Positions 1-64,000 of a DNA stretch of 64,000 bases are shown one piece after another (position 1 is the stretch's first letter; each line of letters opens with the position of its first letter). Location: contig JAEINT010000009.1 in NCBI GenBank assembly GCA_016342745.1, positions 1-64,000 of the forward strand, written 5' to 3'. This DNA comes from Labilibaculum sp. GTDB taxonomy: Bacteria > Bacteroidota > Bacteroidia > Bacteroidales > Marinifilaceae. The notes under the pieces are model-generated. The model had not been told where the DNA came from, searched no databases, and was given only the letters and a program-made list of their open reading frames with translations. The position numbers and the translations under genes are program-made.

Positions 1-73
1 ATACGAGACCCGTACGTACAGTGGTGTGAGAGGTTCTCCGCTAGGCTAATGGCCTAGCGGCTGCCTACTCGAT
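1..73 (+). other. 3' end of a group II intron (partial domain V and complete domain VI)
   Basis: The first ~27 bases (CGTACGTACAGTGGTG at 11-26) read like the 3' strand of a bacterial group II intron domain V. They are followed by a domain VI hairpin: GAGAGG (28-33) pairs with CCTACTC (64-70) leaving A67 bulged as the branch-point adenosine, and CCGCTAGGC pairs with GCCTAGCGG in the distal stem. The intron would end at AT (72-73), an AY terminus 6 nt after the bulged A. The 5' part of the intron and any reverse transcriptase lie left of the window. The DNA after it (74-333) has no gene I can support. Confidence 0.75.
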
Positions 74-333
74 TGTATGCTGGTGTTTATTCAAGGCTCA
101 TCAGTTTCAAGTTTAGCACTACTCTTTATTTATGTATCATAACGCACTGAAGTTGCTTGCGGAGCACAAATTTATTTTGTTTTTTTTGCGCGGGGGAAAA
201 CCCTAATGCCCTGTGGGCAAAACTGGGATGGCTTTGAAAGCTCTTTGGCAAGCCTTTTTAGCGCATTTTTCTTGCGCAGGCTTGCCAATGTGCTTACAAA
301 AAGGGAGGCAATTCCAAATCAGAATAACTACGT

Positions 334-2343
334 TTATCTTAAACCACTTAAAATATATTCATATATAATATTATTTTTATCCGATTTTGGATTTAAAAAG
401 CTTTTTGTAATATATTTTGGTTTCTCAATCATTTCCCTCCCTAACATTTCTTCTATGGTGTTGAAAAATGGTAAAGATGTCTTTCCTATTAATAAAGGAG
501 TCAGGTCATATTGATTTTCCCACAGTTTGAATATTTCTACAAACCCGCTTAAATATAGATAATCTTTTGTAAAACCTCCTCCTCGAAAGATTCTTGTGAC
601 GATAATATATGCATCGTTTTCATCTATATCATGTTCATTTACCAATGTGTTAAAACACTCTATAAAATCGGCACCACTGCACATCATGTCAACAATAATA
701 ACTCGTAAGGCAATTTTTTTTAAGCGTTTAAGAGTAATATTTCCACTTAAATACTCTGCCAAAATTGCCAAGCCTTCCTGAGTTTGAGTATTAACAGGTA
801 ATCCAAGGTTAAATATTTTAAGTTTTTGCATAGATGAATTCATAGTAGTAACCATATGAACACCTATTTCATGTTCAATCAATGCATTTAATTCTTTTTT
901 CCTAAAAGTAGAGTCGGGTTGAATCAATATTGTTTTTTTTGAGTTCAACACCATTACTTGAGATATCACTTTGCTGCTAAATTCTATCTTAGCATTAATA
1001 TCATAGTCATCTAATGCTGTTCTAAATACCTGCATAGCATCTTTAGCGTTATATACAGGCTCCCTCTTCGCTCCTCCAGGAATATCTGGCAAATGCATTA
1101 GGTATTCGGCATTTAACAAGTCCTTTTTAGATGGGCGCCCAAAATAACGAAGAGAATTATAAAGAAATTTTTTTGTGTTTATCGTACCGATTAAGTCAAG
1201 TTTATCTGTATAGGAATTAATTACCGATTCATACATATTTCTTATTGAAACATCATGAATTTCCTTAACAGGAATGCTAAGAATGTTTTGCTTATAGCTA
1301 AATGGATTAATCCTTACTGGTTGGTATTTGAACTTAGGAAGCTCCGTAAATTTAGAACGAAAAAATTTTCTTTTTTCAGATTTAGTATTTGTTGGATTTA
1401 CCGAAGCTAGAAGCTCAATGCTTCTTAAATAAGAAAATAAGGATTTGTCAATTTTTAATAATGAATTATCAATCGTTTTATCAAGGAGTTTAGGTGTAGA
1501 AACAAAATGCCAGTTTTTAAGATTTTGGCTAAACAAATTTGCATTGTTTAATATAGCTACCTTTAATTTCTGTTGTAATAATCTAATTACTTTTGGAAAA
1601 GCATCCCCATTTAATTCGTCGCAAAACACTTTTTTCACTTCTGTTGCAAGAACTAAGGTATGATTAAAGTTTTTTGTAATAAATTCTAAATTATAACCTC
1701 GCCCAAAAAAAACATCATTTTCATTGGCTATTATCGATGTTTGTGGCAAGCTAATTGAAGATAGTTCTGAGAGCCAATTATCGATATAAGGTTTAAATTT
1801 CTCCTTATCAATATTTTCGGTGCCTATATTGAATATAGGCACTTCTCTTTCCCATCTTTTATAATTGTAACTATGCAGGTCGTAAACAACACAACCTCCA
1901 AACATCGTTTCAATTTTACTAACTAAGGCACCAACTACCTTGAAATAATTAGCATGTTTAAGCTTTGAAACTTTAATTTCAGCATTAGTTAATTTTTTTT
2001 TCCATACTTTTTTATCCCAAGCTTCTTCATAAATGCAGTTGTCAGGAGAACGGTTTAAATCGTATTCAAATCTTGAATCTAAACCCACAATTGTAATGGG
2101 CATGGATGCAATAAAATCAGCAGTATGAGGGTCCTCTTCATACCATCGCTCATAATCTGAAAGTGCAATTTTATTTTTCAGTTCATTTCTTAATAAGCCC
2201 CCATTATGTATGGCAGTACAACAATAGGGTACATATTTATTTATTTTTACAATAAATCCTCCACTATCAGGCATTGCCTCAAAAGTTTCACCCTTATTTA
2301 TCTTGGATAAAATCTCATTTAGTGATAAACTAATTACTTTCAT
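334..2343 (-). CDS. N-formylglutamate amidohydrolase-like / QEGLA-motif (DUF1704) fusion protein
   Basis: This 669-aa protein has two parts. Residues ~20-260 resemble N-formylglutamate amidohydrolases (AIHNGG near 45, a conserved acidic stretch, YDLHSYN near 155). Residues ~290-669 are a DUF1704 / 'flavohemoglobin expression-modulating QEGLA motif' domain with HEIGVH near residue 490 and QEGLA near 521. DUF1704 is the family of the eukaryotic tyrosine carboxypeptidases MATCAP/TMCP, and the HExxxH motif fits a zinc metallopeptidase. The start overlaps the end of the upstream ATP-grasp gene by 14 bp, so the two are probably translationally coupled. Such pairs occur in many bacteria and have been proposed to build and trim a small peptide or modified amino-acid product. 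The substrate is unknown. No signal peptide is seen, so it is probably cytoplasmic. Confidence 0.85.
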   Translation of the reverse strand: MKVISLSLNEILSKINKGETFEAMPDSGGFIVKINKYVPYCCTAIHNGGLLRNELKNKIALSDYERWYEEDPHTADFIASMPITIVGLDSRFEYDLNRSPDNCIYEEAWDKKVWKKKLTNAEIKVSKLKHANYFKVVGALVSKIETMFGGCVVYDLHSYNYKRWEREVPIFNIGTENIDKEKFKPYIDNWLSELSSISLPQTSIIANENDVFFGRGYNLEFITKNFNHTLVLATEVKKVFCDELNGDAFPKVIRLLQQKLKVAILNNANLFSQNLKNWHFVSTPKLLDKTIDNSLLKIDKSLFSYLRSIELLASVNPTNTKSEKRKFFRSKFTELPKFKYQPVRINPFSYKQNILSIPVKEIHDVSIRNMYESVINSYTDKLDLIGTINTKKFLYNSLRYFGRPSKKDLLNAEYLMHLPDIPGGAKREPVYNAKDAMQVFRTALDDYDINAKIEFSSKVISQVMVLNSKKTILIQPDSTFRKKELNALIEHEIGVHMVTTMNSSMQKLKIFNLGLPVNTQTQEGLAILAEYLSGNITLKRLKKIALRVIIVDMMCSGADFIECFNTLVNEHDIDENDAYIIVTRIFRGGGFTKDYLYLSGFVEIFKLWENQYDLTPLLIGKTSLPFFNTIEEMLGREMIEKPKYITKSFLNPKSDKNNIIYEYILSGLR

Positions 2344-3361
2344 AGATATCTTCCGCTCTAAAATTATCTTTTTTCATTTTCATAACTGAAACGACCGTTT
2401 CCAAATAGTCGATAATTTTTGTTTGAATTTTTACGTTATTAAGTCGGTTGATATCAGTAATGGTTCCAGGACTTACAACATTAATTTCTACTAATTTGCT
2501 GCCAATTATATCTAAGCCAGCAAAGTATATTCCATCTTGAACTAATTTTTGTCCAATTTCATCGCACAAACGCTTATCTCCTTTGGTTAATTTGTAACGT
2601 TCCACCGTGCCGCCGGCGGATATGTTTGAGCGTGCATCTCCTTTTGCAGGAACTCTTCTAATGGCACCAATGGGTTTACCATTTAGCATTAATACTCTCA
2701 CATCGCCAAGTTCAGCACCTTCAATGTATTCTTGAAGAATAACATAGTTTGATTCATCTTTTGATTTATTAATATAAAAATCAAGCAAAGATTTTATATT
2801 GTGCATGGCAGATTTTTCAATTACAATAACACCTCTGCCTCCATAACCATCCAATGGCTTCAGAATCATTTTATCATCCTCTGATTCTTCGATAGTTTTC
2901 ATTAGGTAATCGATATTTTTCGATACATGTGTGGCTGGTATCAGTTCTTTTCGAGGGTCATAATAGGCGGCAGTATAAATTTTATTATTTGCCTCTCTTA
3001 GCCCGTCAATGGCGTTCATAATAAAGGTTTCATCTTTTATGGAATCCAAAAAATTAAGCACTAGAGGGTCAATTGGTGGATTGTCGCGCATAAATATCAC
3101 ATCAAAATCTTTTAACGGACGCATGCCTTTAGTAAATTTTGAATTGTGGTGAAAATTTGTCATACTTGCTGATACTGTATCCATTTTCTCAAATGTACTG
3201 CAATAGCCCAGTGTAACACTATCTCTGATTGTTAAGCTCTGAGGAGATGTAATTGCAACATCAAATTCTCTTTTAACACACTCGTGTACTAAGCGAATGG
3301 TTGAATCTTGTTTTGGGTTTAAGCTTTCCCAAGGGTACATTATAAAACAAATTTTCATCAT
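2330..3361 (-). CDS. GshB-like ATP-grasp ligase
   Basis: This 343-aa protein resembles prokaryotic glutathione synthetase (GshB). The N-terminal Rossmann-like part begins MKICFIMYPWESLNPKQDST and continues to DVIFMRDNPPIDP near 100, the GshB-type 'MRKDPP' motif. The ATP-grasp core follows, with KPLDGYGGRGVIVIE near 180-200 and NVVSPGTITDIN near 305, the acidic/Asn metal-binding end. GshB joins gamma-Glu-Cys to glycine using ATP, but this operon has no gshA and the partner is a DUF1704 fusion, so the product is more likely an unidentified amide-linked compound. It is first in a two-gene minus-strand operon and overlaps the next gene by 14 bp. The start could be the second Met (MKICF). The family is confident, the substrate is not. 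Confidence 0.85.
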   Translation of the reverse strand: MMKICFIMYPWESLNPKQDSTIRLVHECVKREFDVAITSPQSLTIRDSVTLGYCSTFEKMDTVSASMTNFHHNSKFTKGMRPLKDFDVIFMRDNPPIDPLVLNFLDSIKDETFIMNAIDGLREANNKIYTAAYYDPRKELIPATHVSKNIDYLMKTIEESEDDKMILKPLDGYGGRGVIVIEKSAMHNIKSLLDFYINKSKDESNYVILQEYIEGAELGDVRVLMLNGKPIGAIRRVPAKGDARSNISAGGTVERYKLTKGDKRLCDEIGQKLVQDGIYFAGLDIIGSKLVEINVVSPGTITDINRLNNVKIQTKIIDYLETVVSVMKMKKDNFRAEDIYESN

Positions 3362-4192
3362 TATCTTTTTTTTTCAAATGTACGATTTCAATTTATTTTA
3401 AAACGAGATGTGCATGAAAAAACAGCTCTTTTTCAAATTTTGGAAGTGAGTTGGCTTGTGCGATTTGTAAATGTGCTGTTTGTGGGGTGGCTCTATCCTT
3501 TTTTCTTTTGCGGGGAGGGGACAAAATAAATTCCCATCAAGTTTGCACCTAAATTTTCAACAAAGATTTTTCACACTTGCATACAACGGTATGGCGATAT
3601 GTTTCGTTACTTGTTTTGAAATATATCCGCCTGTTATCATCTGTTGGGCTGTGAATACCACTTAGGATAAATTATTTCAGCCCATTTAAAAATAATTTGT
3701 CCTATTTAAAATTTCATTCCCTTTTGTATTGTCTATACACCCGTGTATGGATCTGTTCAATGAGGGAAGAAGAGATTGCAACACTCCAGGATTCTTACCA
3801 TACTTGACTTTTATAAAAAAGTCTCGTAACTTCTCAAAGTCAAAAACGTTTTTACGTTCTGAATGTGTAACACTCACACGCTTCAAGCGTTGACTTTGAA
3901 GAACTTCGTTCTCAAGAATCCTTCCTTATCCCAATCCCTGAAATTTTATCTCAAACGCTCAAATTCACAGCACAATTGATGATTTAACTAGTTTATAACA
4001 ACAATATTGTTGTTATTTCTTATGTGTCAACATTATAGTTGTTGTTATCCCTCCCATACGGTATGCTAACAACAATTATAAAATATATTTAACAATACCA
4101 AAGCTAGTTAAATTCGCATAAGTATAAGGATGTCAAACTTGCCAAGTTTCTAATTGTGATACAATACACACTAATTTTGGCTTTAGGCTTCC
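3362..4192. other. Intergenic stretch with no supported gene
   Basis: Short open frames here have no Bacteroidota-like protein signature and overlap low-complexity DNA, so I call no gene. The visible structure is the cluster of ATAACAACAAT-type inverted repeats at 3995-4076, listed separately, and a short imperfect inverted repeat around 3896-3916 (AGAAC / GTTCT). Confidence 0.5.
3995..4076. repeat. Perfect 22-bp palindrome plus a spaced inverted repeat of the same motif
   Basis: Positions 3995-4016 form a perfect palindrome whose half-site is ATAACAACAAT. The same motif recurs as TTGTTGTTA at 4039-4047 and TAACAACAA at 4067-4075, inverted around a short imperfect palindrome (CATAC/GTATG, about 4055-4065). 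Four half-sites in 82 bp suggest an operator for a dimeric DNA-binding protein or a cruciform-forming site. No U-run follows, so a terminator is less likely. The target gene is unclear. Confidence 0.6.
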
Positions 4193-4630
4193 TGTTCGCT
4201 GTGGAATTTCATTTGTTCGCTCGGGAAGTGCAACTGTTCGCACAATAGGTCGTCTGCTACATCATAAAGTGCTTCTGCTACAAGCAAAATGTATTTCTGT
4301 TACAGGAGGTTTGTTCTTCTGCTACATGGGTAAAGGCTTCTGCTACATGCAAAGAGTCTTCTGCTACAGAGTAAATGTGTTTCTGCTACAGGAGGAATGC
4401 TCTTCTGCTACACGAGGAAAGCTTTCTGCTACATGCAAAGAGTCTTCTGCTACAGGTCAAATGTGTTTCTGCTACAAGGGGTTTGTTCTTCTGTTACATG
4501 GGTAAAGGCTTCTGCTACATGCAAAGAGTCTTCTGCTACAAGTCAAATGTGTTTCTGCTACAACGGGTTTGCTCTTCTGCTACACGAGGAAAGCTTTCTG
4601 CTACACAACAAATAGCGTCTGCTACGTGCA
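4193..4630. repeat. 21/22-bp tandem array (core TTCTGCTACA) with an 86-bp higher-order period
   Basis: From 4273 to 4617 the core TTCTGCTACA recurs with starts at 4273, 4295, 4317, 4338, 4359, 4381, 4403, 4424, 4445, 4467, 4489, 4510, 4531, 4553, 4575, 4596 and 4617 (the last as GTCTGCTACG). Spacing follows a strict 22,22,21,21 pattern, so four unit types form an 86-bp super-unit repeated four times. Upstream, degenerate units with TGTTCGC (4193, 4214, 4235) keep the same spacing. The linkers (such as ATGCAAAGAG and CGAGGAAAGC) recur in register. Three overlapping forward frames stay open only because the repeats lack stops, so I do not call them genes. The average of 21.5 bp is about two helical turns, so the cores would face the same side of DNA. 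Confidence 0.9.
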
Positions 4631-5143
4631 GAAGAGTATATGTGTTGTAGCAGATGAGGTAAATAGCCGAGCAGAAGAATGCAAATGGCGTGCAGCTATA
4701 CAATAACTTGTAAGAGAATGCATTCATTTGTGAGCAGAACATAAAAAAAGGGAAACATTTCTGTTTCCCCCTTTAGCTGCTTCATTTTTTATGTTGTGCT
4801 TACTTCTTTGGTTGTTTTAGGATAGATAGAGGAATCCTTTCTTTAAGTAATTCAGGTATAAATAGAATTGAGAAAATTTGATTGTTTTTTTATTGGTAGG
4901 AAGTAGTTTGAATTTGAGTAGTTATGATATGTATTAGGAGAGGAGGAAAAGAAAAGAATTCTTCTTATTGTTTAGTACTCTTGTTTTTATCTTAATTAGA
5001 GTGATGTTTTAGCTGTTTACAGAATTTTAAGTAAAACTTGTTTTATGCTTACTTTCCTATTCTTCAATTGCTAGGCTAGGGAAGTGGAGTTGCGAATGAT
5101 ATTTTGCAATATCGCCATGCTTTACTATTTTTACGGACCCTCT
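4631..5143. other. Intergenic stretch with an inverted array unit and the sigma-factor upstream region
   Basis: TGTAGCAGA at about 4645-4653 and GCAGAAGA at 4629-4636 and 4670-4677 are reverse-complement copies of the array core, so the array ends in inverted units that could fold back. The rest, up to the sigma-factor start, is AT-rich and I see no gene in it. It should contain the promoter of the sigma-factor gene, but no clear TAnnTTTG box was identified. Confidence 0.45.
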
Positions 5144-5698
5144 ATGAAAAACCAAGAACAAAATATCATTGAAAAATTACGATTTGGAGATGAATCAGGC
5201 TTGCGAGAAATGTTTGATTTGTACTACTCTCCATTGTGCATTTTTGCCTTAAAATATATTGATGCTTTCGATAAATCGGAGGATTTGGTGCAAGAGGTTT
5301 TTATTAATTTCTGGGAAAAGAATCGGGTCGCGCAGTTAAATGGATCGCTAAAATCTTACCTTTTTACGGCAGTAAAAAACAATGCACTGGCCTATATTCG
5401 TAAGAATAATAAATATTTACTGGAAGAGTTGAATGATGATATTGATCTGTTTGTTGAAGAATCCATTGATTCTGAAATGTTGGAGGATAAAAAGAAACAA
5501 CTCTACAAAGAATTAGATAATTTATCAGAAAACAATAGAAAGGTTTTTGAAGCTATTGTTTTTGAAAATTTGAAATATAAAGAAGTAGCAGAGATTCATG
5601 GTGTTTCGGTGAATACTGTAAAAACACAATTTTCCAGATCTTTAAAACAGCTTAGAGCTTCATTTACGATTATTATTCTACTCTTACTTCATTCATAG
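5144..5698 (+). CDS. ECF RNA polymerase sigma factor (FecI-like, Bacteroidota family)
   Basis: This ~184-aa protein has sigma-70 region 2 (DLYYSPLCIFALKYI, then SEDLVQEVFINFWEK) and region 4 (YKEVAEIHGVSVNTVKTQFSRSLKQL), the layout of Bacteroidota FecI-like sigma factors. An in-frame ATG lies 60 bp upstream, but the extra residues are hydrophobic and unlike the family, so I start at MKNQEQN (5144). It is followed by a FecR anti-sigma gene, then susC with an STN domain and susD. By family knowledge, substrate binding at the outer-membrane receptor signals through FecR to release this sigma factor, which then transcribes the transport genes. The unusual C-terminus (IIILLLLHS) is hydrophobic. 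Confidence 0.9.
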   Translation: MKNQEQNIIEKLRFGDESGLREMFDLYYSPLCIFALKYIDAFDKSEDLVQEVFINFWEKNRVAQLNGSLKSYLFTAVKNNALAYIRKNNKYLLEELNDDIDLFVEESIDSEMLEDKKKQLYKELDNLSENNRKVFEAIVFENLKYKEVAEIHGVSVNTVKTQFSRSLKQLRASFTIIILLLLHS

Positions 5699-5919
5699 GT
5701 GAAATAAAATCGATTTTGTTGATGTAAATATTTCTTAGGAATTTGATTTTAGAAAATCAAATTTCTTCTTGTTTATGGCTATTCCTGCCCAAAATGATTG
5801 AGTGGATAAAAAAATAATATTTTTTTTAATTTATCTGTCACCCATTTTAAGGTTCTTGAATCTTGATATTGATAATCACACACACTTATGAACTATTAAA
5901 ACCAATTGGTATTAAAAAA

Positions 5920-7095
5920 ATGCAAGAAAAAGAAGAACATATTATTCAATTAGCAATCGATTATTCGAAGGGGGAATTGTCGGTACAAGCTAAATTGGAA
6001 TTAGAGGAGCTTTTGGCAGAAAGCAAGGAGAATAGAAGCATTTTCGATTCTTATTGTGAGAAATACCATAAGGCTCGGTCGGTTGCTTTTCTAAGTCAAC
6101 TGGATGAGGAAAAGGCGTGGGGAAGAATAAGGGGATCAATTAAAAAGCCAGAAAAGAAATCACGAAAATTACATTTGTGGATTCCATATGCTGCAGCAAT
6201 AGCAATTCTGATTAGTGTTAGCACTTTCTTTTTAACACAGCATCAGGAAAAAATTCTTTCTTCGAAAGAATACAATTTTAGTGAACTAGCACAAGTAGGA
6301 AGTCGAAAGGCTTTTCTAACCCTTGCAAATGGATCTAAGGTTACTTTGCATGAAGAGATAGAGCAACAAATTGCTGAAGCTGATGGAACAAAAATCACAA
6401 AGGATTCGGCAAATAACATAACCTATTTGGCTAATGCGGATACAAAGCAAGAATTACTGTACAATACCATTAATGTTCCGCGAGGGGGAGAGTATTCCTT
6501 AACCTTATCGGATGGAACAAAGGTTTGGTTAAATTCCGATACTGAATTGCGTTATCCGGTGAAGTTCTCTAAAGATAAAAGAGATGTATACCTAGTAGGT
6601 GAGGCATATTTGGAAGTTGCTCATAATAAAGAAGCTCCTTTCACAGTTCACACGCACGATTCGGAAGTTGTTGTGTTGGGAACGAAATTTAATATTTCTT
6701 CTTATGAGGATCAGGAATTTATTGCAACAACCTTGGTTGAAGGAAGTGTGCAAATTAATAACCTGACCAGCACTGAGATCCTTGAACCAGGAGATCAGTC
6801 AATGATCATTCGAGGTTCTGCGCAAATTAATGTTGCAAAGGTAGATACAGGTTTGTATACCTCTTGGGTGAATGGAGTTTTCGAATTTGAAAATATGGAG
6901 TTGGAATACATTATGGCTCAATTGGGCAGATGGTACGATGTAAAATTCTTCTTTAAAGAGGAACAGCAAAAACACATCCGTTTTACCGGAGCCATTAAGC
7001 GTGATAAACCGTTTGAGTTTATGTTAGAAATGATAGAACAAGTTGAACAAGTAAAATTTTCAGTGAAAGATGAACATATAATAGTGGGTCGATAA
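5920..7095 (+). CDS. FecR-family anti-sigma factor
   Basis: This ~391-aa inner-membrane protein has a cytoplasmic N-terminal sigma-binding region, one transmembrane segment (IPYAAAIAILISVSTFFL, about residues 88-105), and a periplasmic FecR domain with the typical VPRGGEYSLTLSDGTKVWLN and GEAYLEVAHN stretches. A DUF4974-like C-terminal region follows (LEYIMAQLGRWYDVKFFF). I start at MQEKEEH (5920), because the 19 extra upstream residues are not typical of FecR. It sits between the sigma-factor gene and susC and should couple receptor occupancy to sigma-factor activity through the STN domain of the adjacent SusC. Confidence 0.92.
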   Translation: MQEKEEHIIQLAIDYSKGELSVQAKLELEELLAESKENRSIFDSYCEKYHKARSVAFLSQLDEEKAWGRIRGSIKKPEKKSRKLHLWIPYAAAIAILISVSTFFLTQHQEKILSSKEYNFSELAQVGSRKAFLTLANGSKVTLHEEIEQQIAEADGTKITKDSANNITYLANADTKQELLYNTINVPRGGEYSLTLSDGTKVWLNSDTELRYPVKFSKDKRDVYLVGEAYLEVAHNKEAPFTVHTHDSEVVVLGTKFNISSYEDQEFIATTLVEGSVQINNLTSTEILEPGDQSMIIRGSAQINVAKVDTGLYTSWVNGVFEFENMELEYIMAQLGRWYDVKFFFKEEQQKHIRFTGAIKRDKPFEFMLEMIEQVEQVKFSVKDEHIIVGR

Positions 7096-7120
7096 GAATC
7101 GATCAAAATATATAAATAAA

Positions 7121-7153
7121 AAAAACAGGAAATATTGGCCTATTTCCTGTTTT
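7121..7153 (+). terminator. Hairpin between fecR and susC
   Basis: AAACAGGAAATA (7123-7134) pairs with TATTTCCTGTTT (7141-7152) around a 6-nt loop, followed by a short T run. It looks like a rho-independent terminator, or a partial one separating the regulator genes from the transport operon. Confidence 0.75.
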
Positions 7154-7206
7154 AAGTCTAATCATTCTCATTGCATAAGCAATGAGTAAAACGTAACTCT
7201 AAAAAT

Positions 7207-10200
7207 ATGAAAAAAAATCGAGAATGGCGGTGTTTTTCACCGACCATTAGGAAATTCATGCTTCTAATGAAACTAACCCTATTTTTATTTTTTGCTTTTA
7301 CCTTTCAGCTTTCAGCTGAAGTAAGTCTTGGACAGGCTGTTAGCTTGAACTCTGGAGAGATTTCAGTCCGAGACGTATTTAAAAATTTAAAACAGCAAAC
7401 CGGTACTTATTTTATGTATCAGGAAGATGCTGTTAGCCACCAACTCTCGGTTGATTTAAATTTCGACGAAGCTACTTTGGAAGAAGTTTTGGATCAGGTT
7501 TGTGCTCAAACAGATCTTCAGTATGATATTGTTGAAGATTACGTTTTAATTACAAAAGGAGCTCCTGTAATTGTTGCCCCAACAGTTCAGGAAGAACGAA
7601 AAATTACCGGTGTTGTTGTCGATGATAAAGGAATTGCCTTACCAGGTGTATCTGTTATTGTAAAAGGTACAACCATGGGAGTAACAACCGACTTCGATGG
7701 TAAATATGTAATCGTTGTTCCAGACGAGTATCAAATTCTTTTGTATTCTTTTGTGGGTACATCTCCAAAGGAACACAAATTGGCAAAAGGAGAGTTAGTT
7801 GTAAACGTAACTCTTGAAAATCAGTCAGAACAATTGGGAGAGGTAGTTGTAACAACGGGATATCAAAGAATTGATCGTAAGTTATTTGCTGGTTCTGCAA
7901 CAAAGTTAGATGCAAAGGAAACAAAGATTGAAGGTATTGTGGATGTGAGTAGAATGATTGAAGGTCGTTCGGCTGGTGTTCAGGTGCAAAATGTATCTGG
8001 TACTTTTGGTGCGGCACCAAAAATTCGTGTTCGTGGTGCTTCTTCAATTTACGGAGATCAGAAACCTTTGTGGGTTGTTGATGGTGTTGTTTTGGAAGAT
8101 CTTGTGAATGTTTCTGCTGATGAATTGTCTTCAGGAGATGCTGAAACGTTGATTAGTTCTTCGGTAGCTGGTATCAACTCTGATGATATTGAAAGTTTTC
8201 AGATTTTGAAGGATGCTGCTGCAACTGCACTATACGGAGCTAAAGCGATGAATGGTGTAATTGTGATTACCACTAAAAAAGGTACAAAAGGCAAAACAAG
8301 AATTAGCTATACTTCTAATTATACAGTTAAAATGAAGCCTGAGTATTCGGATTACAACATCATGAATTCAAAGGACCAGATGTCTGTATATTCTCAAATG
8401 GAAGACAAAGGATGGTTAAATCATGCTGCAATTGCGAAAAGAAAAGATGGTGGCGTTTACTTAAAGATGTACGATCTGATCAATCAATATGATCCTGCAA
8501 CAGGATTTGGTCTAGAAAATACGCCTGAAGCTCGTGCACGCTTTCTTCAAAAGTATGAAATGGCAAATACCGACTGGTTCGACATTCTATTTAAAAACTC
8601 AATTGCTCAGGAACACTCAGTAAGTTTATCAAGTGGAACAGATCGTTCTCAAACTTATGTTTCTACAAGTTTTTACAACGACGAAGGCTGGTCAGTTTCA
8701 TCAAAAGTGAAGCGTTATACTGCTAACTTTAAAAATACAATTCAAATCAACGACAAGTTAAAAGTTGGTTTTAGTTCTGTAGGTTCTATTCGAGAGCAAG
8801 ATGCTCCAGGAACAACCAAACGTGTTGATAATGTATTTGAAGGTACTTATTCTCGTTCTTTTGATATCAATCCATTTTCTTATGCTTTGAATACATCTAG
8901 AACGATGAGAGCTTACGATGACAATGGAAATTATGAATTCTACAAGAGAGATTTTGCTCCTTTCAATATCTTACACGAGTTAGAGAATAACAAAATCAAA
9001 CTGAATATTTTAGATTTAAATCTTCAAGCTGATTTAGAGTACAAGTTCAATCCACATTTGACTTATAATTTTATTGGTTCATTACGATATGTGAAGTCGA
9101 CCAGAGAGCATGAAATTACTGAACAAAGTAATTATGCAATGGCTCATAGAATGGCTCCGAATTCAACGGTTCGTAAAGCAAATCAATTGTTGTATTTAGA
9201 TCCTGAAAATCCAAATGGAGAGAGAGTATCTGTACTTCCTGAAGGTGGATTTTACAACAGATATGAGAACTTCTTGAAGAGTACTTATATCAGAAACGTC
9301 TTGACTTATAACAATACGATTTAGGAAACTCACCTTGTTAATGCTTTGTTCGGACAGGAAATTAAATCTTCCGATCGTCAAGGGTATTTTAACAATGGAC
9401 CTGGATACCAATATGGTTCTGGTGGTGTGCCTTTTATCGATTACAGATATTACAAGCAAGCACTAGAAGGAAATCAGGATGTTTACAGCATGGGATGGAC
9501 CTATGATCGTTACCTGGCTTTCTTTACCAACTTGGCTTATTCTTACAAAGGAAAGTACACGATTAACGGTACTGCTCGTGTTGATGGATCAAATCAATTG
9601 GGACAAGATCGTAGCTCTAGATGGTTACCAACTTGGAACCTTTCAGCTTCTTGGAATGTAACAGAAGAAGATTGGATGCAAGATCAAACGCTAATTTCAA
9701 TGTTAAAATTTCGTGGAACTTATGGTTTGACCGCTTCTATGGGAATGGCAACCAATTCGACTGCAATTTTAAGAAATCAAGTTACCAACAGACCTTATCT
9801 ATCAGAAAAGGAAACGGGAATTGAGATTGAAAGTTTAGAAAATTCTGAATTAACTTGGGAAAAACAATACGAGACCAATATAGGTGTTGATTTGGGTTTA
9901 CTTAAAAACAGAATTAGTATTATCTCGGATGTGTACTACCGTCAAGGTTTCGATTTGATTGGTGTTTTGAAAACCAGTGGTATTGGAGGTGAAGGTTACA
10001 AATATGGTAACTATGCTGATATGACATCGAAGGGTATTGAATTGACATTGAATACGAAAAATATTGTAACGAACGATTTCTCTTGGACCTCGAACCTTAC
10101 GTTTGCTTACAACGATAATGAAATTACAAACCTAAAGAGCAAGCCTAGAGTTTACGACTTGGTATTAGCTGAGGGTGGTGCAATTGAAGGTAGTGAGGTT

Positions 10201-10851
10201 CGTTCTTTGTATTCAATTCCATTTGCTGGATTAGATGAATATGGTGTTCCAACTTTTTATGGTGAAGATGGTGAAGTGACTCAGGAAATTAATCTTCAGT
10301 CGAATGTTACCGATTACTTAAAGTACGAAGGTCCTGTTGATCCTAAAATCACTGGTGGTTTTGATAATAAATTCAAATATAAAAATTGGGCTTTAAGTGT
10401 ATTTGTTTCTTATGCTGCAGGTAATAAGATTCGTTTGAATCCTGTTTTTAAAGCGCAATACAACGATATGGATGCCATGTCGAATGAATTTAAGAACCGT
10501 TGGACCATGTTTGGAGATGAGAATGTGACAAACATACCAACCATCTTAAGTCAGAGACAAGAGTCAGACATGTACGATTATCCAATGAGTTATTACAACT
10601 ATAGCTCTGCCAGAGTTGCAAACGGAGATTTTGTTCGTTTGAAATCATTGGCGTTAACCTACAATTTTCCGAAAGGAATGGTTAGTAAATTGGGTTTAAA
10701 CAATGTTAGCTTAAAGGCACAAGCTACCAATCTATGGTTGATTTATTCAGACAAAGATTTGTATGGACAAGATCCAGAATTTTACAGTTCAGGAGGAGTT
10801 GCATTGCCTCAGCCAAAGCAATTTACAATGACATTGAAAGTTGGATTATAA
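7207..10851 (+). pseudogene. SusC-type TonB-dependent receptor interrupted by an in-frame TAG
   Basis: This outer-membrane receptor spans 1215 codons. After a signal peptide come an STN domain (~45-120, typical of receptors signalling to FecR), a carboxypeptidase-like beta-sandwich (ITGVVVDDKGIALPGVSVIV), a plug (RGASSIYGDQKPLWVVDG) and a long beta-barrel ending FTMTLKVGL. A TAG at 9322-9324 (codon 706) stops the frame, yet reading resumes in the same frame as ETHLVNALFGQE, which is normal barrel sequence. A single substitution at a Lys, Gln or Glu codon would explain it. The truncated 705-aa product lacks most of the barrel and should not insert. It forms a locus with FecI/FecR upstream and susD downstream. 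It may be a recent nonsense mutation or a sequencing error. Confidence 0.88.
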
Positions 10852-10960
10852 AGGAAATGATCATGAAACGTCCATTGTAAAATCATCATGAAATTAGTTA
10901 AAAGATGATCGTTTTATATTGGAAAGTTCCATCTGATAATTAAATATCAAATTAGAACAG

Positions 10961-12479
10961 ATGAAAATATTATATAAAGGTTTATTACTACTAGCAGTAG
11001 GATCGACATTGTTCTCTTGCGACGATTACCTGGATAAGGTGCCCGACAACAGAACAGAGATAAAAGAGAAAGAGCAAATTGCAAAAATTTTGGTTAACGC
11101 ATATCCTAAAACAAGTTATGCTGCACTTTGCGAAACCATGTCCGATAATGTTGGAGATAAAGGAAGCGATGGTTTTCTGACTTCTGAAAATTCGGAAGCT
11201 TATAAATACGTTGAAAACTTCACAAAGGAGGATCAAAACAACCCAATTTTTTATTGGAACTATGCTTATACTGCAATTGCACATGCAAATCAGGCATTGT
11301 TGGAAATTGAAGCAAGAAGGTGTTACTGGTCTAGATTCATACAGAGGCGAAGCTTTGGTTTGTAGAGCCTATTCTCACTTTATGTTGGTGAATATGTTTG
11401 CTCCAGATTACGATGCAGCAACGGCATCTACAGATTTAGGTATTCCTTATGTAGAGGAAGTAGAAACGGAATTACTGAAAGATTACAAAAGACAGACAGT
11501 GGCTCAGGTTTACGAAAAAGTAGAAGCTGATTTGTTGGAAGGGATGAATCTTTTGGATGATACTCGTTATTCAGTGCCAAAATATCACTTTACAGTAGCT
11601 GCCGCTAAAGCATTTGCTTCTCGTTTGTATTTATGGATGGGTAGAGATGCTAGCGATTATTCCAAATCACTAGATTATGCGAATGATGTATTGGGTGCAA
11701 ATCCAGCAGCATTGCTTCGCGATTACAAAGGATTTTATGCTACTGCAAGTTACTACGATAAGGAAGCTCAGTACACGAAAGCGACTGAAACGCCAAACTT
11801 ATTGCTAAGTGAGTGTATCGATAATTGGGGATACTACTACGCTTATTTGCGTTTTTCTTTAACCGGACTGTTATCTGGCGAAATATTCGAAATGGGAGCA
11901 ACTGCAACTTGGGGGTTGAGCTATGCTCATACCATTCATGGAGGAACAGATTATGCTCACTTTCCAAAATGGAGAGTACATGAAATAAAAGACAATCCAT
12001 CGGATAATTCATTTGTGCCTTCTTTTATGATGCCTGTGTTTACAACTGATGAGTTGATGTATAATCGCATTGAAGCTTTGTTGTATTTAGATGAAATTGA
12101 TGCCGCATTGGATGATTTTAATTTGCTGGTAAATACTCGCATAAAGTATTCTACTACCTTGAGTAAATATGACATCAATCATTTTTATACTACTGGTGAA
12201 ATGGTGTTTTTCCCACCTTGGGAATTACCAACCTACGAAACTCCTGAAGAAATTGCCGAGTTGAAAGGTTCTATGTTTAAATTTTATCTAGACTTAAAGC
12301 GTAAAGATTTTATCCACGAAGGAATGAGATGGTTCGATATTAGAAGATTCGATTTGGAAGTAACACACGAAACAGCCGATGGTGAAACTTTTAAATTGGA
12401 AGCAAAAGATCTAAAGAAAACTCTTCAGATTCCTGAAATAGCAGTGGCTAATGGTCTACAACCTAATAAAAGAAATTAA
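10961..12479 (+). pseudogene. SusD/RagB-type lipoprotein with a one-base frameshift
   Basis: The N-terminus is a lipoprotein signal (LLLAVGSTLFSC) followed by DDYLDKVPDNR, typical of SusD/RagB surface glycan- or peptide-binding proteins. The first frame runs 10961-11365. The rest (YRGEALVCRAYSHFMLVN to the C-terminal RWFDIRRFDLEV) is in the +1 frame to 12479. Skipping one G near 11312-11313 restores ALLEIEQEGVTGLDSYRGEA, a normal SusD helix, giving ~505 aa. The cause is therefore a one-base insertion or a sequencing error. It is the partner of the interrupted susC upstream. With both genes damaged, the locus is either decaying or affected by local sequence errors. Confidence 0.87.
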
Positions 12480-12480
12480 T

Positions 12481-13332
12481 ATGAAATTATATAAATATTT
12501 ATTCCTGATAATGCTTGCTACCTCCTTTGTAGCGTGCGATAAGGAAGAGGATTTAGGTGAATCCAATATCATTATTGATGACACGAAAAATGAGATTGAT
12601 CAATGGATTTACGATCACTTTACGAAACCTTATAATGTTGAAATAAAGTACGAATGGGACGATACAGAGCTTGAAAATAGTAAAGTGTTAACACCACCTT
12701 CTTTGGATAAAATCATTCCTTTTTTAGAGGTGTTGCTAGAAGCTTGGGTTGATCCTTATGTAGAATTTGGGGGAGAAGATTTTGTTAAAAAGATGATCCC
12801 GAAACAAATCATTTTGGTAGGAAGTCAAAACATGAATACGAACGGAACCATGGTGCAGGGAACAGCCGAAGGGGGACGAAAAGTGGTTTTGTATCAAATC
12901 AACGAGTTTACTTATAGCAATTGGTCTTTTTTAAAGAGATTGATGCACATTATGCACCATGAGTTTGGACACATTCTTCATCAGGATGTCTTATACCCTG
13001 AAGAGTTTAAACAAGTTACTCCAGGCGGATATACAGCTGCATGGATGAATGTAAGTGAAGAAGATGCTTTGGATGAAGGTTTTATTTCTCCTTACTCGAA
13101 AAATATTATTGATGATGATTGGGTGGAGATTATTGCCTACATGCTAACCAATAGTAAGTTGGAGTACGATACGCACATTCAAAGAGGTAGTTATCAGGGA
13201 CAAGCTATTCTTAGAGTAAAAGAAGAAATGGTGGTTAACTATTATCAAAATGTTTGGAATATTGACATGTATGCTCTTCAAGAAAGAATTCATGAAGTAT
13301 TCGAAATGGTCCGATTGAGAGAGGACAACTAA
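12481..13332 (+). CDS. Substrate import-associated zinc metallohydrolase lipoprotein
   Basis: This 283-aa lipoprotein (MLATSFVAC lipobox, Cys19) carries the zinc-binding motif HEFGH at residues 160-164, within LMHIMHHEFGHILHQ. It matches the Bacteroidota lipoproteins found next to SusC/SusD pairs and DUF4302 proteins (the 'LP_HExxH_w_tonB' type). I start at MKLYKYLF because it gives a proper lipoprotein signal, while an in-frame ATG 30 bp upstream lies inside susD. The protein probably sits on the cell surface or periplasmic face and cleaves or handles an imported, possibly peptide-linked, substrate. The gene starts 1 bp after the susD stop, so co-transcription is likely. Confidence 0.85.
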   Translation: MKLYKYLFLIMLATSFVACDKEEDLGESNIIIDDTKNEIDQWIYDHFTKPYNVEIKYEWDDTELENSKVLTPPSLDKIIPFLEVLLEAWVDPYVEFGGEDFVKKMIPKQIILVGSQNMNTNGTMVQGTAEGGRKVVLYQINEFTYSNWSFLKRLMHIMHHEFGHILHQDVLYPEEFKQVTPGGYTAAWMNVSEEDALDEGFISPYSKNIIDDDWVEIIAYMLTNSKLEYDTHIQRGSYQGQAILRVKEEMVVNYYQNVWNIDMYALQERIHEVFEMVRLREDN

Positions 13333-13358
13333 ATTCAATAAGTTTTATACAGGTTAAT

Positions 13359-13388
13359 CCCGAATTAGTTCTTGTAAAACTAATCGGG
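13359..13388. terminator. Intercistronic hairpin
   Basis: CCCGAATTAGTT (13359-13370) pairs with AAACTAATCGGG (13377-13388) with a 6-nt loop. No clear T run follows, so it may stabilise mRNA or attenuate transcription between the metallohydrolase and DUF4302 genes. Confidence 0.6.
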
Positions 13389-13452
13389 CTTGCCTGATAT
13401 TAATAGAATGTTCATTGAGAAATGAACTGTTTAATATGAAAAATTGAACCAA

Positions 13453-14742
13453 ATGAAAAATATATATTTATTAATACTGGCAAGTTTTGTTTTGTTTACT
13501 TCCTGCGATAATGAAGTCGATGAATTGTTCGAACTTTCATCTCAGGAACGAATTAACGAGGCTACACAAGAATACAAGGATATTCTTACAGCACCAGAAA
13601 ATGGATGGTTGATTGAAGTAATTCCAACCGACGAGGCTATGGGCGCATTTAATGCCTATGCGAAGTTTACCAAGGAAGGAATGAGTTATTTGAGCAATGA
13701 TTTTAATGCTTATAGAATTGAGGCAGTAACCGATTCTTCCTTATACCGTGTGGGTTACACGCAAGGAATGACCATTACCTTCACCACATTTTCTCAAATG
13801 AATTATTTTTCGAACCCAAACAACAGTTGGGGAGCGGGAAAAGGAGGAGACATTGAGCTTTTGGTGAAAGAAATCTCCGATGAGGAAATTGTTTGTGAGG
13901 GTTTAGTGAACAAAGGATCTTATATCTTCAGAAAAGCAGGTGTGTCAGATCATACTGCAGCTTTGCAGGAGATTATGAACATGGAAACAAAGATGATCAA
14001 ACAAACTTATTTGAGTGATTACGCTTTTCCATCTTTGATTCTTGAAGATGGTAAAAAAATTAGCTTTTCTTATAATGCCATTCGAAAATCAGTGCGAGTA
14101 AGTACTTTTTCGCAAACAGCTGAAGGATTGTTAGAAGATGTAGTCTATCATAAGGTAAAATGGGACAATAAAGGATTTACATTATTGGATCCAATTACCG
14201 TAGATGGTAAGGATATTACCAGATTGGATTACAATGCTGATGAGGAAATTTTTAAAACGCCAAGTGATCAAGTTCAAGCAGTTTTTCGAGTAGATCCATG
14301 GCCCCCAGTTCAAATTAAAGGAATGGCCGAGAAGTTTAATGAGATAGGTTGGGGTGATGTTATACGATACAGTAGAGGCCTGCAAACAAAGGTTAGTGAT
14401 TTTGGCTTTTTATATCCTGATTTTAAAAAAATAGTGTATTGTAATCAGTATTATGGATGCGGATGGTTTTTTAATACGAGTAACTATTGGCCTTTCGCTA
14501 TCATCAAAGATAAGAAGGCTACTGTACTCGATGAAGATGTAATTGCTTTTGAATACGATGGCTGTAACAACAGATATTACACTCCTTTTAAGTTAGAAGA
14601 TCGCCTAGCAACACCAGAAGGACAAGTACTTAAGGATATTTTATTCTCTGAAAAAGGCTTTCGTTTGTTTACCTCTGATAATGAAAATATTTACCTTATT
14701 AGTATGGATGACCCAAGTGATTGGATGATTATAAATGTCTAA
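13453..14742 (+). CDS. DUF4302-type lipoprotein
   Basis: This 429-aa lipoprotein has a signal peptide ending LASFVLFTSC, then the characteristic N-terminus of DUF4302 proteins (ERINEATQEYKDILTAPENGW) and a long beta-rich body. DUF4302 proteins regularly follow SusC, SusD and the HExxH lipoprotein in Bacteroidota, as here. They are thought to be accessory surface lipoproteins of the uptake complex, with no known activity. I use the ATG at 13453, while a TTG 9 bp upstream is also possible. This and the metallohydrolase gene are intact although susC and susD are broken. Confidence 0.8.
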   Translation: MKNIYLLILASFVLFTSCDNEVDELFELSSQERINEATQEYKDILTAPENGWLIEVIPTDEAMGAFNAYAKFTKEGMSYLSNDFNAYRIEAVTDSSLYRVGYTQGMTITFTTFSQMNYFSNPNNSWGAGKGGDIELLVKEISDEEIVCEGLVNKGSYIFRKAGVSDHTAALQEIMNMETKMIKQTYLSDYAFPSLILEDGKKISFSYNAIRKSVRVSTFSQTAEGLLEDVVYHKVKWDNKGFTLLDPITVDGKDITRLDYNADEEIFKTPSDQVQAVFRVDPWPPVQIKGMAEKFNEIGWGDVIRYSRGLQTKVSDFGFLYPDFKKIVYCNQYYGCGWFFNTSNYWPFAIIKDKKATVLDEDVIAFEYDGCNNRYYTPFKLEDRLATPEGQVLKDILFSEKGFRLFTSDNENIYLISMDDPSDWMIINV

Positions 14743-14894
14743 TAAGAAGAATGGAAGAATGATTATCTGCTGGTTTTGTTTGATACTACATTCAAAACCA
14801 GTAGTTCGTCTTCTATAAATTTGTTCAAATAAACTAAATGCTGAAGTCTAGCGTATTTTTAAGAATAATAATAAGGTAAATTAGCTGTGTTAAT

Positions 14895-15098
14895 ATGAAA
14901 ACGAAAACAAAAACAAAAACAATTTTAGCTCTTATTCCAATGTTTATAAGTGTTGTGTGGGTAGCTACTGTTTTTGTAATGCAAATACAACAGGAAATTT
15001 GGAACTGGAAGTTTTATGCATCCTTCCTAGCATTCTTAGGTTTTACTGCGCTATTCTTAACATTTCTATTTTGGGCTATTGGTAGAGGTAAAATTTAG
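14895..15098 (+). CDS. Small two-TM membrane protein, unknown
   Basis: This 67-aa ORF begins with a Lys/Thr run (MKTKTKTKT) encoded by an ACGAAA/ACAAAA micro-repeat. Two hydrophobic segments follow (about residues 10-28 and 40-61), ending in GRGKI. No family is recognised. It lies after the DUF4302 gene, separated by a hairpin at 14770-14801 (CTGGTTTTG/CAAAACCAG), so it probably has its own transcript. It is plausible as a small inner-membrane protein. Confidence 0.5.
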   Translation: MKTKTKTKTILALIPMFISVVWVATVFVMQIQQEIWNWKFYASFLAFLGFTALFLTFLFWAIGRGKI

Positions 15099-15180
15099 GA
15101 TAAATATCCTCAAGTTTTGGTCGATAGACTTTATTTGTTGTCTTTGAAAATATACATAGAGGCATTAAAATTCCAAGAAT

Positions 15181-15390
15181 ATGAAACTGAATAACTTAGA
15201 TAAGAATAAAGTTTTCTGGCTGATAAAGAAAACAATTGTAACGTTTATTTTAGTGTTGGTAATGGATTATTTTGTCTTTGATGTGAAGTTAGATGTACGT
15301 GCATATATCTCTGCTCTTTTATTTGGTGTAACCTTAACTGTATGGGAATTCTATTTCCCAGCTTATGGAAAGAGTAAAAACAAAGAATAA
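15181..15390 (+). CDS. Small two-TM membrane protein, unknown
   Basis: This 69-aa ORF has two hydrophobic segments (about residues 15-32 and 40-58) with a charged N-terminus (MKLNNLDKNK) and a Lys-rich tail (GKSKNKE). No family is recognised. It lies 82 bp after another small two-TM ORF in the same direction and is followed by a terminator at 15500-15530, so the two may form a small transcription unit. Confidence 0.5.
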   Translation: MKLNNLDKNKVFWLIKKTIVTFILVLVMDYFVFDVKLDVRAYISALLFGVTLTVWEFYFPAYGKSKNKE

Positions 15391-15499
15391 ATAAAAATAG
15401 AGAAGGACTCGAATTTTGTGAGTCTATAAAATATTTTTTTTCAGATAAAAGAAAGTGGTTAGTCTTTTATTACATTTAGTAGTAGTGAATTTGAGTGAT

Positions 15500-15530
15500 G
15501 GCAGCTAGACTTGGTCTGGCTGCTTTTTTT
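15500..15530 (+). terminator. Rho-independent terminator
   Basis: GCAGC-AGAC pairs with GTCT-GCTGC around a short loop, followed by seven T residues (15524-15530). It probably ends the transcript of the small membrane-protein genes. Confidence 0.8.
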
Positions 15531-16028
15531 ATGCTGAAAAATTCCCTGTTTAGCTTAATTAAAACATCAATGCCAATTTAATGTGTAATGTTCACTAGGC
15601 TGAGCGACCTAGATATTTATACACCCTAATAAAAAGTAGTAGTAGACTATAAGGTTCTTTAAATCGACACTGATGTATTTAATAACTAAATGTGCTATGA
15701 ATGTATTAAAATTATGTTGAAAGTTGAGTTGTCAAATGTGCCAAGTTTATTAAGTTCACAATTTAAGCCTGTCTAATCTCTTTTTAGTTCGTTTTAGACA
15801 TGCAAGTTATGAAAGGCTTGTTGGTTTTAATGTTTTGGAATGAAATGACTCATTAACGACCATGGAACCTTAGCTTTTTTCACCAAATGTTCCTTAATCA
15901 TTAGATTATTTTTGATTGATCCTCTTTAGGGATTTGCATGTCTTAATTTAACAAGAATAAACAGAAGTAATAGAGTTATACTTGGTTTGATTGATTAGTG
16001 TCACCATTAATTTTCTTCAAATGACATT
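15531..16028. other. Intergenic, nothing recognised
   Basis: AT-rich DNA with no supported ORF, RNA gene or clear repeat. It lies just outside the left end of the putative integrative island and next to a degraded AraC fragment, consistent with remodelled DNA. Confidence 0.4.
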
Positions 16029-16145
16029 CTAAAACTGTTTAGGCGTTTGTCCATATTGATTTTTAAATAGGGAGATAAAATGTGAAACATCAGAGAATCC
16101 AACCATAAAGGTTACTTCGTTTCCGATTATAATAGTATAAATAAA
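16029..16145 (-). pseudogene. Remnant of an AraC-family regulator C-terminus
   Basis: On the minus strand, reading from about 16104 to the stop at 16029-16031, the frame gives FMVGFSDVSHFISLFKNQYG followed by QTPKQF and a stop. This is the second helix-turn-helix and conserved C-terminus of AraC/XylS regulators. Sequence upstream in the same frame quickly loses similarity, so only the last ~30 residues survive. It lies about 140 bp outside the left direct repeat of the island and may be a gene cut down by integration or deletion. Confidence 0.7.
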
Positions 16146-16249
16146 AGCCAAACTTTCTGGAGTAGATATATAATGGCTAATTTCACTTCTCTTGGACTCG
16201 TAATGAACTCCAATAGGTTCCTTATCCCATTAGAATTTATTCCATAAAA

Positions 16250-16282
16250 AAAGCATCAAAGTTTTTCAACTTTGATGCTTTA
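16250..16282. terminator. Hairpin at the left island boundary
   Basis: AAAGCATCAAAGT (from 16250) pairs with ACTTTGATGCTTT (to 16282). It lies immediately before the 13-bp direct repeat at 16284. A similar AAAGC...GCTTT hairpin precedes the right repeat at 37032-37064, so the hairpin-plus-repeat arrangement occurs at both ends. Confidence 0.75.
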
Positions 16283-16283
16283 A

Positions 16284-16296
16284 GCGGAGAAAGAGG
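16284..16296 (+). repeat. Left direct repeat (attL candidate)
   Basis: GCGGAGAAAGAGG, followed by a degraded match to the tRNA-Ser T-arm complement (ATCTTGAACC in place of GATTCGAACCC). It is directly repeated at 37087-37099. The degraded flank means it is no longer part of a functional tRNA gene. Confidence 0.6.
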
Positions 16297-16445
16297 ATCT
16301 TGAACCATCTCATTCTCGTATGCTGTTATACAGTATTTTAACCTTGTAAATAATTTTTCACTACACCTAATTCTGCAACTACTTGATTGCTTTGCTTTTT
16401 ATCAAAATGTTCTCATTTGCGAGTGATCCAAAGATACTAAAAGTG

Positions 16446-16475
16446 TTTGTAATACCTCATATTTCATTAAGTTTG
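16446..16475 (+). promoter_or_regulatory. Bacteroidota-type promoter for the first island gene
   Basis: TTTG (16446-16449) lies 18 bp before TAAGTTTG (16468-16475), matching the Bacteroidota -33/-7 consensus (TTTG, then TAnnTTTG). The start codon of the next gene is 33 bp downstream. Confidence 0.5.
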
Positions 16476-16507
16476 TCAACTTAATTAAAATTAAATAGAG
16501 TGGTATT

Positions 16508-17836
16508 ATGGATGAATTTGAATATTTGGAAAGGCTGTTTTACCTTACTTATGAGAAATTTGAGAATAAAGATGAAATTCCTATAGTCTTTGTGAATAAA
16601 GATATCAGTGAAAAGTTAAAATACGATTTCGATAGTATCAAAAAATTATATTTTGACCTTGCAGGTCAAGGAAAATCTCGTGAAGCGGTTCAATCTATGT
16701 TTGAATTTAGGGCAAAGAGATTGTTAAGTTTTAAAACAAGAATTGAGTCTTTTCTAAAATCTACTCTCGAAGACTTGATAATAGAACGAATGAGTGATGA
16801 TGCTCATAACTATGACTACTATACCAATCTTTTTGTAGCCTACGAAGGAGTTGTAGGTATGTTAAAGTTTATTACTGTTAAGTTGTTTGTATCTTTAGAT
16901 AATGTTTTAGATGATGAAAGTTTAATTTTAAAATATAAGAAAATTGATGAGGCGAAAGTGGAGATATGGCGTAAAGAATTTTTTAAAAGTTTTTCACTTG
17001 GAAATGATTACGAGCTTTTTGATAGTGTAACATTTGTAGCTGGCGAATATCCTTATGCATCTGATAATTCACTTGAAGATATCCAAAGTCAACCAGAGGA
17101 TACAGAAATTGAAAGAGATGATTTAGTAAAGAATCCTATGTCTTTTCAAAACTTCGTAAGAGATGTTAAATCGCAGGTTCGTATTGAGTTGTATAATTCC
17201 AATAGGTCTTATTCGTTCATTCAAAAACCTTTAAAAGTGTTAGATAGTTTGTTAGAGACAACAGATAATCTTATTCGAGAAGAAGAGGTGCTAAATTTTC
17301 TAATTGAGACCAATATTGCATCCGCAGAGACATTTTATTATAGTGTTGAATATCTTAATAAATCTTTATCTGGCAAGAATGAAAAAGAGAGATATGGCAT
17401 TCTAATCGAATTCAAGAAAAGGCTTCATACATTAAAGGATAGTCCTTCATATAGAGAATTTCATTTGTCGAAAATTATGACTTTGGTTGATGTTACTTTG
17501 GATAAGTTGATGGTGTTTGTTGAGAGCAAACTAAAAAACTACGACAGCACTTTATTGAATAACACGAGTGGATCAAGTGGTTTAGGGAAGATAAAAACGA
17601 ATTTAACTGTTTCGCAAATTAGCTTATTGTTTAGGTTGATGTATGATGATAAGGATATTAAAACTGATAATAAAACCAAACTGTCTCAACAAATTGCATC
17701 TTCCTTTTCGTCAAAACGTATGGATGATATAAGCGCTAAGAATATCAAGAATTCAATCGATTCGCCAGATAACGATGCAATAGAGTTTTGGGATAAAAAA
17801 TTAGTGAGATTAAGACAGTTGTTAAAAAAATATTAA
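16508..17836 (+). CDS. Mobile-element protein with RteC-like C-terminal domain
   Basis: This 442-aa protein is mostly helical and charged, with no signal peptide or membrane segment. The last ~85 residues (TNLTVSQISLLFRLMYDD, then LSQQIASSFSSKRMDDIS and DAIEFWDKKLVRLRQLL) resemble the C-terminal domain shared by RteC-type regulators and many uncharacterised proteins of Bacteroidota integrative elements. The N-terminal ~350 residues are not recognised. It is the first gene inside the left direct repeat, with its own promoter and a terminator at 17881-17914. It might regulate excision or replication of the island, as RteC does for CTnDOT, but that is inferred from context. Confidence 0.5.
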   Translation: MDEFEYLERLFYLTYEKFENKDEIPIVFVNKDISEKLKYDFDSIKKLYFDLAGQGKSREAVQSMFEFRAKRLLSFKTRIESFLKSTLEDLIIERMSDDAHNYDYYTNLFVAYEGVVGMLKFITVKLFVSLDNVLDDESLILKYKKIDEAKVEIWRKEFFKSFSLGNDYELFDSVTFVAGEYPYASDNSLEDIQSQPEDTEIERDDLVKNPMSFQNFVRDVKSQVRIELYNSNRSYSFIQKPLKVLDSLLETTDNLIREEEVLNFLIETNIASAETFYYSVEYLNKSLSGKNEKERYGILIEFKKRLHTLKDSPSYREFHLSKIMTLVDVTLDKLMVFVESKLKNYDSTLLNNTSGSSGLGKIKTNLTVSQISLLFRLMYDDKDIKTDNKTKLSQQIASSFSSKRMDDISAKNIKNSIDSPDNDAIEFWDKKLVRLRQLLKKY

Positions 17837-17880
17837 AATAAAATAGTCGTTTAACTTTAAGATATTGAAAGGTTTATGGT

Positions 17881-17914
17881 AGGCTTGCACAAGCTTATTA
17901 CAAGCCTTTTTTTT
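17881..17914 (+). terminator. Rho-independent terminator
   Basis: AGGCTTG (17881-17887) pairs with CAAGCCT (17901-17907), followed by eight T residues. It ends the transcript of the 442-aa gene. Confidence 0.85.
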
Positions 17915-18002
17915 GCTCTCTGTTGCCTATGTTTGCTTCCGAAACGATCTACTAGCGCTAGATAGATTTGATTTTTATTAATTAATTCTAAATTTCAATA
18001 TT

Positions 18003-18290
18003 ATGGAAGTAGTAACAATGAGTAGCGATGCTTTTCTAAAGATAAATTCGCAATTAAGAAGCATGGAAGAAGCTGTTGAAAAATTAAGTAGAAAACACTT
18101 TTATCCATTAGAAGAACGTTGGCTTGACAATCAAGAGGTGTGTCAAACACTTCTTATTAGCAAGCGAACACTTCAAACCTATCGTGATAACGGTACTTTA
18201 GCCTTTTCTCAAATTGGTTCAAAAATATACTACAAGAGCTCGGATATTGAAGCTCATTTGAACAAACATTACGTGAAATCTTTTAAGTAA
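18003..18290 (+). CDS. Helix-turn-helix excisionase-like DNA-binding protein
   Basis: This 95-aa protein has an N-terminal helix (MEEAVEKLSRK) followed by a MerR-like winged HTH (WLDNQEVCQTLLISKRTLQT, then GTLAFSQIGSKIYYKSSDIE). This is the common 'helix-turn-helix domain' protein found upstream of VirE-N/primase genes in Bacteroidota mobile elements. By context it may act as an excisionase (recombination directionality factor) or a regulator of the following replication operon. It is separated from that operon by 132 bp. Confidence 0.8.
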   Translation: MEVVTMSSDAFLKINSQLRSMEEAVEKLSRKHFYPLEERWLDNQEVCQTLLISKRTLQTYRDNGTLAFSQIGSKIYYKSSDIEAHLNKHYVKSFK

Positions 18291-18422
18291 ACTTTTCTTA
18301 AAGGGAATCTTCTTTTCCTTTTTAATAATCTGATTATTTGGCATAGCATTAATATGCTGTAAGGTGGTAACACTTTGCAAACAGGATAACTATGCCATGT
18401 TTTTTCTAAAAAATGAAATAAT

Positions 18423-19049
18423 ATGATGCAAAAATTAACTAGTAAAATAACTAGTTATCCAGATAGCCAATATCTAGATAACCAGATAAAAAATAAGATA
18501 CCTGAGTTTAGCTTCTTTAAAAAACCCATATCTAATATCAAACCATACAGAACAATTAGTGTTCTAGATGCTTATAAACTAATAAAAGGACATTGGAATA
18601 TTGAAAGGACTGAAATTTTAAGGCAAATTAAAGAAGGTCAGAGAGCCAGAGCTTTTAAAGCAAATCAATTTAACTATGTCTGCTTCTCTGGAATATTTAC
18701 AAAAAGAAGCGAGAAACATTTTCAACACCATTCAGGTTTGATGGTGTTGGACTTTGATCATTTGTCCGATGTTGATGGAGTTAAAAATATGCTATTAGCC
18801 GATGAGAGCCTAGAAACTGTTCTTTTATTTCGATCTCCATCAGGTGATGGTTTAAAATGGGTGATTACTATCGATATCAGTTTGATGGATCACAAGAGCT
18901 ATTTTAAGGCAGTAAGTAATTACTTGAAACAAACTTATCAACTCGAAGTTGATGCTTCAGGAAAGGACATTGCACGTGCATGTTTTTTGCCTTATGATCC
19001 TCAAGTCTCTATAAACCCTAAATATTTGAGTCATGAAAAAGGTATTTAA
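18423..19049 (+). CDS. BT4734/VirE N-terminal-domain protein (primase-associated)
   Basis: This 208-aa protein matches the BT4734-like/VirE-N domain of Bacteroidota mobile elements: FSGIFTKRSEKHFQHHSGLM, then VLDFDHL near residue 110, LLFRSPSGDGLKWVI near 140, and ARACFLPYDP near the end. It resembles a primase-polymerase-like catalytic domain with DFD and S.D.K.....D motifs. It overlaps the PriCT-2 gene by 17 bp and probably acts with it and VapE as the replication machinery of the island. The first ~60 bp of the coding sequence contain motifs shared with the 149-bp repeats (18436-18487), which suggests autoregulation or part of an origin. Confidence 0.8.
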   Translation: MMQKLTSKITSYPDSQYLDNQIKNKIPEFSFFKKPISNIKPYRTISVLDAYKLIKGHWNIERTEILRQIKEGQRARAFKANQFNYVCFSGIFTKRSEKHFQHHSGLMVLDFDHLSDVDGVKNMLLADESLETVLLFRSPSGDGLKWVITIDISLMDHKSYFKAVSNYLKQTYQLEVDASGKDIARACFLPYDPQVSINPKYLSHEKGI

Positions 19050-19410
19050 TCCACATGCGTGGTTAGAAGCGAACAGCAAACCACAAAAAGTCAAATACAA
19101 ACCACTAACAACTAAGCTTGTTGGTGACTCGTTAGCAAATGTTGAACAATTGGTTTCAAAGATCGAATCATGCAGTATAGATATCACTCAAGGCTATGAA
19201 AATTGGAGGAATATTGGGTTTAGCCTTTCAGAGTCTTTAGGGGAATTAGGACGTAATTACTTTCACAGAATTAGTTGTTTAAATCCTGATTATAGTCCTA
19301 ATAAATGTGATAGACAATATTCAAACTGTTTGAATTGTAGAGGTGGTGGAATTACACTTGCAACCCTTTTTTGGATCGCTAAAACGTATGGTATAATGCT
19401 AAAAAGATAA
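19033..19410 (+). CDS. PriCT-2 (primase C-terminal 2) domain protein
   Basis: This 125-aa protein contains the PriCT-2 pattern: ITQGYENWRNIGFSLSE, then GRNYFHRISCLNPDY and YSNCLNCRGGGITLATLFW. In many elements this domain is fused to the VirE-N domain. Here it is a separate ORF overlapping the upstream gene by 17 bp and lying 3 bp before vapE, which indicates tight translational coupling. The role is inferred to be priming of element replication. Confidence 0.75.
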   Translation: MKKVFNPHAWLEANSKPQKVKYKPLTTKLVGDSLANVEQLVSKIESCSIDITQGYENWRNIGFSLSESLGELGRNYFHRISCLNPDYSPNKCDRQYSNCLNCRGGGITLATLFWIAKTYGIMLKR

Positions 19411-19413
19411 GAT

Positions 19414-20568
19414 ATGACAACTGAAAATACGAACAAAGCAGCACCTAAGAAAACAGTTGCGAACAAATTTTGCTTAACTGAAGAGTATTTGAATGAACGC
19501 TATTTGCTTAGAAATAATATTATAAGTCTTGATATCGAGATAAGAAAGAAAAACAATTCTAAATGGCAGATACTATGTGAGAATTCACTTTATATAGAAT
19601 TGCAGAAAGAAGGAATTAATATCAGCATTGCAAATTTATTGGCTCTTTTAAAATCTGATTTCGTACCCGATTACAATCCATTTGAAAGTTATTTTTTGAA
19701 TTTACCATTATGGGATGGGATTGATCATATCGGAAATTTAGCCTCATTTGTTCATACTAAAGACCAAAATTCTTTTGAATTGCATTTTAGAAAGTGGATG
19801 GTTCGAGTCATTAAGACGGCTATAGATACTAGGTTTTTTAACAAGCAAGCTTTAATATTTGTTCATGATAAACAGAACAGTGGAAAATCAACTTTCTGTA
19901 GGTTTCTTTGTCCGCCAACATTGGGGGATTATATCTCCGAGAACATATCGATTGATAAAGATAGCCGTATTGCTTTGGCAACAAATATCTTGATTAATTT
20001 AGATGAATTAGCAACCCTTTCACGAAGAGATATCAATAGTCTAAAAGCACTCTTCTCAAAGGAGAAGATTAACGATAGGTTTCCTTATGAGCGGAAAGCT
20101 TCAGTTATTCCTAGAAGATGTAGCTTTATAGGTTCTACGAATGAAATGGAGTTTCTTATGGATGAAACAGGGTCTGTTCGATGGTTGTGTTTTGAGATTG
20201 ATAAAATTGATTGGGAATATTCGAAGAAGATAGATATTGACTTGGTTTATGCTCAGGCATATCATCTTGTGAAAACCAAGTTCGATTGTAATTTATCATT
20301 GGATGAGATTAACGAGAATGAAAGGAGAAATCAAGTATTTCAAATTTTATCCGAAGAAAGACAGTTAATTGAAAAGCACTTTACACATGATATATCAGAA
20401 GATCCTAATTCGTTTCGGACTGCAACAGATATCAAGACAAAACTTAGCCAGATGCTAAATATAAACCACTTGAAGGTTGTGAACATTGGTAAAGCGTTAA
20501 AACAACTTGATATACCCAAGAAGAAACTAAATGGCGCATATGGTTATTATTTGGATTGTAAAATTTAG
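19414..20568 (+). CDS. VapE-family helicase-like ATPase
   Basis: This 384-aa protein matches virulence-associated E (VapE) family proteins: YNPFESYFLNLPLWDG, HFRKWMVRVIKTAI, Walker A in HDKQNSGKSTFCRFL, Walker B in NILINLDELATL, and a sensor-like FIGSTNEMEFLMDETGSVRW. VapE proteins are P-loop ATPases related to the SF3/DUF927 helicases that replicate phages and genomic islands. It is the third gene of the replication operon and is followed directly by a terminator and a dense inverted-repeat region, a likely replication origin. Confidence 0.85.
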   Translation: MTTENTNKAAPKKTVANKFCLTEEYLNERYLLRNNIISLDIEIRKKNNSKWQILCENSLYIELQKEGINISIANLLALLKSDFVPDYNPFESYFLNLPLWDGIDHIGNLASFVHTKDQNSFELHFRKWMVRVIKTAIDTRFFNKQALIFVHDKQNSGKSTFCRFLCPPTLGDYISENISIDKDSRIALATNILINLDELATLSRRDINSLKALFSKEKINDRFPYERKASVIPRRCSFIGSTNEMEFLMDETGSVRWLCFEIDKIDWEYSKKIDIDLVYAQAYHLVKTKFDCNLSLDEINENERRNQVFQILSEERQLIEKHFTHDISEDPNSFRTATDIKTKLSQMLNINHLKVVNIGKALKQLDIPKKKLNGAYGYYLDCKI

Positions 20569-20575
20569 TTTTTTT

Positions 20576-20802
20576 TACGTTTTCTTCTTACCCATCTTAC
20601 CCTGACAGCTTAAGTTTAAGATAGTCAGGGTTTTATTTTGGTTAGGTATTGGTTTTTCATCTTACCCTGAGGGTAAGATGATTTTGTTTTTTGTCAAGAA
20701 TTGTGTTCTAGGGTAAGATGATTTAGTACATCTTACCCTGTCATATATTCAGAAAATGAATGAGTTAGGTGTCTTGGGTAAGATGGGTAAGAAAAAAACG
20801 TG
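20576..20802. repeat. Candidate replication origin: nested inverted repeats of GGGTAAGATG
   Basis: The decamer CATCTTACCC or its complement GGGTAAGATG occurs at 20593-20602, 20658-20667, 20671-20680, 20711-20720, 20729-20738 and 20776-20785. Shorter CTTACCC/GGGTAAG copies flank the ends. Three levels of symmetry are visible: 20658-20680 (3-bp centre), 20711-20738 (8-bp centre), and the outer ends, where ACGTTTTCTTCTTACCC near 20577 mirrors GGGTAAGAAAAAAACGT near 20785. Its place directly after a primase/VapE operon suggests an iteron-type origin or initiator-binding region of the island. Confidence 0.7.
20600..20636 (+). terminator. Terminator after vapE
   Basis: CCCTGAC (20600-20606) pairs with GTCAGGG (20624-20630), with an inner CTTAA/TTAAG stem, then TTTTATTTT. 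It overlaps the first GGGTAAGATG-type repeat. Confidence 0.7.
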
Positions 20803-20825
20803 ATTTTTATTAAAAATATGAATGA

Positions 20826-21556
20826 AGTGGTCATCTAGTTTGTAAACTGGTATAAGACATGTTTAAAACCCCTTTATTAGTGCTGATTATTAAATTTTAT
20901 ATTCTGTATTAGCTGATTTTACTAGTAAAATTGGGAATAACTACTAAAATGATCTGCATTGCTATCTGGATAATCTAGTTATTTAGTATGTAAACAGGGG
21001 TAAGCTATGTTTAAAACCCCTTTATTATAGCTCTATTATTCGGTTGTTATTCTCTGTTTAGACTGATTTTGCTAGTAAAAGTGGGAGTAACTACTAAAAT
21101 GATCTACTTTGCTATCTGGATGATCTGGTTATCTAGTATGTAAACAGGGGTAAGCCATGTTTAAAACCCCCTTTGTTAGTGCTTAATTATTAAATTTTAT
21201 ATTCTGTATTGGCTGATTTTACTAGTAAAATTGTAATGTCTACTAAAATGATCTGCTTTGCTATCTGGATGATCTGGTTATCTAGATACGTTAACTGGTA
21301 TAAGCCATGTTTACAACCCCTTTATTTAGTGCTTGATTATTAAATTTTATATTCTGTATTGGCTGATTTTAATAGTGAAATGGAAATATCTACTAGTATG
21401 ATTTACTTTGTTATCTAGATTATCTGGTTATCTAGTATGCTAACTGGGATAAACCATGTTTAAACCCCTTTATTAGTTTTTGATTATTAAATTTTATATT
21501 CTGAGTTGGCCAATTTTCTTATTGAATTGGGAATACTCCATAAAATGATCAACTTT
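20826..21556. repeat. Five tandem ~149-bp repeats between vapE and the CRISPR array
   Basis: The landmark GTTTAAAACCCC (or a variant) starts at 20861, 21009, 21159, 21309 and 21458, so the period is 148-150 bp. Each unit also contains ATTTTACTAGTAAAAT (a 16-bp palindrome, diverged in the last copies), a TATCTGGAT...TCTGGTTATCTAG block and GTAAACAGGGGTAAG. Copies differ by scattered substitutions. No ORF crosses them. They abut the CRISPR array (the first repeat starts 50 bp later), so they may be a replication/partition region of the island or an extended upstream region of the array. Confidence 0.85.
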
Positions 21557-21605
21557 ACTGTATTGAAAATACAAGAAATGGGATAGAAACGGCATTTATC
21601 CAGTT

Positions 21606-21635
21606 GTTGTGATTTGCTTACAGAATGTATCTTTG
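21606..21635 (+). promoter_or_regulatory. Promoter-like boxes inside the CRISPR repeat (shown for repeat 1)
   Basis: Every repeat contains TATCTTTG at repeat positions 23-30 (21628-21635 in repeat 1), a perfect TAnnTTTG -7 box of the Bacteroidota housekeeping sigma. GTTG at repeat positions 1-4 lies 18 bp upstream, near the -33 spacing. Transcription would start near repeat position 37-38, giving short crRNA precursors for each spacer, as shown for Neisseria type II-C arrays. Confidence 0.5.
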
Positions 21636-24600
21636 ATGTGTTGACTTACAACCGAAATGTGTTTTTTCTCTTGTTCATGTTGTTGTGATTTGCCTACAGA
21701 ATGTATCTTTGATGTGTTGACTTACAACTCTTTTGCTTTCTCAATATTCCATTGAACGTTGTGATTTGCTTACAGAATGTATCTTTGATGTGTTGACTTA
21801 CAACTTTATGATTCCCCATGCGTGGCGATTCCAGTTGTGATTTGCTTACAGAATGTATCTTTGATGTGTTGACTTACAACCAGGGACAAATAAGCTTGCA
21901 AAGGTTGAATGTTGTGATTTGCTTACAGAATGTATCTTTGATGTGTTGACTTACAACTTGCTCTAGTGCAAATTCAATACCTTTTTGGTTGTGATTTGCT
22001 TACAGAATGTATCTTTGATGTGTTGACTTACAACTGTAGCTCTGTTGCGTACTGCGTTAGCATAGTTGTGATTTGCTTACAGAATGTATCTTTGATGTGT
22101 TGACTTACAACAAACGTTGAAGAATTATATGCGCTTAGAGTGTTGTGATTTGCTTACAGAATGTATCTTTGATGTGTTGACTTACAACTAAAAATTCGTT
22201 TAGAAAGAATCTCGCTTGGTTGTGATTTGCTTACAGAATGTATCTTTGATGTGTTGACTTACAACCTGCTAGTGGGATTGATTCGCAATAATCCGTTGTG
22301 ATTTGCTTACAGAATGTATCTTTGATGTGTTGACTTACAACCCTCCATTCATATGAAGCTTACCGCCTAAGTTGTGATTTGCTTACAGAATGTATCTTTG
22401 ATGTGTTGACTTACAACAATATTTATCACCTATTTTTGTTTCAGTACGTTGTGATTTGCTTACAGAATGTATCTTTGATGTGTTGACTTACAACGGTTGC
22501 TTAAAGGTAAAAAAGGAATAGATAGTTGTGATTTGCTTACAGAATGTATCTTTGATGTGTTGACTTACAACCCTTTATACTTGATATCATCAGCAACAAA
22601 CGTTGTGATTTGCTTACAGAATGTATCTTTGATGTGTTGACTTACAACGATCCTACTTGTGTATTCTCTAGTTTTATAGTTGTGATTTGCTTACAGAATG
22701 TATCTTTGATGTGTTGACTTACAACCTTTTTGCAGATGATCCAATTGACTATGGAGTTGTGATTTGCTTACAGAATGTATCTTTGATGTGTTGACTTACA
22801 ACCTTGTATGTAATCATCTGAAGCGATATCGTGTTGTGATTTGCTTACAGAATGTATCTTTGATGTGTTGACTTACAACATTGTAGATAAGTTTTTGAAG
22901 CCAATTGAAGTTGTGATTTGCTTACAGAATGTATCTTTGATGTGTTGACTTACAACGGTATCTCGTGCGGCGGTATCTAAACCCCAGTTGTGATTTGCTT
23001 ACAGAATGTATCTTTGATGTGTTGACTTACAACGGAATATTTGAAAGTGGAACTGCCTTGTTAGTTGTGATTTGCTTACAGAATGTATCTTTGATGTGTT
23101 GACTTACAACTTTAATGCTCGTGATTACGAATTGTATCGTGTTGTGATTTGCTTACAGAATGTATCTTTGATGTGTTGACTTACAACATATCCAGTTATC
23201 TTGCAATCCTTCACCCGTTGTGATTTGCTTACAGAATGTATCTTTGATGTGTTGACTTACAACTCCCATCTCTCCTAACATCACCCTGCATTAGTTGTGA
23301 TTTGCTTACAGAATGTATCTTTGATGTGTTGACTTACAACTTATTAAATTTAGTTTTAAATAAACTGATCGTTGTGATTTGCTTACAGAATGTATCTTTG
23401 ATGTGTTGACTTACAACGTTGGTGGGGTAATGGCATTTGCAGCAGTTGTTGTGATTTGCTTACAGAATGTATCTTTGATGTGTTGACTTACAACGCGATC
23501 ATTCATTCTGTTTTTACTGATGCAGTTGTGATTTGCTTACAGAATGTATCTTTGATGTGTTGACTTACAACCAGGCACTAATAAACTCGCAAAGGTTGAA
23601 TGTTGTGATTTGCTTACAGAATGTATCTTTGATGTGTTGACTTACAACAAAGCCGTTCTTGTCCTTCTCGCCGTCGTTGTTGTGATTTGCTTACAGAATG
23701 TATCTTTGATGTGTTGACTTACAACTTTAATGCTCGTGATTACGAATTGTATCGTGTTGTGATTTGCTTACAGAATGTATCTTTGATGTGTTGACTTACA
23801 ACTTATTAAATTTAGTTTTAAATAAACTGATCGTTGTGATTTGCTTACAGAATGTATCTTTGATGTGTTGACTTACAACGTTGGTGGGGTAATGGCATTT
23901 GCAGCAGTTGTTGTGATTTGCTTACAGAATGTATCTTTGATGTGTTGACTTACAACGCGATCATTCATTCTGTTTTTACTGATGCAGTTGTGATTTGCTT
24001 ACAGAATGTATCTTTGATGTGTTGACTTACAACCAGGCACTAATAAACTCGCAAAGGTTGAATGTTGTGATTTGCTTACAGAATGTATCTTTGATGTGTT
24101 GACTTACAACCTGTTGGGATTCCTGAATTTTCCAATACCAGTTGTGATTTGCTTACAGAATGTATCTTTGATGTGTTGACTTACAACAATTTTAATATTT
24201 TAGAATAAATATAATTCGTTGTGATTTGCTTACAGAATGTATCTTTGATGTGTTGACTTACAACCAAAACGTTGCTGCCAAACTCCATTGCTCCGTTGTG
24301 ATTTGCTTACAGAATGTATCTTTGATGTGTTGACTTACAACGGTTGTTTCCATGTATGATGCTAATGTGGTGTTGTGATTTGCTTACAGAATGTATCTTT
24401 GATGTGTTGACTTACAACTTTGATTATTATTGTACTCCCAGTAGGATTGTTGTGATTTGCTTACAGAATGTATCTTTGATGTGTTGACTTACAACAAATT
24501 TTACAAGTAATGCTCTTGTTTGGTTGTTGTGATTTGCTTACAGAATGTATCTTTGATGTGTTGACTTACAACCTCAATATTTATAGCAGCAACCATATCA

Positions 24601-25188
24601 TCGTTGTGATTTGCTTACAGAATGTATCTTTGATGTGTTGACTTACAACATATTAACGTCAATTTCCAAATCGGAAGTAGTTGTGATTTGCTTACAGAAT
24701 GTATCTTTGATGTGTTGACTTACAACAATATCTTCCGTTTGCTCTTTATGGTTAAGGTTGTGATTTGCTTACAGAATGTATCTTTGATGTGTTGACTTAC
24801 AACCAAATAAGGTCGCATCAAGTGCCCACATAGGTTGTGATTTGCTTACAGAATGTATCTTTGATGTGTTGACTTACAACTCATGTTGTCAGGTAAGACA
24901 GCACCCAATAGTTGTGATTTGCTTACAGAATGTATCTTTGATGTGTTGACTTACAACTTTTAATATTCTAGAATTAACAGGCAGTTTGTTGTGATTTGCT
25001 TACAGAATGTATCTTTGATGTGTTGACTTACAACGGGAGTGAAGAAATTATGTCCAAAATGTAAGTTGTGATTTGCTTACAGAATGTATCTTTGATGTGT
25101 TGACTTACAACTCTAGATACTATTATCTTTCTTCCCTCTGAGTTGTGATTTGCTTACAGAATGTATCTTTGATGTGTTGACTTACAAC
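21606..25188 (+). CRISPR. Type II-C CRISPR array, 47 repeats and 46 spacers
   Basis: The 47-bp repeat begins GTTGTGATTTGCTTACAG and ends GTTGACTTACAAC. Repeat starts run from 21606 to 25142 at 76-77 bp steps, giving 47 repeats and 46 spacers of 29-30 bp. Repeats are nearly invariant, and repeat 2 has a T-to-C change in GCCTACAG. The tracrRNA anti-repeat at 30832-30853 pairs with the repeat's first half, so the crRNA sense is the plus strand. Spacers 20 and 23-26 recur as 28-32. Spacers 4 and 26 are near-identical and differ only at synonymous codon positions. Repeat degeneration at the left end hints that the leader-proximal end is on the right, near cas2, but this is weak. Confidence 0.98.
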
Positions 25189-25242
25189 CTATCAAAGGAA
25201 ATAAGCTCACAACCAGATAGTTGTAAGACACTCTAGGAATGA

Positions 25243-25276
25243 AAAAACCGAGGTCTTTGGGCTTCGGTTTTTCTTT
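25243..25276. terminator. Bidirectional terminator between array and cas2
   Basis: AAAACCGAG pairs with TTCGGTTTT around a short loop, followed by TCTTTTT on the plus strand and preceded by an A run, which reads as T on the minus strand. It can end both the array transcript and the cas9-cas1-cas2 transcript. Confidence 0.8.
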
Positions 25277-25371
25277 TTGCATTCGTTTTTTTGATTCTAA
25301 ATACTAAAATTTGCAACAGATTACTTCGTCGTGCCTCCTCGTAATGACAGAAAAAATTAAGTGATAACAGC

Positions 25372-25710
25372 TTAAAAAAGTTGTAATTGCTGCAATACCT
25401 CGGGTTTCTCCGCTGTTTCTCTGCTATAAAAGAGTTCCATCATGGCAAATTGCTTGTCAGTGATTTTTAAGATGCCTACATGTCCGTGTTCGGGGAGTAA
25501 ATGCTTTACCCTCTTACTGTGCACTTCGGCATTTTCGCGACTAGGACAGGTACGCATGTAGATCGAAAATTGAAACATGGTAAATCCATCTTGTAACAAT
25601 TCCTTCCGAAACTTGCTTGCTGCTTTGCGCTGCTTTTTTGTTTCGGTGGGCAGATCGAAAAAGACCAAGACCCACATGCTACGATATTGACTTAAGGCTT
25701 CGTGACTCAT
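25372..25710 (-). CDS. cas2: CRISPR-associated endoribonuclease/integration protein Cas2
   Basis: This ~112-aa Cas2 starts at [11 protein letters not shown] (25710). A longer in-frame start at 25746 would overlap cas1 more. The core [11 protein letters not shown] places the conserved Asp at residue 19, followed by [20 protein letters not shown] and [14 protein letters not shown], typical of type II-C Cas2. It overlaps cas1 by 32 bp and is the last gene of the cas9-cas1-cas2 operon. With Cas1 it forms the spacer-integration complex. There is no csn2 or cas4, so this is subtype II-C. Confidence 0.95.
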
Positions 25711-26605
25711 AAAAATCGGGGTAAAGGATTTTTCGTCTTTCGCCATCTAAACATTCAAATAGAGAATTGGTCGTTCGGCTTATGGCGACCATCAAAGGAC
25801 TTTTTTTACCAGCAATTTCTACATCTGTGGTTAGCACACTTAACAGTTTTGCTTTTTGTTCGGTAGTTAATTCATCTGTAGCAAACTCTCCTTTGTAATA
25901 CATTGGCAAAACTACTTCGTCGCAAAATGGTCGGTAGGGCTCCATAATATCATCGGCCAAACAATAGGCATTGTACTTGTTTCTATGGAAAATACCCAGA
26001 GTTGGCAACAAACCACTACTTACCAAAGCACGAGCCACAGCTGCTCTTAAAATGGCGTAACAATAGTTTAATTGCGGATTTGGGGCTTTTCCAAAACGCT
26101 CCCGAACAAAATCATCTTCGCCCAAAAGCATCTGCCAATAAACTCTGGCTGCCCTTGCCTCTACATTCTCGCTATCGCCTGATTTTATTTGCGGAACGAG
26201 TGCAAACAAGCGTTTGGCATCCTTACCCAATCGTTCTAACAATTTGGCCTGATTTTCTACTTTTGCTGCTACTGTTTGCGACCACAATTGTTTTTTTAAA
26301 GGCTCCGATGCAGCCACCTGTATTCGAAAACGCTCTGTTTGCAAAGAGTTCCCTGCCAAAGGCAAAAACAAACCAACAGGGTGGTGTTTATCGTTGCAAG
26401 ATATGACTGCCACATTACTCGCAATTAGCTCTGAAAGCAATGCCTGGCTTAAGGTTACCTGTGGGTGATCGAGCACCACCATCCCAATATCTTCAATTGG
26501 AATGCTGGCTATCTCTTTCTTTTCTTTTGGTTGTAGAACTTTTAATTGTTTATCCTGCCTGCGTAAGTAAGCCGGATTTCCAAAATACAAAGTGCGTTTA
26601 ATCAT
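25679..26605 (-). CDS. cas1: CRISPR integrase Cas1
   Basis: This 308-aa Cas1 has the expected catalytic residues Glu149 ([13 protein letters not shown]), His207 ([12 protein letters not shown]) and Glu222 ([11 protein letters not shown]). It begins [14 protein letters not shown], typical of II-C Cas1. It lies 16 bp downstream of cas9 and overlaps cas2, forming one minus-strand operon. With Cas2 it captures prespacers and integrates them at the array. Nothing looks inactivated, so the system may still acquire spacers. Confidence 0.97.
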
Positions 26606-26621
26606 AAACTATATTTTAGTT

Positions 26622-29600
26622 TCACAATACGCTTTCTAACAATTGCTCTTTAGGAGTTGAAAGCTCTTCTCCTACATGTACAATTTCTCCTATGTGGTTA
26701 ATTCTTACTTTAATAATTCCATTTATACTTTCTGGATTTCTTTTTCTCTTAAATGCTATATTAGTAAGTTCTTTACTATCTAAGATCTTTGTCTCAAGAT
26801 GATGTCTAAACCAATAGTCTTTATTTCCAATTTTCTGAACACGATAAAGATTTGGGCTAATCGATTTTACATTCTCAGGATTTAATAAATCAATTTCATT
26901 TGGATCAAAATCTTTCGAAGGAAAAACAAAGTATTCGTTTTGCTTCATTGTAAATAAAAATTGCCATCCTTCCTTTTCTTTGTACTTAGAGTTGACAATA
27001 GGTAGGCCAGCATTTACACGAGCAACAGCTTCGTAAAAAGAAACTACCTGTTCTTGCAACTTTCCTTTTTCATCTTTATAAATAGCTACATGGTGATTGT
27101 TACCTGTACTTACAAAATCAACAGGCTGGGTTTTGCCATTGCTATTCAATATTTCATTGCCATGTTGATCTTTTTTATCGTGTATAGCCTCTGCATTACT
27201 AACACCACTAATGCTTACCCTTTTTATGGCAATTCCTTTTTCTTCATTCAACCAAATTGGTCTTTTAGCCAAATTAGAGAATGCCTCTTTTGCATTTCCA
27301 TTGTATTCGGCCAAACGTTCTTGTAAAATTCTTTTTATTCCCGTATCAATTACTTTATCAATTTTTAAATCGGGACCTATCTCTTTTCTAATTGTAAAAT
27401 TATCTACAGTATCCTGAATTTTTATTTTCTCAGGCAACAATTCAGTTTTTGCTTCATCTAAATAAATAGGATTTTTGGCTGGCGTATTTTTACCTGCAAA
27501 TGCCTTTTTAGGGTCGTTTCCAAATTCAGCTAATCGTTTTAATAAAGCAACCCGATATTTAGGCTTTGTTACCTTATTAATTGTTTCAATATCTAATTTG
27601 GCATTTGGCTTAATCTCTTTAACAACTTGTTCCTGTATCTTGCCATAAACCGTTTCTTTGTGCAATTGGCCTCGTGGTGTTAATTGTACCTTCTCAATAA
27701 ACTGATCATTCCCTTTTTGTTTAATGCGATTTTTATTCTTGGTTACGACCTTATTTTTAGCTTTAATCGAAATCAAAACACATTCCAAATGATTTTTCGC
27801 TTCTATTCTAAAGTTAGCAAGAGGTGCAATAAACTTTCGTTTCGAATTCCCATTTTTGGTTTCAAACACCTTGGTTATTTTATTACGAACACCGTACAAA
27901 TCACTTTCCTTTCTTCGGGATGCGTGCAAGTTGTTTAAATACTGAACATGATCGTAAGTGGTAAAAGCAACCGTAAGCGCATCCATCGCATGATGTCGAT
28001 GATCATTTCGCTTGGTCCAATCGATAATTTGTTCGATTTGTTTACCCTCTTTACGCTCTTGCATTTCGGTTAAACCCAAAGCACGATATTTAGGCAAATT
28101 GAGTTCTTTCATCACATTAATCAAATCCCAATCTTCTCGCAGTTTATCTGTAATGCTTCCAGTAGTTGTATTTACTGTTCGAATTACTTCAAATAACATT
28201 TGTTTTGCCTTTTTAGCAATGTATTGGCTGTTTCGCAAATCTCTCTCAATAAAACCATCGGGCAAGTCCATTTCTTCCATTAACAGTTTCTTATACTTGC
28301 CTTTCGATATCTTACCTGCTTTGTATAAGCTCTCTACTCGATTCTTATAATTCTGCACATCATCAGAATAAGTGTTTGTAATAAAATCGATGGCTGTAGA
28401 ATCGGCCTTAGCCAAATTCACATTTCGGTAAGCCAATGTTTTGTTCGAAAAAGAGTCATCGAATAAAATTGCTTTGGGAATGATATGTTCGATATCAATT
28501 TCCTTTGAAAATAATTTGTCTTTCGGAATGTATTGATTGGTAAATAAGGTCTTATAACCTGTTTCACTCAATTCTTCATAAAGTTTATAGCGAATAATAT
28601 CGTTTCTAGTTGGGTTCTTTAAACCAAAATCTTGTTGCAATAATTTTCTTATTCCATCGTGCTTGGTTTTTGCTGCATTAATATTTGTTGTTGCAGTAGC
28701 TCTTTCTTTTGCCGATTTTTTCAATTCACGAGCCAATTCAACCCGAACTTCATCTGGCTTACCATAGCTTTCAATCACCTGATTTACCAAATTTACCATT
28801 TGGTTTAAAATTTTCTCAACCACAGGATTTCGCAAGCTGTTTTTAGGTAGTAATGTTAAACTATCTTTTAATGTTCGACTTGCTAATTCTTCTTTATTTA
28901 AGGAATGTGAGTGATTGTAACCAACCATTTCGCACGCCCCCACAATTTCCTCTTCTTTCTGCCTTGAAAATGGATGACCTGCTTTTAAATAAGGTAGAAT
29001 CTTCTTAATAGCTCTAGCACTTAAACTTCCATGGTCATCTTGTAAACTTACATTCGCCAACATATTGGCATATTCTGGTTTAAATCCATATGCCTTACAC
29101 AATTTTTTCTTTAAGGAAACATTTGAGTTACCATAAACCAATTTATCTTCTTCACTAATTTTGCCATCGTCCTCGGCAGAGTATAACAAATGCCACAGTT
29201 GGTAAGAAGTTTGCTTATCAAAATCATTTCCTTCTATATCTGAATTGAATTCTAATATTGTTGGATCAATACCAATTTGTGGAAAAACCTGCTTTAATTC
29301 CTCTTTAATTTCAATTGCGGTTTTTTTAGCCCAATCGAAACCATATCCCTCAAAATCTGCAATTTGATGGTATACATTATACAAAGCCTGATTGGTTCTA
29401 TTTCCCTCAATTCCTTCTTTATAATTAAGAATCCACTCCTTTTTCGCTAATCCCAACACTTTTAAAACTTCATCGTGCTTAAGATTCCCTCTTAGGTTGA
29501 GTTCATCAAACAAAATTTGTTTCGGATCCTCATCTAAAACAGTAACTTCTTTCGAAGCTTTATTCTGTGCCTCAATATTATTTAAGATTTGCCAAATTTT

Positions 29601-30791
29601 AAATTCCTGAAATAAGGGGGATGATTTAGGAATGGCTTTATGTTGTTTCTCAAATTCACAATTGCTAATTAAATGCTTTTGCGATTTTAATTTCCTCTGG
29701 TAAAAAATAACTACATCTCTAATTTCCTCTTTTACCTCTGCGGTGAGCTCAGGATAATGTTTAGCTTGAGTTTCCCATATTTGTTCAAACTCATCTAAAT
29801 AATCCTGACGATAAAAAACCTGATTCTTTAAACTGGTGTGAAAATTATTTTGTAATTGTCGATACAAATTTTGCCCAACAGTTTCTTTTTCAAAATAAAG
29901 TTCTTTGCTTCTATCACTTATTGCGCCTAAATAACCACTCGATTTATTTAGGTTATTATTAATTTCCACAAATACATAAGCTACAACATCTAATGGTAAT
30001 TTTGTAGTAAGCCCGTCAGCTCTCCACTTATAATGCTGCTTTTTAACTTCTTCACGTTTCCCTTTGTTCTCTGCGGTGTAAATCTGATGTATTGCTAAAA
30101 AGAGTTTTCTACTATTTTGCTGCCCTTGCCCTTCTAGCTTTTTATACAATTCTTCATTCAATATTTCAGGATAGAATTGCTTCTGAAAATTCCAAATGGC
30201 ATCAAATTCATTTTGCAAATCAGAACGATAAAATTCAGGGATATACTTTTTCCCATCTTCTAGTAGTTTAAATACAAATTGTCCAGGGGTTAGTTGATTA
30301 TCGTAGAGTTCTTTTGCAATAGCCATTCCATCAATTAAACTTCCTTCCTCTTCATTCTTTGCTTTACGGCTGCTTTTGTATCCTCTTTTTTTATTTATGG
30401 CAAGTAAGACTCTAGCGATTTCCGTCTTTTCAATTTTATCAACAGCAGCTTTTGCTCTCAATTTACACGTTTCATGCGTAGAGCTATTTCCTTCTTCTGT
30501 TAGTATTGTTTCGTCATTTATAAAAGCAATAGATTTTAGTATTTCAATAAGGTTAGCTCTTCTTTGTTTAAATCGTTGCAAGTTTCTTCTTGCCCCACGC
30601 TTTAATGTACGATCTGCGTTTATAGACAATGGTCTTCCTTTCTCGAAATCAGTTTGTTCATCTGTAGAAAGAGGATTAACCCTAACGCCTAGTTTAATGA
30701 TTGAAGATTCTTCATTTTTATTTTCGGCCTCATTAACCAAAGCCCAACCAATCGAAGCTGTTCCTAAATCAAGTCCTAAAATTTTCTTCAT
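26622..30791 (-). CDS. cas9: Type II-C CRISPR RNA-guided endonuclease Cas9
   Basis: This 1389-aa Cas9 has RuvC-I with Asp8 (ILGLDLGTASIGWAL), an arginine-rich bridge helix (RTLKRGARRNLQRFKQRRAN, ~60-80), RuvC-II near residue 685 (VRVELAREL), an HNH domain with His769 in DIEHIIPKAILFDDS, and RuvC-III with HHAMDA (His934, Asp937). All catalytic residues are present, so it should cut both strands of targets. The length fits the large Bacteroidota II-C Cas9 group. The gene is divergent from the tracrRNA: the tracrRNA -33 box lies next to the cas9 start codon, so the two promoters share a short region. It is the first gene of the cas9-cas1-cas2 operon. The PAM cannot be read from this sequence. 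Confidence 0.98.
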   Translation of the reverse strand: MKKILGLDLGTASIGWALVNEAENKNEESSIIKLGVRVNPLSTDEQTDFEKGRPLSINADRTLKRGARRNLQRFKQRRANLIEILKSIAFINDETILTEEGNSSTHETCKLRAKAAVDKIEKTEIARVLLAINKKRGYKSSRKAKNEEEGSLIDGMAIAKELYDNQLTPGQFVFKLLEDGKKYIPEFYRSDLQNEFDAIWNFQKQFYPEILNEELYKKLEGQGQQNSRKLFLAIHQIYTAENKGKREEVKKQHYKWRADGLTTKLPLDVVAYVFVEINNNLNKSSGYLGAISDRSKELYFEKETVGQNLYRQLQNNFHTSLKNQVFYRQDYLDEFEQIWETQAKHYPELTAEVKEEIRDVVIFYQRKLKSQKHLISNCEFEKQHKAIPKSSPLFQEFKIWQILNNIEAQNKASKEVTVLDEDPKQILFDELNLRGNLKHDEVLKVLGLAKKEWILNYKEGIEGNRTNQALYNVYHQIADFEGYGFDWAKKTAIEIKEELKQVFPQIGIDPTILEFNSDIEGNDFDKQTSYQLWHLLYSAEDDGKISEEDKLVYGNSNVSLKKKLCKAYGFKPEYANMLANVSLQDDHGSLSARAIKKILPYLKAGHPFSRQKEEEIVGACEMVGYNHSHSLNKEELASRTLKDSLTLLPKNSLRNPVVEKILNQMVNLVNQVIESYGKPDEVRVELARELKKSAKERATATTNINAAKTKHDGIRKLLQQDFGLKNPTRNDIIRYKLYEELSETGYKTLFTNQYIPKDKLFSKEIDIEHIIPKAILFDDSFSNKTLAYRNVNLAKADSTAIDFITNTYSDDVQNYKNRVESLYKAGKISKGKYKKLLMEEMDLPDGFIERDLRNSQYIAKKAKQMLFEVIRTVNTTTGSITDKLREDWDLINVMKELNLPKYRALGLTEMQERKEGKQIEQIIDWTKRNDHRHHAMDALTVAFTTYDHVQYLNNLHASRRKESDLYGVRNKITKVFETKNGNSKRKFIAPLANFRIEAKNHLECVLISIKAKNKVVTKNKNRIKQKGNDQFIEKVQLTPRGQLHKETVYGKIQEQVVKEIKPNAKLDIETINKVTKPKYRVALLKRLAEFGNDPKKAFAGKNTPAKNPIYLDEAKTELLPEKIKIQDTVDNFTIRKEIGPDLKIDKVIDTGIKRILQERLAEYNGNAKEAFSNLAKRPIWLNEEKGIAIKRVSISGVSNAEAIHDKKDQHGNEILNSNGKTQPVDFVSTGNNHHVAIYKDEKGKLQEQVVSFYEAVARVNAGLPIVNSKYKEKEGWQFLFTMKQNEYFVFPSKDFDPNEIDLLNPENVKSISPNLYRVQKIGNKDYWFRHHLETKILDSKELTNIAFKRKRNPESINGIIKVRINHIGEIVHVGEELSTPKEQLLESVL

Positions 30792-30795
30792 GGCT

Positions 30796-30827
30796 ATTGT
30801 ATGTTTAATTTATTGTTTATATTTTTG
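30796..30827 (+). promoter_or_regulatory. tracrRNA promoter
   Basis: TTG (30797-30799) lies 20 bp before TATTTTTG (30820-30827), a perfect Bacteroidota -33/-7 pair. The predicted start, ~6-8 nt after the -7 box, coincides with the first bases of the anti-repeat at 30832. Confidence 0.7.
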
Positions 30828-30831
30828 AAAT

Positions 30832-30908
30832 ACATTTTGTAAGCAAATCACAATAAGGATTATTCCGTTGTGAAAACATTCAAAGCGGCTTTAACGAGTC
30901 GCTTTTTT
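30832..30908 (+). ncRNA. tracrRNA
   Basis: The anti-repeat (ACATTTTGTAAGCAAATCAC, 30832-30851, continuing AA) is complementary to the first ~24 nt of the CRISPR repeat, with only two G-U wobbles. A tail with GGATTATTCC and a final hairpin (AAAGCG / CGCTTT, about 30881-30905) followed by TTTT forms a rho-independent end. The RNA is ~77 nt and is transcribed away from cas9. CACAA in the anti-repeat could also pair with TTGTG at 30867-30871 within the same RNA, an alternative fold. It should pair with crRNAs, be processed by RNase III and load Cas9. Confidence 0.9.
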
Positions 30909-31431
30909 GTTTTAATAAACTTTTTATTCTGATTAACAGATTAAATATAGGTATTTATGAGTAAATCAGGGATATTTTATGTAAATATCAAACGAGCTTA
31001 TTATTTATTTTATAGTACTTCAGAATAATAAATTTAAGTTAAGAAGTTGATATGGACACAGTAATGTAATAATACCAAACTTAAACACATGCCGTGTTTC
31101 TTTTATCAAATTGGGTAATTTGAGCAGATGTTAGGTTTGTAAATTCGTTAGAAAGTAAATATTTTTTCAGAAATATGATTTATTGCCTAGTAATTGATTA
31201 AACAACAATACAATATTCTGGTTGTTAGCCTAAATTAGTGTTAAGTGAATTTTAGTAATGTGTAAACCAGTGGGGGATAGCTGTTTCAATTAAGTAAAAT
31301 GGCAATATGAAAAAATAACAAAGCCCCAATTCGTTAAGAATTGGGACTTTGTAAAGATGATTAGAGTTCTCTGGTAAATATAAATTTGTTGGTGTTACTG
31401 TATTTGTGATTTTGGAATAGTGGCAGGATTT
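30909..31431. other. Intergenic between tracrRNA and the integrase remnant
   Basis: AT-rich DNA with no supported ORF. It contains the hairpin at 31319-31351. A stretch near 31257-31284 (TGTAAACCAG, GGGGGATAGCTG) weakly resembles part of the 149-bp repeats. It may mark an old element end, but no att-like repeat was found here. Confidence 0.4.
31319..31351 (-). terminator. Hairpin after the integrase remnant
   Basis: AAAGCCCCAATTC pairs with GAATTGGGACTTT across a short loop. It lies about 80 bp beyond the stop of the integrase remnant, in the position expected for that gene's terminator on the minus strand. Confidence 0.6.
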
Positions 31432-31640
31432 TTATACATATTGATACATTCCTTCAATTTTACTCATCTCGTTTGATATGAGCTTCTCGCTGGCTCTAGC
31501 ATAGTTTTCAGTCATTCTTGTGTTGGTATGTCCCATCATCTTTGAAATGGCCTTAGTTTTGAGATTAATGCCGAAAGTAACTGTTGTTGCAAATGTATGT
31601 CGAGCTGAGTGAGTACTTAGGTTCTTATTGATGCTAGTAT
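31432..31640 (-). pseudogene. C-terminal remnant of a tyrosine integrase
   Basis: The minus strand encodes, without stops, the last ~68 residues of an integrase: INKNLSTHSARHTFATTVTF (HxxR box), ISKMMGHTNTRMTENYARAS (GH motif and catalytic Tyr), ending IEGMYQYV. It is closely related to the C-terminus of the complete integrase at 35623-36834 (INKNLSTHSARHTFATTVTL... IEGMYQLT). Similarity stops abruptly 6 bp before the response-regulator stop codon. This suggests that an older element's integrase was cut down when the segment carrying the two-component/viperin genes and a second integrase arrived, or that the region was duplicated. Confidence 0.88.
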
Positions 31641-31645
31641 TTTTT

Positions 31646-32368
31646 TTATCTAAGCTTTCTTTTCAGCCATGAGAAGAAGCCATCAATATCTTTTGTGCCT
31701 ATTACTACATCTTTACCATTAGAGGTTACAATTATATCTTTATTACGCCTCTTTTTTATACCATTTTCGAAAATGATTGAACTTCTGTTTAATTCTTTAA
31801 AATCTATTTTGTTTGATAATAATAATTCTCTCGATTCCTTCAGGGAAAGAGCAATGTTCTTAATCGTAGGAGCATCAAGTAAATGCCAATTAGAATATTT
31901 CCCTTCGGCTTCAATGTAGGATAGTTTTGAAAATTCGATGTAATAGTCTTCTTTTTTTCCGTTGGGAACAGTTAGCTTTGTCTTAGTAATATGATTACTA
32001 TCAGCCTTATTTAGTTTTAAGCAGATATCTTTAATTTTCTCTTCGGAAATAGGTTTGCTTATATAGCCTTGAATTGTAGCAATTCCACCATGATTGATTA
32101 CATCTTGAATGGGGGAGAAGTTGCTAGTAATAAAAACTATTTGTGTTTTGAAATTGATAGCTTTTAAAACATCTCGTCCATTTATACCAGGCATATCATG
32201 ATCTAAGAAAACGACATCTGGCTTTTGGGTATTTATAATATCAATAGCCTCAAAAGGATCGCTTATTAAGTCTAGTTTGTTCAAAAAGGGATAGGCTAAT
32301 AAGTGTTCATTTAGTTCTTTTAGGAAGATGGGTTCATCATCAACTGCAATATAATTTAGTTGTATCAT
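31646..32368 (-). CDS. LytTR-type response regulator
   Basis: This 240-aa protein has a receiver domain (acid pair Asp10/Asp11, phosphoacceptor Asp56 in VVFLDHDMPG, Lys in YISKPI) and a LytTR DNA-binding domain in the C-terminal half (YYIEFSKLSYIEAEGKYSNW... SSIIFENGIKKRRNKDIIVT). LytTR regulators bind direct repeats and activate nearby operons. It overlaps the sensor-kinase gene by 4 bp (ATGA), so the two form one operon. They diverge from the viperin gene inside the same island, so control of viperin expression is a reasonable inference. Confidence 0.9.
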   Translation of the reverse strand: MIQLNYIAVDDEPIFLKELNEHLLAYPFLNKLDLISDPFEAIDIINTQKPDVVFLDHDMPGINGRDVLKAINFKTQIVFITSNFSPIQDVINHGGIATIQGYISKPISEEKIKDICLKLNKADSNHITKTKLTVPNGKKEDYYIEFSKLSYIEAEGKYSNWHLLDAPTIKNIALSLKESRELLLSNKIDFKELNRSSIIFENGIKKRRNKDIIVTSNGKDVVIGTKDIDGFFSWLKRKLR

Positions 32369-33432
32369 AGCGCAATTTTTAGATTAGCAATGTAAGTGTT
32401 GTTAATAATTTCGTTAGATATTTCATGATTATTACTGTTTCGATTAATACTATTTTCGAAATCAGTATTTCCTATTCCACCAAGAATTTTATCAGGATTC
32501 ATTTTTGGATGTAGAGGTGTTTTAACCGTATAGTGTAAAATATTTTTTTCCTGAGAAAGTTCGATGCGTAATGGTTTATTTTTGAAATAGCCATGCTTAA
32601 TTGCATTATCAATGTAATTGAATAGTATTGTTGGGGGGATGTGAATGTTTGAATTTTCAATATTATTAACCAATTCCACTTTAATATCATTGTTTATTTC
32701 AATTAATTGGCAAAATTTCTGCAATTGCGACGTTTCAGTTTGGAGGTGTACTTTTGCAGCGCAAGAACTGTATAGAAGATAGTTCAATGTATCAATAAGA
32801 AGTAATAAACTTTTATCTAATCTTTCATTATAAATCTTAAGCTGATCTATTAGGTTTTCCTTAGTACTATATTTTTTTCCAAGTATAGAGAAACTTGTTT
32901 TGACATCATTATCATCAAATGATAATTTGGATTCAATGAATGCTTTGTTTATTAGATTTTTTAGAAAATGAGGAGATAAACGATATGTTTGTAGCTGATC
33001 TTCTGTGACTTTTTGATTTTCTTTTGTATGAAGTAATTGCTCGTATGAGTTCGAATATTTCTCACGTATTTTGTTAAAATCATTCTTCAAATCAGATAAT
33101 TGATTTGTGATTTGAATTTCATTCTTTTTATAATTCTCAATCTGATTTTGATTTTTATTGATTTCGATCTTGAACTTTTCTCGTTCATTATCTGCGTCTT
33201 TATTGATTTGAATTATTTCAGCATTTAATTTTTCTTTAGCCACCTCGGCATACTTATTTATCTGTTTAGAAGCTGATAGTTCCTTTTCTAAATCTTCATT
33301 ATTCCATTGGGCGGATTTTCTGCGTATGGTTGAAATTATTAATAATACGAATAGTATAATAATCAATATAGCAGTACCGTCCATATCGGCTGCATCATTA
33401 AAGAGGTTAGTGAAAAATCTCAAAAGTTTCAT
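32365..33432 (-). CDS. LytS-type sensor histidine kinase
   Basis: This 355-aa protein has one N-terminal transmembrane segment (GTAILIIILFVLLIIST, ~20-36), a long charged coiled coil (~45-150), a His_kinase/LytS phosphoacceptor region (LSPHFLKNLINKAF) and an HATPase region with the N-box (PPTILFNYIDNAIKHGYF). It has no large periplasmic domain, so it probably senses a membrane or cytoplasmic signal. It is the partner of the LytTR regulator with which it overlaps, and it starts 131 bp from the divergent viperin gene. A role in sensing infection or stress is inferred only from context. Confidence 0.88.
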   Translation of the reverse strand: MKLLRFFTNLFNDAADMDGTAILIIILFVLLIISTIRRKSAQWNNEDLEKELSASKQINKYAEVAKEKLNAEIIQINKDADNEREKFKIEINKNQNQIENYKKNEIQITNQLSDLKNDFNKIREKYSNSYEQLLHTKENQKVTEDQLQTYRLSPHFLKNLINKAFIESKLSFDDNDVKTSFSILGKKYSTKENLIDQLKIYNERLDKSLLLLIDTLNYLLYSSCAAKVHLQTETSQLQKFCQLIEINNDIKVELVNNIENSNIHIPPTILFNYIDNAIKHGYFKNKPLRIELSQEKNILHYTVKTPLHPKMNPDKILGGIGNTDFENSINRNSNNHEISNEIINNTYIANLKIAL

Positions 33433-33490
33433 TTCGTTCCTTTTTTCTTAGGGTTCATTCCTTTTTCAAAATATGACAATTTCTATCATA

Positions 33491-33521
33491 TAGATTTGAA
33501 CTGTATTCGAATTCAAAAATA
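33491..33521. promoter_or_regulatory. Divergent -7 boxes between the sensor kinase and viperin
   Basis: TAGATTTG (33491-33498, plus) and TATTTTTG (complement of 33514-33521, minus) both match TAnnTTTG, facing opposite directions within 31 bp. No good -33 TTTG was found for either, which would fit activator-dependent promoters such as LytTR targets. This is tentative. Confidence 0.35.
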
Positions 33522-33563
33522 ACTAAAAGTATTTCATTTAAGTTAAATTAAAATAAGAAAATA

Positions 33564-34997
33564 ATGAACAAGTCTAACCTTAATTATCCAACAAACCGTG
33601 AAAATAATGGACATTTAATTCCTAGTGTAAATTTTCATCTTTGGGAGCCGTGTAATATGCGATGTAAATTTTGTTTTGCTTCTTTTCAAGATGTTAAGAG
33701 AACGATTTTGCCAAAAGGGCATTTGTCGAGAGAAAAAGCAATCCAAGTAGTTAGAGAATTGGCAGATCATGGTTTTAAGAAAATAACTTTTGCAGGAGGA
33801 GAGCCAACTTTATGTCCTTGGTTGTCGGAATTAATATCGCTAGCAAAGGAATTAGGAATGACTACCATGCTTGTTACAAATGGAAGTGAGATTACAAGTC
33901 AATTCTTGGAGGATAATAAGGATGATTTAGATTGGATTGCTTTAAGTATAGATAGTTTAAATAGCAGTAGTAATGTTTCGATTGGTAGAAGTATTAACGG
34001 ACGTTCTTTATCAAGTAAATATTATTACCAGCTATTGAAAGATATAAAGCGTTATTCATACCGACTAAAGATAAATACCGTAATTAATAAATACAATTAC
34101 GCTGAGGATATGATTGATTTTATAGCAGATGCAAATCCAGAAAGATGGAAAGTGATGCAGGCTTTACCTATAAAAGGACAAAATGATAAATCAATTGAAG
34201 AAGTTTCTATTTCAGGAGATGAGTTTTCAATTTTTTTAGAAAAACATAAAGATCTAAAATCAATGGTATCTGAATCAAATGATGAAATGAGAGGATCTTA
34301 TGTAATGGTTGATCCCGCTGGTAGATTTTTTGATAATTCGCAAGGGAAACATGTGTATAGCAAGCCCATTCTTGAATATGGTGTAAAATCAGCAATAAAG
34401 GAAATGAATTATAGCTTTACTAAATTCGAAAAAAGAGGAGGGGTTTACAACTGGGAGGGAAAAGATCAAGAAAACAACTTCCCAAGTAGAATTACAATTT
34501 CAGGTAATGTTGCTTCAGGTAAAAGTACAGTAGGAAAAATTCTTGCTAAGAAATTGAATTATTCATTTACATCTATTGGATTAAGAACAAGAAAGTTTGC
34601 TAAAGAAAATAAACTCAGTATTGCAGAATTTCAGAAGAAGTGTTTAGAAAACCCACTATTAGACAAGAGAATTGATAAAGAATTCTCACAAGAATGCAAT
34701 TCGTTAAAGGATTTGGTTATTGATTATCGCTTAGGCTTTCATTTTATTAATTCATCTTTTAATATCTTTCTTAAAGTTTCTGATGATGTAGCCGTACAAA
34801 GACTTAAGAAAGATCAAAGAGACAATGAAACTTATCATACAGTAGGCGAAAGGAATGAATCTTTCGTTAAGCAGTTTGAAAAATCATATAATATCGATTT
34901 TACTTCAGAAGAGCACTATGATTTAATCCTTTCTGCAGATAACAATTCACCAGAAGAAATAGCAAATTTGATACTACAGAAAATAAATTTTAATTAA
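33564..34997 (+). CDS. Prokaryotic viperin (radical SAM) fused to a C-terminal nucleotide kinase
   Basis: Residues ~15-300 are a viperin-type radical SAM enzyme: the 4Fe-4S motif C30-x3-C34-x2-C37 in PCNMRCKFCFAS, FAGGEPT near 80, and viperin signatures shared with human RSAD2, namely LKINTVINKYN (RSAD2 FKINSVINRFN), NPERWKVMQ (NPVRWKVFQ), SNDEMRGSYV (SNQKMKDSYL) and KRGGVYNW (KRGGKYIW). Viperins convert CTP, and in bacteria also GTP or UTP, to 3'-deoxy-3',4'-didehydro chain terminators that block phage RNA synthesis. Residues ~308-477 are a P-loop kinase with Walker A GNVASGKST (314-322), most like cytidylate kinases. It probably feeds nucleotides into the viperin step or phosphorylates its product, as CMPK2 pairs with RSAD2 in animals. 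It diverges from a LytTR two-component system and is followed by a nucleotidase. Cytoplasmic. Confidence 0.93.
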   Translation: MNKSNLNYPTNRENNGHLIPSVNFHLWEPCNMRCKFCFASFQDVKRTILPKGHLSREKAIQVVRELADHGFKKITFAGGEPTLCPWLSELISLAKELGMTTMLVTNGSEITSQFLEDNKDDLDWIALSIDSLNSSSNVSIGRSINGRSLSSKYYYQLLKDIKRYSYRLKINTVINKYNYAEDMIDFIADANPERWKVMQALPIKGQNDKSIEEVSISGDEFSIFLEKHKDLKSMVSESNDEMRGSYVMVDPAGRFFDNSQGKHVYSKPILEYGVKSAIKEMNYSFTKFEKRGGVYNWEGKDQENNFPSRITISGNVASGKSTVGKILAKKLNYSFTSIGLRTRKFAKENKLSIAEFQKKCLENPLLDKRIDKEFSQECNSLKDLVIDYRLGFHFINSSFNIFLKVSDDVAVQRLKKDQRDNETYHTVGERNESFVKQFEKSYNIDFTSEEHYDLILSADNNSPEEIANLILQKINFN

Positions 34998-35001
34998 GGA
35001 A

Positions 35002-35136
35002 ATGATATGTGCTATGTTATTAGGAAATCATGATTCTGTTCAGATTCTTGAAGAATTACTTTTGGATTTGGATGTATTATATATAAAGATTGAAGTATTA
35101 GAGGAGTCGTTAAAAAAAGATAAAACACAAGCATAA
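35002..35136 (+). CDS. Small ORF (44 aa) between viperin and nucleotidase
   Basis: This 44-aa ORF (MICAMLLGNHDSVQILEELL, then a Lys/Glu-rich helix) starts 4 bp after the viperin stop and ends 15 bp before the nucleotidase gene, in the same direction. A short AAGGA lies at 34996-35000, so the later ATG at 35014 could be the true start. The predicted protein is an amphipathic helix. No family is recognised. Its place inside the operon argues for expression, but codon evidence is limited by its length. Confidence 0.5.
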   Translation: MICAMLLGNHDSVQILEELLLDLDVLYIKIEVLEESLKKDKTQA

Positions 35137-35151
35137 TAATAAACTATAAAA

Positions 35152-35559
35152 ATGAAAAAGATATTATTAATTGATATGGATGGAGTACTAGTCGAATTAA
35201 ACAGTGAAAATTGGGCTAAGAAAAGATTGGAGAAAGGCTACTTTCTAAATAATAAACCAATAGAAGGTTCAATTAAAGCTTTTGAGATTCTAAGTGTAAA
35301 ATATGATTGTCATATTGTGTCAACACCAGTATGGGATAATCCTGACTGTTGGAAAGAAAAAAGACTATGGGTTGAAAAATACCTAGGAGAGAAGGCTAAG
35401 AAGAGACTAACTTTAACTCATAATAAGAATTTATTTAAAGGGGATTATATTATTGATGACTCTGGTGATCATGGAGTTGACAAATTTAAAGAAAAGCACA
35501 TTCATTTTGGAAGTGATAAATTTCCTGACTGGAACAGCGTTTTAGAATACTTAATGTAA
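35152..35559 (+). CDS. NT5C-like pyrimidine 5'(3')-deoxyribonucleotidase (HAD superfamily)
   Basis: This 135-aa HAD phosphatase has motif I LLIDMDGVLVE with Asp8/Asp10, then VSTPVWDNPDCWKEK, a conserved Lys region (LTLTHNKNLFKGDY) and motif IV IIDDSGDHG. This is the compact pattern of NT5C/mdN-type 5'-nucleotidases that dephosphorylate (deoxy)pyrimidine monophosphates. It is third in the viperin operon, 15 bp after the 44-aa ORF. It could clear viperin-made or precursor monophosphates to limit self-toxicity, or deplete pyrimidine nucleotides during infection. Both are inferences. A terminator follows at 35573-35609. Confidence 0.85.
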   Translation: MKKILLIDMDGVLVELNSENWAKKRLEKGYFLNNKPIEGSIKAFEILSVKYDCHIVSTPVWDNPDCWKEKRLWVEKYLGEKAKKRLTLTHNKNLFKGDYIIDDSGDHGVDKFKEKHIHFGSDKFPDWNSVLEYLM

Positions 35560-35572
35560 TTTTAAAGTAGAT

Positions 35573-35609
35573 TAATAGCTCGATAAACTCCATATTTATC
35601 GGGCTATTA
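35573..35609. terminator. Terminator between nucleotidase and integrase genes
   Basis: TAATAGC-CGATAAA pairs with TTTATCG-GCTATTA across a short loop. It lies between two convergent genes and probably ends the viperin operon on the plus strand and the integrase transcript on the minus strand. Confidence 0.75.
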
Positions 35610-35622
35610 ATGTTTATTGAAT

Positions 35623-36834
35623 TTATGTCAATTGATACATCCCTTCAATCTTATTCATCTCGTTTGAAATGAGCTTCTCGCTAGCTCTAGCATAGTTCTC
35701 CGTCATTCTTGTGTTGGTGTGTCCCATCATTTTTGAGATAGCCTTAATGTTAAGGTTATTGCCTAAAGTAACCGTTGTTGCAAAGGTATGTCTAGCAGAA
35801 TGAGTACTTAAGTTTTTGTTGATACCACATAGGTCTGCTATTTCCTTTAAATAGGCATTCATTTTTTGATTACTAGGCACAGGTAATAGCTTTTTCTGGA
35901 TCATACAAGTAGGATCTTCTTTATACTTATTAAGTATTGCTATAGGGATTTCAAAAAGTGGAATTTCGAATTCAACTTTGGTTTTTTGTCTTTTACTTTT
36001 AATCCATTGCTTACCATTAATACCTTTTACGATGTGTTCTTGGCTAAGAGATTTTACATCTGAAAAAGCTAATCCTGTAAAGCAACAAAACAAATAGAGA
36101 TCTTTAATAATTTCAAGTCGTTTGATTTCGAAACTTTTCTCCATCAATTTATTCAACTCTTCATCATCTAGGAATTCTTTATCTACTTTTTCCATTTTGA
36201 ACTTGATTTTTGCAAAAGGATCTGATCTCATCCATTCATTTGCTAAGGCGAGATTCGTAATTTTCTTAAAATTCTTGAGATATTTAAATGTGGTATTGGT
36301 AGAACATTTTCGTACTGTTCTAAAGTAATGCTCAAAATCAGTTATAAATTGATGGTTGATTCTGTTTAGAGGTAAATCTTTTAAATTGTATTGTGTTTTA
36401 ATGAAGTCTTGAGTGTGTTTTAAACAGGTTATGTAACGTTCTACTGTTCCTTCTGCCATATCTATGCCAATACGTTTTTCACATCTCTCATTGTGTTTTT
36501 TGAATATACTTATAATGCTATGATCATCATTTTCCTGATTCAAGTATGCTTTTACATTTTTACAATTTAACTCTTCTTGAATTTCAAGATCATTTATGAT
36601 TTTCAAGAGTTTTTCATCCATATAATAAATGTATCGATTGTTTTCCTTTGCCTTAATTGAATTGCCTTTGCATTTACCTTTGTTCGAATCCCAGAATTTA
36701 GAATCTATGCTTCTTTTGAGAGATATGTCTAACCTTTGACCATCAATAGTAATTCTAACGAAGATTGGAGATTCTCCATTTTTCAGTTTAGTAGTTTTTC
36801 GTGCAAAAAATAAAATAGAAGTTGTTTGTCTCAT
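35623..36834 (-). CDS. Tyrosine-type site-specific integrase
   Basis: This 403-aa integrase has an N-terminal arm-binding region (SILFFARKTTKLKNGESPIF), a core SAM-like domain (~105-200) and a catalytic domain with His345-x-x-Arg348 (STHSARHTF), His372 (MMGHTNT) and Tyr381 (MTENYARA). The first catalytic Arg is missing: the usual TGLR position is Ala256 (FTGLAFSDV), as also known in IntDOT-like Bacteroidota integrases. It faces leftward with its start 253 bp from the right direct repeat, the usual position of an integrase next to its attachment site. It is almost certainly responsible for integration of this island, or of its right half. Confidence 0.93.
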   Translation of the reverse strand: MRQTTSILFFARKTTKLKNGESPIFVRITIDGQRLDISLKRSIDSKFWDSNKGKCKGNSIKAKENNRYIYYMDEKLLKIINDLEIQEELNCKNVKAYLNQENDDHSIISIFKKHNERCEKRIGIDMAEGTVERYITCLKHTQDFIKTQYNLKDLPLNRINHQFITDFEHYFRTVRKCSTNTTFKYLKNFKKITNLALANEWMRSDPFAKIKFKMEKVDKEFLDDEELNKLMEKSFEIKRLEIIKDLYLFCCFTGLAFSDVKSLSQEHIVKGINGKQWIKSKRQKTKVEFEIPLFEIPIAILNKYKEDPTCMIQKKLLPVPSNQKMNAYLKEIADLCGINKNLSTHSARHTFATTVTLGNNLNIKAISKMMGHTNTRMTENYARASEKLISNEMNKIEGMYQLT

Positions 36835-36937
36835 TTTTACTAGTTTTTAAGTGTTTTAAAACGATTTTCAAAACTAGCAAACGAGTGAATTTTGAGCGGA
36901 GCAAAGGGGTGTATTGCAGTGTATTAGCATCTGTGTG

Positions 36938-37007
36938 AGGTGTAGTGTTTTTCAACTTTCTAATCTACACCTTTCAAAACACCGTAATAATGCACTTTTT
37001 GGTGTTT
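36938..37007. repeat. Inverted repeats upstream of the integrase
   Basis: AGGTGTAG (36938-36945) is inverted as CTACACCT (36965-36972), and AAACACC (36977-36983) as GGTGTTT (37001-37007). Lying between the integrase start and the attachment site, they may be arm-type sites bound by integrase or excisionase, or an operator for the integrase gene. Confidence 0.5.
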
Positions 37008-37031
37008 AATTGCTTTGGTACTAAATGAAGA

Positions 37032-37066
37032 AAGCCTTGTAAACGTTAGGTTTACAAGGCTTTTCT
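37032..37066. terminator. Hairpin at the right island end
   Basis: AAAGCCTTGTAAAC pairs with GTTTACAAGGCTTT (to 37064), followed by TTCTTTCT. It precedes the right direct repeat by ~20 bp, mirroring the arrangement at the left end. Confidence 0.75.
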
Positions 37067-37086
37067 TTCTGTTGCATTTCTGCATG

Positions 37087-37099
37087 GCGGAGAAAGAGG
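37087..37099 (+). repeat. Right direct repeat (attR candidate)
   Basis: GCGGAGAAAGAGG, identical to 16284-16296, continues GAGTAGAAC, a near match to the tRNA-Ser T-arm complement GATTCGAAC. No complete tRNA follows, so the attachment site is a tRNA-like fragment rather than a functional tRNA gene. Confidence 0.6.
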
Positions 37100-37752
37100 G
37101 AGTAGAACTTATTTCTAAAATACACTAAAAATAGGCAATTGTGGAGGTTACGAAAATTGTGTTCACTTGAATGTTCACTCTAGTTTGTTGCAACAATATA
37201 AATTTGAAATTAATAAAAAAGTATACTTGCCACTTTTGATTTAAAATCATTTTCCAATGCAGAAAATTTAACAAAAATCTAATGAATTTGTTCTTGTAGT
37301 TGAGTTGCAAATAAGCTTTAATATATAGTGTGAGTTGCAGTTGATTAAATGCTTATTAGTGTTTGGTTGTTTGTTGTTTAAAATGACTTATTGGAAATTT
37401 AAAGTTGCTAATTACCTGAGTCAAAAATAAGTAAAATCTAATAAAATATTACAGAATTAAAACTTTTTGTGAATCGATAATATTAATCGATTTGCCAACA
37501 GTAATTTTGACAGCTGATGTTTTAAGAGAATTCAAAATTGAACTCTTTTTATTTAATACATTTGATTTTAGCTTCGTTTAAGGTCTCCAATTAGGTATTA
37601 ATCAATTTCATATGATCATATTATTTTCTTTATTTTGATTTTTATATATTATGGGAAACTATCTTTCAATGAAAGGTTTTTAGATGTGTTTGTAGGATAA
37701 TAAAGGTTGATTTCATCATGTTTGATGAAAATTGCATAAAGGAACAAGAAAG

Positions 37753-38301
37753 ATGAATTGCACTCCATTATTTCTCGACAAATTAAAAAAAGGTGATAGG
37801 AAGTCATATGAAAAGCTTTATATTGATTTATTTCCATCGCTAGTTGTTTTTGCCAGAAAATATGTGGGTGATGATAGTGCTAGTGAGGATTTAGTTCAGG
37901 AAGTATTCATTTCTCTATGGCAAAATTCTTCAATGCTAGATATACATACTTCGTTAAAATCATATCTGTACTCAACGGTTCGAAATTCGGCAATCAATTA
38001 TCTCAATAAAAAGGCCGTTGAAGAGAAACGTTTAAGCAGTTACCCAGAAGAAGAATCATTAACAGATGAGGAATTAATCTTGTCTCAAGATGTGTATTAT
38101 CATATCTATAATGCCATAAAAGATCTACCTAAAAAGTCACAAGAAGTCATTCGATTGTCCCTAAATGGTCTTTCAATTTCCGATATTCAAGATGAATTAG
38201 GCGTAAGTAAGAATACCGTTAAGACCCATAAACGCAGGGCTTTTGCAGTACTCCGTGAAAAATTAAAGAAACTTTACCTGTTTTTTTCACCCCTCTTTTA
38301 A
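37753..38301 (+). CDS. ECF RNA polymerase sigma factor (first of a tandem pair)
   Basis: This ~182-aa FecI-like sigma factor has region 2 (LYIDLFPSLVVFARKYV, SEDLVQEVFISLWQ) and region 4 (LSISDIQDELGVSKNTVKTH). I start at MNCTPLFLDKL because it aligns with MKYTPLFIDRI of the second copy. It is followed 93 bp later by a closely related sigma gene, and the DNA after both stops is also alike (TTTTTCACCCCTC, then CTGTCATAGA or ATGTCATAGA), so the whole unit was duplicated. It probably acts with the FecR downstream. Confidence 0.9.
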   Translation: MNCTPLFLDKLKKGDRKSYEKLYIDLFPSLVVFARKYVGDDSASEDLVQEVFISLWQNSSMLDIHTSLKSYLYSTVRNSAINYLNKKAVEEKRLSSYPEEESLTDEELILSQDVYYHIYNAIKDLPKKSQEVIRLSLNGLSISDIQDELGVSKNTVKTHKRRAFAVLREKLKKLYLFFSPLF

Positions 38302-38394
38302 ATTTTCCTGTCATAGAGAAAATTAAGGATAGAAGTGCCTTACTGAGTGTTATATCTTCACTTGTTTTGGTAGGGTACGCATCGATAAAAGAGA

Positions 38395-38925
38395 ATGAAA
38401 TATACACCTCTGTTTATAGATAGAATCAGAAAGAGAGATCAAAAGTCATTTGAACAACTGTATCACGACTTGTTTCCACCCTTGGTTGTTTTCGCTAACA
38501 AGTATCTTAAGGATACTAGTCTTAGTGAAGATATCGTGCAAGAGGTGTTTGTAAAGTTTTGGAATAATAGTTCCGAAATTGATATTCGGATATCACTTAA
38601 GTCTTACTTGTACGCAGCGGTTCGTAATGCATCGATAAATCATTCAAATAGAAAGGCAATCGTGGTTGAGGAGATAAAGGAGGACCTTAACTCAGAAGCA
38701 AGTTCTATTGACGAATTCACAATGCTTTCGCAAGATGTTTACCACCAAATTCATAATGAAATAAAGCTTTTGCCTAAAAAATTACAAGAAGTCATTCGTT
38801 TATCAATGAATAATTTATCCATTGCCGAAATTCAAGATGAGCTAAATGTAAGTAAAAATACTATAAAAACACAAAGAAGAATTGGTTACGCCAGATTAAG
38901 AGAAAGATTAAAGAATAATATTTGA
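38395..38925 (+). CDS. ECF RNA polymerase sigma factor (second of a tandem pair)
   Basis: This 176-aa sigma factor resembles the preceding one over its whole length (YHDLFPPLVVFANKYLKD, SEDIVQEVFVKFWNN, QEVIRLSMNNLSIAEIQDEL). Region 4 is conserved but the linker differs (IVVEEIKEDLNSEASSIDEF against VEEKRLSSYPEEESLTDEEL). FecR begins 51 bp downstream. Two paralogous sigma factors with a single FecR are unusual. They may recognise different promoters or compete for one anti-sigma factor. Confidence 0.9.
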   Translation: MKYTPLFIDRIRKRDQKSFEQLYHDLFPPLVVFANKYLKDTSLSEDIVQEVFVKFWNNSSEIDIRISLKSYLYAAVRNASINHSNRKAIVVEEIKEDLNSEASSIDEFTMLSQDVYHQIHNEIKLLPKKLQEVIRLSMNNLSIAEIQDELNVSKNTIKTQRRIGYARLRERLKNNI

Positions 38926-38976
38926 GAAATTTTTCACCCCTCAAATCAAATTTCATGTCATAGAAAAAAAGAACAA

Positions 38977-40119
38977 ATGAAGCTAGACGAAAATATATCT
39001 AAAATAATTGCCAATCATATTCTTGGAAAAACAACTTCTGAAGAAGATGAAGTCTTGCAAGACTGGTTGACAGATCCCTATAATGAATTGGTGTTTAAGA
39101 AAATTACCGATCAGAAAAGAATAGGTGATGAGCTCGCTCAACTCGATGCAGTTGATTCTGAAAAGTCATATAAAGTATTTAAGAAAAAAACCTCACAAAC
39201 GATCAAATGGCAAAGAGTGCTGGGATATGCAGCTTCTATATTACTACCTTTAGCTATTGGGGTATCAATAGTCGTATTTACTAATAAGGATTTTGACGAG
39301 CAGGAAATAGCTGAGCTCACTCGTTTTGATAGTGATAATATATCGATACTGGCAGAAGATGGGCAACTGTATACCTTAAAAGGCAATGACACTATAGTCA
39401 ACACAAGTCATGCACAGTTTGTTGTTAAGGGCGATAGCATTGGCTATGAAAGCAAATCGGTAAACCTGCCTGAAAAATTGATTTATAATACCATTAATGT
39501 TCCGGCGGGCAAACGATCAACATTTAAGCTATCGGATGGGACACTTGTTCACCTAAATGCTGGAACAACCCTAAAATACCCAACCAACTTTATTGGAGAT
39601 AAGCGACGAGTTGAACTGATTTCTGGTGAAGCCTATTTTGACGTTCAAAAAGACAGTAAGCCATTTGTTTTAGATTTTGGTGTGAATAAGATAAAAGTTC
39701 TGGGAACCAAATTTAATGTGAAAGCATATGACGAAGATGAGAAAGAGTTTGTGACGTTAGAAGAGGGGAGCATTGCCTTGGATAATAGTAAGAATGAAAT
39801 AAAACTGCTTCCTAACCAGCAAGCTGTAATTAATAAGCAAGATCTATCCTTGGATATAGGTACTGTTGATGCTAGCATCTACTCATATTGGCGATCAGGA
39901 TTTATGAATTATAAGGAAGAGAAACTATCAGCAATTTTAAACGACCTCCAAAGACAATATAATATCAAACTTTTTTATCAAAATCAGGATGTGAAGAATA
40001 AGCGATTGTCAATTTCTTTGAATACCAATAAAGAGTTCGCTACGATTCTGAGGGCAATAGAAGCTACCGGAGGTGTCACTTTCGAAATAAATAATAGCGT
40101 AGTTATTGTAAAAAAATAG
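38977..40119 (+). CDS. FecR-family anti-sigma factor
   Basis: This 380-aa protein has a cytoplasmic N-terminus, one transmembrane segment (VLGYAASILLPLAIGVSIVV, ~76-95), a periplasmic FecR domain (NVPAGKRSTFKLSDGTLVHL, ISGEAYFDVQKDSKPF) and a DUF4974-like C-terminus (LSAILNDLQRQYNIKLFY). It follows the two sigma genes and precedes an STN-containing susC, so it should relay receptor occupancy to one or both sigma factors. A small hairpin (GAAGTATG/CATACTTC, 40121-40142) separates it from susC, like the hairpin at 7121-7153 in the first locus. Confidence 0.93.
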   Translation: MKLDENISKIIANHILGKTTSEEDEVLQDWLTDPYNELVFKKITDQKRIGDELAQLDAVDSEKSYKVFKKKTSQTIKWQRVLGYAASILLPLAIGVSIVVFTNKDFDEQEIAELTRFDSDNISILAEDGQLYTLKGNDTIVNTSHAQFVVKGDSIGYESKSVNLPEKLIYNTINVPAGKRSTFKLSDGTLVHLNAGTTLKYPTNFIGDKRRVELISGEAYFDVQKDSKPFVLDFGVNKIKVLGTKFNVKAYDEDEKEFVTLEEGSIALDNSKNEIKLLPNQQAVINKQDLSLDIGTVDASIYSYWRSGFMNYKEEKLSAILNDLQRQYNIKLFYQNQDVKNKRLSISLNTNKEFATILRAIEATGGVTFEINNSVVIVKK

Positions 40120-40190
40120 AGAAGTATGCTGGAACATACTTCCCTAAAAGCTATTAATTATTCATTAATAACCATTTAATATTTTAACCT

Positions 40191-43100
40191 ATGAAAAAAA
40201 ACAAAAAAAGACCTTTACTCAAAAGGAGCAAAGTAATTTTGTTTTCTGTCATGTTCATTTTGTTTAGCATGATCAGCTTTAATGCTGCCTATTCTCAAAC
40301 TAAAGGCAAGTTAATTAAAGTCAACGAAAGCAACATCAATTTAAACGAATTTGTTTGGGAAGTCAAGAAATTGACTGGGTATGAGTTTGTTTGTGATGCC
40401 AATGATTTAGCTAAATACGATAGCATTAGCATCAATAAAGAAGGAACATTAGAAGAGATTCTTGATGAAGTTCTGAAAGATACGGATTTGACTTATTCGT
40501 CGGAAGACGATATATATGTCATAAAAAAGAAAGCGCCTAAGGTTGAACAACCTATTCAACAAGAGCAAAAAGAGCTCAAAGGAACCGTAAAAGATGCGGA
40601 TGGAAATACCCTTCCAGGTGTGTCTGTTGTAATAAAAGGCACAACAGCAGGTGTGGCGACTGATATGGATGGTAGTTATACGATTGATATTGATAATGAT
40701 AATGCTGTTTTGGTATTTTCTTTTGTTGGGATGACCTCACAGGAGATTGTTTACAATGGTCAAGCAGTACAGAATGCTACTTTATTGGCTGATGCTAAAC
40801 AAATGGCTGAGGTTGTTGTAACAGGATATCAAACCATTTCCAAGGAACGTTCTACCGGATCTTTTTCAAAGGTGAGCAGCAAAACAATGGAATCTCGCAG
40901 ATTAAATAGTCTTGCAGATGTTTTGGAAGGTCAGATCGCAGGTTATTCCGATGGAATTATTCGTGGTGTATCGACCATGAATGCCATGGCTTCACCTTTG
41001 TATGTTATTGATGGTTTTCCGGTTGAGAACACCAGCATCGATAATTATGGCAATGTTACAGAAAATGCTCCGGAGCTTAACATGGAAGATATTGAGAGCA
41101 TTACCATTTTGAAGGATGCTGCAGCAGCTTCTATTTACGGTGCCAGGGCTGCCAATGGCGTGGTGGTTATTGTAACCAAAAAGGCTCAAAAAGGAAAAGT
41201 TCAAGTTGATTTTTCAAGTACATTAACATGGAAAACTTACGACTATTATACCGGGAATTTAACCAATTCGGCTGATGTTATTGAGTTGGAAAAAGAATGG
41301 GCAGCCTCTAATCCGGAATTAAATAATGGACTGCTTCGTGCTCAGGCTGAGGCTGACAATCGTCGTAACAATTACAAATGGCCAAGTGCTGGTGTTGATG
41401 TTTTATTAGACCAGTATTCTGGTGTAATTTCAGAAGATGAAGCCAATGTAAAGTTGACAGAACTTGCTTCTAGAGGATATCAATTCTACGACGATGTTGC
41501 CAAATACGCCAAACGTGATTTATTGTATCAACAGTACAACTTAAGTGTGGGTAAAGCTACCGAACTAAATAATTTTAAATTATCGGTTACTTATAAAAAG
41601 AATAAAGAGGAAGATATTTATTCGAAGAATGATCAAATTGGAATGAATATCATGAACTCATTGCAACTTACGTCATGGTTAAAGGCTGATTTGGGACTTT
41701 ACATCAATTACAAAAATGCGACAGAGCAAACATACAATCTTTTATCATCTTATTCTGCTGGGTTTACCGGAAGTCCATACGACCGTTTGGTTGATGACAA
41801 TGGAAACGCTTTAAGCGTTGCTTCTCAAGTTAAAAGGACTGTTCGCGATAATGTTGCAAATTACGGTTTGTACAGTTTAGATCTAACTCCGCTTGATGAA
41901 TTGAGCAGAAAACTGGGCAAAAGGAAAGAATTCAGCAACAGAACCTATGCAAAACTGAATGTAAAGATTTTTCCATGGTTGAACTACGATGCCATGTTTC
42001 AGTATGAATATGGAGTGAACCGTTATCAACGTTTAAATGAACTGGATTCTTATTCAACCCGCACAACCATTAATAAATTTGCGAGCAATTCGGATGGAAG
42101 TGCAGTCTATAATCTTCACAAAGGAGATATTTACTACAATCATAACCATTTTTCAAATTCTTACAATTTCAGACAACAATTAAATCTGAACAAAACTTTT
42201 CAGGAGAAACATCAAATTACATGGATTGTAGGATCGGAGACAAGGCATAGCAAACTGGAATATAATGATCAAACCCGTTATGGTTATGACTCAGATATGC
42301 TGACTTCTCAGTATTTGAACCAACCTTTACTGACGGGCGGCTTTTCCGGTTTGATGAATTCATGGGCTTATTTAAATAATAGTGATCTGGCCAGCCAACA
42401 AGAGTTAGTCAATCGTTTTGTTTCCTTTTATTCGAATGCAGCCTACAGTTACAATAATAAATACACCTTATCGGGTAGTATTCGTTGGGACCGTTCCAAT
42501 CTTTGGGGAACTAACTCAAAGTACCAGAACAAACCATTGTGGTCGGTAGGAGCCAATTGGAACGTAAATAGGGAAGATTTCTTTAATGTGGAGTGGGTGA
42601 ACATGTTGAAACTAAGAACTTCTTATGGTATTGGGGGTAACATTGCAAAAGATGCTGCGCCTTACTTAACAGCCAGTTATTATACCAGTTCCTTAGTTGG
42701 GGGTGTTTATGGTAATATTTCTTCACCGCCAAACCCAAATTTGAGATGGGAAAAAACCACAACGATAAATGCTGGGGTTGATTTTTCTTTGTTGAACAAT
42801 CGCCTGTCGGGTTCTGTTGATGTTTATAAAAAGAAGAGTGTGGATTTGTTAGCCAATCAGCAAGGAATACCTACCGAAGGGTTTGGATACAATACCCTTG
42901 CATTTAATAATGGATCAATGGAGAATAAGGGGTTTGAACTTGCTGTTCAGGCTGATCTTGTTCGTGGAAAAAATTTTTCCTGGAATGCAGGTTTTCTTTT
43001 GGGATACAATAAAAATAAAGTGACCAAAATTAATGTGGAAGCACCTTTTTATGTCTTGCAATTTGATTATCCGCAGGAATTTCCCAGAATGAATAATGCA

Positions 43101-43736
43101 TTTAATGGAATTTATTCCTATAAGTGGGCTGGATTGAATGATCAGGGAGAACCTCAGATTTACGATGTTGATGGGAATAAAACTGCTGAGGATTACACCA
43201 ACATGGACAACATTCATTTCAGTGGCACCACAGTTCCTAAGTATAGTGGCTCCATCATGAATGGTTTTTCTTACAAGAATTTTGATTTATCAGTTTTGGT
43301 GCTATACGCAGGAGGTCATAAAGTTCGTAATACAAACATTCCTAAAATTAATATGGCCGACCCATATGGTTCTGCGATGATAAGTGTAACCAGTAAAGAC
43401 ATTCGAAACAGATGGAAACAAGCAGGAGATGAAAATAAAACGGATGTTCCACGATTACTGTTCTATGGCAATTCTCCTGATTACAACTATTATCGTGAGT
43501 CGGTATACAATTACTCAGATATTCATGTGCTGGATGCCTCTTATGTGAAAATTCACAACATCTCATTGGCTTACCACTTGCCTTCAGAATGGTGCAATAA
43601 ATTAAAATTGGGTAGTGCAAGAGTTCAGTTTAATGTAGAAAATCTAAAGACTTTTGCTTTCGAGAAGAAAGCCGAATACATGTTGGGTGCTAAGGAAAGA
43701 CCCACATTTGTTGGAGGAGTGTATTTAAGTTTTTAA
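40191..43736 (+). CDS. SusC-type TonB-dependent receptor with STN domain
   Basis: This intact 1181-aa outer-membrane receptor has a signal peptide (VILFSVMFILFSMISFNAAY), an STN domain (~40-125, contacts FecR), a carboxypeptidase-like beta-sandwich (GTVKDADGNTLPGVSVVIKG), a TonB box region (MAEVVVTGYQTI), a plug (MASPLYVIDGFPVENT, ILKDAAAASIYGARAANGVV) and a barrel ending in an aromatic residue (FVGGVYLSF). It imports a ligand bound by the SusD partner, energised by TonB. The substrate is unknown. The neighbouring TlpA-like lipoprotein rather than glycoside hydrolases suggests a non-carbohydrate ligand such as peptides or metal complexes, but this is only inferred. Confidence 0.95.
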   Translation: MKKNKKRPLLKRSKVILFSVMFILFSMISFNAAYSQTKGKLIKVNESNINLNEFVWEVKKLTGYEFVCDANDLAKYDSISINKEGTLEEILDEVLKDTDLTYSSEDDIYVIKKKAPKVEQPIQQEQKELKGTVKDADGNTLPGVSVVIKGTTAGVATDMDGSYTIDIDNDNAVLVFSFVGMTSQEIVYNGQAVQNATLLADAKQMAEVVVTGYQTISKERSTGSFSKVSSKTMESRRLNSLADVLEGQIAGYSDGIIRGVSTMNAMASPLYVIDGFPVENTSIDNYGNVTENAPELNMEDIESITILKDAAAASIYGARAANGVVVIVTKKAQKGKVQVDFSSTLTWKTYDYYTGNLTNSADVIELEKEWAASNPELNNGLLRAQAEADNRRNNYKWPSAGVDVLLDQYSGVISEDEANVKLTELASRGYQFYDDVAKYAKRDLLYQQYNLSVGKATELNNFKLSVTYKKNKEEDIYSKNDQIGMNIMNSLQLTSWLKADLGLYINYKNATEQTYNLLSSYSAGFTGSPYDRLVDDNGNALSVASQVKRTVRDNVANYGLYSLDLTPLDELSRKLGKRKEFSNRTYAKLNVKIFPWLNYDAMFQYEYGVNRYQRLNELDSYSTRTTINKFASNSDGSAVYNLHKGDIYYNHNHFSNSYNFRQQLNLNKTFQEKHQITWIVGSETRHSKLEYNDQTRYGYDSDMLTSQYLNQPLLTGGFSGLMNSWAYLNNSDLASQQELVNRFVSFYSNAAYSYNNKYTLSGSIRWDRSNLWGTNSKYQNKPLWSVGANWNVNREDFFNVEWVNMLKLRTSYGIGGNIAKDAAPYLTASYYTSSLVGGVYGNISSPPNPNLRWEKTTTINAGVDFSLLNNRLSGSVDVYKKKSVDLLANQQGIPTEGFGYNTLAFNNGSMENKGFELAVQADLVRGKNFSWNAGFLLGYNKNKVTKINVEAPFYVLQFDYPQEFPRMNNAFNGIYSYKWAGLNDQGEPQIYDVDGNKTAEDYTNMDNIHFSGTTVPKYSGSIMNGFSYKNFDLSVLVLYAGGHKVRNTNIPKINMADPYGSAMISVTSKDIRNRWKQAGDENKTDVPRLLFYGNSPDYNYYRESVYNYSDIHVLDASYVKIHNISLAYHLPSEWCNKLKLGSARVQFNVENLKTFAFEKKAEYMLGAKERPTFVGGVYLSF

Positions 43737-43755
43737 CAGTTAAAACAAGAGAATT

Positions 43756-45186
43756 ATGAAATTTAAAATATCATATATCGCAACGATCAGCCTTTTGGCA
43801 GCCATGCTGTTCTCGTCTTGCGACAATTACTTGGATGTGTTGCCCAAAGGAGAAAAAATACCCACAAGTTTAGCCGATTACGAAGCGTTTATTCGTAACG
43901 AATACAATCATTTAAATGATGCAGCACAAGCCATTAATCTGTTGAATGATGTATACAAGAGTCCCAGTGCTTTGAGTTACATTTCTTTAACTTCCATCAA
44001 TTACAATTGGATGGGAAATGAGGATCGTATTATTCAAAACAATTCAGATGAACAAGCTTACTACTATTCTTACGCGGCCATTTCGTATTGGAATTTAATG
44101 ATTAACAATGTACCAGATGCAACCGAGGCAAGCGATTCCGAAAAGCTGGAATTGATTGCTCAGGCCAAGGTGTTGCGGGCGATGAATTACTTTCATTTGA
44201 CCAATTACTATGCAGAGCAATACGATGAAGCAACTGCCGCGACTAGATTATCTGTGCCCTTAATTACCAGCGCCGAAATGGGAGCTACTTCGGAGCAGAT
44301 TAGTATTGCAAAAATGTACGAATTCATTCTTACCGATTTAACAGATGCAATACCTCATCTTCCAGTTGAGAGTGCTACTTTACTGCACCCGAATTTAGCT
44401 TGTGGGTATGCAATGCAGGCAAGGGTTTATTTGCAGATGGGAGACTACACCAATGCCTTGCTTTATGCTCAGAATGCCTTAGATCAGAACAGCCAATTGT
44501 TCAATTGGAAGGAATATTACGCTGAAAACAAAGAGCAAATTGAAAAGGAGAACGATTGGTCAACAAGCTACCCATCTAAAACCATGATCAGCCCTGAGAA
44601 TTACATTTTTAGATATGGTTCCAGTACCTATAAAAATTCTGGACAATCGGGAACCAGTGCGGCACTTACATTGTCCAGGGCAGCCCAATTTGAAGAAGGC
44701 GATGCCCGTTTTGCCTCAAAGTGGAAGAAAAAGTATCAGGCTCCGGATAGCATTTACGTTGGCATACGATCCGATAAATTTAATGCTGGTGGAATTACAA
44801 CTCCTGAAATGTATTACATCAAAGCAGAGTGTTTGGCACGAAAAGGCGGACAAACCAATTTAGATGAGGCCATGCTAAGCTTAAATGCAGTTCGTAAAAC
44901 CAGAATTTTCGAGGATAAATATGCTGATTTAACAGCTTCCTCAACAGCTGAGGCAATTGCTTATATCCGCAAAAATAAAGCAAATGAATACGTGCAGACT
45001 GCCATCCCATTTTGGGATGCCAAACGTTTTAACAAGGATGTGAACTATGCACAGACTCTAACTAAAATTTTCAACAACCAAAGTTTAGAATTAGCACCAG
45101 ATTCGCACATGTGGGTAATGCCTTTCCCAATGGGAGCAACCAGTAACCCGGGAAATGGTACTTTGACACAAAACACTCCTCGTTAA
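43756..45186 (+). CDS. SusD/RagB-type surface lipoprotein
   Basis: This 476-aa lipoprotein has a lipobox near residue 22 (LLAAMLFSSCDNYLDVLPKG) and SusD helices (AKVLRAMNYFHLTNYYAEQY, ACGYAMQARVYLQMGDY, the C-terminal ITTPEMYYIKAECLARKG). It starts 20 bp after susC and forms the lid and binding partner of that receptor. It is intact, unlike the first SusD in this window. The sequence ends GNGTLTQNTPR. Confidence 0.93.
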   Translation: MKFKISYIATISLLAAMLFSSCDNYLDVLPKGEKIPTSLADYEAFIRNEYNHLNDAAQAINLLNDVYKSPSALSYISLTSINYNWMGNEDRIIQNNSDEQAYYYSYAAISYWNLMINNVPDATEASDSEKLELIAQAKVLRAMNYFHLTNYYAEQYDEATAATRLSVPLITSAEMGATSEQISIAKMYEFILTDLTDAIPHLPVESATLLHPNLACGYAMQARVYLQMGDYTNALLYAQNALDQNSQLFNWKEYYAENKEQIEKENDWSTSYPSKTMISPENYIFRYGSSTYKNSGQSGTSAALTLSRAAQFEEGDARFASKWKKKYQAPDSIYVGIRSDKFNAGGITTPEMYYIKAECLARKGGQTNLDEAMLSLNAVRKTRIFEDKYADLTASSTAEAIAYIRKNKANEYVQTAIPFWDAKRFNKDVNYAQTLTKIFNNQSLELAPDSHMWVMPFPMGATSNPGNGTLTQNTPR

Positions 45187-45552
45187 ACAAGTAGTATCTT
45201 AACCTGAGGGTGTCCTAAAAGCAGTATTTTAATGACATTCTGAGCTTATCGAAGAATCTGTTTACCTCGTTAACAAATGCTTCGGCTTCGCTTAATATAA
45301 CCATTTAAGTAAAACTTTACTTTTGGGGCACCTTCGGGAAATTGATAACAAAGAAAATCAAAATTTCAATCAAACTAAGCGATCGTATGTTAATGGAATT
45401 GTTGAGTTTTCGACAAAAGAAGGTTTCAAGAATAATTTTCAAATAAGTAAAAATGACCTTAAGTACGATGTTTATTTGTAGATAAATTTTAATGTCTGCC
45501 AAATTAAATATTCGTTACCAGATCTGGAATTTAAATATTTTAAATAAAACAA
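45187..45552. other. Intergenic with a possible coding remnant
   Basis: No intact gene. The plus-strand frame 45338-45481 encodes ~47 residues without a stop (from EIDNKENQNFNQTKRSYVNG) but has no start or recognised family. It may be the remnant of a short gene. The rest, including CTTCGGCTTCGCTT near 45281, shows no clear feature. Confidence 0.35.
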
Positions 45553-46722
45553 ATGAAAAGAAGTATTATAGGAATGGTTGTTATCGTATTTGTTTTGCTG
45601 ACCACAGCATGTGCACAATCTGATGCTAAATATACGTTGACAGGTGAAATAAGCGGACTAAAAGAGGGAACAAAATTAGAATTGATTCCGGGAGCAACAC
45701 ACAAACAAGAAGAGCCTATTGCATTTGCAACTGTAACAAATGGAAAATTTGAATTTTCAGGTAAATTAGAAGAACTTCGTCTGTTCTATCTAAAAGTTGC
45801 AGATCATAATGGTATTTTAAGTATTATGCTTGAAAATTCAGAGATCAGCTTAAAGGCAAAGGCTGCTTTCGAGGAAAGTAATAATAGAGCTTTTGTTGAT
45901 TTTTCGGATGTTCAGGTAAGTGGTTCAAATGCAAATGACCTCTACAAGGAAAAATTGGCATTTAAAGATAAATTTGGGATACAACACGAGAAGTATTATA
46001 AGGATCATGATGCTATTTTAGCTGCCATAAGAAATGCTAAAAGTAAGGCTGTTGCAGATTCGTTACGGAATACAGATGATTACAGAGCTTTTGCCCAAGC
46101 TGAAAAAGCTTTTTTTACTGACGTAGAGCAAACCAGTAAGGAGGCTATTTTGGCAAATAAGGATTCATGGTGGGGACCTTTGGTAATGTTGAACTCATAT
46201 ACATATTTTACCGATGCACAAATTTCTTTGTATGAACAATTTACGGAGGCAGCTAAAAATTCCTACTACGGACTATTGGTGAAAAAAGAGCTTTTTCCTG
46301 AAAGATTGGTAAACAAAACAGCTCCTGAATTTACCTTGGCCAATCGCGAAGGGAAAGCTTTTCGTTCAACAGAACTAATGAAAGGCAAAAAATACATCCT
46401 GATTGATTTTTGGGCATCGTGGTGCGGTCCTTGCCGAAGAGAGATCCCGAATTTGAAACACATGTATGAATTGTATGCTTCGAAAGGGCTGCAAATCATT
46501 AGTATTTCAAAAGATGAAGATAAAAAAGCATGGGAAAAAGCATTGGACAAAGAACAAATGGCTTGGCCTAATCTCCTGAATGAAAAGGGCGTGGATGACC
46601 TTTATTTTGTAAAAACAATTCCAGCTATTTTCCTTGTAGATGCGTCAACAGGAAAAGTAATGGATGATAAGTTGAGAGGAGAAGCATTAGATCAGAAATT
46701 GGAAGAGCTTTTCGAAAATTAA
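45553..46722 (+). CDS. TlpA/ResA-like thioredoxin-domain protein
   Basis: This 389-aa protein begins MKRSIIGMVVIVFVLLTTAC, with the lipoprotein Cys at residue 20. An N-terminal DUF4369-like beta domain follows (YTLTGEISGLKEGTKLELIP, FATVTNGKFEFSGKLEELRL), then a helical linker and a C-terminal thioredoxin fold with the redox motif WCGPC near residue 290 (ILIDFWASWCGPCRREI). Such proteins often follow SusC/SusD pairs in Bacteroidota and face the periplasm, where they reduce or rearrange disulfides. Its gene lies 366 bp after susD, so it may have its own promoter while being functionally tied to that locus. Confidence 0.9.
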   Translation: MKRSIIGMVVIVFVLLTTACAQSDAKYTLTGEISGLKEGTKLELIPGATHKQEEPIAFATVTNGKFEFSGKLEELRLFYLKVADHNGILSIMLENSEISLKAKAAFEESNNRAFVDFSDVQVSGSNANDLYKEKLAFKDKFGIQHEKYYKDHDAILAAIRNAKSKAVADSLRNTDDYRAFAQAEKAFFTDVEQTSKEAILANKDSWWGPLVMLNSYTYFTDAQISLYEQFTEAAKNSYYGLLVKKELFPERLVNKTAPEFTLANREGKAFRSTELMKGKKYILIDFWASWCGPCRREIPNLKHMYELYASKGLQIISISKDEDKKAWEKALDKEQMAWPNLLNEKGVDDLYFVKTIPAIFLVDASTGKVMDDKLRGEALDQKLEELFEN

Positions 46723-47116
46723 ATTTGAAATGTAAGTTTTGGATGTTTCTTAAAGATTTACAGTATTAATTATTTTTTTGGTTTATGCTTCATAAACTAA
46801 GAACCAAAATTATATCAAAACTTGTTTTTTATCAATAATTTGTTTGTTTATGTGCTGGATAGTAGTATTTTGCACTCCTAGCAAATTGGTGATACAGTAT
46901 CACCTTTGACTATTCATGGTTGATGGTAAGTATAACTTGTATTTAGCATTAAGATAATAAAACATTATAAAGTGTATTTCTTTAAACTAATTGATAAGTC
47001 AGTTTATTGAATCATTTTGTTAGTAGCCCTCCTTTCATGTAGATTGGAGAGCTACTTTTATAGTCCATTTTATGATTTTCTTAAGAGTTTGTTAGAATGG
47101 AAGATCTAAATCTAAG
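46723..47116. other. Intergenic with two short hairpins
   Basis: GGTGATAC-A-GTATCACC (46889-46905) is a perfect inverted repeat and may be an operator. GTAGCCCTCC pairs with GGAGAGCTAC around 47026-47056, followed by TTTTA, like a terminator. No ORF is supported. Confidence 0.45.
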
Positions 47117-47872
47117 TGCCGAATTCAACTCGTAAATGCAATAAAGTTTACTGATAATGGTTGCATTAGTGTTGGGTTTGTCGTTTGCAACGGTCATGTT
47201 AAATTTTATGTCAACGATACAGGAGTTGGAATCCCAGAAGATCGATTAGAGGCAATATTTAATCGTTTTGAACAAGCTGATGTTGAAGACACCAGAGTTT
47301 TTGAAGATTCGGGACTTGGCTTGACCATTTCGAAATCATATGTTGAAATGCTTGGCGGGAAAATTTGGGTTGAGAGTGAAGTTAATAAAGGATCATCATT
47401 TTGTTTTTCCCTACCATATACAACAGGTGATGTTGAAACAATATTTTATGAAGAGAAGTGTAAAGACAATACAATTAAGAATAGAGCTATAAATGATAAA
47501 AAAATAAAGGTTCTCATAGCGGAAGATGATTATATAAGTTCTAAATTTTTATCAACAATATTAGAGTCTATTAACTGTGAGGTTATACATTGCTTTACTG
47601 GAGAAGAGACGGTTCGTACTGTTAAAGATCATACTGATATAAATATTGTATTGATGGACCTCAAGATGCCTCAAATGAATGGATTTGAAGCAACAGAGAG
47701 AATCAGATAGTTCAATCAAAAAATTCAAATTATTGCTCAAACAGCATTTTCTTTCCCAAGTGATTGTGAGAAAGCCTTACGATCTGGATGTAATGATTAT
47801 ATAACTAAACCAATCGATAAGACTAAATTGATTGATATAATAAATAAGATTAAAAATAGTTTATTCAATTAA
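47117..47872 (+). pseudogene. Truncated hybrid histidine kinase (HATPase + receiver)
   Basis: One frame encodes the end of a kinase ATP-binding domain: LVNAIKFTDNGCISVGF (N-box), VNDTGVGIPEDRLEAIFNRF (G1), EDSGLGLTISKSYVEMLGG (G2). A receiver follows (VLIAEDDYISSKFL, VLMDLKMPQMNGFEATERIR) and, after an in-frame TAG at 47708-47710, its end with the conserved Lys (CNDYITKPIDKTKLIDI). The N-terminal sensor and phosphoacceptor regions are missing, and the N-box is shortened at its left edge. With a lost 5' end and an internal stop, this is a pseudogene rather than a small two-domain protein. Confidence 0.85.
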
Positions 47873-49385
47873 TTTATTTAGAATATTTGTAAAGTAGATA
47901 AATCAGTTAATAACAAATAAAGCAATGAGATTTCAATGAATCTTTTGCTGTTATTAATTTTTATAAAGTGATATAAAAGGTTTTGGGGAAAATTATATCA
48001 CCTGAACAATAATATAGCTGATCTTTTTTTTGCATCCTAGTATTGTTAGAGAAGATAAAAGCGCTTATCCGTAATGGATTAAGCGTTTTTTTTGAAGTGT
48101 TATATCAGTCTATCTTATCCAGATATCTCTAAATTGAGCAAGGCACACATATAAATGAGCTCTAATCGTAAAGAATGGATCGTTATTGACAGAAGTAAGA
48201 CAAATACTAGTTGTCGAATAACGATTCTCATGAAAACAAATGGATTAGATAAAAATATGAGAACTTCTCTACTATTCAAGAATTGGATAGATTAATACCT
48301 CGGTTAACCAAGCAGAAATTAAATAGCTATTTGAAAAAAAAATGGGGATATGTGCAACATCCAGAAAAGAATAACCATGCACAAGGCATACCTTTTCAAT
48401 AATTGTTATTTTGTTCAATGGAGTGCAGATTTAAACAGTTTCAAAATTATTAGAATACCTCTTAAAAGCAACAGAGATTTATGCAAAAATAGTTAATGAA
48501 AAAATTACTGAAGATATGGATGTGCTGTAAATGAAGTTGGATAGGAAAGAGAAATTGAAGGGGATGTAGACGAAGTTTGTATTAGTTAAAAATGCGAAAA
48601 ACTTCATTTTATTCAGTTAGAGTGAAGGGGGTTTAATTAAAGTGTATTATTGAAGAAATAAAAGAAATTTTTAATAAAAAATGGATTTATCCCCAATATT
48701 ATCAAATTATTACAACATTTTGAATATAAAAGAAAATAGCAAAGCCTTTTCATTTGAAATTAATGGAGGAGTCTCTTTTTATGTACTACTATGTAATTGA
48801 CTTTCAAAAAAATGAATAAACAGGCTTGTAACCATTCCGACATCTTTTGCAAAAATGTGAAGAAATGGCTCGTATGGATAATTTTCTGATTGCAGAAGGT
48901 ATTATAAAAGTAAAACAAAAGGAGAAATTCCTTTACGGTATGGGGTCTTAGAAAGAGATTTTTTAGGATCTTTTTAAAATGAACCGAGGTTTGTTTCCCA
49001 TTTGTAATAATATATATCATTTTTAACGTTTATCTAATAAAAGTATGAAATACTATTCCTTATTTTGTTTTGAATTACGGAGGTGAGACAAAAACGAAAG
49101 CATGGCTTCCCGAATGCTAAATTATTACTGTAAGTTGTTGTTCTCATTTGGAGTATATGCTCTTATTTCCGTCAAATCAATTTGATAAGGAAAAAATAGA
49201 TTACTTAATACTGATCTATCCACCTTAAAGGTTGAATAGTCCACTATTTTATTAAGGATTGATTGTAATTTGTCAGCCTAATAAAATGTGCATAATCGTA
49301 TAGCTTTTAAACTTATGACTGGAAAAACACATTTCACGGGATTAGTTAAGAAGTTCATAATCAATTTTTAAAAAGTAATTTAATT
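47873..49385. other. Decayed region with coding remnants, no intact gene
   Basis: Frame 48256-48402 (plus) encodes ~48 residues (ENFSTIQELDRLIPRLTKQK... GYVQHPEKNNHAQGIPFQ) without stops but is cut off by a stop at 48250. Around 48860-48951 another frame encodes LLQKCEEMARMDNFLIAEG. GDVDEVCI near 48563 recalls transposase DDE-type motifs but I cannot assign it. The pattern suggests a decayed insertion element or gene cluster. No terminal inverted repeats were found. Confidence 0.4.
48062..48092 (+). terminator. Rho-independent terminator
   Basis: CGCTTATCC (48062-48070) pairs with GGATTAAGCG (48076-48085), followed by eight T residues. It lies downstream of the broken hybrid kinase and is the only well-preserved signal in the area. 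Confidence 0.75.
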
Positions 49386-50918
49386 ATGAGAAAAAAAACA
49401 ATTTACACAGTTATACTGTTTTTAGTAATCGGTTCTACTTCGTTTGCGCAAAACATATTAAGGATTCATACAGATCAAGCTAAAACAAAAATTAACAAAG
49501 AAATTTACGGACATTTTGCTGAACACCTTGGGCGTTGTATTTATGGTGGGATTTATGTAGGTGAAGATTCTCAAATTCCGAATGTAAAAGGATTTCGGGA
49601 AGATGTAGTTGGTGCGCTTCTGGATATGAAGATTCCTTTACTGCGTTGGCCTGGTGGTTGTTTTGCTGATACATATCATTGGAAAGACGGTATTGGACCC
49701 AGGCAGCAAAGACCTTCTATGGTGAATATTCATTGGGGAGGGGTTACTGAGGATAATAGTTTTGGAACGCACGAATTTCTTGATTTTTGTAAATTGATTA
49801 AAGCTGTACCATACATTAATTTGAATGTTGGATCGGGAACGGTACAGGAGGCATCGGAGTGGGTTGAATATGTTACTTCGAAAAATATTAGTCCGATGAC
49901 TGATTTACGGAAGAAAAACGGACAGGAAGAGCCTTGGGATGTTAAGTACTGGGGTATTGGAAACGAAAATTGGGGCTGTGGTGGTAACATGACTCCAGAG
50001 TACTATGCTGATTTGTACAATCGATTTGCTTCGTACTGTGGTGGTGATTTGTATCGTATTGCCGGCGGACCTAATGTTGATGATTACAATTGGATGGATG
50101 TCTTGATGAAGAAAACAACCCGCCACCGCCATTTGGTTCAAGGTGTTTCGCTTCATAGTTATACATTTACAACAAGCTGGGAGGATAAAGGATCAGCTAC
50201 TGATTTTGACGAAAGCGGTTGGTTTGCTGATTTGAAAAACACTTTGAAGATGGAAACTCTGATTCAGGAACATTCAAAAATCATGGACAAATACGATCCT
50301 GAGAAAAAAATTGGATTGATTGTAGATGAGTGGGGAAATTGGTTTGATGTTGAGCCAGGAACAAATCCAGGATTTTTGTATCAGCAAAATACACTTCGTG
50401 ATGCATTGGTTGCCGGGATTAACCTGAACCTTTTTAATAATAATGCAGATCGTGTTGCCATGGCTAATATCGCGCAAGCCGTTAATGTGTTACAATCGGT
50501 TATTTTAACCAAAGAGGATGAAATGGTATTAACACCTACTTATTATGTATTTAAAATGTACAGTGTACATCAGGATGCTACTTTGATTCCTACAGATTTT
50601 AAATGTGAAAACTACGAGTTTAATGGAATGTCAATTCCTGCAGTAAATGCATCGGCTTCAATTAAAGATGGTGTTGTGTCTATTACTTTCTGTAATCTAA
50701 ATCCAAACAAGTCGGAAAGCATTGATCTGACACTTTCGGGACAAGAATTTGCCAGTGCTGTCGGACAGGTTATTACGGCTAAAAATATGAATGATTGTAA
50801 TGATTTTGGCAAAGATGAAACAGTGAATATTAATTTGTTCGAAGTAAAAAAACCAAAAAATGGAAAACTTAGCATTGATTTGCCTGCTAAATCAGTTGTT
50901 TTGATACAGTTAAAATAG
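49386..50918 (+). CDS. GH51 alpha-L-arabinofuranosidase
   Basis: This 510-aa exported enzyme (signal peptide [20 protein letters not shown], cut after AQ) has GH51 signatures: [20 protein letters not shown] near 40-58, [20 protein letters not shown], the acid/base Glu194 (WGIGNEN) and the nucleophile Glu315 ([11 protein letters not shown]). It releases terminal alpha-L-arabinofuranose from arabinan or arabinoxylan oligosaccharides. It stands alone on the plus strand, convergent with the minus-strand arabinan locus that holds a second GH51. A terminator follows at 50937-50973. Confidence 0.95.
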
Positions 50919-50936
50919 AATTAGTTTAATATGCCA

Positions 50937-50973
50937 AAAGGGTGCTGTCACAATTGTGAAAGCACCCTTTTTT
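50937..50973 (+). terminator. Terminator after GH51
   Basis: AAAAGGGTGCT (from 50937) pairs with AGCACCCTTTT, followed by more T residues. It ends the plus-strand GH51 transcript. Confidence 0.88.
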
Positions 50974-51101
50974 GTTGAATCGCTGTTTCAGTGTATAAAA
51001 ACGTGTGTCAGAAAGGTTGGGTAATTGTGATTCTGAACGTAGCTGAGGAGATAACTTTTCACAGTTATTTATACTCTATAGTTCGTCACCAATTTAAATA
51101 A

Positions 51102-52597
51102 TCATTTACATACTTGCAGCGGTTTTTCACTGGGAATATTACCAACAAAAGGTTTTGATCCAGATAAATACATTCGGATGCTCGTTACTGAATGTTGGCC
51201 ATTCCGGGACTCCTTTTCCATTAGGGTTCCCATATTTAGTAAAGTTAGTCCTAATAAGTACCCATAATTTCGGATAATTTAAAGTCTGATAGGGTTGTAT
51301 TTGGATTTAATGAATCGAGATTAATAAAGGCGTAACGAATATCTTGTCCGTGAGGGGAACCATAACCATACTGGCGTGAACCCTTTGGATAATTGGGGTG
51401 TTGATCGAAATAATAGTAATATACGTTCGATTTTCCGGTTTGCGATTGCAAACGTGCCCAACTCCATGTATGCCATCCAAATGCGGCATCACGCGAAATG
51501 TCTTTTGCCGATTTTGGAACAGTATATTCTCCTACCGGATAAACCTGCAGCAAAGTATCGGCAAATTGTCCAAATCTGTTTTTTACACTGGCTATATATT
51601 TTTCAGGTGTTCTAGGAGAAAAGCTGGCACCTTCGTCCGAGTTGTAACCAATCAGCACAGGCACATCGTTGTATTTGTATGCTTCATATAGTTTGTATTG
51701 GTCATTGGGTATTACATACCCATCTATAATGGGCCAATTGCACAGCAAAGTCCAGGTTTTTGGGATAAATTTTTCAGCAGGTAGCTTGCGCAGGTCTGAA
51801 ATTGAGGAAGCTCCCATATTTTTCATATATTCAACACCTTCTGATTCGGCCAATTGAAGTGATTTCATGTTTTTTCCCGGTTGAGTCGTTGATCGTTTTG
51901 GACCAAAGGAACCGTCACTCTGCGAAATGGCTCCTTTAAAAAGCCCTTTGGCCAATGGAGAAGCACACAACATACTCACCGAAATAGCACCGGCTGATTC
52001 GCCAAATATAGTTACCTATTGAGGATCGCCTCCAAAATTTGCTATATTCTTCTGTATCCATTTCAAACCGGCAATCTGATCGAATAAACCATAATTCCCT
52101 GATACATTATTAGGACTCTCTACACTTAATTTGGGATGAGCCAAGAATCCTAATTGACCAACACGGTAGGCGATGCTAACGACAATCACACCTTTTTTTG
52201 CCAGATTTTCACCATTACAAGCAGGATCATTGGTGGTGCCAAAACTAAACCCACCGCCATAAATCCAAACCAATACCGATAGTTTTTCACTAGATGACAC
52301 TGCCGGTGTCCAAACATTTAAGTACAAACAATCTTCACTTATCCCTGCATCGGGGCAGGTGCATACTCTGTTGTTTGTTTAATTCCTTTCCACTTTTCTG
52401 CAGGTCGAGGGGATTTCCAACGTAATTCCCCAATAGGAGGGGCTGCAAAAGGAATTCCTTTAAAAACTCTTAGTCCGTTTTTCATTGTACCTTGAACAAT
52501 ACCTTGTTCAACTTTCACCTGTTTTGGAGAAAGTGTGGAACAGGCACCTGTAATAAAACAGGAGTAGTTAAGCAATAAAATAATTGAAGTTTTTCAT
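51102..52597 (-). pseudogene. Broken carboxylesterase type B (pNB-esterase-like)
   Basis: The pieces together give a complete alpha/beta-hydrolase of the carboxylesterase B family: a lipoprotein-like start (ATG at 52595-52597), GIPFAAPPIGELRWKSPRP, SEDCLYLNVWTPA, the oxyanion-hole region VLVWIYGGGFSFG, the nucleophile elbow GESAG, and the end YLSGSKPFVGNIPSEKPLQV. Frame changes are needed in an A run after the ATG, near 52350, near 51250 and near 51185, and a TAA at 52016-52018 replaces a Gln codon before VTIFGESAG. With at least five lesions this is a true pseudogene. In arabinan or xylan loci such esterases would remove acyl groups. It lies between the two GH51 genes, so the ability was probably lost. 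Confidence 0.9.
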
Positions 52598-52841
52598 TTT
52601 TATAATTTAATGATTTAGAAAATTCTGCATTCTATTTTAAAGTTGGTTTCTTAAAGTATTCAATGTCTGTATTTGTGGAAATGCTGCATTTGCTGGTAAT
52701 GATCGCACTCAATATTCAACTTTTTAAATTAAAAAGATTTTATTTCCTTCTCTGTTATAGAAATATTGATGTCCGTCTTCAATTTGTATGTAAAATAGAG
52801 AACAGTGTTCAGAATTAGCTGTAAAAATATGAATAAAAAAG

Positions 52842-52871
52842 GAGATGAGAATTAGTTCTAATTCTCATCTC
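52842..52871 (-). terminator. Terminator of the minus-strand arabinan operon
   Basis: GAGATGAGAATTAG pairs with CTAATTCTCATCTC (52858-52871) around a 2-nt centre. On the minus strand it is followed by a T run (the A run at 52835-52840), just after the GH51 stop. Confidence 0.88.
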
Positions 52872-52890
52872 TAACTATGAACAAATGTAT

Positions 52891-54498
52891 TTACTTAACA
52901 ATTAAGCCTTTTATCATGGTAAAAGAATGTGCCGGGAAATCGTAAGTGATTTTATCGCTTTTCTTCACTTTTAAAGAAGACTTTTTCTTTGTCTCAACAC
53001 TTGTTTTCCCGAAGTCATTTTCAGATTTAATGTCAGGACCATTTATTTCGTACACCTCAAATTCGCCGTCAAAAATTCCTTCCTGACAAAGTAAATCTGT
53101 TGTAATTGCCTTGTCTTTATTGCGGTTCATCACGCAAATAATTACTTCGCCGTTATTATAGGTTGCTGAAACATCTAAAAATGGAACGTCCTTTTGAATG
53201 GTAGTTGATTCGCCCAATCCTATGAGAAATTCGCCGGTGTCATATGTCTTACAATCAACGTGAACATCCAGAGAAGTTCCTTTTACATTGTTGGCAAATA
53301 AGTGAATAGGATAGAAGATGGTTTGCTTAAATATTCCCTTTTCTGATGAAAAAATAGGTGCAATAACGTTCACAAGTTGTGCCATATTCGCCATCTTTAC
53401 GATATCTGCATTACGTATAAATGCATTTAAAAAGCCTGAAATTACCAGTGCATCTTCTAAATTGTAGCGTTCTTCGAGAGCTTTGGTACCTGCCATGGTT
53501 TCTTCTCCACGGGCACGATACCAAATGTTGTATTCATCCCAGGCAATATAAATTGGCGGGCGGTTTCCCCGGTCTGCATTTTCCATTTCGCGGTCAATCA
53601 AACCTTTTACAACACGGGTTCGTTCTTCCAGTACCAAAGGAGAGGAAACAAAATTGTAATAATTGTTTTCAACATTGCCAACATACATATGTAAGGCTAA
53701 ATAATCAATAACATCTCGCAATTCGTGAAGAACTTTTTCGTTCCATTCGTTGGGATCTGCATTGGGACGGTAGTTTGAAGAACCTGCTGCTATCAGCTTA
53801 ATTTCCGGAGATGTTAGTTTCATCAATTTAGCTGCTTCTCTTGCTTTTTTGCTGTAATCTTCAGCATTTAGATGACCCATCTGCCAAAATCCATCCATTT
53901 CATTTCCCAGACTCCAGTATTTAATGTTGTATGGCTCTTCGTGACCATTCTTTTTCCGGAGTTCGGCATAATAGGGACCGCTTTTAACGTTGCAATACTC
54001 TACCCATTCCTGGGCTTCCTTTATTGTTCCTGTTCCCATGTTTACAGAAAAATAAGGTTCTGTTCCCATTCTTTTGGCATAAGCCATAAATTCATCCGTT
54101 CCAAAGCGGTTGCTTTCCAAACGCGACCAAGCTAATTCCATTCTGGCAGGACGATCATCTTTTGGACCAATGCCATCTTTCCAATTGTAATTGGATACAA
54201 AGTTTCCTCCCGGGTAACGGGTAATCGTGACATTCAGCTCTTTTACAGCATCCAGTACATCCAAACGAATTCCGTTTTCATCGGAAAGAGGAGAATTTTC
54301 TTCGTAGATGCCTCCGTATACACAACGACCCAAATGTTCTACGAAATTTCCGTAGATATTTTTATCTACCTCACCAATAGTTCGGTCTACATCAATTTTG
54401 ATGCGTGCATTTTGTGCCGATAATGTTTGCGTACCCACCAGAATTGTTAGCGAGCTTAGAACAGCAATTGCATATTTTTTTGATTTTATAATCTTCAT
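52891..54498 (-). CDS. GH51 alpha-L-arabinofuranosidase
   Basis: This 535-aa exported GH51 enzyme (signal peptide ending TLSAQ) has IYGNFVEHLGRCVYGGIYEE, TRYPGGNFVSNYNWKDGIGP, the acid/base Glu200 (YWSLGNEMDG) and the nucleophile Glu322 (IYIAWDEYNIW). It is related to the plus-strand GH51 but distinct, for example LAWSRLESNRFGTDEFMAYA against [20 protein letters not shown]. It is the last gene of the minus-strand operon after two GH43 genes and probably debranches or completes arabinan breakdown. Confidence 0.95.
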   Translation of the reverse strand: MKIIKSKKYAIAVLSSLTILVGTQTLSAQNARIKIDVDRTIGEVDKNIYGNFVEHLGRCVYGGIYEENSPLSDENGIRLDVLDAVKELNVTITRYPGGNFVSNYNWKDGIGPKDDRPARMELAWSRLESNRFGTDEFMAYAKRMGTEPYFSVNMGTGTIKEAQEWVEYCNVKSGPYYAELRKKNGHEEPYNIKYWSLGNEMDGFWQMGHLNAEDYSKKAREAAKLMKLTSPEIKLIAAGSSNYRPNADPNEWNEKVLHELRDVIDYLALHMYVGNVENNYYNFVSSPLVLEERTRVVKGLIDREMENADRGNRPPIYIAWDEYNIWYRARGEETMAGTKALEERYNLEDALVISGFLNAFIRNADIVKMANMAQLVNVIAPIFSSEKGIFKQTIFYPIHLFANNVKGTSLDVHVDCKTYDTGEFLIGLGESTTIQKDVPFLDVSATYNNGEVIICVMNRNKDKAITTDLLCQEGIFDGEFEVYEINGPDIKSENDFGKTSVETKKKSSLKVKKSDKITYDFPAHSFTMIKGLIVK

Positions 54499-54525
54499 AT
54501 TTACAGCTTTATTTTGTGTTGTGTT

Positions 54526-55560
54526 TTATAATTTAACGGTTGGCCACTGATCTTTATCCCAGGTGATTTCTTTGATTAAGAGTTTTGGATCGCCATTATC
54601 AGAAGCATCATAAGCATGGAAAACTAAATAGTCGGTTCCATCAATACTTACAGTTGCATTGTGTCCAAGTCCGTACCAATCCTTATTTCCTGATAAAAGA
54701 ATGGTGCCACCTCCTGTATTCATTGGTTTGTTGTCTTTATCCAGATAGGGACCAGTTATAATTTTTGATCGGCCAACAATCATTTTATAGTTGCTGTTTA
54801 CACCTTTACAGCAGTAATCAATAGATGCGAAAAGGTAGTAGTACCCGTCTTTTCTAAAAATAAACGGAGCTTCTATGGCATTTCCTCCTGCATCTACAGG
54901 ATTGTTGTCAATTGCCGGAGGATTGGGTAAACGAGAATCTTCTTTACGAGAGGCTATGGTTCGAATTTCCGTTAAATCATCATTTACCGACATTGCATCA
55001 TCGGAAAGTTTCACCAATTTGATTCCATCCCAAAAAGAACCAAAACTTAGGAATGCCTGTCCTTGTTCATCTACAATTAAATTGGGATCAATGGCATTCC
55101 AATTTGTTTTGTTTGGAAAAGATTGGATGATTTTGCCATGATCAACCCACTTAAAATCAGGATCGTTTGCGTTTAGTGTTTTGTTGGTTGCTAAGCCAAT
55201 ACATGAGGTGTTTTTACCAAATGCGGAAACGGAATAGAATAAGTAATACTGTCCTTTGTAAAATGAAATGTCAGGAGCCCAAATATGACCTTTAAAACCA
55301 TCAACAGCTTCAACAGCCCATTTTGGAGGATTGTCAAATACAGGTTTCTCATCTGTCCAGTTTTTCATATCCGTTGAGGACCAAACATTGATTCCCCATC
55401 CGGTACTAAATAAATAGAACGTATCATTCTCACGAATCATTACCGGATCGTGAACGGAAATTTTATTTTGCCCAACAGATATTTGAGCGAACAATAATAA
55501 ACTTGCAAAGAAGAACAATTTCATAAGCATCTCACTAATTTTTATAGATGATTTTTGCAT
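54526..55560 (-). CDS. GH43 arabinan endo-1,5-alpha-L-arabinosidase-like
   Basis: This 344-aa exported protein forms a five-bladed GH43 propeller: the catalytic base Asp in HDPVMIRENDTFYLFSTG, the pKa-modulating Asp in WNAIDPNLIVDEQGQAFLSF, and the general acid Glu in IEAPFIFRKDGYYYLFASID. The WAPDISFYKGQYYLFYSVS blade is also typical of arabinanases. Met10 or Met12 could be the start (MLMKLFFFASLLLFAQ looks like the signal peptide core). It lies between the other GH43 and GH51 genes in one operon. Confidence 0.92.
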   Translation of the reverse strand: MQKSSIKISEMLMKLFFFASLLLFAQISVGQNKISVHDPVMIRENDTFYLFSTGWGINVWSSTDMKNWTDEKPVFDNPPKWAVEAVDGFKGHIWAPDISFYKGQYYLFYSVSAFGKNTSCIGLATNKTLNANDPDFKWVDHGKIIQSFPNKTNWNAIDPNLIVDEQGQAFLSFGSFWDGIKLVKLSDDAMSVNDDLTEIRTIASRKEDSRLPNPPAIDNNPVDAGGNAIEAPFIFRKDGYYYLFASIDYCCKGVNSNYKMIVGRSKIITGPYLDKDNKPMNTGGGTILLSGNKDWYGLGHNATVSIDGTDYLVFHAYDASDNGDPKLLIKEITWDKDQWPTVKL

Positions 55561-55582
55561 TGTAATACAGATTTTGTAACTA

Positions 55583-57199
55583 TTATTTTGTTGTTTTTTT
55601 ACCCCAAACAGGTCTTCCTCCGGCTGTTAAGCCTGAGTAGGTAAAGGTTGTTGTTGTTCGGGGTGATGCTTCCCAGTCCCAAGCTTTTTCCAGATAGAGA
55701 TGTAACTCACCTATAGTAAGAATCTTTTTATCCTGATCGTAAGACCATGTACCACTTAATGCGCCGGATGCTGTCATGTTGGACGAGAGAATCAGTTGAG
55801 ATGATTTTTGTTGAACCTTATATTCGTAATTCATTGATATGTTTTCCCACGTACCTGTTAAATCGCTTTCGCTGATGCTTGGTTGTGGCACACCTGCAAA
55901 ACGTTCAGGCATAACAATCGGCCAGCCGTCTTCTGTCCATGCAATTTTCCGAATATTCCCCATCATAATGGCATTGCTGTAGGCGTTTCCATTTGTATTG
56001 GCAGGCAAACGGGCCTGCGAACTGTAGAACCATTCGTTTGTTTCTTCGTTTTTGAAAACAGCACAGTGTGAAATTCCTACCCAGCCTGGATGATTGTTGA
56101 ACTTGTACGGGTGTGTTAACATGGGCCAGCATTCACCTCCTTCGGTAATGTTGGTTCCATCAATACCAAAGTAAGGACCTGTGATACTTGTTGATCGGCA
56201 TACTCTTGTATTGTAGGCAACCGATAGCTCATCGTAAGCCAGAAACAGATAATAAAATCCTGTTTTTTCATTGTAAATAATTTCAGGACCTTCCTGTGCC
56301 TGCCAACGATTAAGTTCGCTGTTTTGACGGCGTGCAATAAGAGTTCCGTAGTCTTCAATTGATGACAGATTATCGGGTTTTCCTGTTGAAGGATTCACTT
56401 GTAATGCGACAATGCCTGAATGCCACGAACCGTAAATCAGCCAGTGATTTCCTTCCGGGGTAATAATAAAAGTTGGATCTATTGCATTCCATTTAAAATA
56501 GGCATTCCAATCGCTTGTATTTGAACGCGACCAGTTGTTTTCTCTGTCAGAAACAGAACTAACTACCATTCCTTTATCCACCCAGGTGTTACTGCTTAAG
56601 TCATCCGATTCCATAAGACCGATAAAAGCATGTTCTGTCCAGGAACCATCAAAGTTTGCAGGAGTATTGGCTTTTCCTGATTCAATGTAATTGTCAATTA
56701 CAATGCTGTAATACATTCGGTATTTATCTCCAACTTTCCGAACAACCGGAGCCCAGTGTCCATAAATAGGAGAGTCTATAATATCAAGCCCTGCCAGAGT
56801 TCTCAAGCTGTTGAGTGTGTCTTTTACCCACGAAGGAGTTTCGGTCATTGCCATTCCACGAAATTCCCAGTCAACCAAATCCTTTGATCTGCGATAAAGA
56901 AAATGTCCGTGACCCTCGTGTGCATTCCCATAGGAAGCATCCGTTCCGTACATATAATAATACTCTCCATCATATACTACAGAAGGGTCATGAACATTGG
57001 CTAAATTCCAGAAAGTCCGATTGTCCCAACCTGATATGGCTGAATAATCATCAGCATATTCAGGACCGGAAAAATCATCCGCGGGAGGATTTTCTACTAC
57101 CGGATCCGGCTCTTCGGGATCAATAATATCGTCATTACTGGAACAGCCTGCAGTCATTAGAAAAATCACGAAGGCTGCTGAAGAAATAAATCTCATCAT
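55583..57199 (-). CDS. GH43 arabinanase-like lipoprotein with C-terminal beta domain
   Basis: This 538-aa lipoprotein (FLMTAGCSSNDDIIDPEEPD, a Cys lipobox followed by an acidic surface-export-like stretch) has a GH43 propeller: VHDPSVVYDGEYYYMYGTDA (base Asp), WNAIDPTFIITPEGNHWLIY and EGPEIIYNEKTGFYYLFLAY (general acid Glu). About 100 C-terminal residues (TGTWENISMNYEYKVQQKSS... TTFTYSGLTAGGRPVWG) form an extra beta-rich domain, lipocalin-like by appearance. The acidic residues after the Cys match a Bacteroidota signal for transport to the cell surface, so it probably cuts arabinan outside the cell before SusC/SusD uptake. Confidence 0.92.
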   Translation of the reverse strand: MMRFISSAAFVIFLMTAGCSSNDDIIDPEEPDPVVENPPADDFSGPEYADDYSAISGWDNRTFWNLANVHDPSVVYDGEYYYMYGTDASYGNAHEGHGHFLYRRSKDLVDWEFRGMAMTETPSWVKDTLNSLRTLAGLDIIDSPIYGHWAPVVRKVGDKYRMYYSIVIDNYIESGKANTPANFDGSWTEHAFIGLMESDDLSSNTWVDKGMVVSSVSDRENNWSRSNTSDWNAYFKWNAIDPTFIITPEGNHWLIYGSWHSGIVALQVNPSTGKPDNLSSIEDYGTLIARRQNSELNRWQAQEGPEIIYNEKTGFYYLFLAYDELSVAYNTRVCRSTSITGPYFGIDGTNITEGGECWPMLTHPYKFNNHPGWVGISHCAVFKNEETNEWFYSSQARLPANTNGNAYSNAIMMGNIRKIAWTEDGWPIVMPERFAGVPQPSISESDLTGTWENISMNYEYKVQQKSSQLILSSNMTASGALSGTWSYDQDKKILTIGELHLYLEKAWDWEASPRTTTTFTYSGLTAGGRPVWGKKTTK

Positions 57200-57386
57200 C
57201 TGTTTTTTATAAAATCAGAGTTACTTAGGATTATAATTTCTGTTCTAAATAACTCTATTAATGCTACTTTTTTGTCCTTTATTTTAGGGATTGAATTTGA
57301 TGATTTCATCACTAAAACAGATCTATAGGGTCAGAAATACCAAAGTATTCTTCGTGATCTGATTGTTTTAGATGATTAAATAAGGG

Positions 57387-57411
57387 GGATGTCCACAAGA
57401 AGCGGACATCC
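57387..57411 (-). terminator. Intercistronic hairpin between susD and the GH43 genes
   Basis: GGATGTCC (57387-57394) pairs with GGACATCC (57404-57411), with no long T run. Such hairpins often reduce expression of enzymes relative to the SusC/SusD pair. Confidence 0.6.
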
Positions 57412-57433
57412 TCAAGATTAGGTCTGAATTGGC

Positions 57434-59011
57434 TTAGTAGCCATCATTCTGTACCATTCCCTTGTTTGTATCCATTTCGGATTGAGGAATTGGGAAATAT
57501 TCGCGGCCAGGAGTGTAGGTGTTGAATTCAGCATCTCTTGATTTTAGCCAGGCTAATTTGGATGCATCTTTTAACCATCCCCAGCGGCGGATGTCATCAA
57601 AACGGTGTCCTTCCAAAGAAAGTTCTAAAAACCGTTCATGGGCAATTTGCTCTCTCATTTCAGCCTGTGTCATGTTTGGTTTAACCGTTGCTAAATCAGG
57701 CAGGTTTACACGATCCCTCACCATCTGTATGTACTGATAGGCATCATTGGTGGCTCCGGTCTCGTTTAAACATTCCGCATACATTAACAGCACATCTGCA
57801 TAACGCATGATGCGTTCGTTAATTCCAGATCTCCAATCATACTCGTTTGCAAAATCACCATCAGAATTTTCATACTTTCTGCAGTATAAATCATTTAGAT
57901 TGGATTCGTTAGCCGCATAAAATGTTGCGAAATCCTGACCGTATAATGACATTCCAACACCGTCGTATGCATTTTTATTGTAGAATATTGTTGCGTCTAA
58001 CCGCGGATCTACTTCTCCATCAACAGTTAATTCTTCTCTGTATTCATTAAACAATGCCCAGGTAGGTTGTAAATCTGCATATCCAAAGCCCGCAGCACCA
58101 TATGTAATTGCTCTTCCTGAGGTTCTTCCCCAACCCGGTGCAGGCGTTCCTCCCCAGCTTAGATCTACACCGCCAGCTTCTCTGCTAAATTGTACTTCAA
58201 ATACAGATTCTGAATTGTTCTCGTTTGTTACGGTGAAATTATCACGGTAATCAGCAACTAAAGAGTACACTTTCAGATCGAGAACTTTCTTAAATGTCAC
58301 TTTTGCAGATTCGAAGTCTTTTGTAAATAATTGTGCTTTTCCCATATAGGCCAAAGCTGCACCTTTTGTTGCTCTTCCTATTTGTCCTGCGTCCAGTCCG
58401 GATACATCATCGTAGGAAACAGGCAATAAACCGACAGCCATTTCTAAATCAGAAATTACCTGAGCCCAGCCTTCCTCATTTGTTTTTTGTTCGTGATATA
58501 ATTCACTGTTGGATAATGGCAAAGGAACATTTTTAAACATGTTTACCATGTGGAAAAAATACAATCCTCTTAGAAAATAAGCCTGCCCCAGAACACGGTC
58601 TTTTAAATTGCTGTCTTCCATTTCAATGGACGGCACATTATCCAATACCTGATTTGCGCGGTAAATTCCCTGATAAAAATCACGATATGCCCAACTGTAA
58701 ATATCTGGATTTGCAATACTCGAGTTGAATTTGCCGATAACGGACATTGCGGTCCAAGGGCTGTTACTTCTGGTTGCATCATCCTTTAAATCGAGCATCA
58801 AAGGAGTGCTTCTCATGTAACTGCCGTCTATTAGCATACTGCCATATACCGAATTAATTCCTTTAAGGGCATCGTTATCTGTCTTCCAAAATGCTTCTTC
58901 CGTATCAACATTTGGATCTATCTGTACTAAATCGTCTTCACTAACACAACTTGAAACCAAACTGGTCAGCGCAAACAAAATAGCTATACTGTAAATATTT
59001 TTATATCTCAT
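57434..59011 (-). CDS. SusD/RagB-type surface lipoprotein (arabinan locus)
   Basis: This 525-aa lipoprotein (LFALTSLVSSC lipobox at Cys22) has typical SusD features: AYFLRGLYFFHMVNMFKNVP, TPR-like helices (AALAYMGKAQLFTKDFESAK), MRYADVLLMYAECLNETG, ELSLEGHRFDDIRRWGWLKD and a C-terminal YFPIPQSEMD. It follows susC by 25 bp on the minus strand and binds arabino-oligosaccharides at the surface, by context with the GH43/GH51 genes. Confidence 0.95.
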   Translation of the reverse strand: MRYKNIYSIAILFALTSLVSSCVSEDDLVQIDPNVDTEEAFWKTDNDALKGINSVYGSMLIDGSYMRSTPLMLDLKDDATRSNSPWTAMSVIGKFNSSIANPDIYSWAYRDFYQGIYRANQVLDNVPSIEMEDSNLKDRVLGQAYFLRGLYFFHMVNMFKNVPLPLSNSELYHEQKTNEEGWAQVISDLEMAVGLLPVSYDDVSGLDAGQIGRATKGAALAYMGKAQLFTKDFESAKVTFKKVLDLKVYSLVADYRDNFTVTNENNSESVFEVQFSREAGGVDLSWGGTPAPGWGRTSGRAITYGAAGFGYADLQPTWALFNEYREELTVDGEVDPRLDATIFYNKNAYDGVGMSLYGQDFATFYAANESNLNDLYCRKYENSDGDFANEYDWRSGINERIMRYADVLLMYAECLNETGATNDAYQYIQMVRDRVNLPDLATVKPNMTQAEMREQIAHERFLELSLEGHRFDDIRRWGWLKDASKLAWLKSRDAEFNTYTPGREYFPIPQSEMDTNKGMVQNDGY

Positions 59012-59036
59012 TTTATTTCTGTTTTATTTAAGCATT

Positions 59037-62000
59037 TTAAAAGTCAATCTCTACACCTAAAATAAAAGTTCTTGGATTTGGAAAAGACCCGTAATCGAAA
59101 CCTCTGGAGAATAATCCATCACTCATAAAATCAGGGTCATAGCCTTTGTATTTACTAATGGTCAACAAATTTTGTCCTGAAACATAAATTTTTGCATGTT
59201 CCACTATATTATTTGCTTTTAATGGAATATTATAGGCCAACTGGGCATTTTGTAGTTTGATATAGTTTCCGTTCTGGATAAATCGGTCGGATGCTCTTGC
59301 ATTTTGATTGGTTTCCAATTGATCAGGACGTGGAATGTTTGTGTCTGTATTGGTTGGAGTCCAGTAATTCAACATGTCTGTATGATGATTTACAAGTCCG
59401 CCAATCATCAAACTATTGTAAGTTCCATTGTAGATTTTATTACCTGCACTACCTTGCCAGAACATTGAGAATTCCCAATTTTTGTAAGACCCGCTTAAGT
59501 TTAAACCATAGCTAATTTTAGGGATTGAAACGCCTTGGTAAGTTCTGTCTTCATCGGTAATTAAACCATCTTTATTTACATCTTTAAACTTAACATCACC
59601 TGCAACAGCACCCGGTTGAGTGGCATGTGAATCAACATCCGCCTGACTCTGAAAAAGACCTTCTGCTTCGTACACATAAAGTTCACCAATAGACCTTCCT
59701 ACTTCGGTTCTTGAGTTGGTTCCATTAATTGGAGTATCATCTGTTCCTATTTTTAATACTCTGTTTTTAGTGTTCCAACATTTGCCGAAATATTGTACTT
59801 AAACTCTTTTGAGGAGTTGGTATAACTCAATAAGAATTCAAAGCCTGTGTTTTTTACTGCCGCTGCATTTGTCATAACGGATGATGACCAATCGCTGCTA
59901 ATTGTTCCGGTAGAAAGAGGTAGCGGAACTCTGGCTAACAGGTCTGTTGATTTTTTCTCGTAATATTCAGCAGTAAACTGTAGTTTGTTATCAAACATTC
60001 CTAATTCTACTGCTGCATTTACAGTTTCAGTATCTTCCCATTTAAGATTAGGATCCGTTGCATCAACAACAATTGTACCTGGAGCTAATGTATTTCCAAA
60101 AAGATAGCTTGCAAAACTATTGGTTGTAGGAGTGTAGGCATATACTCCTGCAGTATTGTTTCCCAAAGTACCATAACCTCCTCTTAACTTCGCAGTATTC
60201 ATCCACTGTGGAAGAGTGATAAAACTTTCGTTGTGCAATTTCCAGGCTCCGGAAACAGAGAAGTAATCTCCTGTATTATTTTGCTTGGCAAAAAGAGATG
60301 TTTTGTCTTGTCTGTAATTTGCTGTTAAAAAGTATTTGTTATCAAAATTGTAGTTAATTCTGCTTAAATAGGATATGCCGGTTATTGTACTTTCGTATTC
60401 ACCGGTAGAGGTGTCGTCAGCATATTCTAAATGACTGATTTCATAGTCTTCAAATCCAACTCCTCTTGACCAGTGATTGTAATAATTTGTTTTTTCCTGA
60501 ACCCATCCTACAAGTGCATCCAAATTATGTTTGTTTATTTCAATGTTGTAAGTAAGCAGGTTGTCCAGCGAAGTAAAGGTTTTACGGCTATCGTTAATGT
60601 CAAGCGAAGATTCCGAATTTGTAGTAATATAATACCATCCTAAATCACTTGGAGGTACAAAATATCTTGTGTGAGTATCCAGTTGATCAGCACTGGCGCT
60701 AATTTTATATTTTAAGCCTTTTACAATTTCAATCTCACCCCAGATATTACCAATAAATCTGTTTCTTTCAGCTTCATTATCAATTAGGTTGTTGAATCCG
60801 ATCACATTTAATGTAATTGCCTTTTGAGTCAGGTTATCAGTACCTCCATAGCCACCTAGTCTATTTTCGTCATAAACAGGCATTGTTGGGATCGATTGAA
60901 GCAGGTTTATTACCGATGAGGTACCTACATTGTATTCGTTAAAACTTTCTTTATCTGATTTTGTATAACCCAGTTTAGCACCATATTTAAATTTGCCTTT
61001 TTTTCCATTCAAATGTAAGCTGGTTGAGATTCGTTCATAATCCTGAGGAGTATCTATATAACTTGAGTTTTTGTAATAATCTGTATTAAAATTGTAACCG
61101 AAATTTTCAGAACCTCCGTTGAATGATATTGTATGATTCTGTATGATACCTGTTTTGAAAGCTGCATCCTGCCAGTCGGTATTTACGTTGTCAATATAAT
61201 ACTCGCTGGTAGGATCGTTACCTGGAAGTATCGCTTGTCCTGAATTCAAGTAAGCAGCATTGGTAATTTTTTGGTATCCTTCTCTGTCGGTAAGTGAAAT
61301 TTTCTTGGCAACATTCTGTATGCCGAAAAGAGATTTGAGTTTCACTTTTAAATCTCCATTTTGAACTCCTTTTTTTGTGGTGATGATTACAACACCATTC
61401 GCACCTCTCACACCATAAATGGCAGCGGAAGAAGCATCTTTTAGTACTTGCATTGATTCGATATCGCCGGGAGCGAAATCATTAGGATTGTCAACAATCA
61501 TTCCATCGATTACAAATAATGGGTTGTTATTATTAAAAGAAGTAATGCCTCGGATTTTAATATTTACCGATCCTCCAGGCTCACCCGAAGATTGAACGGT
61601 AACTCCAGGAGCTTGCCCCTGCAGCATTTTGGCTACATCATAAGTCACTGTTTTTTTAGCATCATCGGTATCAATAACACTAACAGCACCTGTTAAATCC
61701 GATTTTTTTTGTGTGCCATATCCAATAACAACAACTTCATCAAGTTTTGATACATCTTCTTGTAAGGTAACATTGATTGATGTTTGATTATTTATTGGAA
61801 TTTCCTGTGATAAATATCCAACAAAGGAATAAATTAAACTTGCATTTGGATCTTGAATGGTTAGGGAATAGTTTCCGTTAATATCCGTTATTGTTCCATT
61901 TGTTGTTCCTTTTTGAACAACATTAACTCCAGGGAGTGTTGTATTGCCGGTAGTTTCATAAACAACACCTTTAACGGTAATTTGAGCTTGACTTACTCCT

Positions 62001-62050
62001 GAAAGAATCAGGAAGCAGAACAAAAATCCGCCTAAAAATATTTTTTTCAT
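59037..62050 (-). pseudogene. SusC-type receptor of the arabinan locus, one-base frameshift
   Basis: This SusC receptor has a signal peptide, a carboxypeptidase-like domain (VKGVVYETTGNTTLPGVNVV), a TonB box (LDEVVVIGYGTQKKSDLTGA), a plug (NNNPLFVIDGMIVDNP) and a barrel, without an STN domain, which fits control by a hybrid two-component system. The frame ends early at TLKTEY (59753) and resumes in another frame (from VLKIGTDDTPINGTNSRTE to FILGVEIDF at 59037). Adding one A to the five-A run after the TLK codons (near 59765) restores TLKNRVLKIGTDD and a 1004-aa protein. A homopolymer length error or slippage is the likely cause. The rest looks well preserved. Confidence 0.9.
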
Positions 62051-62187
62051 AGAATAGAAATTAAATGTTACTTATCGTTTATAACGTTTGCAATGTAAGT
62101 CGATAGCTCTTCAAAGAGGTGGACAATTGCGCAATTGAAGTGGATGATTTCGGAAAATGAAGAAGTATGTTTATTATGAAATGTGGA

Positions 62188-64000
62188 TTACTTATTGTCT
62201 TTGAGAGAGTTATGTGTGAAGTCGGAGGGACTCATTCCATAATGTTTGCGGAACACTCTGCTAAAATATTTAGGGTCATTGAATCCAACGGCAAATGCAA
62301 TATCAGAAATTGGGAGTTTGTTTTCCTGTATCAACTCCATCGCTTTTTTTAATTTGAATGAGTTTATAAAATTGGTAATGTTTAAGTCTGTTATTGCTTT
62401 CAATTTTTTGTATAATAAACTGCTGCTTACAAACATTTCGCCGGCAAACTGATTGATTGTGAAGTCGGGATTGGTGTAGTTTTTTTCCAGTATTCGATAT
62501 ACTTTATTGATGAATTCTTCGTCAACAGGGTTTGATGTAATGTTTTCCGCAGAAATGTTTTGCGACGAATTGAACATTCGTTTTAATTTCATTCTGCTTT
62601 CAATCAGATTTTTCATTCTAATCTGTAACAGTTGCAGATTGAAAGGTTTTGAAATGTAATCATCAGCACCGGTTTCAAGGCCTTCAACCCAGTTTTCAAC
62701 CATATTCTTTGCTGTTAACAGGATAATGGGAATATGGCTTGTCTGAATTTCCTTTTTCATACATTTACACAGCTCAATGCCACTAAGTACCGGCATCATC
62801 ACATCAGAGATGACTAAATCTGGAGAATGCTTTTTAGCCATCGTAAAGCCAATATTACCGTTTTCGGCTCCCAGTATTCTATAGTCCTCTTTTAAGGTTT
62901 GCATTAGAAAGGTACGCAAATCAAAATTGTCTTCAACAATCAGTACCAATGGTTTTGATTTGTCCTGTTTTCCAGTGTTTTCATATCCTAAATTTGATTC
63001 TGGATTGACCATGTTATGAACTAATGTATCAACACGGGCTTTTAATTTCACCTCAGCCTGAGTGTTGTTGCGGTCTAAATCTTTTTCGTTATAACGATCG
63101 GTTGTGTATGGCAAATAAACTTGAAAACAACTTCCTTTCTTGATTTCACTTTGAACTTGAATTTTACCGTGTAATATTTTAATAATCTCAGAGGTTAAAG
63201 CTAAGCCAATACCAGAGTTATTCTTGTCTAATTCTCTTTCAGATTCAACATGGTAAAACCGTTCAAAAATAAATGGCAGATGTTCCTTTGCAATGCCTTT
63301 TCCGTTATCAGAAACTTCAATGTATGCATAAGGTGCCGGGAAAATATTATCAACATCTTTTTCTACAAATTTAACTTTCATTGTAATTTCACCATTTTCA
63401 GGTGTGTATTTAAAAGCGTTGGATAGCAAATTGTAAAAAATATTTTCTAGTTTTTCTGCATCAAACCATGTTTCTGAAATTGTTTGCTGTGCTTCAAAAT
63501 GGTACTTCATTTGCATGTGTTGAGCCAAATTTTCAAATGATTCAAAAATATCATGTAAGAACTCATTTAAATTGCCTTTACTCACAAGCAGATCCATTTT
63601 TTCGTTTTCGATTTGCCGGAAATAAATAAGTCGGTTGATCAGATGAAGCAGTCGTTTGGCATTTCGGTCAATAATTTTTAAAGTGCTGATTGTGTTTTGA
63701 TCATCGTTTAATTTTTTTATTAATTGTTCCAGAGGATCAATAATTAGCGTAAGGGGAGTTCTAAATTCGTGTGAGATATTCGTGAAAAAACGCAATCGAA
63801 GTTGGTTAACCTGTTTCACTTCCTTGTTTAATTCAATCATCTTGTCGCGCTGTTGGGCAATCTTTTTATTTTGAATTTCAAGTTCAAGTTTTTGTCCGCC
63901 GATTAACAGCTGTCTGTCCGCTAATTCCTGATTTGTTTGCTGCAAATGCTCAGCCTGGTGTCTTAGTTTGTCTTTTTGTTCTTCTATTTTTTCAGTTCGT
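62188..64000 (-). CDS. Hybrid two-component system regulator (HTCS), 5' end beyond the window
   Basis: The frame stays open to the window's right edge, so the N-terminal periplasmic sensor is missing from view. The visible ~604 residues begin with a coiled coil, then HisKA with the phosphoacceptor in NISHEFRTPLTLIIDPLEQL, HATPase_c (NIFYNLLSNAFKYTPENGEI, VSDNGKGIAKEHLPFIFERF), a receiver with the Asp in LVISDVMMPVLSGIELC and Lys in ISKPF, and an AraC-type HTH (FAGEMFVSSSLLYKKLKAIT, FAVGFNDPKYFSRVFRKHYG). HTCS proteins sense an oligosaccharide in the periplasm and switch on the neighbouring locus, here the arabinan genes transcribed in the same direction. Confidence 0.93.
   Translation of the reverse strand, partial: RTEKIEEQKDKLRHQAEHLQQTNQELADRQLLIGGQKLELEIQNKKIAQQRDKMIELNKEVKQVNQLRLRFFTNISHEFRTPLTLIIDPLEQLIKKLNDDQNTISTLKIIDRNAKRLLHLINRLIYFRQIENEKMDLLVSKGNLNEFLHDIFESFENLAQHMQMKYHFEAQQTISETWFDAEKLENIFYNLLSNAFKYTPENGEITMKVKFVEKDVDNIFPAPYAYIEVSDNGKGIAKEHLPFIFERFYHVESERELDKNNSGIGLALTSEIIKILHGKIQVQSEIKKGSCFQVYLPYTTDRYNEKDLDRNNTQAEVKLKARVDTLVHNMVNPESNLGYENTGKQDKSKPLVLIVEDNFDLRTFLMQTLKEDYRILGAENGNIGFTMAKKHSPDLVISDVMMPVLSGIELCKCMKKEIQTSHIPIILLTAKNMVENWVEGLETGADDYISKPFNLQLLQIRMKNLIESRMKLKRMFNSSQNISAENITSNPVDEEFINKVYRILEKNYTNPDFTINQFAGEMFVSSSLLYKKLKAITDLNITNFINSFKLKKAMELIQENKLPISDIAFAVGFNDPKYFSRVFRKHYGMSPSDFTHNSLKDNK

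Follow-up and report, generated by a model that had tools for sequence, protein, structure and literature searches.

Repeated capture of one target site has been described for several CRISPR-Cas systems. In the type I-C system of Legionella, one protospacer was captured independently twice (PMC5071653), and in the type II-A system of S. mutans spacers match the related phage M102 rather than M102AD (PMC8265633). In the type II-C system of Flavobacterium columnare, a member of the Bacteroidota, the array has its leader on the 3′ side, with the GTTGT end of the repeat distal to the leader and the PAM downstream of the protospacer (PMC8092290). The locus described here lies in a window of 64,000 nucleotides, i.e. 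the whole stretch of Labilibaculum sp. DNA that was analysed (contig JAEINT010000009.1, positions 1 to 64,000). It resembles the Legionella and S. mutans systems in that a single site, or sites of related phages, were sampled more than once, with a few mismatches. In contrast to both, the two versions stand together in a single natural array and are distinguished by four differences that are synonymous in one reading frame. Repeated sampling of one site is ordinary, known CRISPR behaviour (PMC5071653, PMC8265633), of which this array is a tidy new example.

The pair consists of spacer 4 (CAGGGACAAATAAGCTTGCAAAGGTTGAAT, 21881..21910, plus strand) and spacer 26 (CAGGCACTAATAAACTCGCAAAGGTTGAAT, 23572..23601, plus strand), which have the same boundaries and the same orientation and are identical at 26 of 30 bases. 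The mismatches, at positions 5, 8, 14 and 17 only, all fall on third codon positions of one open frame (+3), where the codon pairs GGG/GGC, ACA/ACT, AAG/AAA and CTT/CTC leave the peptide GTNKLAKVE unchanged. An earlier note, made from the sequence alone, had given the coordinates, lengths, spacer numbers and difference positions exactly, and its statement that both spacers translate to GTNKLAKVE with all differences at one codon position is borne out in frame +3. We propose that two diverged copies of a coding gene, probably carried by two related phages or other mobile elements, each served as the source for one capture of the same 30-bp site, and assign this reading a probability of about 0.75. 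The CRISPR-Cas9 locus would first have taken up the site as spacer 4. A diverged copy of the same gene, probably in a related phage or other mobile element, would later have given rise to spacer 26, and recombination between repeats would have duplicated a part of the array and thereby copied spacer 26 as spacer 32.

The locus encodes, on the minus strand, Cas9 (26622..30791, 1389 amino acids; RuvC_III 3.5e-57, HNH_4 2.3e-15, TIGR01865 5.5e-148), a type II Cas1 (25679..26605; cas1_NMENI model TIGR03639, 301.8 bits) and, adjacent to cas1, Cas2 (25372..25746); all three genes are intact. Neither csn2 nor cas4 was found in the operon, and the operon strand has no open reading frame of at least 100 amino acids in the interval from cas2 to the array or directly upstream of cas9. 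The next open reading frame encodes a response regulator. Between cas9 and this next gene lies a candidate tracrRNA (30827..30908, plus strand) with an anti-repeat (30827-30854), a hairpin and a terminator, and it is conserved upstream of cas9 in two relatives (G043 and G044, Cas9 72% identical). Because the plus-strand repeat pairs through its 5′ part with the anti-repeat (duplex of -35 kcal/mol), the plus strand is probably the crRNA strand. Gene content and repeat together fit a type II-C-like system. The locus resembles that of F. columnare in its cas9-cas1-cas2 set, in the GTTGT at the leader-distal end of the repeat, in its 30-bp spacers, in the position of the leader at the 3′ end of the array and in the tracrRNA, here a candidate, beside cas9; the repeat is 47 bp compared with 36 bp in F. 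columnare (PMC8092290). In two other relatives (G079 and G073) the cas9 matches (L082 and L083) contain an in-frame stop codon, TAG and TAA, respectively, which suggests that these genes are broken or damaged by sequencing.

The array (21606..25188, plus strand as the probable crRNA strand) comprises 47 repeats of 47 bp and 46 spacers of 29-30 bp, 41 of which are distinct. The repeats are identical in 46 of 47 cases and repeat 2 carries one change, corresponding to about one substitution per 2,209 bases of repeat sequence (47 x 47). Spacers 28-32 (23726..24063, plus strand) are identical, in order, to spacers 20, 23, 24, 25 and 26 of a source block formed by spacers 20-26 (23111..23601, plus strand), with 0 changes between the copies. 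The block reflects segmental duplication, accompanied by the loss or gain of units, and not a series of new captures. Across 23111-24063, spacers 21, 22 and 27 were lost or gained between the block copies, and the array has been rearranged by recombination. Spacer 32 (24034..24063, plus strand) is a letter-for-letter copy of spacer 26 that the earlier note, correct in its listing of spacers 4 and 26, had overlooked. As it lies within the five-spacer duplication, the number of independent acquisitions is two rather than three.

A 150-bp AT-rich unit is repeated in tandem about 4.9 times, in degenerate form, at 20828-21556, and these copies end just before the leader-distal end of the array; the unit was not found elsewhere in the genome. 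Genes typical of a mobile element (BT4734-like, PriCT-2 primase and VapE-like) adjoin the CRISPR locus at 18423-20568. The array repeat, searched with up to 3 mismatches, is absent from a genome labelled as the same species (G001), and thus the array is not a fixed feature of the species.

The leader is at the right end of the array (25189..25308, plus strand). From position 25189 onward the flank is conserved with the arrays of the two relatives G043 and G044 (95/116 and 92/114 aligned bases identical; z 15.5 and 13.1), and it contains a terminator-like hairpin with poly-A/poly-T. The left flank does not match either relative (z 0.2 and 1.0), and in both relatives degenerate repeat remnants are present at the left array end. 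With this polarity, spacer 1 would be the oldest and spacer 46 the newest, so that spacer 4 was probably captured before spacer 26. Since the polarity is that of F. columnare type II-C (PMC8092290), the PAM would be expected after the shared GAAT end of the two spacers. Their identical boundaries and orientation suggest that both captures were positioned by a common PAM on the 3′ side.

The similarity of spacers 4 and 26 is not due to chance: their local alignment score is 22, whereas the highest score reached by 60 shuffled spacer sets is 15. Among the other non-identical pairs of the array, none is comparable. Spacers 34 (24188-24217) and 44 (24958-24987) have an AT-rich stretch in common, TTTTAATATT[T/C]TAGAAT, with a weak score of 16 compared with the shuffled maximum of 15; they are possibly a second related pair, and base composition is the more likely cause. 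Among the 190 distinct spacers of this and six related arrays, one further near-identical pair was detected, namely spacers 6 and 8 of the related II-C-like array of G073 (L094), a genome of the same order: TGCCTATACCTGTGCTTTCAAGTGTTGGTA in one and ...GCTA in the other, with a difference at 1 of 30 bases. In contrast to spacers 4 and 26, these two carry only one difference and stand only two positions apart, and a recent duplication or a point variant fits them as well. According to a rough hand estimate with 41 distinct spacers, a phage of ~45 kb and an assumed TAAA-like PAM frequency in AT-rich DNA, giving ~1,000 sites, ~0.8 same-site pairs are expected for one phage lineage and ~0.08 for ten lineages. 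Therefore, neither a hot spot nor a special mechanism is needed to account for the pair.

The source of GTNKLAKVE, which the earlier note had suggested looking for in phage and metagenome databases, was searched in IMG/VR, INPHARED phages, PLSDB plasmids, GTDB species genomes and the host assembly, and none of these contained a credible protospacer of spacers 4 and 26. In IMG/VR, the full nine-residue degenerate pattern had 0 matches. Two partial patterns matched 47 loci, all in unrelated contexts and with at least 6 mismatches to the spacers, and a pattern free at all wobble positions had one match, out of frame in a phage gene and with 11 mismatches. In GTDB genome contigs the two full-length patterns, nine-residue degenerate and free at all wobble positions, had 0 and 2 matches, the two matches being proteobacterial and with 10-12 mismatches. 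A stretch with 22 of 24 bases as in spacer 26 over TNKLAKVE (L026) belongs to a large protein on an unrelated phage contig; by our own estimate about one such match is expected by chance in the collection that contains it. No credible protospacer was present in the own genome or in the genus, family, order and class samples. The only weak matches were one in G012, which is located at the 3′ end of an oppositely oriented gene (L007) and is not a protospacer, and one with 2 mismatches in an order-level genome (G316), which is at a contig end and does not preserve the peptide. Nothing credible was obtained when INPHARED phages and PLSDB plasmids were searched with spacer 26, or when the 41 unique spacers were run against phages and 60 relatives. 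When union patterns over eight other spacers were run against IMG/VR, the only matches were those of spacer 39 to a marine-type phage gene (25 of 30 bases), which we judged to be chance. The own assembly contains no full-length spacer match elsewhere; thus, self-targeting is not the reason for the spacers.

The main alternative, which we consider rather unlikely, is that a single mobile element, carrying the gene in two diverged versions (paralogs or internal repeats), was the source of both spacers. Genes of both kinds are known from phages and plasmids, and the spacer sequences fit one such element as well as two. However, spacers 4 and 26 stand 22 positions apart, which suggests captures well separated in time, even if a long-lived element would still be compatible with this distance. 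The earlier note had attributed the pair almost certainly to two diverged viruses or plasmids. Its two captures of one homologous site hold, whereas its certainty about the sources was too strong, because paralogs on one element fit equally and the searches yielded no protospacer. The sources were probably two distinct viruses or plasmids.

It is improbable that spacer 26 was acquired by priming, in which spacer 4 would have imperfectly recognised a diverged virus and Cas9 cutting would have favoured uptake of that site from copies left uncut. The mismatches lie 14, 17, 23 and 26 bases from the presumed PAM end and the 13 bases on the PAM side are identical; spacer 4 might therefore retain activity against the second invader. 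Priming-like patterns have been reported for type II-C in F. columnare (PMC8092290) and for type II-A in S. mutans, where spacers that retain 17-18 identical bases on the PAM side are still able to interfere (PMC8265633). However, reported priming takes spacers around the target and not from the cut site itself. Moreover, four random positions would all fall within the first 17 of 30 with a probability of ~0.09, and codon constraint would look alike. If it were true, self-site priming in a type II-C system would make the array a record of memory updating rather than of two chance captures.

Quite improbable, too, is a site that is non-coding or coded on the other strand, in which case the DNA would still be homologous and the synonymy in GTNKLAKVE partly a coincidence. 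On the reverse strand, the frame that has these wobble positions is also open and ranks second, with STFASLFVP in one spacer and STFASLLVP in the other. Frame +3 accounts for all four differences, whereas this reverse frame requires an F/L replacement, a single and conservative change; the remaining frames contain one to four amino-acid changes or a stop. When four random changes were simulated in spacer 4, they fell into one residue class modulo 3 in 2.2% of cases and were all synonymous in some open frame in 2.8%, while a single codon position combined with full synonymy occurred in 0.8%. We therefore regard the site as likely but not certainly protein-coding, with a chance probability of ~0.01-0.03. 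The claim of the earlier note that both spacers target the same protein is likely in the same sense, as it depends on one frame.

That spacer 26 originated as a copy of spacer 4, by duplication within the array and later substitutions, is very unlikely: although a segmental duplication did occur (spacers 28-32), it left its spacers unchanged, the neighbours of spacers 4 and 26 are unrelated, four or more changes in 30 bp have a probability of ~1e-9 at the substitution rate of the repeats, and mutation within the array would ignore codon positions. The earlier note had named such a copy as the case that would speak against it, and this case is rejected by the nearly invariant repeats and the unchanged duplicated spacers. 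Its proposal of independent acquisition is supported by the shared ends and orientation, by 4 differences in 30 bases compared with about 1 in 2,209 in the repeats and by the distance of 22 positions. Two independent captures of one homologous site are thus well supported, and no other reading of the pair is reasonable.

The spacer pair leaves the general view of CRISPR unchanged. It is a clean natural record in which one host lineage appears to have met diverged versions of one gene twice and captured the same site. The pair could serve to trace this host's virus group, and it offers a small test case for whether type II-C systems update mismatched spacers.
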